DNA from: Muribaculaceae bacterium
GTDB taxonomy: Bacteria; Bacteroidota; Bacteroidia; Bacteroidales; Muribaculaceae
DNA: 40,848 nt
Assembly (NCBI GenBank): GCA_024400935.1
Contig: JAKSLZ010000020.1
Location: forward strand, 1-40,848
Reading direction: 5' to 3'
The translations under genes and the position numbers were made by a program. The notes beneath the pieces were generated by a model, which ran no database searches, was not told the origin of the DNA, and saw only the letters and a program-made list of their open reading frames with translations. Positions 1 to 40,848 of this stretch are shown piece by piece (position 1 is the first letter of the stretch; every line of letters starts with the position of its first letter).

Positions 1-1106
1 GCGTCAACAATATCCTTTACACCGTGTTCAGCCACGAGAAACCCGATGGCGATGCTGGCGAAATGGAATTTGTAGTTCGCAAGTGGGACACTACTGACGG
101 CAAGCTGCTCGCCACTAACACATATTCCAAGAGCGCTAACCTGGAGTCACGCGGCATGTGCTACAACCCCGTTGACAAGAAGGTGTATGGTCTGTTTTAC
201 CTCACCGACGTGGCACTCGACATCAATGAGCTCGACCCCGAGGACATCCAGGAAGGTTACACCACCGATGCCGGCTATGCACTGTGCACCATAGACCTCA
301 ACACAATGGAGCTCACCCAGATCACTCCGGGCATCTACTATGATAACTTCGTGACACTGGCATGCTCGCCCAAGGGCAAGCTCTACTCAATGACCGCAGG
401 CGGCACAATGTGCGAGTTTGATGCCCAGACAGGTCTCATCCGCACCAAGACTGTCATCATCGACGGCGAGGAAGAGGCAGTAAACTACTATGAGACATCA
501 GGCGTCAAGTCACAGTTCAAGCGTCAGGCTGCATGCTTCGACATGAAGACCGGCAAGATGTACTGGAACGGCTATGTTAACAACGGCATGGGTTACAACG
601 AGTATGGTTCATACGGTCCTCTGAGCGACAAGGAATGGCGCACTAACGGCAAGTATGACACAGCACTCTATGAGGTTGATACCGAGACTGGCAAGGCTAC
701 CAAGATCGCCGATATTCCCAACCGCATGACATTCTCGGCACTGTGGATTCCCCAGGACGACGACGTTGTTGTTCCCACCGACACCAAGGTTACCCTTGAC
801 GTGGAGGCGTTCAACATGAACCTCAACACTAAGATGCTCGTTCAGGCAAGCGTAGAGCCCCAGGAGGCTGCTAAGGCTGGCTACACATGGTCGTCAAGCG
901 ACGAGGAAGTTGCTACCGTTGACGCTCTGGGCCGCATCACTGCTCTCAAGGCAGGTCAGGTAACTATCACTGCAACTGCCAACGACGGCAGCGGCGCAAC
1001 CGGCAACTGCGTAATCAATGTGGTTGAGGCTGGCGACGCTAACGGCGACGGCTCAATCAGCATCGAGGATGCAAATTCAGTAGTAAACAAGATCTTAGGA
1101 AAGTAA
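1..1106 (+). CDS. 5'-truncated secreted protein with Big_2 Ig-like domain and dockerin-like C-terminus
   Basis: The reading frame is open at the window edge (codons in phase from base 3), so the N-terminus, including any signal peptide, lies outside the window. The first ~250 visible residues are rich in Tyr, Gly, Asp and Thr and repeat phrases such as LYEVDTETGKATKIA, as in beta-propeller surface proteins. Next comes a Big_2-type bacterial Ig-like domain with its hallmark core WSSSDEEVATVDALGRITAL and GQVTITATA. The protein ends in GDANGDGSISIEDANSVV, one dockerin type I-like calcium-binding repeat, typical of the ends of Bacteroidales secreted proteins. I infer an extracellular or surface protein of unknown ligand. 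It is the only plus-strand gene in the first 24 kb and is convergent with tcdA. Confidence 0.85.
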   Translation, partial: VNNILYTVFSHEKPDGDAGEMEFVVRKWDTTDGKLLATNTYSKSANLESRGMCYNPVDKKVYGLFYLTDVALDINELDPEDIQEGYTTDAGYALCTIDLNTMELTQITPGIYYDNFVTLACSPKGKLYSMTAGGTMCEFDAQTGLIRTKTVIIDGEEEAVNYYETSGVKSQFKRQAACFDMKTGKMYWNGYVNNGMGYNEYGSYGPLSDKEWRTNGKYDTALYEVDTETGKATKIADIPNRMTFSALWIPQDDDVVVPTDTKVTLDVEAFNMNLNTKMLVQASVEPQEAAKAGYTWSSSDEEVATVDALGRITALKAGQVTITATANDGSGATGNCVINVVEAGDANGDGSISIEDANSVVNKILGK

Positions 1107-1140
1107 TAATTATAGGGTTATAAAAAAGTAGTAAATTTAA

Positions 1141-1303
1141 CCCAGAAAGTGCATTAGGGCATGGATAAGATTTTAGATTATCATTGTGTCAGGATTTGCG
1201 CTATATTGAACGAGCATAGGGGTTCCTATGTGAGCGAAAGATAGCCCAAATCATGCCTATGAGAAGTAAAATATTGCCATTTGCTCCTAATGAACTTTCT
1301 GGG
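1141..1303. mobile_element. MITE-like element with 18-bp terminal inverted repeats and TTTAA target duplication
   Basis: The left end CCCAGAAAGTGCATTAGG (1141-1158) and the right end CCTAATGAACTTTCTGGG (1286-1303) are inverted repeats with 17 of 18 matches. TTTAA directly flanks both sides (1136-1140 and 1304-1308), as expected of a 5-bp target-site duplication. The 163 bp contain no credible reading frame, so a non-autonomous miniature transposon or a transposase-deleted IS fits best. It sits between the stop codon of the secreted protein and a bidirectional terminator. The parent family is not identified. Confidence 0.65.
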
Positions 1304-1306
1304 TTT

Positions 1307-1339
1307 AAGGGAGGCTCAATGTGACATTGAACCTCCCTT
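1307..1339. terminator. Bidirectional intrinsic terminator hairpin
   Basis: The arms AAGGGAGGCTCAATGT (1307-1322) and ACATTGAACCTCCCTT (1324-1339) pair along 16 positions with one C/A mismatch, which becomes a G-U pair in the minus-strand RNA. It lies 20 bp past the tcdA stop codon and downstream of the convergent secreted-protein gene, and T-rich sequence follows on the plus side. It probably ends both transcripts. Confidence 0.75.
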
Positions 1340-1359
1340 TGTTATGTGTGGTAGCGGCG

Positions 1360-2157
1360 TTATCTTTTGGTGCAGATGTGTTGCACCACCAGTCCTGCCA
1401 GTGTGAAGCCGAAGATGGCTGTGATGTGTGGCAGTGAGCCGTTGATTTGTGCCTTGCTGGCATTCCAGTCGTGTCCCTCAAGATGCTCTTTGCCGGCGGG
1501 CAATGTGGCCTGTGGCATGGTCTCGTCGTGTACGGGGCCTTTGTTCTCGAGTAGCTCGTCGCTGAAGACGCACTGCACGTTCTTGCTGAGCCACTGCTTG
1601 CGCTGACGCATGCGCTTGCGCATGGCCGATCCCAGCGGACAGCCGCGCACCTTCCAGAACTCGGCCACCTGTATGCGCGTGGGGTCGAGCTTGAGTGCCG
1701 CACCCATCGACGACAGCACGGTAGCCCTGGGCTGGCGTGTGGCCTCGACGAGCAGCGTTATCTTGTCCTTGAGCGAGTCGATGCAGTCGATGATGTAGTC
1801 ATACTGGTCGAGATGAAAGCTGTCGCTGTTGTCGCTGCTGTAGATGTCCTGGATGGCAGTGATGTGTGCCTCGGGGTTGATCTCTAGCAGTCGCTTGCGC
1901 AGCACTTCCACCTTTACTTGCCCCACGGTGAGCGTGGTGGCCATGAGCTGGCGGTTGACGTTGGAGACGCTCACCAGGTCAGAGTCGACGATGGTGAGGT
2001 GCATGATGCCTGAGCGTATGAGGCTCTCGGCACACCATGAGCCCACACCGCCCACTCCCACCAGCAACACGTGCTGCCGGGCTATCGTTTCCATCGCTTC
2101 ATTGCCCAGCAGGCGCTCGGCACGGTTGAATATTCCTTCCATCTGCTTAGTGGGCAT
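1360..2157 (-). CDS. tcdA: tRNA threonylcarbamoyladenosine dehydratase (TcdA, ThiF/E1-like)
   Basis: This cytoplasmic E1-like enzyme is expected to cyclise t6A37 to ct6A in tRNA using ATP. The nucleotide-binding glycine motif GVGGVGS is at residues 34-40, followed by VDSDLVSVSNVNRQ (conserved Asp plus the NRQ motif at 68-70) and DCIDSLKDK. A hydrophobic C-terminal segment FGFTLAGLVVQHIC is typical of the family. I chose the Met at 2157 because AGGAG lies 12 nt upstream. An in-frame Met at 2190 would overlap the phosphatase gene by 44 bp, whereas this start overlaps it by 11 bp. It is the last gene of the kinase/cell-wall operon and precedes the terminator. Its link to the signalling genes is unexplained and may only reflect co-transcription. 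Confidence 0.9.
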   Translation of the reverse strand: MPTKQMEGIFNRAERLLGNEAMETIARQHVLLVGVGGVGSWCAESLIRSGIMHLTIVDSDLVSVSNVNRQLMATTLTVGQVKVEVLRKRLLEINPEAHITAIQDIYSSDNSDSFHLDQYDYIIDCIDSLKDKITLLVEATRQPRATVLSSMGAALKLDPTRIQVAEFWKVRGCPLGSAMRKRMRQRKQWLSKNVQCVFSDELLENKGPVHDETMPQATLPAGKEHLEGHDWNASKAQINGSLPHITAIFGFTLAGLVVQHICTKR

Positions 2158-3460
2158 TTGTGTTAGGTTCTCCTGTTTGTGTTGCCGCATTGCGGTCGGG
2201 GGTAGGATTAGGATTATTAGGAGTGTTAGGATTTTTGGGAGGGGTGTTAGGGGTTTCTTCGGGGATAGGGAGTTCGTGGAATACCTCCTCCTTAATGAGC
2301 TTTATTCTCTCTTCGGGAGTGATGCTCTGCCTGTGGACGAAGGTGTCGACATCCACAATCATCTGCTGCAGGCTGTCTGTGGCCATAGTTGCACTGTCAA
2401 GTTGCTGGTTGAGGATTTTTCCTTCCTCGATGGCTTTGTTCATGTGCACAAATGAGTAGGTGCCCCCTGCCATGCAAGCCAGCAGTGCCACAACGACGAT
2501 GCCAAACGGTATCGCCAGTTTGTTTTTGGAAACGGTGCTTGATGTTGTCGCTGTTGTTGTGGTGGTTGTAGTTGTGGTTGATGTTCTCTGTTTGCCTTTG
2601 GGGTTGTTCTCGCTGATCTTTGTCACGGTGACATTCTCGCCGTTGTCCATGTTGTGTGGCGGGGGTGTCAGGTCTTCGTCCTCAACAGCTTCGCTCGACT
2701 CGTTTACCGAGATGTTTACCAGCACCACGGTGATGTTGTCTTTTCCGCCGGCTGCGTTGGCAGCGTCGATGAGCATCTGCATCTGTGCTTTCAGTGTTTT
2801 GCCGCTCTCCAGCACGCTGATGATTTGTGCGCTGGTTACCAGGTCGGTGAGTCCGTCAGAGCACAGCAGGTAAGTGCAGTTAGTGCGCGGAATGAGGGTT
2901 GTATCCACTTCGACCAGGTCAGTGTTAGGTCTCATGAATTCAGAGCCCACGCTGCGGCTGATGACGTTGCGCTGCGGGTGGTGCATCGCTTCCTCCTCAG
3001 TGAGCTCTCCTATCTCCTCGCGATAGCCCACGAGCGAGTGGTCGTGCGACAGCTTCTCGAGCTGACGGTTGCTGTATCGGTAAAAACGGGTGTCGCCCAC
3101 GTGTGCCATGTGCACCTGTGAGTTCTTCTTGTCGAAGAGTGCTGCCGAGAGCACACAGCTCATGTTGCTGCGCTCAGGGTCGCGCTGACGCTCCTCGTAA
3201 ATCTTGTTGTTGACATAAATCACTGCATCGCGCAGCAGTGTCTGGTGGTCGCCCTCGGTGTGCTGCTCCAGATACTCCACGATGCCTTCCTGTGCCATCT
3301 GTGCGGCTACCTCGCCGCCTTCATATCCACCCACGCCGTCTATTGCCACGGCCAGCAGGTAATTGCGTTTGTCCCAAATGGGTTGTGCGATGTAAGCGTC
3401 CTCGTTGTTGGTGCGCCGGCAGCCCATGTCGCTCTTGCCGCCTATTGTTATTCTTGCCAT
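2147..3460 (-). CDS. PP2C-family (PPM) Ser/Thr phosphatase with C-terminal membrane anchor
   Basis: A PP2C/Stp1-like catalytic domain spans residues ~1-245. It shows the metal-binding pattern RRTNNEDA (15-22), DGVGGYEGGE (41-50, the DGxGG motif), AHVGDTRFYRY, LLCSDGLTDLV and GGKDNITVV. A Thr-rich linker leads to one transmembrane helix at ~316-338, then a short coiled-coil-like stretch and a Pro/Asn-rich tail (PNTPPKNPNTPNNPNP) predicted outside the cytoplasm. It should remove phosphates added by the three kinases encoded upstream, as PstP does for PknA/PknB in Actinobacteria (inference from gene order). Its start is 19 bp after the stop of the FHA-like gene, and its end overlaps tcdA. Confidence 0.9.
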   Translation of the reverse strand: MARITIGGKSDMGCRRTNNEDAYIAQPIWDKRNYLLAVAIDGVGGYEGGEVAAQMAQEGIVEYLEQHTEGDHQTLLRDAVIYVNNKIYEERQRDPERSNMSCVLSAALFDKKNSQVHMAHVGDTRFYRYSNRQLEKLSHDHSLVGYREEIGELTEEEAMHHPQRNVISRSVGSEFMRPNTDLVEVDTTLIPRTNCTYLLCSDGLTDLVTSAQIISVLESGKTLKAQMQMLIDAANAAGGKDNITVVLVNISVNESSEAVEDEDLTPPPHNMDNGENVTVTKISENNPKGKQRTSTTTTTTTTTATTSSTVSKNKLAIPFGIVVVALLACMAGGTYSFVHMNKAIEEGKILNQQLDSATMATDSLQQMIVDVDTFVHRQSITPEERIKLIKEEVFHELPIPEETPNTPPKNPNTPNNPNPTPDRNAATQTGEPNTNAH

Positions 3461-3479
3461 AACTGAGAGTCGTTAAGGA

Positions 3480-4526
3480 TTATGAACGTTGGAATTTTAC
3501 TGATACTGACTCGTTGATAAAGATGTTAGAGTTGTTGGCCAGCGGAGCCCACTTGATGGAGCTGCTTGCGCTCAGGTCCAGCGCACGGCCATTGAGCCTG
3601 GTGGGTGCGGTGGCTGCAATCTCAAAGCGACCGGTGTCGGTATTGAATCTGATGAGCACGTGGTCGTTTTTCACATCAGGCGAGTTGAGCTTGAAGATCT
3701 GGCGCATGTTGCGCGTGTCGTTGCAGCCTGATATGGTGATGTAAGTGTCAGTGATCTTGTAAGTGTAATTGTTGCCTTTGTCCTGGTACACGAGCTTGCC
3801 ATAGCTGTCAGGCGGGTCAGTGACTGGCCCGGTTTGAGTGGGCGGCTCCATGTCGAAGGGGAGCGTGTAGACACCCTCGTCGAGAGCGTCCACCTTTTTC
3901 AATGCAGAGAAGTTGATGCTTCCACCTTGACCTATATTAGTGTTGTTGACCACTACCGACACTGTGACGTTGCGCTCGCTTGTCACGTTAGTGTTGCCCA
4001 TATCGATGTCCTCAGTGTAGAGTTGCGCAAGGATGATGGGGTAAAACCTCTTGATGGTGAACGCCTCTTTCTGGGCTTCGGTCATCACCATGTCCTCGTT
4101 TCCCTCATACATGCCGTCGTCAACCAGGTTGCCTTCATAGGGGTAGAAGTGGAAATACCATTTCTTTGAAACCGGTGTGTAGTCGCTGTATTGCGACGAG
4201 TATTCACGTATGATCTTATACAGCGCTGAGACGATCTCGTTAAGGATGAGCTGGAATGAGGGCTTGCGCTGGTCATAGTCGGTGGGGTGCATGAAGATGT
4301 CAAACGCCATGGGAAACAACATGCGGTTGCCCAGCGACTCATTTTCAAGGTCAGTTTTGAACTGTTTGGAAATGTCGTTGAGCAGGTGCTGGTTTTTAAG
4401 AGTAGTGCGCACCTCCTCCTTCACCTCGGCTGGCTGTGTGGCAGGGACGTTGTTCCCGTTATCATTCTCTTTTTCTGGTTCGGGTTGTGGAATCAGTATA
4501 TTTGCGAGTTTGTCAAGAAATCCCAT
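3480..4526 (-). CDS. Protein with degenerate FHA-like C-terminal domain
   Basis: This protein starts MGFLDKLANILIPQ, resembling the start of the adjacent FHA protein (MANFKNILLKIL), and then has a short Pro/Glu/Asn linker. Residues ~45-180 form a globular domain of unknown function. The last ~100 residues follow FHA strand order (YITISGCNDTRNMRQIFKL, HVLIRFN, FEIAA, RLNGRAL, WAPLANNSNIFI), but the phosphothreonine-binding Ser-Arg-x-x-His signature is absent. I read it as a non-phospho-binding or divergent FHA paralogue. It lies 8 bp downstream of the FHA gene and 19 bp upstream of the phosphatase gene, so co-transcription is very likely. The FHA call is by eye and moderately sure. Confidence 0.6.
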   Translation of the reverse strand: MGFLDKLANILIPQPEPEKENDNGNNVPATQPAEVKEEVRTTLKNQHLLNDISKQFKTDLENESLGNRMLFPMAFDIFMHPTDYDQRKPSFQLILNEIVSALYKIIREYSSQYSDYTPVSKKWYFHFYPYEGNLVDDGMYEGNEDMVMTEAQKEAFTIKRFYPIILAQLYTEDIDMGNTNVTSERNVTVSVVVNNTNIGQGGSINFSALKKVDALDEGVYTLPFDMEPPTQTGPVTDPPDSYGKLVYQDKGNNYTYKITDTYITISGCNDTRNMRQIFKLNSPDVKNDHVLIRFNTDTGRFEIAATAPTRLNGRALDLSASSSIKWAPLANNSNIFINESVSVKFQRS

Positions 4527-4534
4527 AGTTGTGT

Positions 4535-5755
4535 TCAGTCTTTAATGATGTTGAAAAGTAAACTTACATGTTTGCTCAGGACGATGACGTCACCGTCGAG
4601 GAGCTGATAGGGCATTGTAGTCGAGTTGACCTCAATGATGTTGTCCCTGATTATCTGGGTGCGCTTTTGTGCCATTCTCAGGCCGCGCGCATTGCCATAG
4701 AGCACAAATCCCTTAGAGGGAAGGAACCCTATGTGTGCATGTGTGCGGCTCACATACTTGTTGTTTTCATATTCGGGCGACTGCGCATTGTCATCGATGG
4801 CGATGTGGTTAGTGTGTGTGCCGTTAGCGGTCTTGTGGCTCTTGCCGGCACCCACGTTGCAGCGATGGCGCGGCATAGCATAGATTTGCTCGCTGTCGAG
4901 CTCATACACGTCTTGCATCAGCGAGCCGTAGCCTTCGCGCTCGAGCACGCGCATGGTGGCACGCATGTGCTTGGGCTTGGGTGGCTCGGTGGTGCCTGTG
5001 TCGGGCTTTGTGCCAGGCTTGGGCGCATCGAGCAGGGTGGTGGCATAGTGCATGGTGCCCGGCTCTACCTCGATGTAGCTGAGCGCATCGTTGCGCTGGG
5101 TGGTCATCTCAATGCGGGCAAACTTGATACCCAGCTCTATGTCAAATTTCTCGGCCAGTTTGTGGGTGATCACACCCTCGGCAATGTCCTCGTTGAGCAC
5201 GGCAATGATCTCAGGGTGCTCAATGAAGATGTGCAGCACGGTCTTGCCCACGTGGCGGTTGCCGGCAAACTTCTTCTTAAGGGCCTTGAAAGCCATGTTG
5301 ATGATGTCTTTCTCGGCCGAGATGGCATCCCTGAATGTATAAGTGGGCCTTACGACGGCAGGCTCGGGCTGCGGTGTCTCAATAACCTGTGGTTGAGGTG
5401 CAACTGTAACTTGAGGCTCGGGCTGTGCCACGGGCTTGGTTGCGATCTTTGCTTCAGGCTCAGGCTCAATCTCTGTCTCGGGCTCAGGCTCAATCTCTGT
5501 CTCTGTCTCAATCTCTGTTTCGGGCTCAGGCTCAGGCAGCTCGGTTTTTGGAGCGGGAGCAATGATTGTATTCTCACCATTGTCGTCAATCACGGTGATG
5601 GTGTCGTCGTCATCTGGTTCGGGCTCGGGTGCAGGCTTAGGCACGGGCTTGGGCTGCACGGGCTTGGGCTGAACTTCGGGCTGAACTTCTTGTTGAGGTT
5701 CTTGTTGCTCATCGGCACCCAGTATTTTGAGTAGTATATTCTTGAAATTTGCCAT
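4535..5755 (-). CDS. FHA domain protein with Pro/Glu-rich linker
   Basis: This is a likely phosphothreonine-reading adaptor. A short N-terminal helix (1-12) is followed by a low-complexity Pro/Gln/Glu/Thr linker (~17-135) built of EPEPETEIE-like repeats. A globular region at ~138-235 contains HVGKTVLHIFIEHPEI, reminiscent of the N-terminal domain of actinobacterial FhaA (inference). A C-terminal FHA domain (~283-403) has RHRCNVGAG, the binding signature YVSRTHAHIGF (334-344), and the terminal strands LLDGDVIVLSKHVSLLFNI. It sits between the kinase genes and the phosphatase gene, with 54 bp to the kinase upstream. Its partner may be the phosphorylated juxtamembrane or tail regions of those kinases or the SEDS-PBP protein, which is untested. 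Confidence 0.85.
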   Translation of the reverse strand: MANFKNILLKILGADEQQEPQQEVQPEVQPKPVQPKPVPKPAPEPEPDDDDTITVIDDNGENTIIAPAPKTELPEPEPETEIETETEIEPEPETEIEPEPEAKIATKPVAQPEPQVTVAPQPQVIETPQPEPAVVRPTYTFRDAISAEKDIINMAFKALKKKFAGNRHVGKTVLHIFIEHPEIIAVLNEDIAEGVITHKLAEKFDIELGIKFARIEMTTQRNDALSYIEVEPGTMHYATTLLDAPKPGTKPDTGTTEPPKPKHMRATMRVLEREGYGSLMQDVYELDSEQIYAMPRHRCNVGAGKSHKTANGTHTNHIAIDDNAQSPEYENNKYVSRTHAHIGFLPSKGFVLYGNARGLRMAQKRTQIIRDNIIEVNSTTMPYQLLDGDVIVLSKHVSLLFNIIKD

Positions 5756-5809
5756 ATAATAGTTTGTTTATGTTTGTTCTTGAATTAGTTGCTTTGCGTC
5801 AATGCATCA

Positions 5810-7036
5810 CTACCTGTTGTTTCCTTTGAAATAGGCCAGCTCATCGGTGAGTTCTTCGATTTGCTCCTTCAGCAGGCCCATCTGTCCTTCCATGATTTCA
5901 ATCCTGTCTTGCAACGATTGCTTTTCGGCCTTGAGCGAGGTGTTGAGCAATTTCTCCTTCTTGAGTTGTGCAAGCAGCATTGCCGTCTGAGCGCTAGACT
6001 GTTTGTTGTCTCTGTTGATCGTTACGTTGCTGTCCTCCTCTTGCTCCAGGATGAAGTCATATAGCTCGCGTCCGCTGGCAAAACGGTCTTCGATGTTTTT
6101 CTCCAGGCATCGCATGATGAGTGTTTCCAGCCAGTCGGGGTAATCCTTTTTGTAGGTCTGGCCCGGATGGGTGGCCTCGAATGTAGAGCGGCGTGCATCC
6201 TGTATGGGCGGTGTCGGCACATTCTTGATGGCCTTCATGAGGTTGTACTCGGCCTCGGCCTGGTTTGACTTCTTGGTGTCAAACATGAAGGGAACATGCC
6301 CGGTGAGCATCTCATAGAGGATGATGCCAAACGAGAAGATGTCGCTCTGGCAAGTGATCAGGGCGTCATTGTCCCATTTCTCGGGTGCCTTGTATTCAGG
6401 CGCACCGCCATGGCGCACGCTTGAGCGCTGCACGTTGCCGTCCTGTATCGAGAGGCCAAAGTCGAGCAGCACATACATGCCGTCGGTGCGGCGCATGATG
6501 TTGCCCGAGTGCAGGTCGTTGTGGATGACCTGATATTTCTTTACTAACTCGGCCTTCTTGCGGTCGTCGATGAGCACCTTGCTGCCATCGTCGGGATCGT
6601 CCTGCAGGTCATCGATCTCGCGGTCCATACACGCCTTGTAGATGTCGTGGTGACAATAAGCCAGCGCTTTGCCTATCTCGCGTGCCAGATGCACTGCTTC
6701 GCGTGAGTCGACAAAGCGGTTGTTCTCGTCCAGATAGTGGTGCAGGTCCATGCCGTCGATGTAGTCCATCTCGACCAGAGCCTTGCTGTCGCGCAGCAGT
6801 GGCTGGTAGATGTGCACGATGTGCGGGTTGTTGCCGTTGCCCAGTCGCAGCAGTATCTTGCACTCGTTGAGAAACTTCTGGTATGTCACGTCATTCTCGC
6901 CGGTGGCAATGGTCTGGTTGAGCACGCGCACGGCACGCACATAGCCCAGCTGGTTGTGGCGCACCTTGTAGACCGATGCAAATGCGCCGCGGCCTATCTC
7001 GTCGAGCAGTGTATAGTCAGTAAGAAATGTTGCCAT
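5810..7036 (-). CDS. Hanks-type Ser/Thr protein kinase, soluble, coiled-coil tail (kinase 1)
   Basis: The kinase domain spans residues ~8-340. It has the glycine loop GRGAFASVY (15-23), alpha-C Glu59, catalytic loop HNDLHSGN (172-179), LDFGLS (Asp192) and APEYKAPEKW. The strand-3 position that is normally the ATP-binding Lys is Arg37 (AVRVL), while a Lys is present in strand 2 (Lys24, VYKV). The catalytic-loop Lys is replaced by His176. About 38 extra residues (CMDREIDDLQDDPDDG and flanks) lie between helix E and the catalytic loop. Residues ~347-405 are a strong coiled coil, and no membrane segment is seen. Its kinase domain is nearly the same as in the next two genes, so the three arose by tandem duplication. 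Activity cannot be assumed, although Asp174, Asn179 and Asp192 are intact. Confidence 0.9.
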   Translation of the reverse strand: MATFLTDYTLLDEIGRGAFASVYKVRHNQLGYVRAVRVLNQTIATGENDVTYQKFLNECKILLRLGNGNNPHIVHIYQPLLRDSKALVEMDYIDGMDLHHYLDENNRFVDSREAVHLAREIGKALAYCHHDIYKACMDREIDDLQDDPDDGSKVLIDDRKKAELVKKYQVIHNDLHSGNIMRRTDGMYVLLDFGLSIQDGNVQRSSVRHGGAPEYKAPEKWDNDALITCQSDIFSFGIILYEMLTGHVPFMFDTKKSNQAEAEYNLMKAIKNVPTPPIQDARRSTFEATHPGQTYKKDYPDWLETLIMRCLEKNIEDRFASGRELYDFILEQEEDSNVTINRDNKQSSAQTAMLLAQLKKEKLLNTSLKAEKQSLQDRIEIMEGQMGLLKEQIEELTDELAYFKGNNR

Positions 7037-7073
7037 TTAAATATCGTGGTTTGCTAAAAAACTGGTAGTATTA

Positions 7074-8618
7074 TTAATAGTACTCTCCATCCTCGTCAGC
7101 GCCGTCATACTCATCTTCATTGCCGATCTCGGGTCCGTCAAACACCTCGGGCAATTCTGCAGGAGCAGCTGGCTCTTCATAAACACTGGTTTCGGCAGGG
7201 GCAGCTTCTGCGGGAGCAGCCTCTTCTGCGGCGGGTGCGGCTGCCGAGTCACCGTCCTTGTATATATCGTTAAACGATGTGTTGCCTACTGTCTCAACGG
7301 GGTCTTCAGAGTAGTCCGTCGGTTTGGTCTGGCTGTTCCAGTAAGAATAGAAAAGCACGCCGGCCGTGATGATGACGATGACGGTCACAATCGCAATTGC
7401 AATGCCGCTGCCGCTGGATGGTGCCGGTGCGGGAGGGGTGGGGGGCTGAACCGGAGGTGCGGGAGGATTGGACCAGGGTTTATCGACGTGAACTGGGGGC
7501 AAGATGCTGGTGTGTTCATCGTCCTGCCCTTGTCTCAGTCGCTCAAGCTCTTGGTTTTTCTGCGCCAGTTGCGCCATGAGCGCTTCAAGGTGCTTGTTTT
7601 GCTCGGCAGTCTTGTTCTCGCTGGTCCATGTCAGGACAAAGTCATAGAGTTCGCGTCCGCTCTCAAATCGCTCTTCGGGTGCCTTGGCCAGGCACTTGGA
7701 GATGAGCAGCTCCAGCCACTCGGGATAGTCCTTCTCATAGGCATAGCCGGGGTGTGTAGCCTCATAGGTGGCCTTGCGCGCCTCATAGATGGAGGGGAGG
7801 GGTGCGCTTTTGATCGCGTTCATGAGGTTATACTCGGCAGTGACTTCGGCCACGCCTTTCTGGAACTGGAAGGGCACGTGTCCGGTGAGCATCTCATAGA
7901 GGATGATGCCAAACGAGAAGATGTCGCTCTGTGTAGTCACCACGCCATCGTCGTCCCACTTCTCGGGGGCCTTATACTCGGGAGCTCCGCCACGTCGCTT
8001 GCTACTGTGCAGCACGTCGCCGTCCTGGATAGAGAGGCCAAAGTCGAGCAGAATGAACGTGCCGTCGTGTCGGCGCATGATGTTGCCCGAGTGCAGGTCG
8101 TTGTGTATGACGCGGTATTTCCTCACCAGCTCGGCTTCCTTGGCAGCGTCGATGAGCACCTGGCTGCCGTCGTTGGGGTCGTCCTGCAGGTGATCCTCGT
8201 CGCGGTCCATGCACGAGCGGTAGATGTCGTGGTGGCAATAGGCCAGGGCTCCGCCTATCTCGCGTGCCAGGCGCACCACCTCGTTTGCCTCGACATAGCC
8301 GTTGCGGATCTTGAGGTAATTGTTCAGGTCCTTGCCGTCGATGTAGTCCATCTCGACCAGCGCCTTGCACTCGCGCAGCAGTGGCTGGTAGATGTGCACG
8401 ATGTTGGGGTTGTTGCCGTTGCCCAGTCGCAGCAGCAGCCTGCACTCGTTGAGAAACTTGTGCCATGTGGGGTCGTTCTCGCCCTTGGCAAGAGTGTCGT
8501 TGAGTACGCGCACGGCGCGTATGTAGCCCAGTTGGTTGTGACGCACCTTGTAGACCGATGCAAATGCACCGCGTCCTATCTGGTCAAGTAATGTGTAATC
8601 TTTAAGAAATTCTGCCAT
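7074..8618 (-). CDS. Hanks-type Ser/Thr protein kinase with TM helix and acidic Ala/Pro tail (kinase 2)
   Basis: The kinase domain (~8-345) carries the same set of changes as its neighbours: GRGAFASVYKV, Arg37 in AVRVL, HNDLHSGN, LDFGLS, APEYKAPEKW, and the insertion before the catalytic loop. A short helical stretch (KNQELERLRQ) and a Pro-rich linker lead to one transmembrane helix (~405-427, GIAIAIVTVIVIITAGVLFY). An ~87-residue extracytoplasmic tail rich in Ala, Pro, Glu and Asp follows, with no PASTA or other sensor domain recognised. The topology (kinase inside, tail outside) matches PknB-type receptor kinases. The first 17 bp overlap the end of the preceding kinase gene, implying translational coupling. 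Confidence 0.9.
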   Translation of the reverse strand: MAEFLKDYTLLDQIGRGAFASVYKVRHNQLGYIRAVRVLNDTLAKGENDPTWHKFLNECRLLLRLGNGNNPNIVHIYQPLLRECKALVEMDYIDGKDLNNYLKIRNGYVEANEVVRLAREIGGALAYCHHDIYRSCMDRDEDHLQDDPNDGSQVLIDAAKEAELVRKYRVIHNDLHSGNIMRRHDGTFILLDFGLSIQDGDVLHSSKRRGGAPEYKAPEKWDDDGVVTTQSDIFSFGIILYEMLTGHVPFQFQKGVAEVTAEYNLMNAIKSAPLPSIYEARKATYEATHPGYAYEKDYPEWLELLISKCLAKAPEERFESGRELYDFVLTWTSENKTAEQNKHLEALMAQLAQKNQELERLRQGQDDEHTSILPPVHVDKPWSNPPAPPVQPPTPPAPAPSSGSGIAIAIVTVIVIITAGVLFYSYWNSQTKPTDYSEDPVETVGNTSFNDIYKDGDSAAAPAAEEAAPAEAAPAETSVYEEPAAPAELPEVFDGPEIGNEDEYDGADEDGEYY

Positions 8619-10137
8619 TGTAGATTGGTAATAAATTTAACAGTTCCTTAATGTATGAGCAAAATTCATGCCATGAAATTGAGCCTCCGTTCACAAAGCT
8701 GAGTGCTGCATACACGAGCACCGCGATCACGATAAAGAGCCACAGGCAGCCCATGACGGTGCAGCCTTTCTTGCTGCCCTTGTCGTCGGTCTTGTCGGGG
8801 TCTCTGAGCCTTTGGTTCTCCTCTTTGAGTTCGCTCAATTTGCGTTGATAATACTGTTCGGTAGCCACAAAGCGCTCGTTGATGCTCTCGAGCTGATCAG
8901 TGAGGAAGGCAACCTTTTGCTGCAGCTCAGAGGCATTGCCGGCCGTTGCGGGTCGTTGCCTCAGTTGCTCGTTGAGTTGCTCGTTCTGGTATTTGAGCTC
9001 ATCAATCTGCTTGCGGTAGTATTGTTCGGTAGCCACAAAGCTGCCTCCGGTGGAGTGAATCTGTTGCTTGAGGCGCTTGATTTCCTGCTTGAGGGTGTAG
9101 ACCTCATAGCTGTACTTGTTGCTGTCATCGACCTCGCTTGCGGCCAGTTCCTCAAAGGTGTCAAACATCTCGCGGCCGTCGGCAAAGCGCTGTGTGGGGT
9201 CCTTCTCAAGGCAGCGCATGATGAACGTCTCCATCCACTTGGGGTAGTCCATGACGTAGTTCTCGCCGGGATGTGTGGCCTCAAAGGTGCGACGGCGCAT
9301 CTCCATTACAGGCGGCACCGGCTCGTTCTTGATGGCCTTCATGAGGTTGTACTCGGCTTCGACCTCGGCCACGCCCTTCTGGAACTGGAAGGGCACGTGT
9401 CCGGTGAGCATCTCATAAAGGATGACGCCAAACGAGAACACGTCGGTCTGTGTGGTGATGATGCCGTCGTCGTCCCACTTCTCGGGGGCCTTGTACTCGG
9501 GAGCTCCGCCGCGTCGCTTGCTGCTGTGCAGCACGTCACCGTCCTGGATTGAGAGGCCAAAGTCGAGCAGCACATACATGCCGTCGGTGCGGCGCATGAT
9601 GTTGCCCGAGTGCAGGTCGTTGTGGATGACCTGATATTTCCTCACCAGCTCGGCTTCCTTGTAGGCGTCGATGAGCACCTGGCTGCCGTCGTCGGGGTCG
9701 TCCTGCAGATGGTCCTCGTCTCGGTCCATGCACGAGCGGTAGATGTCGTGGTGGCAATAGGCCAGCGCACCGCCTATCTCGCGCGCCATGCGCAGCACCT
9801 CGTCGGCCTCAACAAAGCGGTTACAGCTGTCAAGGTAATCCTTCAGGTCCTTGCCGTCGATATAGTCCATCTCGACCAGCGCCTTGCAGTCGCGCAGCAG
9901 TGGCTGGTAGATGTGCACGATGTGCGGGTTGTTGCCGTTGCCCAGTCGCAGCAGCAGTCGGCACTCGTTGAGAAACTTGTGCCACACCGGGTCGTCCTCG
10001 CCCATGGCGATGGTGTCGTTGAGCACGCGTATTGCGCGTATGTAGCCCAGCTGGTTGTGACGCACCTTGTAGACGCGGGCAAATGCACCGCGCCCTATCT
10101 CGTCGAGTCGTGTATAGTCAGTTAAAAAAGCTGCCAT
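8602..10137 (-). CDS. Hanks-type Ser/Thr protein kinase with coiled coil and C-terminal TM (kinase 3)
   Basis: The Met at 10137 (MAAFLTDYTRLDEIGRG) is chosen because it aligns with the starts of both sibling kinases; a longer frame would run back into the upstream gene. The kinase domain has the shared Arg in AIRVL, HNDLHSGN, DFG and APE motifs and the insertion before the catalytic loop. After it comes a coiled coil with an internally duplicated segment, FVATEQYYRKQIDELK and FVATEQYYQRKLSELK. One transmembrane helix (~461-482, CLWLFIVIAVLVYAALSFV) and a short 29-residue outer tail follow. It begins 16 bp after the SEDS-PBP stop. It probably phosphorylates cell-envelope targets and may pair with kinase 1 or 2 through the coiled coils (inference). 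Confidence 0.9.
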   Translation of the reverse strand: MAAFLTDYTRLDEIGRGAFARVYKVRHNQLGYIRAIRVLNDTIAMGEDDPVWHKFLNECRLLLRLGNGNNPHIVHIYQPLLRDCKALVEMDYIDGKDLKDYLDSCNRFVEADEVLRMAREIGGALAYCHHDIYRSCMDRDEDHLQDDPDDGSQVLIDAYKEAELVRKYQVIHNDLHSGNIMRRTDGMYVLLDFGLSIQDGDVLHSSKRRGGAPEYKAPEKWDDDGIITTQTDVFSFGVILYEMLTGHVPFQFQKGVAEVEAEYNLMKAIKNEPVPPVMEMRRRTFEATHPGENYVMDYPKWMETFIMRCLEKDPTQRFADGREMFDTFEELAASEVDDSNKYSYEVYTLKQEIKRLKQQIHSTGGSFVATEQYYRKQIDELKYQNEQLNEQLRQRPATAGNASELQQKVAFLTDQLESINERFVATEQYYQRKLSELKEENQRLRDPDKTDDKGSKKGCTVMGCLWLFIVIAVLVYAALSFVNGGSISWHEFCSYIKELLNLLPIYNGRIS

Positions 10138-10153
10138 CTCAGTCAAGTTGTGT

Positions 10154-13100
10154 TTAGTTGAGGTAATTGCTCTCGGCAAGGCTCTGGAGCACTACGTCGC
10201 GCACGATGGGCGCTGCCACGCCTGCAGCATAGGTGCGGCCGGGCACACGTTCCACGCGCACGGCGATGCCATAGCGGTGGTTAGTGCCTTCATAGTAGCA
10301 CATGAACCATCCGTCATTATTTACCATTGTGCCCTTGCCCTTGAATTCTTTGATGTAGCGCTCAGCGGTACCGGTCTTGCCACCCACGTTCTGGTTGCGT
10401 ATGTCGCCGTGGCCTGAAGAGTTAGCACCGGTGCGCATGTATTCCTTGAGCAATCGCAGGCTGCCGGCATGTGCGCCTACGATATTGACCCTCTTGACCT
10501 GTTCGCCGGCCAGATAGCGTGTCACAGGCATGTAGCCGCCGTTGACCACAGTGGCTGCAGCTCGCGCCATTACCGCCGGTGTTGCGTTCATGTCGCCCTG
10601 GCCCCACTGCATGAGCCAAGCGTGGTGCTTGTTCATCTTGGGGTCTTTGAGGGTGTGTTTGCTGTAGCTGTTGATGTAGGTGTTGTAGGCCGAGGTCGCA
10701 CCGGGAGTCTCGTTCACGACGTTGAGGAAGTCCTTGCGCCAGCTGAACGGTGCCTTGTCGTCATACAAGAACCTGTAAGAGGGTGCGCCCTTGATGTAGA
10801 CGCCCAGTTTGCTGTACAGGGAGTCGAGTGCAGGATAGGTGTTGTACTGGTTCACCAGGTTGATGAAGTAGCAGTTAGACGACTCCACAATTGCCCTTTC
10901 CATTGACACTGTACCCACAGGCTCGGCACCCACCTTCTGGTCGCCGTTGACGTTGTAGACCTTAGATGCGGCCTCATCGCCCAGCATCATCAGGCCCGAC
11001 ATGGCTGAGATAACCTTGGCCGATGAGCCGGGAGGCGATGCAAACGAGAGACCCAGGTCCATGTCGGTAAACGGCTTGAAGTCGGCCGCAGTCTTGTCAA
11101 TGCGGTCCTCATAGTGGCGATAGTTCTCGGGCAGGTTGCTCAGCACGTCGTAGTCGGGCAGCGGATAGTTGGCCGATGCCAGCAAGTCGCCCTTGTCGGC
11201 GTCGATGACTACTGCCGAGATGCGCACGCGCTCAAATCCCTTCTGGCGATACTTGTCGGTATTCTTCACGTGGTCCTTGATGCGCTGTTGCAGGCGTGTC
11301 TGCAGCACAGCGTCGACGGTGAGCTGCAGGTCCTTGGGCACAATCTTCTCGCCAAACGAGTTGTCCTCCTTGCCGGCGATGAGGTCCTTGACGCGCTGGC
11401 TCTTGAGGCCCGCCTTGAGATAGGGCAGCAGTGCCGTGTAGTCGCGCAGCACGATGCCGTCCTGCGACTTGTGCTCAATCTTGTTGCCGGTGAAGCGGCC
11501 TGCATCGGTGTTGTCGGCTGCTTCATATCGAGGCAGGTTGATGCGCACCTCCTTGCCGGCCTTGTCATACATGCGGTTGTCAAAGCCGCGTATCGAGTCC
11601 AGGTAGCGGTGCTCAGCCATGAAGCTGTAGGGGCTGCTGAACATCAGGCGGCTGTTATAGTCGCCCACCATGAAGAACAGGTGCTCGGCGAAGGGGTAGT
11701 GGCGGGTCTGGCGCTTGGTGGTGTCCACGCTCAGGTCGCACATGGCGTATGCCTCGCGGTTCTTGTCTTCGCCCAGCTTAGTGGGGTCGCTGGTGGCCAG
11801 GATGATGCCGTTGCGGTCAGTGATGTCGCCCATGGGCAGCTTGCGGCTCAGCAGCGCGATGCGAGGGTTATACTCGATGATGCTGCCGCCCTCGGTGGTC
11901 TTGACATAGAGCGGGCGTATGAGTGTCTTGTCGCGGCTGATGACTGCATAGTTGAAGAATGTGCCCAGCACGAGCAACATGAGTGAGCAGAATGTGAGAT
12001 TGAGGATGCCCAGCGTGTACTGGTACTTGACTGCAGTCTCGCCACCCGCATTGGTTGCGGCGGCGGTCTCCTTCTTGTTGTGGGCCGAGATTGAAAGCAC
12101 CACGCCGAATGCCGCAATGTTGAGGATCATACTCACCTTGCCAAAGCTGAGCAACGGCACCGTGATGCCGGTGAGCGGTATGATGCCGGTGCTACCCAGC
12201 GCTATGATGAATAGCTGCACGGCCGTGGCTATGGCAATGCCCGTGCACAGGAACATGGCAAACGGATGCTTTGCGCGGTAGCCCACCGTGATGGAGCGGT
12301 GCAGCAGGATGATGTAAGCAAGCATTAAGAGCAGCAGGCCGGCAAAGCCCATCTGCTCGCCCACACTCTCAAGAATCATGTCGGTGTGATAAGCAGGCAC
12401 AAAGCCTGAGTCGCCGTTGCCCAGTCCCTGGCCCAGTGTGCCGCCGGTCGACAGGGCCCACAGGCCGTGGGCTATCTGGCCGTTGGTAGTGGCCACGGTG
12501 TCGGTGGTGGCTGCGTCAAGGCCCATGCGGCCCCAGGTGTTAGTGCACATGTCGGTGCGCTCGCCCAAGCGGCTCAGCACTCCGTGGTCGTTGCTGTTTG
12601 AGGCCAGCACGCTGCTCATTACAAACACGGTCACGATGATATTGAACATGATGGGGGTCTCGACAAACTGCCTGCGCTTAACATAGAAGTAGCCTATCCA
12701 GCCCACAAACCACACGACGGGGGCTATCCAGATGACATCGGCAAGCGAGAACAGCCACAGCAGCACGCCATAAGATATCGCGCCGCCCAGGAGCAACGCA
12801 AGGTCGCATGTAAAGACGGCGTTGAGGCGCTCGCTGGCGTTGAGCCCCTTGAGCTCCAGGCGTGACTTGATGATTGAGTACAGCAGGATGAATGTGAACA
12901 GCACCACCATTGCAGGACCCATATCGCCCAGGGTTACATATAGCAGGAGTATCACCATCATGCCCACGGCGATGAAGCCCAGGTTGCGCAACTTGCCCAG
13001 CACCAGGCTGAAGTTGCCGCGCTCGCTGTAGCGGGTGATGGTCTCGGCATTCTGGCAGAAGTAGGCCGCCATGAACATCACGATGAGATACTTGGCAATC

Positions 13101-14491
13101 TCACTGGGCTGGAACATGAAGCCGGGGAGCTTGAGGTTCACTTTCATGCCGCCTATCTCGTGGCCCAGGCCGGGGACAAACAGCAGCAGTGACAGCACCA
13201 GTGAAATGATGAGGTAGATGAATCCCTTCTGGTCGCTGAAGAACTTGCTCTTCTCGCTCAGGATGTCGAAGGGAACATTGTTGCCCAGCACGCGGGCACG
13301 TCCCTGATAGAAGCTCACCACATCGAATGTCTGCATCAAAAATGCCAGCACGATGCCAACGCCCACACCTATTGTGGTCTCCACGCCATTGAGGGTAGAG
13401 GTGAGAGGCGAGTTGAGGGCAAACATCACCAGGATGCTCACGCCTGTGAGCAGCATGAGTGTGGCAAGCAGTGTGTCGTCGACCGGGCGCTTGAGCTTGG
13501 TGAACATGAACAGTCCCCACCACAGCACCATGATGCCGAAGAAACATCCAGAGAATATACTGTTATAGTCGCTGGGTTCACGCACGATGAGCACGTTGTT
13601 CTGCTTGAGGTCGCTGAGCGCCTGGTTGCTGAACAAGGGAACTCCCAGCGGCAGCTGTGTGAAGTTGCAGTCCTTCTTCATGAAGCACGACATCAGCTTG
13701 TAGAAGAAGCCGTGGCTGCTGCGAAATTGCTCCATGTTGCCGTGCAGTGTGCCCTGGGCATTGCCATACTTGTGCCCCTTGCTTATGGGCAGCACACTGT
13801 AAGAGCAACTGTCGTTAAGGCCCTTGAACACGGCCACACCATCTTTGTCGGTCTTGGCATAGGCCAGCACGCTGTCCTGTACAAGATGGCCGCCCATCTT
13901 GACGATAGAGTCCAGATCCTGCCCCTGGGGCACAAAGTGCTGCTTGAGGCGCACGAGCACACCGCTGCAGGGGGTGCCAAAGGTCTCTCCGTTGCTCTTG
14001 TCCACGATTTTCACTGAGAGCTGTTCGTCGCCGTTGCCGGGCACTGTTACCTCGCTGGCGGTGACGCTGGCGTCCTTCTTCTCAAAGTCGCCGGTCTGCT
14101 CCAGCTCCTCGAGGATGCGCGCGAGTTTGTCCTTGTGAAACTTGCTGTCGCTGGCTTCCACATCGCTCTGCGATGCTTTCCACCTGTTTTTCTTGAGGTC
14201 CTCCAAGTCGTCGGGAGTGCCGTTCTTCTTGAGCAGCATTTCGAGCTGGCTCGCGATAAACTGAGCCTCGTTCTTGTCAACGATATTGTTGTTTACCAGC
14301 ACCTTTGCCACAGCATCGGGGTTGGTCTTGTTGTTGAGTACAACAGTTTGTCCTATCTTCTTGTTTTGGTTGATGGCGTCAAAGTCATCGCTCAGGTTGT
14401 TGCGCATAGAGATGTAGAGCAACACCAGAATGAGACTGGCCGCGACCATCGCATTTTTTCCTAAAAAATCCAATAGTTTAAATTTTTTCAT
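10154..14491 (-). CDS. SEDS (RodA/FtsW) glycosyltransferase fused to class B penicillin-binding transpeptidase
   Basis: This 1445-residue protein joins the two halves of a peptidoglycan synthase that are normally separate. An N-terminal TM helix (~12-28) is followed by a predicted extracytoplasmic region (~30-310) that includes a Cna_B/SpaA-like stretch (TDKDGVAVFKGL, 214-225). Residues ~311-805 are a polytopic SEDS domain with the motif GLGNGDSGFVPAYHTD (the invariant Asp is Asp704) and GSTGIIPLTGITVPLLSFG. After another TM (~828-850) the PBP2-like part carries GDITDRNGIILA, the SxxK serine at 1156 (SSAK), SSN at 1204-1206 and KTG at 1372-1374, so all catalytic motifs are intact. Usual RodA (~370 aa) plus PBP2 (~600 aa) would total less. 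It is the first gene of the kinase/FHA/PP2C operon. Confidence 0.93.
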   Translation of the reverse strand: MKKFKLLDFLGKNAMVAASLILVLLYISMRNNLSDDFDAINQNKKIGQTVVLNNKTNPDAVAKVLVNNNIVDKNEAQFIASQLEMLLKKNGTPDDLEDLKKNRWKASQSDVEASDSKFHKDKLARILEELEQTGDFEKKDASVTASEVTVPGNGDEQLSVKIVDKSNGETFGTPCSGVLVRLKQHFVPQGQDLDSIVKMGGHLVQDSVLAYAKTDKDGVAVFKGLNDSCSYSVLPISKGHKYGNAQGTLHGNMEQFRSSHGFFYKLMSCFMKKDCNFTQLPLGVPLFSNQALSDLKQNNVLIVREPSDYNSIFSGCFFGIMVLWWGLFMFTKLKRPVDDTLLATLMLLTGVSILVMFALNSPLTSTLNGVETTIGVGVGIVLAFLMQTFDVVSFYQGRARVLGNNVPFDILSEKSKFFSDQKGFIYLIISLVLSLLLFVPGLGHEIGGMKVNLKLPGFMFQPSEIAKYLIVMFMAAYFCQNAETITRYSERGNFSLVLGKLRNLGFIAVGMMVILLLYVTLGDMGPAMVVLFTFILLYSIIKSRLELKGLNASERLNAVFTCDLALLLGGAISYGVLLWLFSLADVIWIAPVVWFVGWIGYFYVKRRQFVETPIMFNIIVTVFVMSSVLASNSNDHGVLSRLGERTDMCTNTWGRMGLDAATTDTVATTNGQIAHGLWALSTGGTLGQGLGNGDSGFVPAYHTDMILESVGEQMGFAGLLLLMLAYIILLHRSITVGYRAKHPFAMFLCTGIAIATAVQLFIIALGSTGIIPLTGITVPLLSFGKVSMILNIAAFGVVLSISAHNKKETAAATNAGGETAVKYQYTLGILNLTFCSLMLLVLGTFFNYAVISRDKTLIRPLYVKTTEGGSIIEYNPRIALLSRKLPMGDITDRNGIILATSDPTKLGEDKNREAYAMCDLSVDTTKRQTRHYPFAEHLFFMVGDYNSRLMFSSPYSFMAEHRYLDSIRGFDNRMYDKAGKEVRINLPRYEAADNTDAGRFTGNKIEHKSQDGIVLRDYTALLPYLKAGLKSQRVKDLIAGKEDNSFGEKIVPKDLQLTVDAVLQTRLQQRIKDHVKNTDKYRQKGFERVRISAVVIDADKGDLLASANYPLPDYDVLSNLPENYRHYEDRIDKTAADFKPFTDMDLGLSFASPPGSSAKVISAMSGLMMLGDEAASKVYNVNGDQKVGAEPVGTVSMERAIVESSNCYFINLVNQYNTYPALDSLYSKLGVYIKGAPSYRFLYDDKAPFSWRKDFLNVVNETPGATSAYNTYINSYSKHTLKDPKMNKHHAWLMQWGQGDMNATPAVMARAAATVVNGGYMPVTRYLAGEQVKRVNIVGAHAGSLRLLKEYMRTGANSSGHGDIRNQNVGGKTGTAERYIKEFKGKGTMVNNDGWFMCYYEGTNHRYGIAVRVERVPGRTYAAGVAAPIVRDVVLQSLAESNYLN

Positions 14492-14535
14492 TTATCCAAG
14501 TCTTTTTAAAAGTCCTATTGATGCATATTAAGTTG

Positions 14536-14543
14536 CAAATATA
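14536..14543 (-). promoter_or_regulatory. Candidate -7 element for the SEDS-PBP/kinase operon
   Basis: On the minus strand TATATTTG matches the Bacteroidetes -7 consensus TAnnTTTG, 45 bp before the SEDS-PBP start codon. No clear TTTG is seen at the -33 distance, so the call is moderate. A CCCTCAT/ATGAGGG hairpin (14573-14589) lies upstream. Confidence 0.45.
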
Positions 14544-14614
14544 CTAAAAAAAAGCTTTCGCTAGGCTATGTTCCCTCATAAAATGAGGGACGTTATTTAT
14601 TTTTAGCAAATAAA

Positions 14615-14656
14615 CAGGCTTCGTGCACGGTCAGCGAGACCATAGCACGAAGCCTG
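14615..14656 (-). terminator. Intrinsic terminator after the amidase gene
   Basis: The 12-bp perfect arms CAGGCTTCGTGC (14615-14626) and GCACGAAGCCTG (14645-14656) form a hairpin. In the minus-strand RNA it is followed by a U-rich tail (TTTATTTGC). It is 35 bp past the amidase stop codon. Confidence 0.75.
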
Positions 14657-14691
14657 ACATGGGATGAAGAGAAAAAAAGAGGGGGAAGACA

Positions 14692-15273
14692 TTAAGCGTT
14701 CAGGAATGCGAGGATAGCCTGCGTGTGCAGCTGTGCAATCGTTTTGCGGCCCTCGGCCGAGAGCAGGAAGTCCACATCCTCGCGGTTGTCCTGGAAGAGA
14801 TTCTCGGTGAGTACTGCCGGGCAACAAGTGTCGCGGCACACCGCCAGCGACTTGATGTGGTAGCCCGTCGAGGGGTAGTGGCGGTTGCCCTGCAAATTCA
14901 TTCCTGTGGCAGTGTTTAACAGGGTGGTAGCCAAAAGCTTGCTTTGTGTAGATGCGTTGGGCGAGACAAAGACCGAGAAGCCTCGAGCCGAGTGCCACTG
15001 CCCGTCGCTGCCCGCCGCATTGTTGTGGATAGAGACATAGATGCAGTCGCCGTGTTTTGTCGCCAGACGGTTCACCCTGGCCACACGCCCCGAGAGCGAC
15101 GGCTCCAGGTCGTCCTCAATGTCGATGATGCACCTGATGCCGCGCTCCGTCAGTTGCTCGCGCACCATGTGGCAAATCTCGCGGCTGTACTTAAACTCAC
15201 GCAATCGCCCGTCGGGCGAACGCTTTCCCGCCACGTTACTCCCGTGAGCGGTTCCCAAAATAACTGTTTTCAT
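14692..15273 (-). CDS. N-acetylmuramoyl-L-alanine amidase (Amidase_3), no signal peptide
   Basis: This zinc amidase is predicted to cleave the MurNAc-L-Ala bond of peptidoglycan. The zinc ligands are visible as His10 (GTAHG), Glu26 (REFKYSRE) and His83 (SIHNNAAG), with catalytic Glu157 (VLTENLF). At 193 residues it is essentially one catalytic domain. There is no signal peptide or cell-wall-binding domain, as in phage endolysins and the small amidases common in Bacteroidales genomes. The gene upstream encodes a small two-helix membrane protein that could serve as its holin, although a hairpin lies between them. Whether this is a prophage remnant or a domesticated lysis module cannot be told from the window. 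Confidence 0.88.
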   Translation of the reverse strand: MKTVILGTAHGSNVAGKRSPDGRLREFKYSREICHMVREQLTERGIRCIIDIEDDLEPSLSGRVARVNRLATKHGDCIYVSIHNNAAGSDGQWHSARGFSVFVSPNASTQSKLLATTLLNTATGMNLQGNRHYPSTGYHIKSLAVCRDTCCPAVLTENLFQDNREDVDFLLSAEGRKTIAQLHTQAILAFLNA

Positions 15274-15295
15274 AGTAAAAAAGATAAAAATGATT

Positions 15296-15340
15296 CACAA
15301 AGTGTCCTCACAGGGACAGTGCCCGTGAGGGCATTTTGTG
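15296..15340 (-). terminator. Hairpin/terminator between the holin-like and amidase genes
   Basis: CACAAAGTGTCCTCACAGGG pairs with CCCGTGAGGGCATTTTGTG with a few mismatches. In minus-strand orientation it is followed by T-rich sequence (TTTTTATCTTTTTT) just before the amidase start. It could terminate or attenuate transcription entering the amidase gene. Confidence 0.55.
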
Positions 15341-15342
15341 GC

Positions 15343-15597
15343 TTAATTGCCTTTGTTTAGGCGGTTCTCGATCTCGATGATTTTGTGGTGGGTGTAGATT
15401 GACAGGCCGAAGATGCTGCCGCAGTAGATGAGTGCCTGCCCCATGATCCACAGCACGCTGTCGTGCACCTCGCCCAGCGGGGGCACGATGAAGCCGGCCA
15501 CGGTGAGCGCTATACCGAAGATGAGCATCCCCAGTCCGCTGCCTACGGCCAGTTTCTCCTTGGCTCCCATTGTGTTTTTCATTTGCTTGTTTTTCAT
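15343..15597 (-). CDS. Small two-TM membrane protein, holin-like
   Basis: This 84-residue protein has a short basic N-terminus and two predicted transmembrane helices, GLGMLIFGIALTVAGFIV (~20-37) and SVLWIMGQALIYCGSIFGLS (~47-66). It ends in a charged tail HHKIIEIENRLNKGN. Size, topology and position directly upstream of an endolysin-like amidase suggest a holin. No family signature is recognised, so this is inference from context. In-frame Met codons at 15579 and 15567 are alternative starts. A TAACTTTG -7-like element lies at 15632-15639. Confidence 0.6.
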   Translation of the reverse strand: MKNKQMKNTMGAKEKLAVGSGLGMLIFGIALTVAGFIVPPLGEVHDSVLWIMGQALIYCGSIFGLSIYTHHKIIEIENRLNKGN

Positions 15598-15631
15598 GGT
15601 GTTAGATTTTATGTCCTTGTTATTTTTGCTG

Positions 15632-15639
15632 CAAAGTTA
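15632..15639 (-). promoter_or_regulatory. Candidate -7 element upstream of the holin-like gene
   Basis: On the minus strand TAACTTTG fits TAnnTTTG, 35 bp before the start codon. No good -33 TTTG is at the expected distance. Confidence 0.4.
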
Positions 15640-15700
15640 CAGCCTCATCTCTGCAACCATTGCATCAACCAAGCAAATCAACGGGCTCATGTAGACAATC

Positions 15701-15741
15701 CGGGCACATTCTCATTGTGGCTTTGCAAGAGAATGTGCCCG
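15701..15741 (-). terminator. Hairpin terminator after the unknown secreted protein
   Basis: The 13-bp perfect arms CGGGCACATTCTC (15701-15713) and GAGAATGTGCCCG (15729-15741) are extended outward by AGACAA/TTGTCT. The hairpin lies 37 bp past the stop at 15778. The U-tract is weak. Confidence 0.65.
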
Positions 15742-15777
15742 TGTTTGTTGTCTGCCTGAAGCGTTGTAACTTGTTGT

Positions 15778-16536
15778 TTAGTAGTAATCTTCGGGGTTAA
15801 TGTCCATCACATCTAAAACCCATTTATAAGGCCCCTTTTGTGATACAAGTGCACTGATGTTGTTGAGTGCTTCTTGAACATCATCATTGTCTTCATTCAG
15901 ACTGGACAGGTAACCTTCTTCGTCAATGAAGTTTTGTCTCATGTCGTTGTATCGTTCTTCCCAGTTGTTACGCATGGTTTCTACCATTTCTTCGGCCTGG
16001 CTTGTAGTGGCTCTATGGGTGAGACGTGTCGTTTTCTTGATGGCTTTTAACCAGCCGCTATACACCTCTCTGCTTGCGCTGGCTGCCACCATTGCCTTCA
16101 TTGAACCGCCCATGTTCTCGACTGAAACATAGATGCTTGCATATGTGCTGATGTTTTCCATCAGAGCATCCAGTTCGATATATTCGTTGGCGAGCTCATT
16201 TTTTTCGGCCGTGGTTTTTGCTGTGTTGATTTTGCTTGAGTACCAGTTGCATATGGCGAGATGCGTGTTCAGTTCGTTAAGGTATGCTGCTTGGTTATAA
16301 GACATCTGGTTGTCTCGGCGCTCCAGTTTTTTTATTGCACTTGCTGCTGTAGTGGTGTTGATGCCTTTAGTGGAGCGAAACTGAGGATATACATCGAGCA
16401 TCTCTTTCTTGAGTTCTAGTATGTCAGCATTGATTTGTTTTGTTACTTGTGCGGGTGTAACCGTCTGTGCATTACAGCTAAATGTGATGCACAAGAGCAC
16501 CATTGATGCCAGGTAAGATAAAATGTTGCGTTTCAT
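15778..16536 (-). CDS. Secreted helical protein of unknown function
   Basis: The Met at 16536 begins a clear signal peptide, MKRNILSYLASMVLLCITFS, with likely cleavage near CNA-Q. The longer upstream frame would bury it and is rejected. The mature ~230 residues are mostly charged and helix-forming (NADILELKKEMLDVY, TSQAEEMVETMRNNWEERY), and no motif is recognised. The Cys at the end of the signal is not in a good lipobox, so periplasmic or outer-membrane-associated is more likely than lipoprotein. It has its own promoter (TTTG-N18-TACTTTTG) and terminator, so it is a single-gene unit. Confidence 0.75.
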   Translation of the reverse strand: MKRNILSYLASMVLLCITFSCNAQTVTPAQVTKQINADILELKKEMLDVYPQFRSTKGINTTTAASAIKKLERRDNQMSYNQAAYLNELNTHLAICNWYSSKINTAKTTAEKNELANEYIELDALMENISTYASIYVSVENMGGSMKAMVAASASREVYSGWLKAIKKTTRLTHRATTSQAEEMVETMRNNWEERYNDMRQNFIDEEGYLSSLNEDNDDVQEALNNISALVSQKGPYKWVLDVMDINPEDYY

Positions 16537-16586
16537 GATTGTGTTTGTTTTTTTTAGCGAAATGTTTTGAAAAATTCTTGTGATTG

Positions 16587-16616
16587 CAAAAGTACTACTT
16601 AAAAGTGTAATGCAAA
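16587..16616 (-). promoter_or_regulatory. Bacteroidetes-type promoter of the unknown secreted protein
   Basis: The minus strand reads TTTG, 18 bp, then TACTTTTG (-7 box at 16587-16594). The -7 box ends about 50 bp before the chosen start codon. Confidence 0.65.
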
Positions 16617-16696
16617 AGTTTTTTCGTTTTTTTGTGGAATTAGGCAACAAAAAATCCAGTCACGGGGTGATGTTGCCCTGTGGCTGGTGTATTTAA

Positions 16697-16876
16697 GGCA
16701 GGTTCTATTAATTCTGGGATAAAGTTATTATTTATTTCGGTCGCTTTTGAGTCTGTTTTGGTATCTCCGACGGTCAATGACCATCGGTTACGATGCAGTG
16801 CAACGACTTTGTCGTTATCAAAAATCTGCTCAAAACATCTCTCAAAATCGCCTCGACATAATTAATAGAACCTGCC
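16697..16876. mobile_element. MITE-like element with 17-bp perfect inverted repeats and TAA duplication
   Basis: GGCAGGTTCTATTAATT (16697-16713) and its exact reverse complement (16860-16876) bound 180 bp flanked by TAA on both sides (16694-16696, 16877-16879). A 3-bp TNA duplication is what the IS1031 group of IS5-family elements makes, so a MITE mobilised by such a transposase is possible. Inside are two small dyads, ACGACTTTGTCGT and CCGACGGTCAATGACCATCGG in part. No credible coding frame is present. It abuts the 3' end of the pspC-like gene. Confidence 0.65.
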
Positions 16877-16912
16877 TAAATGAAACAGGATTGTTGGGGT
16901 TTTCTTGCAGGC

Positions 16913-17101
16913 TCAGGCGCGCTGCGGCATTACGATCATTGCTACGATATAGAGCAGTATGCCGGGAAAACCTGCTGAGAAGATGGAGAGGAAGGCATAG
17001 GCCAGCCTCACCAGTGTGTGATCTAAGTCGAAATATTCAGCGATGCCGCCGCACACTCCGGCCAGCACCTTATTGTTTGATTTTGTCAATTTCTTTTGCA
17101 T
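16913..17101 (-). CDS. PspC domain membrane protein
   Basis: This 62-residue protein is essentially one PspC domain: the basic start KKLTKSNNKVLAGVCGGIAEYFDLD followed by the hydrophobic region VRLAYAFLSIFSAGFPGILLYIVAMIVMP. VxGGIAxYF and the terminal IVMPxxA are family hallmarks. PspC proteins sit in the inner membrane and take part in envelope-stress responses in some bacteria; the role of stand-alone short versions is uncertain. It appears monocistronic, with a TAACTTTG -7-like box at 17183-17190 and a MITE-like element 37 bp past its stop. Confidence 0.85.
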   Translation of the reverse strand: MQKKLTKSNNKVLAGVCGGIAEYFDLDHTLVRLAYAFLSIFSAGFPGILLYIVAMIVMPQRA

Positions 17102-17182
17102 AGTTGTGTTCTTTTAAATGTTTTATTGGCTAGATGCAAATTCTGTGCCAGATACGTTTGCTTTAATCTAAATTTCGTGATG

Positions 17183-17190
17183 CAAAGTTA
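17183..17190 (-). promoter_or_regulatory. Candidate -7 element of the PspC gene
   Basis: On the minus strand TAACTTTG matches TAnnTTTG, about 80 bp before the start. No matching -33 element is evident. Confidence 0.4.
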
Positions 17191-17300
17191 CTGCTTCTTG
17201 TACACGGTGGATTGTAAAAAAAGGACATTTAAAAAAAAGAGGTGGGGGCTATCATGGCAGGGAAGCGGTGGTGGCTCAACGTGGGGTGGGTAGCAAAAAG

Positions 17301-17331
17301 AAGCGGCCGCTTGTGGGGAAGGCGGCCGCTT
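17301..17331 (-). terminator. GC-rich terminator with repeated GCGGCCGC palindromes
   Basis: Two GCGGCCGC octamers (17303-17310 and 17322-17329) can pair with each other across a short loop. In minus-strand orientation they are followed by TTCTTTTTGC. The hairpin is placed to terminate the glucan-hydrolase operon. Confidence 0.65.
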
Positions 17332-17352
17332 ATGGGGAAGGGTAAGTAGTGC

Positions 17353-19224
17353 TTAATATTCCAGGATGAGGGTGGCACGTGCGGGGAGGTAGAGGTCTTG
17401 GGTAAGGTCTACTGTCTTGCCAGTGGGCACGTCGCGGGCTGTGGTGGCGGTGCCTATCACTTCTTTGTAGCGCTTCACGGGCATTGTCTCGGGCATGTCG
17501 CTGCCGTTGACTACGGTGAGCACTGTCTTGTCCTCGTGGCGGCGTGCAATGACGTAGATGCCGTTGTGGGGTATGAACTGCGTCATGCGGCCCTCGGTAA
17601 TCACTTTGTTGCCCTGGCGCCAGTGCAGCACTGCCTTGAGCCAGTTGTACATCTCGTTCTCGGCATAGGTGCGGCCTTTGGACGTGAATGCGTTGCGGGG
17701 GTCGCCAGGGAAACCTCCGATGAAGTCCTTGCGCACATATCCGTCGGTCACTTCCTTGGTGCCGTTCATCAGTACCTCTGTGCCATAGTAGAGCTGCGGT
17801 ATGCGGTTGATGGTTAGCAGTATAGCTAATGCCTGCTTGAGCGTCATCATGTCCTTGCCGTTGCCCAGGAAGCGGTTAGTGTCGTGGTTCTCGATGAACG
17901 CCATCACGCTCGAGGGGTTGGGGTAGAGGTAGTCCTGGCACAGGCTGTTGTAGACGCGGTTGAAGCCGTGCCACCAGCCATCGGTGGGCTCGTGCTTGGC
18001 GCTGTCGAGTTTCTCATAGAGCGAGAAGTCCATGACGGTCTTGAGGTTGCTGTTTGTCTTGGCCGTCTTGCTGTCCTTTTGCCAAGTAGAGGTGTAATAG
18101 GGGTTCTCTACCCAGGTCTCTCCCACAACGTTGAAGTTGGGGTACTCATCGTTGAGAATCTCGAGCCAGTGTGCCATTGCGTCGGCATAGGCATAGGGGT
18201 AGGTATCCATGCGGATGCCGTCGATGCCTGCAGTCTCAATCCACCAGATGCTGTTCTGGATGAGGTAATTCATCACGTGCGGATTGTGGTGGTTGAGGTC
18301 GGGCATAGAGGGCACGAACCATCCCTCCACGGTCTCGCGCAGGTCGACCTCGCTGGCATAGGGGTCGAGCACGGGAGTGAGCTTGTAGCTGGTTTGCAGG
18401 TAGTTCTCTTTGTAGTCGGGCTGGTTGAGCCAGTCGTGCGAGGGCATATCCTTGAGCCAGGGATGGTAGCTGCCGCAGTGGTTGAAAATCATGTCCATCA
18501 CCACCTTGAGTCCGCGAGCGTGTGCCTTGTCGATGAGACGGCGGTAGTCGTCGTTGGTGCCAAAGCGGGGGTCCACGCGGTAGTAGTCGGTGGTGGCATA
18601 GCCGTGGTAGCAGCTATGGCCGTGACCGTCGGGCGAGTCGTTCTCAAGCACGGGTGTGAACCACAGTGCTGTCACGCCCAGGTCAGTGAAGTAGTCCAGA
18701 TGCTGCTCGATGCCGGCGAGGTCGCCGCCGTGGCGCAGGCTGGGCTTGCTGCGGTCAGTCTTATAGGGCTGCATGCCGGCGATGTCGTTGTTAGAGGGGT
18801 CGCCGTCGGCAAAGCGGTCGGGCATGAGCATGTAGAGCACATCGGCATTAGTGAATCCCATGCGCTTGTCACTGCTCATGTCGCGCTGCTTGAGCTCGTA
18901 AGGCACGGTCTTGGTTTTCTTGCCCACGGTGAACTTGATGTCAAAGCTACCGGGCTGAGCACCAGCGGTGTTGAGATATAGCAGCAGATAGTTGGGCGAC
19001 TCAAGTTGCACGATGCTGTCCACCTTCACGCCGGGGTAGTTGATGTCGACTGCGGCATTCTTGATGCCTGCTCCATATACCATGAGCTGCAGTGAGGGGT
19101 TCTTCATGCCGGCAAACCAGCAGGTGGGGTCGATGCGGTCAACGTTGACCGCATTTTTCTTAGCGGGAGCAGCGTGTGCAGCCAGTCCCATAACGGCCGC
19201 AAAGGCCAGCAGTAGATGTTTCAT
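17353..19224 (-). CDS. SusA-like GH13 neopullulanase/cyclomaltodextrinase-type alpha-amylase
   Basis: The Met at 19224 starts a signal peptide (MKHLLLAFAAVMGLAAHA), giving 623 residues, close to SusA of Bacteroides. An N-terminal beta-sandwich (~25-115, WFAGMKNPSLQLMVYG) of the cyclomaltodextrinase type precedes the GH13 barrel (~127-530). The catalytic residues are nucleophile Asp340 (GIRMDTYPYA), acid/base Glu369 (VVGETW) and Asp448 (FIENHDTNR). A beta-sheet C-domain ends the protein. Periplasmic cleavage of alpha-1,4 bonds in malto-oligosaccharides or pullulan is expected. It is the last of three glucan genes, but 209 bp of repeats separate it from the pullulanase gene, so a separate promoter is possible. 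Confidence 0.92.
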   Translation of the reverse strand: MKHLLLAFAAVMGLAAHAAPAKKNAVNVDRIDPTCWFAGMKNPSLQLMVYGAGIKNAAVDINYPGVKVDSIVQLESPNYLLLYLNTAGAQPGSFDIKFTVGKKTKTVPYELKQRDMSSDKRMGFTNADVLYMLMPDRFADGDPSNNDIAGMQPYKTDRSKPSLRHGGDLAGIEQHLDYFTDLGVTALWFTPVLENDSPDGHGHSCYHGYATTDYYRVDPRFGTNDDYRRLIDKAHARGLKVVMDMIFNHCGSYHPWLKDMPSHDWLNQPDYKENYLQTSYKLTPVLDPYASEVDLRETVEGWFVPSMPDLNHHNPHVMNYLIQNSIWWIETAGIDGIRMDTYPYAYADAMAHWLEILNDEYPNFNVVGETWVENPYYTSTWQKDSKTAKTNSNLKTVMDFSLYEKLDSAKHEPTDGWWHGFNRVYNSLCQDYLYPNPSSVMAFIENHDTNRFLGNGKDMMTLKQALAILLTINRIPQLYYGTEVLMNGTKEVTDGYVRKDFIGGFPGDPRNAFTSKGRTYAENEMYNWLKAVLHWRQGNKVITEGRMTQFIPHNGIYVIARRHEDKTVLTVVNGSDMPETMPVKRYKEVIGTATTARDVPTGKTVDLTQDLYLPARATLILEY

Positions 19225-19269
19225 GACTGTTGTTTTAAATTGAATGCGCATGGAGCACTCACGATGGTA

Positions 19270-19351
19270 TCGGGGCTCTCTGGGTTCTCAGAGCTCTCTC
19301 GGAGTTCTCGGGGCTTTCGGAGTTCTCGGAGTTCTCAGAGCTCTCAGAGCG
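19270..19351. repeat. 9-bp tandem repeat array (TCGGAGTTC-like)
   Basis: About nine copies of a 9-bp unit (TCGGGGCTC, TCAGAGCTC, TCGGAGTTC and variants) run in tandem between the GH13 and pullulanase genes. A related 9-bp array occurs at 33280-33330. Function unknown. Confidence 0.7.
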
Positions 19352-19355
19352 ATTA

Positions 19356-19433
19356 ACCTTTTAAACCTTTAAACCTTTAAACCTTTAAACCTTTAAACTT
19401 TTAAACTTTTAAACTTTTACCCCCTTAAACCCT
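19356..19433. repeat. 8-bp tandem repeat AAACCTTT/AAACTTTT
   Basis: Roughly eight copies of AAACCTTT drift into AAACTTTT next to the 9-bp array and immediately 3' of the pullulanase stop codon. No coding capacity or terminator stem is seen. Confidence 0.7.
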
Positions 19434-21362
19434 TTAGTTATGGAAAATCATTGCGCTCTGAGCGGGAACCTTGACGGTGGGCCCCTCAACGGTGCCCAGT
19501 CCGTTCTCGTCGATGGCGATGTTGCGGCACACCACTGTGTAAGTGCCCTTGGGCACAGTGACAGTGCGCTCGCTCTTGTTAGCGTTGAGCACCACATAGA
19601 TGTCGTTCCAGGGCTCGCCGGGGATGCTGCTCTTGAGGTGGTAAGCCACCAGCGCATCCTGCGAGGGCAAGAACTCAAGCTTGCTCTTCACCATCTCGGC
19701 ATCGCCCAGGTGGAATGCGCGGTGGTTCTGGCGCAGTGCAATGAGGTTCTTGTAGTAGTTGAACACCTGCGGATATTTCTCGAGGTTGGTCCAGTCGAGG
19801 TGGTTGATAGAGTCGGGGCTCTCATAGCTGTTGTGCACGCCCTTCTTGTCGCGCAGCATCTCCTCACCGCTGAGCATGAAAGGCACGCCCTGTGATGTGA
19901 ACACAGCAGTCTGTGCCAGCAGGTCGAGGCGAATGAGCTCGTCCATGGTGATGCCGGGGATGCTGCTCTTGAGACGGTCCACGAGGCACATGTCGTCGTG
20001 GCACGAAACGTAGCTAATCATCTGAGTGGGCTGCAGTGTCCATGAGCGCTTGCTGTAGTTGACCTTGCCAAAGTCGACCTGCGGGTGCTTGATGGCGCCT
20101 GCGATGCCCATCTTGATGCTCTCCTCATGGCCGGGGAGACCTGCGAGGAATGCTGCCTGATGGTCGTCGCTGAAAGGACCGCGCAGTGCGTCGCGAATGT
20201 CGTCGCTGAAGGCGGCGATGCCGGGCATCTTGTAGATGGCGGCCTTCATGCCCAGCTTGTCGGCATCATAGGCGCATGAACCGGCGCTCCATCCCTCGCC
20301 ATATATATAAATGTGGGGAGGCAGGGCCTCGCGTATGGCGTTCATCGTCTCAATGTCGTGCACGCCCATGAGGTCAAAGCGGAAGCCGTCGATGTGGTAC
20401 TCGTCCACCCAGTACTTCACGCTCTCAATCATGTAGTCGCGCATCACGGGGCGGTCGCTGGCAGTCTCGTTGCCGCAGCCCGAGCCGTTGCTGTAAGTGC
20501 CGTCGGCGTTCTTGCGGAAGAACTCGTCGGGCATCATGATCTGGAAATTGCTGCCGTCGATGTTGAAGGTGTGGTTATACACCACGTCGAGGATGACCTT
20601 GATGCCGGCATTGTGCAGCGCCTGCACCATCTGCTTGAACTCGCGTATGCGCGCCTTGGGGTCGGCGGGGTTAGTCGAGTAGCCGCCCTCGGGCACGTTG
20701 TAGTTCAGGGGGTCATATCCCCAGTTGTACTTGTTGTTCTCGAGGTGACTCTCGTCGACCGATGCATAGTCAAACGACGGCAACATGTGCACGGCATTGA
20801 CACCCAGTGCCTTGAGGTGGGCAATGGCCTTGGGCTCGCTCAGAGCCAGGAACTTGCCCTTGTGCTCAAGACCGCTAGAGGGGTCAATCGAGAAGTCGCG
20901 GTGGTGCATCTCATAGAGCACCAGGTCGCGGGCGTCGATCACGGGCGACTGGTCGCTGCTCCATCCCTCGGGGTCGGTGCTGGCCATGTCGATGACCGCG
21001 CCGCGGCGTCCGTTCACGCCCACGGCCTTGGCACTGATGCCCGGGCACTCGCCGCGGAACTTGCCGGCATACTTCACGTCAAAGGTGTAGAACTTGCCCT
21101 CAAGGTCGCCTTTCACCTGTGCGTTCCAGGTGGGATAGCCGTTCTTGTCGGTAGCACCTTTCTTGAGCGACACGGTCTTGACGGGCTTGCCGTCCTGGCC
21201 GTTGTCATAGATGCGCAGTTTCACTGCCTGTGCATCGCTCAGGGTGATGGTCTGGAATGTTGTCGCGTCGTGCGAGTAGTTCACGGTCTGCTGCTGGGCA
21301 CCGGCGTGAGCAGGTGCCAGCAGAGCTGTGATAGCGGCGATTGCCATATGGATGGGTTTCAT
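19434..21362 (-). CDS. pulA: Type I pullulanase (GH13_14)
   Basis: This enzyme hydrolyses alpha-1,6 branch links of pullulan and limit dextrins. A signal peptide (MKPIHMAIAAITALLAPAHA) precedes an N-terminal beta domain (~25-110) and a GH13 barrel. The type I pullulanase signature YNWGYDP is at 212-218. The nucleophile is Asp330 (GFRFDLMG), the acid/base is Glu356 (YGEGW), and the third acid is in SCHDDM. At 642 residues it matches compact Bacteroidetes pullulanases without extra CBMs. It starts 9 bp after the amylomaltase stop, so the two are co-transcribed. It debranches substrate for the SusA-like enzyme and the glucanotransferase. Confidence 0.93.
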   Translation of the reverse strand: MKPIHMAIAAITALLAPAHAGAQQQTVNYSHDATTFQTITLSDAQAVKLRIYDNGQDGKPVKTVSLKKGATDKNGYPTWNAQVKGDLEGKFYTFDVKYAGKFRGECPGISAKAVGVNGRRGAVIDMASTDPEGWSSDQSPVIDARDLVLYEMHHRDFSIDPSSGLEHKGKFLALSEPKAIAHLKALGVNAVHMLPSFDYASVDESHLENNKYNWGYDPLNYNVPEGGYSTNPADPKARIREFKQMVQALHNAGIKVILDVVYNHTFNIDGSNFQIMMPDEFFRKNADGTYSNGSGCGNETASDRPVMRDYMIESVKYWVDEYHIDGFRFDLMGVHDIETMNAIREALPPHIYIYGEGWSAGSCAYDADKLGMKAAIYKMPGIAAFSDDIRDALRGPFSDDHQAAFLAGLPGHEESIKMGIAGAIKHPQVDFGKVNYSKRSWTLQPTQMISYVSCHDDMCLVDRLKSSIPGITMDELIRLDLLAQTAVFTSQGVPFMLSGEEMLRDKKGVHNSYESPDSINHLDWTNLEKYPQVFNYYKNLIALRQNHRAFHLGDAEMVKSKLEFLPSQDALVAYHLKSSIPGEPWNDIYVVLNANKSERTVTVPKGTYTVVCRNIAIDENGLGTVEGPTVKVPAQSAMIFHN

Positions 21363-21371
21363 ATTTAGATT

Positions 21372-24044
21372 TTATCGTCCGTTATTGATAATCAGTTTAG
21401 TGATCTTGTTGTTAAAGTCGGCCTCCTTCATGAGCTGCTCGATGGTCATGTGCATGCGGTAGCGCCAGTAGTGACGGGGGTTGGCGGGGATGTTGATGCG
21501 CTCGGCATCGGCATCGGCGCGACGCACCTTCTCGTCGGTGGCCATCCAGTCTTGCAGTGAGAGCAGGCACAGCATTGAGGGCGACGCCAGGTGGTTGTTG
21601 ACCACGTGGGTAGCGATGTCGGCGGGCATGGGGTGGGGAGCTGCATCACCGCGCCACAGCACGCTGTTGTAGTATTCCTGAGTGAGAGCCCAGTCCTCGT
21701 CCCACCACTGGCGCAGTGTGGGCATGTCGTGGGTCGAGATGGTTGCCACGCTGCGGTAGGGGTTGCTGTTGAGGTTGCCGAACTTGAGGTGCGGATCCTT
21801 GGGCATTGACTCAATTTCGAGGCTCAGGATGCGCAGTTCGTCCATCACCCAAGCTACGCAGTCGGGCACCATACCCAGGTCCTCGGCACACACGAGCATG
21901 CGTGTGCACTCGGCCAGAGTGGGCAGTTTCTTCATCGCCTCGCCATACCAGTAGTCGTTGTTGCGGCGATAGAAGTAGTCGTTATACAGGCGGTTGAATG
22001 CCTGCTTGTCGTTGTCATAGAGCGCTTCATAAGTGAAGTCAAACTGTGCCGAGATGCGCGGATGGTACAGGCCGGGGTTCTTGTGGTCGCGCACAAAGAG
22101 CACGTTGCTGATGAGCGCATACAGGCCGTCGCGCAGGTTGAGTTCGTTAGTATCGGTCACGCCGGCAAATGCAGCCTCTACCTTGCGCTGAGTTTCATAC
22201 TCGGGACGCATGCCGTAGACATCGTCGTGCAGGTGCTCTACATATTTCTCACGCACCTCTTGTGCACGTGCACCGAACACGCGGTCCAGGATCCAGTCAG
22301 TGATGAACGGGGTGGTCATGTGCTTCTCCTGGAAGTTGAGGCCGTAGCCGCGTATCTCGTCAGAGCTCATACCCAGTGCGGGTGAGAAGTGTCCCAGCAG
22401 GCCGTGAACAGCGTCGATGGGGATTTCCCAGATGCGGAAGAAGCCCAGCACGTGGTCGATGCGGTAAGCGTCAAAGTACTGTGCCATCTTGGTGAAGCGC
22501 TTGATCCACCACTTGCAGCCGTCGGCAAGCATAGCGTCCCAGTTGTAGGTGGGGAAGCCCCAGTTCTGGCCGTTAGTTGAGAATGCATCTGGCGGAGCAC
22601 CGGCCTGTCCGTTGAGGTTGAAGTACTTGGGCTCTACCCATGCCTCAACGCCGTCGCGGCTGATGCCGATGGGGATGTCGCCCTTGAGGATTACATTCTT
22701 GCTGCGTGCATACTCATGGGCACCGCGCATCTGCTTGTCGAGGATAAACTGGATGTAGTACCATATTGCAACCTCCTTGTAGAGGCGGGTGCGCACGTTG
22801 GTCATCGCCTTGCGGTCCTCGTCGCTGAAGGTGCGGTTCTCAGGCCACTCGTTGAAGGTTGCTGTGCCATACTGGTCGCGGTAGTGGCTGAATGCTGCGT
22901 AGGGCACGAGCCACTCGGCATTAGCCTCAAAGAATGCCTTGAACTCCTTGCTCTTGAGCACCTCGGCGCCTTCCTGGGCATACAGCTCCTTGAGGTAGCC
23001 GCGTTTAGCTTCGTTCACGCGCTCATAGTCGATCTGGTCAAGGGCGTTGAGCTCCTTGCGCAGTTCCTCGTAATACTTGGCACGCTTGCCGTCGGCCAGC
23101 ACGGGAAGCTGGCGCAGGTCTACATACTGGGGATGCAGAGCATAGATGCTGATGCTGTTATAGGGATAGCTGTCGCGCCATGTGCCTGTGATGGTGGTAT
23201 CGTTGATGGGGAGCACCTGCAGCGCACGCTGGCCTGTCGAGGCTACCCAGTCGATCATGAGCTTGAGGTCGCCAAAGTCGCCCACGCCAAAGCTGCCCTT
23301 AGACCTCAGTGAGAAGATGGGCACTACCGAGCCTGCGATGCGCATGGGACTCAGGGGGAAGTATGCCTTGGGCAGGTCGTATGTCACCACGTCGCCCGAG
23401 CGCATTGACGGCAGCACGATGGTGCGGTTGTCGCCGTTCTCCCACACGGGAGCCTGGCCCTCGGCCATGATGATGAACTTGAACTCTACAAACGAAGTCT
23501 TGAACTTGGCTGCATCGAGCACTGCTACCCATTCGTTGGGCATCTGCTCTACCATCTTAATGGCCTTAGTGGCCTCCCAGTCGCCCAGGGTGGCAGTGTT
23601 GCCCACGATGGCCAGATGCTCACCAGCACGCAGCTGCGGAGCGCGCACCTTGAGTTGCACAGTCATGCTGTACTTCACGCTTGCGGGAACGCCGCATTCG
23701 CGAGCTGCAACGCACTGTGTGAATGCCGATGTGTACAGGTAGCTGTCGTCGGGCACATCGTTCCAGTGGTCATAGCAAGTGTACTTGGCGCCCTTGACCG
23801 ATGCCAAATTAAGGCAGTGGGGCACAACGAGCCACTCGTGGCGAACGGTGTTGCAGCCGCGCTTCACGCTGTAGAAGTAGTTGATGACGCTGCCTTCTTC
23901 ACAATCAATTTCACACTTCCAGTCTTTTCCGCTGGCAGTCTTCATGGCCACTTGCTTAGCGACGTTCTTGTCGGCATCGAGCAGGTTGAGCACCATTTCC
24001 TCGCCATAGACGGTTTTGTAGTCAAGAATGAATCTAATTTTCAT
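21372..24044 (-). CDS. malQ: 4-alpha-glucanotransferase (GH77 amylomaltase) with two CBM20 domains
   Basis: This enzyme transfers maltosyl or longer alpha-1,4-glucan segments between chains and releases glucose. Residues ~1-115 and ~127-230 are two CBM20 starch-binding domains (VGNTATLGDWEATKA is typical). The remaining ~640 residues are GH77, as in plant DPE2-type enzymes. Motifs are YRIDHVLGFFRIWEIP with the nucleophile Asp, CAEDLGMVPDCV with the acid/base Glu, and STHDMPTLRQWW. There is no signal peptide, so it acts in the cytoplasm, unlike the two exported hydrolases downstream. It heads the operon and is divergent from the sugar transporter across a 301-bp regulatory region. Confidence 0.94.
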   Translation of the reverse strand: MKIRFILDYKTVYGEEMVLNLLDADKNVAKQVAMKTASGKDWKCEIDCEEGSVINYFYSVKRGCNTVRHEWLVVPHCLNLASVKGAKYTCYDHWNDVPDDSYLYTSAFTQCVAARECGVPASVKYSMTVQLKVRAPQLRAGEHLAIVGNTATLGDWEATKAIKMVEQMPNEWVAVLDAAKFKTSFVEFKFIIMAEGQAPVWENGDNRTIVLPSMRSGDVVTYDLPKAYFPLSPMRIAGSVVPIFSLRSKGSFGVGDFGDLKLMIDWVASTGQRALQVLPINDTTITGTWRDSYPYNSISIYALHPQYVDLRQLPVLADGKRAKYYEELRKELNALDQIDYERVNEAKRGYLKELYAQEGAEVLKSKEFKAFFEANAEWLVPYAAFSHYRDQYGTATFNEWPENRTFSDEDRKAMTNVRTRLYKEVAIWYYIQFILDKQMRGAHEYARSKNVILKGDIPIGISRDGVEAWVEPKYFNLNGQAGAPPDAFSTNGQNWGFPTYNWDAMLADGCKWWIKRFTKMAQYFDAYRIDHVLGFFRIWEIPIDAVHGLLGHFSPALGMSSDEIRGYGLNFQEKHMTTPFITDWILDRVFGARAQEVREKYVEHLHDDVYGMRPEYETQRKVEAAFAGVTDTNELNLRDGLYALISNVLFVRDHKNPGLYHPRISAQFDFTYEALYDNDKQAFNRLYNDYFYRRNNDYWYGEAMKKLPTLAECTRMLVCAEDLGMVPDCVAWVMDELRILSLEIESMPKDPHLKFGNLNSNPYRSVATISTHDMPTLRQWWDEDWALTQEYYNSVLWRGDAAPHPMPADIATHVVNNHLASPSMLCLLSLQDWMATDEKVRRADADAERINIPANPRHYWRYRMHMTIEQLMKEADFNNKITKLIINNGR

Positions 24045-24345
24045 ATTATGATGGTTTTAAGTTTCTCTTGTCCTGTATCTCTAAAAACACATTTCACCCA
24101 TTTGAGGACGTGGTTACAGCATGGTAGTGTTGAGCCTGTAATGAGTATTAGTTTTTTGAGTGGTGTAAAGTTACAAAAATTAGTAAAGCCAATGCCCCTA
24201 TGTGCCGTGGTTATCAGTCAAATATTCAGTGCAAACGATTGCGTTGCTTTTGTTAGCCATTTATTTGATGTTGTAGTTTTGAGTTTATCATAATTTGTTT
24301 AAATTTGCAATAGGAAAACAAAAACTTTAAAACTGTAAGAAAAAT
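24045..24345. promoter_or_regulatory. Divergent malQ / transporter regulatory region with LacI-type dyad
   Basis: These 301 bp hold no gene. On the plus side is a full promoter (annotated separately). On the minus side TAACTTTA (24166-24173) is a weaker -7 candidate for malQ. Between them GCAAACGATTGC (24231-24242), within TGCAAACGATTGCG, fits the CG-centred dyad recognised by LacI-family regulators. A maltose-responsive LacI-type repressor or activator is inferred; none is encoded here. Confidence 0.45.
24278..24307 (+). promoter_or_regulatory. Bacteroidetes-type promoter of the sugar transporter
   Basis: TTTG (24278-24281), 18 bp, then TAAATTTG (24300-24307) fit the -33/-7 consensus. The start codon follows 38 bp after the -7 box. 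Confidence 0.7.
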
Positions 24346-25647
24346 ATGAAAACCAAACCAAATTTGAGCTTCAGCAAGCTGTGGAACATCAGTTTCGGCT
24401 TCTTCGGCGTCCAGATTGCATACGCACTCCAGAGCGCCAACATCTCGCGCATCTTTGCCACGCTGGGTGCCGACCCCCACGACCTGAGTTTCTTCTGGAT
24501 TCTCCCTCCCCTCATGGGTATGCTCGTACAGCCTATTGTGGGTCTGTTCAGTGACAAGACATGGACACGTTTTGGCCGTCGCATTCCTTACCTCTTTGTG
24601 GGTGCACTGGTGGCTGTTATCGTGATGTGTCTGCTCCCCAATGCCGGTTCGCTCGGTCTCACTGTGGGCGCAGCCATGATCTTCGGTCTCATCGCACTCA
24701 TGTTCCTCGATACCAGCATCAACATGGCCATGCAGCCCTTCAAGATGATGGTGGGCGACCTTGTAAACGAGGAGCAGAAGGCCAAGGCTTATTCTATCCA
24801 GTCGTTCCTGTGCAATGCCGGTAGCATCGTGGGTTACATCTTCCCGCTGCTGTTCACCGTTATAGGTATCAAGAACATAGCCCCCGAGGGTCAGGTGCCT
24901 GACTCAGTGATCTGGTCATTCTATGTGGGTGCTGCTATTCTCATCCTGTGCGTCATCTACACCATGGCTAACGTCAAGGAGATGCCCCCCGAGGAGTTTG
25001 CACAGTATCAAATCAAGGACGACGCTCAGGACGGATCCAAGGGCACTACAGCTCCCAAGGGCGCTTGGGCAGTGTTCTTCCAGGTGGGTGTGGTTCAGTT
25101 CTTCTGCTGGGCAGCATTCCTCTACATGTGGACCTACACTAACGGCTCAATCGCTGAGACCGTGTGGAACACCAAGGATACCGCTAGCGAGGCTTATCAG
25201 AATGCTGGCAACTGGGTAGGTGTTATCTTTGCTGTTCAGGCTGTTGGTAGCGTGCTGTGGGCAATCGTTCTTCCTCAGTTCAAGAACACCAAGCTGGCCT
25301 ATGCAGTGAGCCTCATCATTGGTGCCGTGGGCTTTGCTATGGTTCCCTACTGCACTAACCAGTACATGCTCTTTGTGCCTTACTTCCTCATCGGTTGTGC
25401 ATGGGCTGCAATGCTCGCAATGCCCTTCACATTTGTGACTAACGCATTTGAGGGCAGTTCTCGCATGGGTACAGTGCTCGGTCTGTTCAACTGCACCATC
25501 TGCTTGCCGCAGATTGTTGCTGCTGCAACTGGCGGTCTTGTGATGAAGCTCGTAGATAGCTCACAGCCCAACATGTTCGTCGTGGCAGCCATCTTCCTGG
25601 TTATCGCCACAGCATGCGTCTTCATCATCAAGGAAAAGAAGAAATAA
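24346..25647 (+). CDS. SLC45/GPH-type MFS sugar (maltose) transporter
   Basis: This 433-residue inner-membrane protein has about twelve transmembrane helices. The N-terminal pattern GFFGVQIAYALQSANISRIFATLGADP and the loop FSDKTWTRFGRRIPYLFVGA are diagnostic of the SLC45-like branch of MFS, whose bacterial members next to glucanotransferase genes import maltose or maltodextrins with protons. The central cytoplasmic loop is short. Divergent orientation from malQ and a shared regulatory region support import of the maltose and oligosaccharides made by the exported hydrolases. Substrate choice is inferred from context. Confidence 0.9.
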   Translation: MKTKPNLSFSKLWNISFGFFGVQIAYALQSANISRIFATLGADPHDLSFFWILPPLMGMLVQPIVGLFSDKTWTRFGRRIPYLFVGALVAVIVMCLLPNAGSLGLTVGAAMIFGLIALMFLDTSINMAMQPFKMMVGDLVNEEQKAKAYSIQSFLCNAGSIVGYIFPLLFTVIGIKNIAPEGQVPDSVIWSFYVGAAILILCVIYTMANVKEMPPEEFAQYQIKDDAQDGSKGTTAPKGAWAVFFQVGVVQFFCWAAFLYMWTYTNGSIAETVWNTKDTASEAYQNAGNWVGVIFAVQAVGSVLWAIVLPQFKNTKLAYAVSLIIGAVGFAMVPYCTNQYMLFVPYFLIGCAWAAMLAMPFTFVTNAFEGSSRMGTVLGLFNCTICLPQIVAAATGGLVMKLVDSSQPNMFVVAAIFLVIATACVFIIKEKKK

Positions 25648-25672
25648 GCATTCCCTTCTAGATTAAATAAAA

Positions 25673-25710
25673 GCCAGGGCACCGGCAATCACAACTGCCG
25701 GTGCCCTGGC
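25673..25710 (+). terminator. Strong intrinsic terminator after the transporter
   Basis: The 15-bp perfect arms GCCAGGGCACCGGCA and TGCCGGTGCCCTGGC flank an 8-nt loop and are followed by TGTTTTATT, 25 bp past the stop codon. Confidence 0.9.
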
Positions 25711-25740
25711 TGTTTTATTGCTGCCAGAGGGGCTTGCGCT

Positions 25741-25816
25741 GCGACAGAGCCGTAGCACCACAAGGATGCCCGGCTGCGTTGCCGTGGAGCATCCTTGTGG
25801 CAAGCGGCTCTGTCGC
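25741..25816. repeat. Long imperfect hairpin next to the Y1 transposase gene, REP-like
   Basis: GCGACAGAGCCG...CACAAGGATGC (25741-25769) pairs with GCATCCTTGTG...CGGCTCTGTCGC (25789-25816) around a GC-rich loop. It starts 8 bp past the transposase stop and has no U-tract on either strand, so it is not a standard terminator. Hairpins of this kind beside RAYT genes are their usual REP substrates; here that is inference from proximity. Confidence 0.5.
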
Positions 25817-25824
25817 TTGCAGGG

Positions 25825-26778
25825 TTACTTGTTGTGGGTGATTTTTAGGGCCAGGGCGTTGAGGTGGAGGCACTGGCTGCGGGTTATTGTGGCCTTGCGC
25901 GTGTGATATTGCCATGGGCTCACCTGCAGCAAGCGGCCTTGTGAGCAGGCGTTGAAACTCTCACCAGATGGCTTGTAAAGAGGCGGGAACCCGTTCTCGC
26001 GCAGCAGGATGATGCTATAGCCACGATCCATGGCCTCGCGCATGATGGCTTTTTCTGCAGGTGATATTGCGGCACTCACGAGCACGCCTCCAGCGGCGCC
26101 GCAGGCAAGCCATTGCTCGCGCAGGCTTGCCGTCTCATGTGGAGTGTAGCGGCGATGCACTATCACGGCCATCTTCTCGGGGTGGTCGAGCAAGAACCTG
26201 TTGCCCACAATCTGGCACATCTCGCCCATGACGTCTATCTCACGAAGCACGGTGAAGAAACCGGGGGTGCTGCGCTTTATGAGCAAGCGACGTGGGTTGT
26301 CGTCAAGATAGCGTTTCCAGCGTGTGAGATGCGGGTTGTTGAGCAAAATCTTGTCATTGTAGCCACGTTCAAACAGTCCCTTGCGTGGGGATGTCGTGTA
26401 GTTGAATATCCTCCAGTAACAAGCGTTGCAGCCGCTCTTGAAGCTATTGATAATCGTGCCCAGCGACACTCCCTGGGGCAGTGCCTGCTTCACCCGCAGT
26501 ATCAGGTGGATGTGGTCAGGCATGATGCACGTTTTCCACACTTTGACATCGGGATAGTAGTGCTCTATTTTGGGGATTTCGGCTGTGGCTATTTCTTCAC
26601 CCAGCTGCGAGAACCGGGTGAAGGGCTCTCCGGGATAGCCGTGAGGAATCGCCGGGTCTCCTGCGATTGTGCCCAGCAGCGGCTTGCGGCCATTAACGAC
26701 GAGCGTGATAAGGTAAGTGGCACGTTGTGAATAGCCGTGCGAGAGGCACCGTTGTTTCATGGTGTTATCATTGCTCAT
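25825..26778 (-). CDS. Y1 (HUH) transposase-like protein of REP-associated (RAYT) type
   Basis: The N-terminal ~165 residues are an IS200-like Y1_Tnp domain. The HUH motif is in MPDHIHLIL (His89, His91), and the probable catalytic Tyr157 is in WKRYLDDNP. Between them KGLFERGYNDKIL matches the family's conserved block. Unlike IS200 TnpA (~150 aa) it has an extra ~150-residue C-terminal domain (MAVIVHRRYTP, GGVLVSAAISPAEKAIMREA) resembling a nucleotide- or DNA-binding Rossmann-like fold. It lacks flanking IS ends, so it is a domesticated-type RAYT rather than an active IS. It is 24 bp downstream of the P-type ATPase gene and may ride on its transcript. An in-frame Met at 26760 is an alternative start. 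Confidence 0.8.
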   Translation of the reverse strand: MSNDNTMKQRCLSHGYSQRATYLITLVVNGRKPLLGTIAGDPAIPHGYPGEPFTRFSQLGEEIATAEIPKIEHYYPDVKVWKTCIMPDHIHLILRVKQALPQGVSLGTIINSFKSGCNACYWRIFNYTTSPRKGLFERGYNDKILLNNPHLTRWKRYLDDNPRRLLIKRSTPGFFTVLREIDVMGEMCQIVGNRFLLDHPEKMAVIVHRRYTPHETASLREQWLACGAAGGVLVSAAISPAEKAIMREAMDRGYSIILLRENGFPPLYKPSGESFNACSQGRLLQVSPWQYHTRKATITRSQCLHLNALALKITHNK

Positions 26779-26802
26779 CTTGCTGCTGGTTGCGGTGGGG
26801 AG

Positions 26803-28713
26803 TTAGGTGTTGTGGAGGCGCATGGCGCGGATAGCGTTGAGCACGGCGATGATCATGATGCCGGTGTCGGCAAAGATGGCCAGCCACATGTTGGCGATGC
26901 CCACGGCACCCAGTGCCAGACACACGCTCTTGACGGCAAATGTCATGATGATGTTTTGCCACACTATGCGCATTGTCTTGCGTGACATGCGTATGGCCTT
27001 GGCAATCTTCAAGGGGTCGTCATCCATAAGGACCACGTCGGCGGCCTCGATGGCAGCGTCGCTGCCCACACCTCCCATGGCGATACCTATGTCGGCACGC
27101 GAGAGCACGGGAGCGTCGTTCATGCCGTCGCCCACAAATGCCACTTTTCCTGTCTTTCCTGCTTGTGCCAGCAGTTCCTCGATGCGTGCCACCTTGTCGG
27201 CAGGCAGCAGTTCGCTATATACGGTGTCAATGCCTAGTTGGTCAGTGACTTCGTGTGCCACTCGGTCGCTGTCGCCGGTGAGCATCACTGTGTTGTCCAC
27301 TCCAGCCTCGTGCAGTGCTTTGATGGCTTCATGAGAGTGAGGCTTGACGATGTCGCCCAGCACGATGTGGCCGGCATAAGTGCCGTCGATGGCTATGTGC
27401 ACCAGCGTGCCTGCCATGTGGCAGTGACAGCTCTCGATGCCCAGCGATGCCATGAGTTTCTCGTTGCCCACAGCCACATGCTGACCGTCGACCACGGCGG
27501 TGATGCCATGTCCGCTTATCTCTTTGATATCACTCACGCGGCTGTGGTCAATGGGCTTGCCATAGGCGCGCTGCAGGCTCTTGCTGATGGGGTGGCTCGA
27601 TGCACATTCCACAAGTGCCGCAATCTCTATGAGGCGCTGTTTCTCGGCTTCGTCCTTCTTGTCGTGGTCCTCGCCGTCGTGCATGGCGGTGACCTCAAAC
27701 ACGCCCAGCGTCAATGTGCCGGTCTTGTCCATCACCACGGTCTTGACCTTAGAGAGCTGCTCGAGTATGTTGGCACCCTTGACCAGCACGCCCTGACGGC
27801 TGGCACCACCGATGCCGGCAAAGAACGACAGCGGTATGCTCACAACCAGTGCGCATGGGCAGCTGATGACCAGGAACGTGAGGGCACGGTATCCCCATGT
27901 GCTCCATGCGGGGGCATTGCCCATGGCAATCATCAGGAGCGGAGGCAGCAGCGCCAGCGCCAGCGCGCTGTAGCACACGGCGGGGGTGTAGACGCGTGCA
28001 AAGCGTGCGATGAAGTCTTCGCTCTTAGACTTGTGCGAGGCACTGTCCTCGACCAGTTCAAGAATCTTAGAAACGGTCGACTCGCCAAATTCCTTGGTAG
28101 TCTTCACCTTGAGCACGCCGGTCATGTTGATGCTTCCGCTCACAATCTCCTCGCCCACGCTGATGTCGCTGGGCAGCGACTCACCGGTGAGGGCTGCTGT
28201 GTTGAGCGTCGACTCGCCCTCCACGACCACGCCGTCGATGGGCACTTTTTCTCCTGGCTGAACGACGATAATCTGGCCCACTTCCACATCATCGGGATCT
28301 ATTTTATCGAGGTTGCCGTTTTCGTCCTCAACGTTGGCATAGTCGGGGCGTATGTCCATGAGCGAAGAGATGTTCTTGCGGCTGCGTCCCACGGCATAGC
28401 TCTGGAAGAACTCGCCCACCTGGTAGAACAGCATCACGGCGATAGCCTCGACATAGTCTCCGTCATGGTTGTAAAGAGCCATGGAGAATGCGCCCAGCGT
28501 GGCCACAACCATCAGGAAGTTCTCGTCAAAGACGCGGCGGTTCATCATGCCACGGAAGGCCTTGCGCAAGATGTCATAGCCTATGAGCAAATAGATGCCC
28601 ACAAAGATGGCTAACTTGATCCATCCGTCCACAGGGATGATATATTCAAATGTCACTGTGAGTGCAGCGCTGATGATAATGCGCCACAGTGTCTTCTTCT
28701 GTTTCTTGTTCAT
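26803..28713 (-). CDS. Heavy-metal-exporting P1B-type ATPase (Zn/Cd/Co class)
   Basis: This inner-membrane pump exports a transition metal using ATP. It has the TGES actuator loop at 176-179, the ion-binding CPC in LVISCPCALV (Cys285, Cys287), phosphorylation Asp329 (DKTGTLT), the P1B His-Pro motif SSHPIS and the hinge GDGMNDAPVL. At 636 residues it lacks any N-terminal HMA domain; the stand-alone HMA protein encoded at 34529-34744 may fill that role. A short His/Asp-rich loop (MHDGEDHDKKDEAEK) lies in the nucleotide-binding region. Its promoter carries the same dyad as the RND efflux operon, so both are probably controlled by one metal sensor. CPC is shared by Zn- and Cu-type pumps, so zinc is favoured but not proven. 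Confidence 0.93.
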   Translation of the reverse strand: MNKKQKKTLWRIIISAALTVTFEYIIPVDGWIKLAIFVGIYLLIGYDILRKAFRGMMNRRVFDENFLMVVATLGAFSMALYNHDGDYVEAIAVMLFYQVGEFFQSYAVGRSRKNISSLMDIRPDYANVEDENGNLDKIDPDDVEVGQIIVVQPGEKVPIDGVVVEGESTLNTAALTGESLPSDISVGEEIVSGSINMTGVLKVKTTKEFGESTVSKILELVEDSASHKSKSEDFIARFARVYTPAVCYSALALALLPPLLMIAMGNAPAWSTWGYRALTFLVISCPCALVVSIPLSFFAGIGGASRQGVLVKGANILEQLSKVKTVVMDKTGTLTLGVFEVTAMHDGEDHDKKDEAEKQRLIEIAALVECASSHPISKSLQRAYGKPIDHSRVSDIKEISGHGITAVVDGQHVAVGNEKLMASLGIESCHCHMAGTLVHIAIDGTYAGHIVLGDIVKPHSHEAIKALHEAGVDNTVMLTGDSDRVAHEVTDQLGIDTVYSELLPADKVARIEELLAQAGKTGKVAFVGDGMNDAPVLSRADIGIAMGGVGSDAAIEAADVVLMDDDPLKIAKAIRMSRKTMRIVWQNIIMTFAVKSVCLALGAVGIANMWLAIFADTGIMIIAVLNAIRAMRLHNT

Positions 28714-28738
28714 AGCGTGTTATTATCTTTTGACACCA

Positions 28739-28774
28739 CAAAGGTACAACTAAATTTTTGCAATCGGGTTGCAA
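28739..28774 (-). promoter_or_regulatory. Metal-responsive promoter/operator of the P-type ATPase
   Basis: On the minus strand TTGCAA-N5-TTGCAA (28758-28774) is followed after 11 bp by the -7 box TACCTTTG (28739-28746). The arrangement and spacing match the promoter of the efflux operon at 34774-34813. The site would overlap RNA polymerase contacts, so repression by a dimeric metalloregulator is inferred. Confidence 0.7.
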
Positions 28775-28848
28775 TTAGCCACTAATGATTTATTTTGAGA
28801 AAAGTTTATTGATATTGACCAGCCTGATGATGATGTGGCAAAAAACTA

Positions 28849-28878
28849 ACCCACCCGTGCCCTCGGGCATGAGTGGGT
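28849..28878 (-). terminator. Intrinsic terminator after the TolC-like gene
   Basis: ACCCACCCGTGCCC pairs with GGGCATGAGTGGGT around a 2-nt apex with an internal mismatch. In minus-strand RNA it is followed by TTAGTTTTTTGCC. It ends the four-gene efflux operon, 26 bp past the stop. Confidence 0.85.
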
Positions 28879-28903
28879 CATGATCTTGGCCTGGCTTTGG
28901 CGC

Positions 28904-30055
28904 TTACATGGAGTTGCGGTTGAGTTCCACCATGAGCTTGTTGTAGCGTGTCTCCAGGTTGATGAGTTCTTGCATTGTGGCATGTATGCGGTCGGCCTGA
29001 TTGTAATATTCAGGCACTGTGAGCACACCGGCACCTATGGCCTTATTGATGAGGGCGAGAGTTTGCTGCATGAGCGGCAGGTCATAGGAGTCGATGGTGG
29101 CGCGCAATTGCTGTGCCTCGACCAGCAACGCGTGCTGGCGGTTGAGGGCCTCGGTGTGGGCGTTGTCTACCTGAGTGTGCGCTGCTTGCTGGCGTGCACG
29201 TGCAGCTTTTACCTTGTTAGTGTTAGAGAACAGAGGCATAGACACTCCCACGACAAATCCGTTAGAGGCCTGGTGCGCATCGGTGTTGCGTCGGTAGCCC
29301 ACGGTGAACGATGGGAGCCATCCGCTCGATGCCAGTCTGACCTCATGGGTTGTGGCATTGTAGGCTGCCTGGGCGATATTTTCTTCCAGGCTGATGGCAT
29401 TGATGTCGCCGAGCGGCTCATTGGGGAGGATGAGGTTGTCGGCACCTTCTACGGGATGTCCCCCGTTGAGGCTTTGTAGCTGTGCAATGATTGTGGTGAT
29501 GTTGCCTTGTGCCTGCACCAGCTGTGTGTGCACGGTCATGCGGTCCATCTTGATGCGGTTCACGTCGATGATAGTAGCCTTGCCGTGCTTCATGCTGGTT
29601 TCATAGGCCGCCAGCAGCGAGTCGGCGGTGTGTTCACGCTCCTGCAACAGGTTGCGCATCTTCACGGCACCTGACAGATCATAGCACAGGTTCTTGGCTT
29701 CAAGCAGCACGTCACGCCGTGCCTGCTGGTACTGCAGGTCGAGCACTTGTTGCTGTGCGGCATTCGACTCCTTGCGCATGGTGCCCAGTATGGGAAATTC
29801 AAATTCCTGCGACACGATGAGCTCGCTGCTGGCAAGGCCGTCTGCTCCACCGCCAAAGAATGGACTGTATTCGACCGTGGTGGGGCCTATGATTGATGTC
29901 TCGCTGTTCATTTGGGCAGCTGCCGCAACGTTGTCGCTGCGCAGGGTTGACAGGGTGGTGTTGTTGCGCTCAATGTTGAGCAGGATGCCCTGCATGTCTT
30001 GTGCGCTTGCCATGCCGGCCAGCATGAGCAACGCTATGGTGTAAAGAGTCTTCAT
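28904..30055 (-). CDS. TolC/CusC-family outer-membrane efflux protein
   Basis: A signal peptide (MKTLYTIALLMLAGMASA) precedes ~365 residues of long alternating helices with Gln/Asn/Ala-rich heptads (ARARQQAAHTQVDNAHTEALN). The conserved beta-strand phrase FTVGYRRNTDAHQASNGFVVGVSMPLF is typical of the OEP family. It should form the outer-membrane channel of the tripartite pump with the RND and MFP proteins encoded just upstream (52-bp gap). It is shorter than E. coli TolC and CusC (~450 aa), as is common in Bacteroidetes metal-efflux sets. It is the last gene of the operon, directly before a strong terminator. Confidence 0.88.
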   Translation of the reverse strand: MKTLYTIALLMLAGMASAQDMQGILLNIERNNTTLSTLRSDNVAAAAQMNSETSIIGPTTVEYSPFFGGGADGLASSELIVSQEFEFPILGTMRKESNAAQQQVLDLQYQQARRDVLLEAKNLCYDLSGAVKMRNLLQEREHTADSLLAAYETSMKHGKATIIDVNRIKMDRMTVHTQLVQAQGNITTIIAQLQSLNGGHPVEGADNLILPNEPLGDINAISLEENIAQAAYNATTHEVRLASSGWLPSFTVGYRRNTDAHQASNGFVVGVSMPLFSNTNKVKAARARQQAAHTQVDNAHTEALNRQHALLVEAQQLRATIDSYDLPLMQQTLALINKAIGAGVLTVPEYYNQADRIHATMQELINLETRYNKLMVELNRNSM

Positions 30056-30107
30056 TGTTACATTGTATTATGTGTTGTCCTGGCTCAAAAAGCCGGGCAC
30101 AACGTGT

Positions 30108-33100
30108 TTAGTTACCGTTCTTGTTGTCGCCACGGTGCATCCATTCATACACGATGGGAATGATGAATGCGTTGAGGAATGTGGATGTGAGCAGTCCGCC
30201 CAGTATCACCTTGGCCATGGGGCTCTGTATCTCGTTGCCCGGCAGGTCGCCTCGCAATGCCAGCGGTATGAGCGCCAGGGCCGAGGTGAGTGCCGTCATC
30301 AAAATGGGGTTGAGACGGTCGAGTGAGCCGTGGATGATGCTGTCACGCAGTGTCATGCCGCTGCCGCGCAGGCTGTTGTACTGCGTGATGAGCAGCATGC
30401 CGTTGCGGGTGGCGATGCCAAACAGCGAGATGAAACCTATGATGGCAGGGATGCTGAGCTCACGGCTGGTGAGTGCGAGGGCAAACACGCCGCCTATGAG
30501 TGCCAGCGGCAGATTGAGCAGGATGATTCCGCTCTCGCGTGCATTGCGGAACTGTGCATTGAGCAGCAGGAAGATGACCAGGATGCTCACTATGGATGTG
30601 AGCATGAGGATGCGGCTTGCTGCCTGTTCGCTCTCAAACTGTCCGCCATACTCGATGCGGTAGCCCTCGGGCAGTTCTATGTGCTTGTCGATGCGGTTGC
30701 GTATGTCCTTGACCACGCTGCCCAGGTCGCGTCCGCTGCAGTTAGCACTGATTACCACCTTGCGGCTGGCATTCTCGCGGTTGATGGTGTTGGGACCCAT
30801 TGACGACTGCACCTCGGCTACATCGGTGAGGGGAATCTTGCGCCCGTCCTGAGTGTCGATGATGAGGCTCTCGATGTGCTCCATTGTGTTGCGGTTGTTC
30901 TCGTTGGCACGCACGATGAGATTAAAGCTCTTGCCGTCCTCGTTGACCTGCGACACCACTTCGCCAGCCATGTTCACGGCTATGAACTCGTTAAACTCGG
31001 GCAATGAAATGCCTTGTCGCTGCAGTAGTTCGCGGTTGGGTGTTATTTTCAGCTCAGGTCGTTCTATTTGCTGTTCCACGTTGAGGTCGGCAATGCCGTC
31101 CACGTTCTCGATGGCTTCCTTAATCTCGTTGCCCAGGGTGAACATGGTGTTGAGATTGGGACCAAATAACTTGATGGCAATGTTGGCCTGTGTGCCTGAC
31201 AGCATCGCGTCAATGCGGTGGCTGATGGGCTGGCCTATCTCAATGTTGGCTCCCACGAGCACCGATAGTTTCTTGCGCACGTCCTTCAGCACCTCGTGAT
31301 GGCTGCGGTCCTTGAGTTCAAATGGTGCTTCGATTTCGCTCACGTTGACTCCCAGGGCATGCTCGTCGAGCTCGGCGCGTCCGGTTTTGCGGGCCACGGT
31401 CTTGATTTCGGGCACTGAGAGGAGCAGTTCCTCGGCTTTGCGGCCTATCTTGTCGCTTTCTTCAAGCGAGATGCCCGGCATAGAGCTCACGTTAATGGTG
31501 AATGAACCCTCGTTAAATGCAGGCAGGAAACTGTGTCCCAGTGATGTAAACATCACTATGGTGGCGATGAGCAGTCCCAACGTGCTGCCCAGTACCACCC
31601 ACTTGTGGTTGAGCACAAATGTGAGCATGCGGCAGTATTGTTTCTTGAGCCAAGTCACCAGCCGTGACTCGCTGCGTTGCTCTTTTTTCTTGCCGTTGCG
31701 CTTCTTGTCCTTAGTGTTGAGCAGATAGCTGCACAGCACGGGGGTGAGCGTCAGTGCCACCACTGTGGACGCAAAGAGTGCTACAATGAACGCTATGCCC
31801 AGCGGAATGAGCATGCGTCCCTCCATGCCGCTGAGGAAAAACAGCGGTGTGAAGCTCACTACAATGATGAGCGTGGAATTGAGGATGGGCATGCGCACCT
31901 CGCGCGAAGCCTCATATACTACCTTGAGCACAGGCTTGCGCTCGTCTTGCGGCAGTTGTTTGTTGAGGTGCAGGTGGCGCCACACGTTCTCCACGTCGAC
32001 GATGGCGTCGTCAACCAGCGAACCTATGGCAATGGCTAGGCCACCCAGGCTCATGGTGTTGATGCTCAGTCCCATGCCGTGCAGCGCCATCACGGCCACT
32101 ATGAGGCTGATGGGCATAGTCACCAGTGAGATGACGGTGGTGCGGGCATTAGCCAGGAAGATGGCCAGCACGACGATGACCATGAGTGCACCCTCGAGCA
32201 GCGACGAGCTCACGTTGTCGATGCTGCTGTCGATGAAGCGCGACTGGCGGAACACGTCGGTCGAGACATGCACGTCATGCGGCAGATTTTTCTTGAGGTC
32301 GCTAATGGCTGCCTCGAGTTGCTCGGTCAGTTCCACGGTGCCGGTGTTGGGCTGCTTGGTAACGGTGAGTAGCACTGCGGGTTTGCCTTTTTCAGATGCT
32401 AGTCCCAGACGGGGCTCTTGTGCCCCGATGCGCACCTCGGCCACGTCGGCAAGTGTGATGGGTGTACCGCCGTCGATTTTTACTACAGAGCGCGATATCT
32501 TGTCGATGTCATCGGTCGACACAACGCCACGCACAATGTATTCATTGCCATACTGGTAGATGACGCCGCCGTCGATGTTCTGGTTCATGTCGCGTGTCAC
32601 GGCAAGCAGTTGCTGCAGCGAGACCCCGTAGTGCTTCATCTTGCCGGGGTCAAACAGCACCTGGAATTCCTTGATGTCGCCGCCCAGGACCGAGACTTGT
32701 GCCACGCCTCCGGTCGACAATAGTCGTGGGCGTATGGTCCAGTCGGCCAGCGTGCGCAGGTCGAGCATCGATGTGGAGTCAGAGGTGAGCCCCACGATGA
32801 GCAGTTCGCCCAGGATTGACGATTGTGGCCCTATGGTGGGCTGGTTCACGTTCTTGGGCAGGCTCTCGCTTATGGCCGTGAGTTTCTCACTCACGATTTG
32901 CCTGGCTATGTAGATGTCGGTGTCCCACTCAAATTCGACCCACACAACCGAGAATCCCATGGTGGACGATGAGCGCACGCGGCGCACACCTGTCGACCCG
33001 TTCATGGCGGTCTCAATGGGGAATGTCACCAGCTGTTCCACTTCCTCGGCAGCCATGCCGCCTGCTTCGGTCATGACGACTACCGTGGGGGCATTGAGGT

Positions 33101-33221
33101 CGGGGAATACGTCGACCTCGGTGCTGCGCACGGTATATAAGCCGCCCACAATGAGCAGCACAGCCGCCAGCATGATGAACAGCCTGTTGTTGAGTGAGAA
33201 TTTTATGATCTTGTTAAGCAT
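30108..33221 (-). CDS. CusA/CzcA-family heavy-metal efflux RND transporter
   Basis: This 1037-residue, twelve-TM proton-driven pump forms the inner-membrane trimer of a metal exporter. It opens MLNKIIKFSLNNRLFIML and has the HME-RND repeats EVDVFPDLNAPTVVVMTEAGG and the TM4 proton-relay motif GSLVDDAIVDVENV (Asp404, Asp405, Glu411). The C-half includes GGQFESEQAA and LFGIATRNGMLLI. The porter domain keeps the metal-efflux phrase SSMPGISLEESDKIGRKAEELLLSVPEIKTV in segments. The relay sequence differs from classic CzcA (VDGAVV) and CusA (VDAAIV), so substrate class is open between Zn/Co/Cd and Cu. Its operon partners are the MFP gene upstream and the TolC-like gene downstream. Confidence 0.94.
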   Translation of the reverse strand: MLNKIIKFSLNNRLFIMLAAVLLIVGGLYTVRSTEVDVFPDLNAPTVVVMTEAGGMAAEEVEQLVTFPIETAMNGSTGVRRVRSSSTMGFSVVWVEFEWDTDIYIARQIVSEKLTAISESLPKNVNQPTIGPQSSILGELLIVGLTSDSTSMLDLRTLADWTIRPRLLSTGGVAQVSVLGGDIKEFQVLFDPGKMKHYGVSLQQLLAVTRDMNQNIDGGVIYQYGNEYIVRGVVSTDDIDKISRSVVKIDGGTPITLADVAEVRIGAQEPRLGLASEKGKPAVLLTVTKQPNTGTVELTEQLEAAISDLKKNLPHDVHVSTDVFRQSRFIDSSIDNVSSSLLEGALMVIVVLAIFLANARTTVISLVTMPISLIVAVMALHGMGLSINTMSLGGLAIAIGSLVDDAIVDVENVWRHLHLNKQLPQDERKPVLKVVYEASREVRMPILNSTLIIVVSFTPLFFLSGMEGRMLIPLGIAFIVALFASTVVALTLTPVLCSYLLNTKDKKRNGKKKEQRSESRLVTWLKKQYCRMLTFVLNHKWVVLGSTLGLLIATIVMFTSLGHSFLPAFNEGSFTINVSSMPGISLEESDKIGRKAEELLLSVPEIKTVARKTGRAELDEHALGVNVSEIEAPFELKDRSHHEVLKDVRKKLSVLVGANIEIGQPISHRIDAMLSGTQANIAIKLFGPNLNTMFTLGNEIKEAIENVDGIADLNVEQQIERPELKITPNRELLQRQGISLPEFNEFIAVNMAGEVVSQVNEDGKSFNLIVRANENNRNTMEHIESLIIDTQDGRKIPLTDVAEVQSSMGPNTINRENASRKVVISANCSGRDLGSVVKDIRNRIDKHIELPEGYRIEYGGQFESEQAASRILMLTSIVSILVIFLLLNAQFRNARESGIILLNLPLALIGGVFALALTSRELSIPAIIGFISLFGIATRNGMLLITQYNSLRGSGMTLRDSIIHGSLDRLNPILMTALTSALALIPLALRGDLPGNEIQSPMAKVILGGLLTSTFLNAFIIPIVYEWMHRGDNKNGN

Positions 33222-33279
33222 TATTGTCGTGATTTTTTTGGTTACAGAGATCTCTAACTAGGTTGGGATTAGGCCGGAG

Positions 33280-33330
33280 GACTCGGAGATCTCGGAGGAC
33301 TCGGAAGTCAAGGAAGTCTCGGAAGTCTAG
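33280..33330. repeat. 9-bp tandem repeats (GGACTCGGA/AGTCTCGGA) between MFP and RND genes
   Basis: Six near-identical 9-mers (GGACTCGGA, GATCTCGGA, GGACTCGGA, AGTCAAGGA, AGTCTCGGA, AGTCTAGGA) fill part of the 126-bp gap inside the efflux operon. The unit resembles the 9-bp array at 19270-19351. Confidence 0.7.
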
Positions 33331-33347
33331 GATTGATTACCCCTTCA

Positions 33348-34529
33348 TTAGTGGTTGTGGTTGTGGGCAGGTATGGCGTTGCTGGCACCAGCCAGTTTCA
33401 CGTTGATGGCACCCTTCACTACCACGCTTTCGCCACCTTTGAGACCGCTGGTCACCTCGGTGCGTTCTCCGTCGCTGGCTCCCAACTTCACTTCTTGCTT
33501 GCGGTAGCTGTGGTCGTCAACCTTGCAGTACACATAGTACACACCCTGTTCCTCGGTGAGGGCAGTGATGGGCACGCTCAGCACTCCGTCGCGTTTTCCT
33601 GTAATGAGGAATACCTCGGCATAGGCGCCGGGAACGGTGGTGCCGTTGTTGTCAAACTGGAATGTGACGGGAACATAGGATGATGTTGTCTCGGCCGATT
33701 TTCCTGACGACATCAGGTGGCCGTTGATTGATTTCATGTCAATGAGGACATCGCTATACTGCGTGCGGAACTTGGCCGACTGAATCTTGCTCAGCGACGA
33801 GTAGTAGCGCATGGGCACTTCCACGCGCAGGTTGAGGTGCTGGTTTCTAGTGATGGTCATGAGCGGTGTGCCCACGTTCACATAGTCGCCATCCTTGACG
33901 CTGCACTTTGAGACATAGCCGCTGGTTGTGGCTTTCACGGTGACACCTCGTGGCGTGGTGTTGCTGCCTATAGCCTCATAGGCCACCTTTTTTGTCTCAT
34001 ACTCGGAGCGTATTGTGTTGAACTCGCTCTCAGTGATAAGGTGCTCCTCAAGCAGCGGTAGCGTGCGGTCATAGTCGCGCTTGGCAGCCAGGTAGGCAAT
34101 GCGTGCGCGCTCAGCCTGGTCACCGTCCTGGAGCTTGTCGCTGGCCACATAGTATAGAGTGGTGCCAGCGCTTATCGACATACCCTCGGCAATGTGCTGC
34201 GCATGAGACACGACACCTGATGTAGTGGCCACGATGATGGTCTCGTCGCATGATGCAGCCATAATCTTGCCGCTGGCTTGGATCACGTCGTTAAATGAAG
34301 AGAATGTCACAGTGCTGGTTTCCACACCGGCAGCCTCAGCCTTCTCGGGCTCCATGATGATGATGCCGGGAGCATGCTCATGCTCGTCGTGGTCGTCGTC
34401 ATCATGGTCCTCGGCTTCCTCGGCATGCTCAGCATGCTGTTCGATGCAACTTGTGGCCGGTAAAAACGCTAAGGCGAGGGCAGCGCTAGTGGCTACTCTC
34501 GTCAGCAATGATGATAATATCTTTTTCAT
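33348..34529 (-). CDS. CusB/CzcB-type periplasmic adaptor (MFP) with His/Asp-rich segment
   Basis: The ATG at 34529 overlaps the stop of the HMA gene as TGATG, a translational-coupling junction. The protein has a lipoprotein-like signal ending at Cys28 (LPATSC), then a metal-binding stretch of alternating His, Asp and Glu (~32-53, for example EDHDDDDHDEHEH), and the tail ends HNHNH. The adaptor body shows the usual hairpin and barrel: GIIIMEPEKAEAAGVET, DKLQDGDQAERARIAYLAAKRDYDR, SGYVSKCSVKDGDYVNVGTPL and GGESVVVKGAINVK. It should link the RND trimer to the outer-membrane channel. The His/Asp segments probably buffer or hand over metal (inference). Confidence 0.92.
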   Translation of the reverse strand: MKKILSSLLTRVATSAALALAFLPATSCIEQHAEHAEEAEDHDDDDHDEHEHAPGIIIMEPEKAEAAGVETSTVTFSSFNDVIQASGKIMAASCDETIIVATTSGVVSHAQHIAEGMSISAGTTLYYVASDKLQDGDQAERARIAYLAAKRDYDRTLPLLEEHLITESEFNTIRSEYETKKVAYEAIGSNTTPRGVTVKATTSGYVSKCSVKDGDYVNVGTPLMTITRNQHLNLRVEVPMRYYSSLSKIQSAKFRTQYSDVLIDMKSINGHLMSSGKSAETTSSYVPVTFQFDNNGTTVPGAYAEVFLITGKRDGVLSVPITALTEEQGVYYVYCKVDDHSYRKQEVKLGASDGERTEVTSGLKGGESVVVKGAINVKLAGASNAIPAHNHNH

Positions 34530-34744
34530 CACAACACTTCGAAATCGGGTTCAACCTTTTTGCCCACCTTGATTATCTGAGCAAGTACTGCGTCAACATC
34601 GGCGCCCTCGGCATACTCGACTTTCATCTTCTGTGTCATGAACGAAATTGTGGCATTTGCCACGCCTTCTATCTTGTTGATCTCGGCTTCTACGAGGTTG
34701 GCGCAGTTAGCGCAGTCCACCTCTATCTTGTAACTTTTCTTCAT
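34529..34744 (-). CDS. Heavy-metal-associated (HMA) domain protein, metallochaperone-like
   Basis: A single 71-residue HMA domain starts MKKSYKIEVDCANCANLVEA, with the metal-binding CxxC at Cys11 and Cys14, followed by the beta-alpha-beta pattern VANATISFMTQKMKVEYAEGADVDAVLAQI. It is cytosolic and of CopZ size. The usual MxCxxC is DCANC here, and the acidic Asp10 before the first Cys is a feature seen in zinc/cadmium-type HMA domains, so Zn is favoured over Cu. It is the first gene of the efflux operon and could deliver metal to the P-type ATPase, which lacks its own HMA. Confidence 0.9.
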   Translation of the reverse strand: MKKSYKIEVDCANCANLVEAEINKIEGVANATISFMTQKMKVEYAEGADVDAVLAQIIKVGKKVEPDFEVL

Positions 34745-34773
34745 AGTTGTAACGGTTTTCTTGTTTCACGATG

Positions 34774-34813
34774 CAAAGTTACGACAAAACTTTTGCAACT
34801 CAGTTGCAAAAGT
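34774..34813 (-). promoter_or_regulatory. Promoter and perfect 25-bp dyad operator of the metal-efflux operon
   Basis: The 12-bp perfect arms ACTTTTGCAACT and AGTTGCAAAAGT around one base (34789-34813) lie 7 bp upstream (11 bp from the TTGCAA core) of the -7 box TAACTTTG (34774-34781). The core TTGCAA-N5-TTGCAA recurs in front of the P-type ATPase with the same spacing. A Fur/Zur- or ArsR-type dimer is the likely binder; the regulator is not encoded in the window. Confidence 0.75.
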
Positions 34814-34852
34814 GGGGTGGTGTATAATCATGAGAGATATGTCGCATGTTTT

Positions 34853-35836
34853 CTACCGTCCAGAGCTTGCGATGCTCTTAACTAATGCGATGTCTACATT
34901 CAGCGACTGTGCAATCATGCTGGGGTCACCACCGTTATCCAGTAAAAGTTTTATTGCAGTTTCAAGTTGAGCCTTTTGCTCAGCAATTTGTGCACACTGC
35001 TCGGCCAGTTGTGCGCCCTGTTCAGCCAGTTGTGCACCCTGTTCAGCGATTTGTGCCCCCTGTTCAGCCAGTTGCTTGTCACGCATTAATATCTCGGTGT
35101 CGCGCGTTTCTATAGCACTGAAATACTCGTCCTCAACGTTCATGTCATGGCGCAGCTGACGGTCGCTGGCGGCTTCTTTGAGGCGTCGCAAAATATATAG
35201 CATGTCGTCATTGCCCGCATAAGCTTCCTCGTCAATGGTAATAGTCTGGTGGTTGCGGTCTTTACGTGTTTGGTCAAACACATTGAGCAGTTGTTCCAGA
35301 CGGTTGTTTACACGGCCATGAAGACGTGGTATCTGCACAATGATGCTCTCATGCGTCAGGCTGTCGACAAATGGGTTGGGAATACCCACTGTCACTTCAT
35401 TGTCGTCATAGTCAACAGCCTTGCGCTTGACATAGAGAATCGGTTCTTCAATGTCTCCAACCTTGTGGCCCAACAGGTACACTGTAACCATGGGAATGGC
35501 GTGGCCTTGCTTGTCTTCTTTAATGATGTTCTCGGGGTTGGCATAGTGGGTGGCAAGATATTGACGGAATCGCAATGTCTCGGTTTCAAGCCATGTCTTT
35601 TGCAACTCGATGAGAATCAAGTGTGTATCGCCATTCTCCTCTTTGACGTAAGCACCAAAGTCAATCCTGAAGATGGAGAGGTCGTTGCGCGAACTGTTAG
35701 TGTATTCGTTGCGACGTTGTTCCACCGACACTACTTCCTTTTTGAGCAGTGCCGAAAGAATTGTGCGAGCGATGCGCTCGTCTTCCATAAGGTACTTGAA
35801 GACGATGTCATATATGGGGTTGGCTACTTGTATCAT
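34853..35836 (-). CDS. Rpn/PDDEXK-type nuclease (transposase-like) with heptad-repeat tail
   Basis: It starts IQVANPIYDIVFKYLMEDERIARTILSALL in the style of Rpn/YhgA-like and PDDEXK_2 family proteins. The nuclease core is FRIDFGAYV (Asp59) and HLILIELQKT (Glu77-x-Gln79), in the D...ExQ form common in this family. Residues 256-290 are five tandem heptads (LAEQGAQ, IAEQGAQ, LAEQGAQ, LAEQCAQ, IAEQKAQ), encoded by 21-bp DNA repeats. The end, PSMIAQSLNVDIALVKSIA, looks like a helix-turn-helix. Rpn proteins promote RecA-independent recombination in E. coli; whether this one does is unknown. It is monocistronic with its own promoter. Confidence 0.82.
   Translation of the reverse strand: MIQVANPIYDIVFKYLMEDERIARTILSALLKKEVVSVEQRRNEYTNSSRNDLSIFRIDFGAYVKEENGDTHLILIELQKTWLETETLRFRQYLATHYANPENIIKEDKQGHAIPMVTVYLLGHKVGDIEEPILYVKRKAVDYDDNEVTVGIPNPFVDSLTHESIIVQIPRLHGRVNNRLEQLLNVFDQTRKDRNHQTITIDEEAYAGNDDMLYILRRLKEAASDRQLRHDMNVEDEYFSAIETRDTEILMRDKQLAEQGAQIAEQGAQLAEQGAQLAEQCAQIAEQKAQLETAIKLLLDNGGDPSMIAQSLNVDIALVKSIASSGR
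34967..35071. repeat. Five 21-bp in-frame repeats encoding LAEQGAQ heptads
   Basis: Five tandem 21-bp units within the Rpn-like gene encode near-identical heptads with a hydrophobic residue at each first position, as in a coiled coil. Unit number could change by slippage without breaking the frame. Confidence 0.85.
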
Positions 35837-35858
35837 CGTGTAATATAATTTCTTAGTG

Positions 35859-35889
35859 CAAAACTACATAAAAAATCATGAAACACAAA
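35859..35889 (-). promoter_or_regulatory. Bacteroidetes-type promoter of the Rpn-like gene
   Basis: The minus strand reads TTTG (35886-35889), 19 bp, TAGTTTTG (35859-35866), starting 22 bp before the ATG. Confidence 0.75.
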
Positions 35890-35965
35890 ATAAAAGCATG
35901 AAATTACACAAAATCCCGCATTATTTTATGGCTCATATAACCCTCATGATTGGTTGTCCTCGTCA

Positions 35966-36721
35966 TCAAACGGCCCTCTGGACGATGCGTGAGTTGGGGG
36001 GCACGTCGTGGGTGAGCCAGATGTTACCGCCCACCACGGTGTCGTGGCCTATGGTGATGCGGCCCAGCACTGAGGTGTTAGAGTAGATGGTCACGTTGTC
36101 CTCGATGATGGGGTGTCGCGGAGCATCCACGGGGTTGCCGTTGCTGTCATGGATGATGTTCTTGGCACCCAGTGTCACGCCCTGGTAGAGCACCACATTG
36201 CTGCCAATGATGGTGGTGGCACCTATCACCACACCTGTGCCGTGGTCGATGCAGAAGTGGTCGCCTATGCTGGCACCGGGGTGGATGTCGATTCCGGTCT
36301 CGCTATGAGCCATCTCGGTGAGCATGCGCGGCAACAAAGGGATGCCCATCAACAGCAGGCAGTGGGCCACACGGTAGTGCAGCATCACTCTCACCAGCGG
36401 ATAGCAGTAAACCACCTCGGCGCGGCTCTCTACTGCAGGGTCGTTGCTCAGCACTGCGTCCACATCGGTGTGGAGCAGTCGTTTGATCTCGGGCATCTCG
36501 TCCAGGAACTTACACGCTATGCAGGATGCTTGCTCGCTGTCGTCGAGCACGGTCGAGAGCTGGTAGGTGAGCACGGCGCGCAGTTGTAGCTCTAGTGGCT
36601 CGGTGCTGGGAAAATGTTCGGGAAACACGATTGAGCGCACTATCTCAATCATCTTTTTTAATTCCTTGTGCTGCGGAACTGATGTGGTCATTGCGTTTGT
36701 GTTAAATGTTGTTTTAAGCAC
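35966..36721 (-). CDS. cysE: Serine O-acetyltransferase
   Basis: This enzyme makes O-acetylserine from serine and acetyl-CoA, the substrate of the neighbouring cysteine synthase. A helical N-terminal region (~12-135) precedes a left-handed beta-helix of hexapeptide repeats (IDIHPGASIGDHFCIDHGTG, VVIGATTIIGSNVVLYQGVTLG). The conserved catalytic residues are Asp145 and His147 (DIHP) and His160 (DHGTG). A loop KNIIHDSNGNPVDAPRHP precedes the last coils, and the C-terminus is short. An in-frame Met at 36691 is an alternative start. It is downstream of cysK on the same strand, separated by 102 bp holding two GCCGGC dyads, so it is probably in the cysK transcript and under the same cysteine attenuator. 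Confidence 0.93.
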   Translation of the reverse strand: MLKTTFNTNAMTTSVPQHKELKKMIEIVRSIVFPEHFPSTEPLELQLRAVLTYQLSTVLDDSEQASCIACKFLDEMPEIKRLLHTDVDAVLSNDPAVESRAEVVYCYPLVRVMLHYRVAHCLLLMGIPLLPRMLTEMAHSETGIDIHPGASIGDHFCIDHGTGVVIGATTIIGSNVVLYQGVTLGAKNIIHDSNGNPVDAPRHPIIEDNVTIYSNTSVLGRITIGHDTVVGGNIWLTHDVPPNSRIVQRAV

Positions 36722-36744
36722 AGGCTGCTCCTTGTAGAGGAGTG

Positions 36745-36823
36745 TCTTATGGCCGGCTTGCCGGTGTTTTTATAGGGGGCAGCCCGTGCTTGATGTTTTA
36801 TAGCCGGCATGCCGGCGTTCTTA
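36745..36823 (-). promoter_or_regulatory. Two GCCGGC dyads between cysK and cysE
   Basis: The spacer holds GCCGGCATGCCGGC (a perfect 14-bp palindrome) and the related GCCGGCTTGCCGG ~45 bp further on, each beside an AT-rich stretch. They may form RNA hairpins that tune cysE expression or protect the cysK mRNA end. No long U-tract follows, so full termination is doubtful. Confidence 0.4.
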
Positions 36824-37729
36824 TTACAGGACTGAGAGGTAGCGCTCGCCGGTGTCGGGGAGCAGGGCGACGATGGTTTTGCCCTCGTTCTCGTCGAGGC
36901 TGGCAAGCTTCAATGCTGCAGCAAACGAGGCTCCGCTAGAGATGCCCACCAGCAGACCGTGCTTGCGCGAGAGCATGCGTGCAGCGTCAAATGCGTCTTC
37001 GCTTGCCATGGGCATAATCTCGTCGATTACACTTGCGTCATAAGTGTCAGGGACAAAGCCTGCGCCTATGCCCTGGATTTTGTGAGGACCGGGCTGACCT
37101 CCGCTCAATACGGGCGATGTAGAGGGCTCCACTGCCACGATCTTTACGGCAGGATTGTGAGCCTTGAGTGCACGGCCTGTGCCAGTGACTGTGCCACCGG
37201 TGCCCACACCGGCAACAAAGATGTCTACCTTGCCATCAGTGTCGTTCCATATCTCCTCACCGGTGGTGCGGGTGTGGACTGCGGGGTTAGCGGGGTTGAC
37301 AAACTGTCCCAGGATTACAGCTCCGGGGGTAGCGTCGCGCAGTTCCTGGGCACGTGCAATGGCACCCTTCATGCCCTGTGCGCCAGGGGTGAGCTCGAGC
37401 TCGGCGCCATAGGCTTTGAGCAGGTTGCGGCGTTCCACGCTCATGGTGTCGGGCATGGTGAGGATCACCTTATATCCTTTAACTGCTCCCACCCATGCCA
37501 GGCCCACGCCTGTGTTGCCGCTGGTGGGTTCAATGATTGTTGCACCGGGCTTGAGCACGCCTTTAGATTCGGCATCTTCGATCATCGCCAGCGCTATGCG
37601 GTCCTTGACGCTACCGCCGGGATTGAAAAATTCAACCTTGACAACCAGGCGGGCCTTGAGTCCGTCGATACCTGTAATCTCAACTAAAGGAGTGCGACCA
37701 ATGAGGTCAGTAATGCTCTTGTAAATCAT
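36824..37729 (-). CDS. cysK: Cysteine synthase A (O-acetylserine sulfhydrylase)
   Basis: This PLP enzyme forms cysteine from O-acetylserine and sulfide. The Schiff-base Lys42 is in [10 protein letters not shown], the substrate loop PTSGNTG is at 68-74, the phosphate-binding glycine loop is [13 protein letters not shown], and the PLP-ring contact is in [10 protein letters not shown]. The C-terminal [10 protein letters not shown] is the family's end motif. At 301 residues it is a normal CysK. Upstream lies a terminator preceded by a four-Cys leader peptide, which predicts transcription only when charged Cys-tRNA is scarce. cysE follows on the same strand. Confidence 0.96.
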
Positions 37730-37793
37730 AATAGTGTTAAGTTTTGAGCTGCTAGCGATAACCAGTGCAATATTTCAATTGATTACCCAAAAA

Positions 37794-37829
37794 ACAATGT
37801 CTACCACTGGAATCACTGGCAGACATTGT
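37794..37829 (-). terminator. Intrinsic terminator of the cysK attenuator
   Basis: The minus-strand RNA forms ACAATGTCT/AGACATTGT, then a 1x1 mismatch, then CCA/TGG closing a loop, followed by TTTTTTGGG. It lies about 58 nt after the leader stop codon and 65 nt before the cysK start, where an attenuator terminator should be. It also serves as the only terminator for readthrough from the gene ending at 37995. Confidence 0.85.
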
Positions 37830-37898
37830 GAATATTTATAAAAAAATTACTATATCTTTAAACGAAAGAATTATCACATAACGTCACTACACCAGTGA
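37813..37898 (-). promoter_or_regulatory. Predicted antiterminator of the cysK leader
   Basis: Leader segments UCACUGG (37898-37892) and GACGUU (37885-37880) can pair in register with CCAGUGA (37819-37813) and AAUGUC (37827-37822), the whole 5' arm of the terminator. This gives about 13 pairs with one G-U and an internal loop. A ribosome at the leader stop codon would mask the leader segment; a ribosome stalled at the Cys codons would leave it free. Folding was done by eye. Confidence 0.65.
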
Positions 37899-37946
37899 AA
37901 AATCACGAGTGCAACAACAACAATATGTGGTATAAATTCTTTTCAT
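37887..37946 (-). CDS. Poly-cysteine leader peptide of the cysK-cysE attenuator
   Basis: This 19-codon frame reads MKRIYTTYCCCCTRDFSLV and then TAG. Codons 9-12 are TGT TGT TGT TGC, four cysteines in a row, directly upstream of the cysteine synthase gene. The ATG is only 5 nt after a consensus -7 box, so the mRNA should start at or within a few bases of the ATG, making it leaderless or nearly so. Transcription then runs into an intrinsic terminator whose 5' arm is complementary to the end of this frame. The design is that of amino-acid attenuators such as trp and his. Leaderless poly-Cys small ORFs that act this way are known from mycobacteria; I do not know of one in Bacteroidetes. The peptide itself probably has no function. 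Confidence 0.8.
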   Translation of the reverse strand: MKRIYTTYCCCCTRDFSLV

Positions 37947-37951
37947 CGCTG

Positions 37952-37983
37952 CAAAATTATGTAATATTTTTGAATTGACCAAA
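37952..37983 (-). promoter_or_regulatory. Consensus promoter of the cysK leader and operon
   Basis: The minus strand reads TTTG (37983-37980), exactly 20 bp, TAATTTTG (37959-37952), then CAGCG and the leader ATG. It is among the best matches in the window to the Bacteroidetes consensus, and it lies just 11 bp past the stop codon of the preceding gene. Confidence 0.85.
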
Positions 37984-37994
37984 TGTTTTATGCA

Positions 37995-39191
37995 TTATTT
38001 TACATAAACAGTGCGCAAGCCCACGCTGTAGTGGCGCAGCGAGTCATATTTGCCGCCACCCAGATACTCCTGAGCGAAGCCATAATCGTGAGCTACGAGG
38101 TTGCCCTCTTCGTCCTTGGTGACAACCCAGGCAAGCAGCGTGCGGCGTGCGATTGTGCCACCCTCGCGCTTCACTGTCCATGAGTCGTTCTCAACAACAA
38201 CCTTGATGACACCTTTGAACTTAGCCTTAGCCACCTTGAGCACCTGTGCGTTCATTGACTTGTTGAGGGCACCGGGCTTAAGAGTCTGCTTTGATGCCTC
38301 GATCTCGGCTTTGCGCTTTGCTTCTTTCTCGGCCTTAGCCTTTGCTGCTCTTTCCTGTGAAGCCTTCATGTCGGCCTTGACCTCCTCATAGGTCATGTAG
38401 GGGTTGGCATTGGGATACTTGGCTTTGTAAGCCTCGTCCATCTGGTCATAGAGTTTGCGCAGTTCCTTGGTCTGCTTCTCGATGGCCTCGTCGTCAGTAT
38501 AACGGTCAGTGCAGAATGCCAGGTAACGTGTAGCTGCACCGTTGCTTGTGTAGTATTGCTTAGCATTCTTCTTGCCCTTCTTGGCCTTGTCAACATACCA
38601 CTTGAGGGCTGCTGCCAAGTATGCATTGTTGTTGCCGTTGAAATCTTCGGCCTTGGGGTAGCCTGCATAGAGAATTTCGCGTGTAGCCTTTGCCACTCCG
38701 TTCATGCGCTCCTGTGCAGTGCTCCATGAATGCCAGCGAGCCACATCCTTAGAGTTGTCATTAGCAATCATGTTGAATACTTTGCCCATCTGCTCGCCTT
38801 TGTCAGAGCACAGCCACTCCACGTCTTTTTTCTTGTTAGCCATCTCCTGGAGAGTAGCCCAGTACTCAAAGGCATCATACAGCTCGTCGATGTCCTTGCA
38901 TGCCTCGGGGTCTGGGGCGTTGAGCTGGGTTTTGTATTCAACAGCCATGTTAAGCTGCTTCTTGGCTTCATTAGTAGCAGTGTTCACAGCCTTGTCAACC
39001 GCGTTGTCGATTGTGCGGTCAACTTTGTTTTCAACTTGATTCTTTGCGCTTTGAACCTTGTTGTCTACGGCTTGCTTGGCTTTGTTTTTAATCTTGTTGC
39101 CTAAGTTTCCAAATTGTGCGTCAGCACTGAAACTAAAGGACACTACGGCAATTGCTGCAAGTGTGACCTTGATGATGTTGTTAAATTTCAT
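37995..39191 (-). CDS. Secreted coiled-coil protein of unknown function
   Basis: The signal peptide MKFNNIIKVTLAAIAVVSFS ends near SADA-Q. A highly charged amphipathic region (~27-85, NKIKNKAKQAVDNKVQSAKN) follows, resembling LEA-like or coiled-coil repeats. A helical middle (~90-270) contains YDAFEYWATLQEMANKKKDVEWL. A Lys/Ala/Glu-rich helix (~285-310) leads to a beta-rich C-terminal domain (VAKAKFKGVIKVVVENDSW, GTIARRTLLAWVVTKDEEG). No family is recognised. Periplasmic location is expected. It has its own strong promoter, and the next promoter downstream is that of cysK. Confidence 0.75.
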   Translation of the reverse strand: MKFNNIIKVTLAAIAVVSFSFSADAQFGNLGNKIKNKAKQAVDNKVQSAKNQVENKVDRTIDNAVDKAVNTATNEAKKQLNMAVEYKTQLNAPDPEACKDIDELYDAFEYWATLQEMANKKKDVEWLCSDKGEQMGKVFNMIANDNSKDVARWHSWSTAQERMNGVAKATREILYAGYPKAEDFNGNNNAYLAAALKWYVDKAKKGKKNAKQYYTSNGAATRYLAFCTDRYTDDEAIEKQTKELRKLYDQMDEAYKAKYPNANPYMTYEEVKADMKASQERAAKAKAEKEAKRKAEIEASKQTLKPGALNKSMNAQVLKVAKAKFKGVIKVVVENDSWTVKREGGTIARRTLLAWVVTKDEEGNLVAHDYGFAQEYLGGGKYDSLRHYSVGLRTVYVK

Positions 39192-39236
39192 AAGATTAAT
39201 AATTAAAGTAAATTGGTTAAAGTTTTATTGTGTTTG

Positions 39237-39268
39237 CAAAATTAATAAAAAAAGCAGATTGTTCCAAA
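39237..39268 (-). promoter_or_regulatory. Consensus promoter of the secreted coiled-coil protein
   Basis: The minus strand reads TTTG (39265-39268), 20 bp, TAATTTTG (39237-39244), ending 45 bp before the ATG. Confidence 0.8.
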
Positions 39269-39313
39269 TATTATCTCTCTTGTGGAACAAACCGTGTGCT
39301 GTTACTGAGAAAA

Positions 39314-39345
39314 AGACAGGCAGCACATTTAACTACCGCCTGTCT
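39314..39345 (-). terminator. Intrinsic terminator after adk
   Basis: AGACAGGC and GCCTGTCT arms flank a 16-nt loop, and the minus-strand RNA continues TTTTTCTCAG. It closes the hpt-adk unit, 39 bp past the stop. Confidence 0.85.
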
Positions 39346-39384
39346 TATGTATGGATGCTGCACTCGTGGTGTGTAGCAGTTTTT

Positions 39385-39963
39385 TTACTTCACTGCGTCT
39401 ACGGCCTTCTGGATGCGGCCAAAGATCTCAGCGATGTCGCCGGTTCCGGGGATTGCCTGATACAGACCCTTCTCCTCATAGAATGCCTTGAGAGGTGAAG
39501 TCTGGTTGTGGTAAACGGCGAGACGGTTCTTCACTGTCTCCTCGTTGTCGTCGCTGCGGCCGGTCTGCTGTCCGCGCAGGATGATGCGGCGCATGAGCTC
39601 GTCTTCGGGAACCTCAAGGCCCACTACAGTGCTCACTGCAGTGCCACGCTCCTGGAGCATTACCTCAAGTGCCTCGGCCTGTGCGATGGTGCGGGGGAAA
39701 CCGTCAAAGATCACGCCGGGAGCCGCTGCTTCCTTGTTGGCGTCGAGAACGCTTGCCAGTATGTCGATCATCAGGGCGTCAGGGATGAGCTGGCCCTTGT
39801 CGATGTAAGCCTTTGCTGTAGCTCCCAGTTCAGTACCGCGCTTGATGTTGTCGCGCAGCACGTCGCCTGTAGAAATGTGGAAAAGACCATAGGTCTTGAT
39901 GAGATTATCACTTTGGGTGCCCTTGCCACTGCCGGGAGCGCCAAAAATAACGATGTTAAGCAT
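39385..39963 (-). CDS. adk: Adenylate kinase
   Basis: This enzyme interconverts ATP + AMP and 2 ADP in the cytoplasm. The P-loop GAPGSGKGTQ is at 8-17. The AMP-binding segment includes STGDVLRDNI, and DGFPRTIAQAE, RRIILRGQQTGR and the LID region RSDDNEETVKNRL follow. At 192 residues it is the short form without the extended zinc-type LID seen in many bacterial Adk proteins (~215 aa), a common state in Bacteroidetes. It lies 61 bp downstream of hpt with no promoter between, and a terminator follows, so the two form a purine-salvage transcript. Confidence 0.96.
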   Translation of the reverse strand: MLNIVIFGAPGSGKGTQSDNLIKTYGLFHISTGDVLRDNIKRGTELGATAKAYIDKGQLIPDALMIDILASVLDANKEAAAPGVIFDGFPRTIAQAEALEVMLQERGTAVSTVVGLEVPEDELMRRIILRGQQTGRSDDNEETVKNRLAVYHNQTSPLKAFYEEKGLYQAIPGTGDIAEIFGRIQKAVDAVK

Positions 39964-40024
39964 TGTGTCTATTTAGTTTATAAGTTTATTGTTAGATAAA
40001 GGACGTGTCAATCCTCATTGTTAA

Positions 40025-40567
40025 TTATTTCTCTTTGAGAACATAGATCTCGTCGAGGCCACGTGCGGCGCCGTCGAGGTCGAGGCCGTAACCCAGGATG
40101 AAGCGAGATGGAATAGCAAAGCCCACATACTCGGGCACCTCACCGGTCTTGAGCGACTCGGGCTTGTAGAGCAGTGTGGCCATTTTTACGCTCTTGGGCT
40201 TGTGCTCCATGAGCATAGCGCGCAGCTGCTTGGCTGTGATGCCGGTGTCGACGATATCCTCGATGATGATGATCTCGCGGTCAGTGATGTCTTCATGGAG
40301 ACCCATGATCTCGCGCACCACACCGGTTGATGTTGTACCCTCATATGACTTGAAGCGGATGAAGGTGATCTCTGATAAGGGCAAGTCGACAGCGCGTAAA
40401 AGATCGGCGGCAAATACAAATGCACCGTTGAGCACACACAGGAACAGCGGATTCTCGCTCTTGCAGTCGCGTTTAATCTCGGTTGCCACACGCTGAATCT
40501 GTTCAGCAATCTGCTCTCTAGTAATGTAAGGCTCAAAGGTCAAGCCGTTGATAGTAATGTCTGCCAT
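40025..40567 (-). CDS. hpt: Hypoxanthine phosphoribosyltransferase
   Basis: This enzyme converts hypoxanthine (and probably guanine) plus PRPP to IMP or GMP. The type I PRT signature IIIIEDIVDTGITAKQLRA (~98-116) holds the acidic pair and the PRPP loop. FLCVLNGAFVFAADLLRAV, KSYEGTTSTG (flexible loop) and the C-terminal base-contact region FAIPSRFILGYGLDLDG are all present. At 180 residues it is of normal length. The promoter TTTG-N20-TAATTTTG lies ~48 bp upstream. Pairing with adk links salvage to nucleotide balance. Confidence 0.96.
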   Translation of the reverse strand: MADITINGLTFEPYITREQIAEQIQRVATEIKRDCKSENPLFLCVLNGAFVFAADLLRAVDLPLSEITFIRFKSYEGTTSTGVVREIMGLHEDITDREIIIIEDIVDTGITAKQLRAMLMEHKPKSVKMATLLYKPESLKTGEVPEYVGFAIPSRFILGYGLDLDGAARGLDEIYVLKEK

Positions 40568-40614
40568 TTTGGGGTTATTGTTATATTTGGGACTAAGCCC
40601 TATTATTTATAATG

Positions 40615-40646
40615 CAAAATTAGAAAAGAAAATTGTGCTAACCAAA
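40615..40646 (-). promoter_or_regulatory. Consensus promoter of hpt-adk
   Basis: The minus strand reads TTTG (40643-40646), 20 bp, TAATTTTG (40615-40622), a full match to the phylum consensus. Confidence 0.85.
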
Positions 40647-40663
40647 TTTTTTTTGATTTTTAA

Positions 40664-40848
40664 GAGCGCTTTGCTTTTCAGAGCGGTCGCTGCGCTCCCT
40701 TCTCAGAGCGCTTTGCTTTTCGGAGCGGTCGCCGTTGGCTCCCTTTTCGGAACGCTTCGCTTATCGGAGCGGTCGCTGTCGCTCCCTTCTCAGAGCGCTT
40801 CGCTTTTCAGAGCGGTCGCTGTCGCTCCCTTCTCAGAGCGCTTCGCTT
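40664..40848. repeat. Tandem array of ~43-bp GC-rich repeats, running off the window
   Basis: Units begin at about 40664, 40706, 40750, 40793 and 40836 (periods 42-44 bp). Each has the layout AGAGCGCTTCGCTTTTC, then AGAGCGGTCGCTGTCGCTCC, then CTTCTC. Each unit contains small self-complementary parts (AGCGCTTCGCT, GAGCGGTCGCTGTCGCTC). The period is not a multiple of three, so coding is unlikely, and there are no unique spacers. The array starts just upstream of the hpt promoter and continues beyond the end of the window. Confidence 0.85.

Follow-up and report, generated by a model that had tools for sequence, protein, structure and literature searches.

A predicted cysteine-codon attenuator with an intrinsic terminator ahead of cysK in a Muribaculaceae bacterium and related Bacteroidota

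Can a run of cysteine codons in a very short reading frame let a passing ribosome decide whether a cysteine synthase gene is transcribed? The question is raised by a locus in the window (the whole 40,848-nt stretch of DNA that was analysed), where an initial annotation had proposed that a near-leaderless poly-cysteine leader peptide and an attenuator control cysK-cysE. Classical attenuators, such as those of trp and his, combine a leader peptide with RNA segments in a 1:2 / 2:3 / 3:4 layout. On the basis of sequence comparison and folding calculations, we conclude that the locus very probably encodes ribosome-mediated transcription attenuation tuned to cysteine before cysK-cysE. All of the attenuator parts were read directly on the minus strand, in the interval from a 398-codon gene (37995-39191) to cysK; they are listed here with the two genes that follow.

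37952..37983, minus strand: Bacteroidota-type promoter, with TTTG at 37983-37980, a 20-nt spacer and TAATTTTG at 37959-37952
37887..37946, minus strand: predicted leader peptide frame MKRIYTTYCCCCTRDFSLV, 19 codons, with its ATG 5 nt after the -7 box and its stop ending at 37887
37911..37922, minus strand: four tandem Cys codons, TGT TGT TGT TGC, by direct reading
37903..37911, minus strand: segment 1, CACTCGTGA, pairing with the start of segment 2 (8 of 9 positions in the window and in locus L026, 7 in locus L004)
37874..37898, minus strand: segment 2, the 5' half of the antiterminator, starting 12 nt past the last Cys codon and including the leader stop
37813..37831, minus strand: segment 3, common to the antiterminator (2:3) and the terminator (3:4) in pairing calculations
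37789..37829, minus strand: intrinsic terminator, a 36-nt hairpin (37829-37794) running into T6 (37794-37789), -22.2 kcal/mol
36824..37729, minus strand: cysK, cysteine synthase A (TIGR01139, 440.1 bits, cut-off 350.95)
35966..36721, minus strand: cysE-like serine acetyltransferase gene 3' of cysK, with an uncertain start codon (above the Pfam cut-offs for SATase_N and Hexapep)

Direct reading of the minus strand bore out the annotated promoter (TTTG, 20 nt, TAATTTTG), and the ATG 5 nt past the -7 box and the four tandem Cys codons were both found where the annotation had placed them. From 5' to 3' the sequence runs TTTG, 20 nt, TAATTTTG, CAGCG and the leader ATG at 37946, and the leader stop is 57 nt from the hairpin and 157 nt from the cysK ATG. 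We judged the box against TAnnTTTG, given as the -7 consensus of Flavobacterium psychrophilum (PMC9723704). The cysteine synthase expected after the terminator is present, with its ATG at 37729 and a TIGR01139 score above the cut-off. As for the proposed cysK-cysE pair, cysK is firm, and the second gene is serine-acetyltransferase-like by Pfam but falls below the NCBIfam cut-offs (cysE, 151.8 against 210.65; EpsC, 148.9 against 150). We infer that the two are co-transcribed. A cysE-like relative also lies 3' of cysK in six other loci with a leader (L004, L113, L114, L115, L116 and L033), and cysE does so in 5 of 11 loci that have none (L006-L009 and L117); thus, the cysK-cysE linkage is not special to the leader. 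The gap between the two genes in the window holds two GCCGGC palindromes (36752-36765 and 36803-36816), which are terminator-like on the plus strand.

The RNA of this region is strongly structured. Positions 37780-37945 fold at -48.7 kcal/mol (z -4.86), a value that none of 200 shuffles equalled. The annotated intrinsic terminator with T6 was confirmed as the hairpin 37829-37794 before cysK, which has 13 continuous pairs and 2 more ahead of its T tract. The antiterminator duplex reaches -21.2 kcal/mol (p 0.004 against shuffles), and the two pairings named by the annotation, UCACUGG/CCAGUGA and GACGUU/AAUGUC, both fall inside this one duplex. Its further proposal that CACUCGUGA can pair with UCACUGGUG also agrees with calculation, as 8 of the 9 positions form standard pairs. 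The 1:2 hairpin of the window has p 0.060.

A poly-Cys short frame by itself is not rare, and the combination of parts is. Searching the window's own genome (2.84 Mb, 77% complete), we found 68 matches to four tandem Cys codons, with overlaps counted separately, against 41 for the reversed pattern, and 11 short ATG frames (at most 60 codons) contain a four-Cys run. Only that of the window has TAnnTTTG within 50 nt upstream of its ATG, and no second poly-Cys leader with a promoter box was found in this genome. Thus, rarity attaches to the combination and not to the frame.

We then asked whether the frame recurs at cysK elsewhere. A set of 101 genomes of the genus, 19 with a CysK match at 1e-40, gave 20 loci readable upstream once the truncated locus L026 was added. 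A short ATG frame with at least three tandem Cys codons precedes cysK at 9 of these 20 loci (the window included) against a mean of 0.05 in dinucleotide shuffles, and one with at least four does so at 7, against 0 in shuffles; the runner-up residue for tandem runs was Leu, at 3 loci. The other 11 of the 20 loci lack a poly-Cys short frame. Querying the 101 genomes with the leader DNA returned matches of about 200 nt beyond the window only in G031 (at the place of L026) and G004 (at the place of L004), and most remaining hits in the 72 matching genomes cover the promoter part alone (query about 1-60). On a quick CysK tree of 42 rows, with 17 of 39 inner branches open and L026 and L124 left out, the leader label requires 4 changes, of which the well-supported branches force at least 2, whether gains or losses. 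CysK itself is patchily distributed in this genus (g1), matching at 1e-40 in 6 of the 48 most complete genomes; thus, cysteine synthesis by CysK appears patchy there, because most genomes (all but 19 of the 101) are without a close CysK.

Beyond the genus, the order (CysK at 1e-60 in 193 of 344 genomes) yielded 103 cysK loci from other genera, none of which carries a poly-Cys short frame; these come from three samplings (16, 27 and 60) with some genomes counted twice, and 24 of the 60 loci in the largest gave no gene match, little of the gene being present. At two loci, L179 and L202, three tandem TGY codons do occur within 450 nt, but outside any short ATG frame. Across the phylum, CysK was found in 310 of 345 genomes, and three tandem Cys codons occur at none of the best 27 new loci, a result that says little on the phylum because all 27 come from one family (f136). 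A scan of genome contigs (80 loci, 76 with sufficient upstream DNA) found poly-Cys frames at 3: L033, whose record bears the title Candidatus Cryptobacteroides onthequi, and two loci whose record titles name Bacillota (L071 and L077). The comparison across Bacteroidales that the annotation had called for thus came out in part as it anticipated: Cys codons, antiterminator and terminator recur in related genomes, but not in the sampled loci of other genera. The attenuator appears to be an element of a small group and not a Bacteroidales-wide trait, because 0 of 103 other-genus loci carry the Cys frame.

Seven of the nine Cys-frame loci of the genus and one further record have a terminator hairpin and, past the Cys codons, a segment able to pair with its 5' arm (the window, L026, L004, L113, L114, L115, L116 and L033). 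We tested the layout on 10 leaders, these 8 from Bacteroidota and the 2 from records titled Bacillota, leaving out L118 and L119. In all 10, a hairpin is followed by 7 bases of which at least 4 are T, and its 5' arm pairs with the post-Cys segment (p 0.002-0.042 each against shuffles). The duplex starts 8-14 nt past the last Cys codon in 9 of the 10, and 24 nt past it in L077. Among the eight Bacteroidota leaders, the leader stop ends 21-42 nt past the last Cys codon, and the 2:3 duplex has p 0.002-0.028 singly and 5e-8 combined over six loci, this and the other combined p values given here being optimistic because L003 and L004 are related. The 1:2 pairing varies much more (p 0.008-0.69; combined 0.027 over six). 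The full 1:2 / 2:3 / 3:4 layout assigned by the annotation therefore holds in relatives for 2:3 and 3:4, with 1:2 well supported in some leaders only.

These leaders are mostly unlike in sequence, apart from a trio (the window, L026 and L004) and a near-identical pair (L114 and L115). The longest unchanged blocks of the trio are the start context, the Cys-codon block, segment 2 and the hairpin; both the start context TTTGCrGCGATGAAAA and the 22-nt block CCACATATTGTTGTTGTTGCAC, which contains the Cys codons, are unchanged. The terminator of the trio has 15 pairs, with 97.8% of 45 cells paired and two pairs changed on both sides, a covariation that 228 of 500 shuffles matched or exceeded and that has no power with three sequences. 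In the antiterminator, 91.2% of 57 cells are paired and 0 pairs are changed on both sides. T tracts are interrupted by other bases in L026 and L004.

The near-leaderless start is narrower in range than the rest of the layout. The window, L026 and L004 each place the ATG 5 nt past TAnnTTTG, so the predicted start applies to this trio but does not extend to the other leaders: the gap from box to ATG is 26 nt in L114 and L115, 30 in L116, 17 in L118 and 18 in L119, and L113 and L033 have no exact TAnnTTTG box within 80 nt. The position of the -7 box in the window suggests that transcription would begin at, or next to, the leader ATG. Leaderless mRNAs are present in Bacteroidota and are few, amounting to 5.5% in F. 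psychrophilum (PMC9723704), and 5' UTRs shorter than 10 nt make up about 3.7% in Bacteroides thetaiotaomicron (PMC7366714).

We propose that RNA polymerase would start at or beside the leader ATG and that a ribosome would translate the short frame. Scarcity of charged tRNA-Cys would stall the ribosome at the Cys codons, where it would mask segment 1 and leave segment 2 able to pair with segment 3 before segment 4 exists; no terminator would form, and cysK-cysE would be transcribed. When cysteine is ample, the ribosome would reach the stop in or near segment 2 and cover that segment, allowing 3:4 to form and transcription to end.

To calculate this switch, the bases under the ribosome were removed (a 12-nt footprint, which is an assumption) from a nascent RNA ending at segment 3. 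In all eight Bacteroidota leaders, placing the ribosome on the last Cys codon gives 14.2-20.4 expected 2:3 pairs, and moving it to the stop lowers this to 1.7-9.2. The comparison supports the attenuation reading of the annotation. Against shuffles of the stretch from the Cys codons to the terminator, combined p values over six loci are 5e-6 for stalled pairing and 3e-5 for the switch. Taken singly, stalled pairing has p <0.05 in 5 of 7 loci and the switch in 3 of 7; the window alone gives p 0.007 and p 0.093, respectively. In the finished RNA at equilibrium, the terminator wins in 7 of the 8 even with a stalled ribosome, and L033 is near a tie; thus, the predicted switch must be kinetic, with an antiterminator that acts in time, as in the trp attenuator. 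When the calculation omits the ribosome, the 1:2 hairpin prevails in five of the eight (the window, L026, L114, L115 and L116); it does not win in L004, L113 and L033, and default termination without translation is therefore not general.

Four further poly-Cys leaders differ from these eight in organism or in form. L118 and L119 come from the same genus, and each has a leader of 32 residues ending CCCLC (MINYDSHINTLIERAANAGSGSFVVCMCCCLC and a relative 53% identical to it), with its ATG 364 and 342 nt, respectively, upstream of the cysK match start. They share a promoter box and a long-range stem GCGGCG...CGCCGC, belong to a separate cysK branch and have no cysE match in their loci. With the 32-residue L118 leader as query, clear matches were found in 2 of the 101 genus genomes (G062 and G090); three weak hits (E 0.008-0.07) look like noise and were set aside. 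L118 and L119 are possibly a second Cys-codon switch that acts differently. In L071 and L077, whose record titles name Phascolarctobacterium and Clostridiales, CCC short frames lie about 90-225 nt upstream of cysK with Shine-Dalgarno-like sites by eye, together with a terminator and a 2:3 pairing (p 0.010 and 0.042), and these frames are possible cysteine attenuators in Bacillota.

Could the hairpin instead be nothing but the terminator of the upstream 398-codon gene, with the poly-Cys frame beside it by coincidence? That gene matches nothing in Pfam or NCBIfam at 0.001. It ends at 37995, leaving 11 nt before the promoter in which no separate terminator was read, and tandem Cys frames do arise by chance in this genome. 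Among the 101 genus genomes it has close relatives (at least 70%) in four others (G031, G063, G004 and G061) and distant ones (about 31%) in two. On contig C326 of G004 (locus L338), a relative stands apart from cysK and is followed, about 70 nt past its stop, by a hairpin that resembles the window terminator (81% over 47 nt), the only other match that strong in the 101 genomes beyond the L026 and L004 leaders. This finding makes the plain-terminator explanation more serious, but it leaves unexplained the Cys codons and antiterminator, which are found at cysK loci only. The C326 hairpin has no Cys codons and no good antiterminator partner; the segment-2 partner CCAGUGA is missing from its 5' arm, and its best upstream partner reaches just -7.0 kcal/mol. 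The same genome, moreover, has its own leader and hairpin at cysK (L004), where the 398-codon gene does not adjoin. The gene precedes the leader in G031 and G063, as in the window. It is the neighbour of L026 and L113 and is absent beside L004 (about 490 nt seen), L114, L115, L116 and L033; thus, the leader goes with cysK. In G061, the relative is followed by a different hairpin, with no Cys run within 500 nt. As the Cys run, pairing segment and terminator also recur jointly at cysK in unlike sequences, we consider coincidence very unlikely. The C326 terminator and the attenuator hairpin do appear to share descent, in either direction, which is compatible with attenuation: the attenuator hairpin may descend from the terminator of the 398-codon gene, and, because it is related in sequence to the G004 terminator after that gene, the window hairpin may terminate the upstream gene's transcripts too.

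The remaining alternatives keep the frame or the RNA structure and change its role. Leaderless poly-Cys short frames are known in mycobacteria, where work by Canestrari in 2020 reportedly describes them as cysteine-responsive, and the near-leaderless start predicted from the box in the window resembles theirs. Poly-Cys leaders had been predicted in 2005 for the cys operon of Mycobacterium and P. acnes and for cbs of B. longum, and like the present leaders they have a short frame with consecutive Cys codons ahead of cysteine genes; the report describes no conserved hairpin able to terminate and proposes Rho (PMC1262725). A control of this kind, with the ribosome affecting Rho or translation of the following gene instead of an intrinsic terminator, would also suit L118 and L119, where no T-tailed hairpin was seen by eye. 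For the window we regard it as quite unlikely, since the leader stop is 157 nt away from the cysK ATG and the window and seven other Bacteroidota leaders have a terminator in register with an antiterminator, a feature absent from the actinobacterial leaders as that report describes them (PMC1262725). A functional small peptide rich in Cys as the product of the frame, for instance one binding metal or thiols, would fit the four to five tandem Cys and the three more further on in L026. The residues outside the Cys run and the end of the frame vary, however (MKRIYTTYCCCCTRDFSLV, MNYSISFYCCCCTSFPLVWLNHAL and MIRFTHITCCCCHHCHDD), and a one-base length difference puts the window and L026 in different frames past the Cys run, making such a function highly improbable. 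A metabolite riboswitch or T-box in control, with the frame incidental, would account for the strong structure of the leader RNA; we hold it to be vanishingly improbable, as 37600-38100 gave no match at the gathering score of any Rfam family; the best of five weak ones scored 24.3 bits, where the gathering score is 63.

Attenuation by a stalled ribosome, our preferred reading, places the locus close to the trp and his systems. It shares with them a frame rich in end-product codons (four Cys before cysK, in a predicted frame), an intrinsic terminator between the frame and the first gene (in the window and seven other leaders), the 1:2 / 2:3 / 3:4 layout with an antiterminator that is freed by stalling and masked at the stop by calculation, and a stop in or near segment 2. 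It differs in that it would sense cysteine, in its Bacteroidota host, in the ATG 5 nt after the -7 box and in a 1:2 hairpin that is not strong in every member. Within the phylum, F. psychrophilum offers strong clues to leader-peptide attenuation upstream of amino-acid operons, and the sole mention of cysteine in the main text of that study concerns a protease (PMC9723704); B. thetaiotaomicron has short frames reminiscent of leader peptides (PMC7366714). Among the matches listed in the literature, none is a cysteine attenuator with an intrinsic terminator in Bacteroidota, and an earlier mention is possible. The device is thus of a known type in a new combination, joining cysteine, an intrinsic terminator, Bacteroidota and, in one sublineage, a near-leaderless start.

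If this reading is correct, cysteine would join the residues sensed by hairpin-type leader-peptide attenuation, and such a switch would be placed in Bacteroidota. The near-absent 5' UTR predicted here also poses the question of how ribosomes would load fast enough to match RNA polymerase. Unlike sequences with one layout, together with the likely reuse of a neighbour's terminator, would suggest that such switches can be rebuilt within one genus. More tentatively, and with somewhat less than even confidence, we suggest that this genus built Cys-codon control of cysK more than once from parts at hand: a terminator type, near-leaderless in one sublineage, that took the 3' terminator of a neighbour, and a second type in L118 and L119. 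Were that so, then, with the two leaders in records titled Bacillota, cysteine attenuation would be cheap and repeatedly evolved, and not an actinobacterial speciality.

Two other features were observed towards the ends of the window. Beyond the cysE-like gene, 34853-35836 holds a 327-codon gene whose resemblance to a PD-(D/E)XK transposase family is weak and below cut-off; repeats of the AEQGAQL type form a run close to its C-terminus. At the opposite end, a tandem repeat of CAGAGCGGTCGCTGCGCTCCCTTCT and its variants occupies about 40660-40848 and runs past the end of the window.
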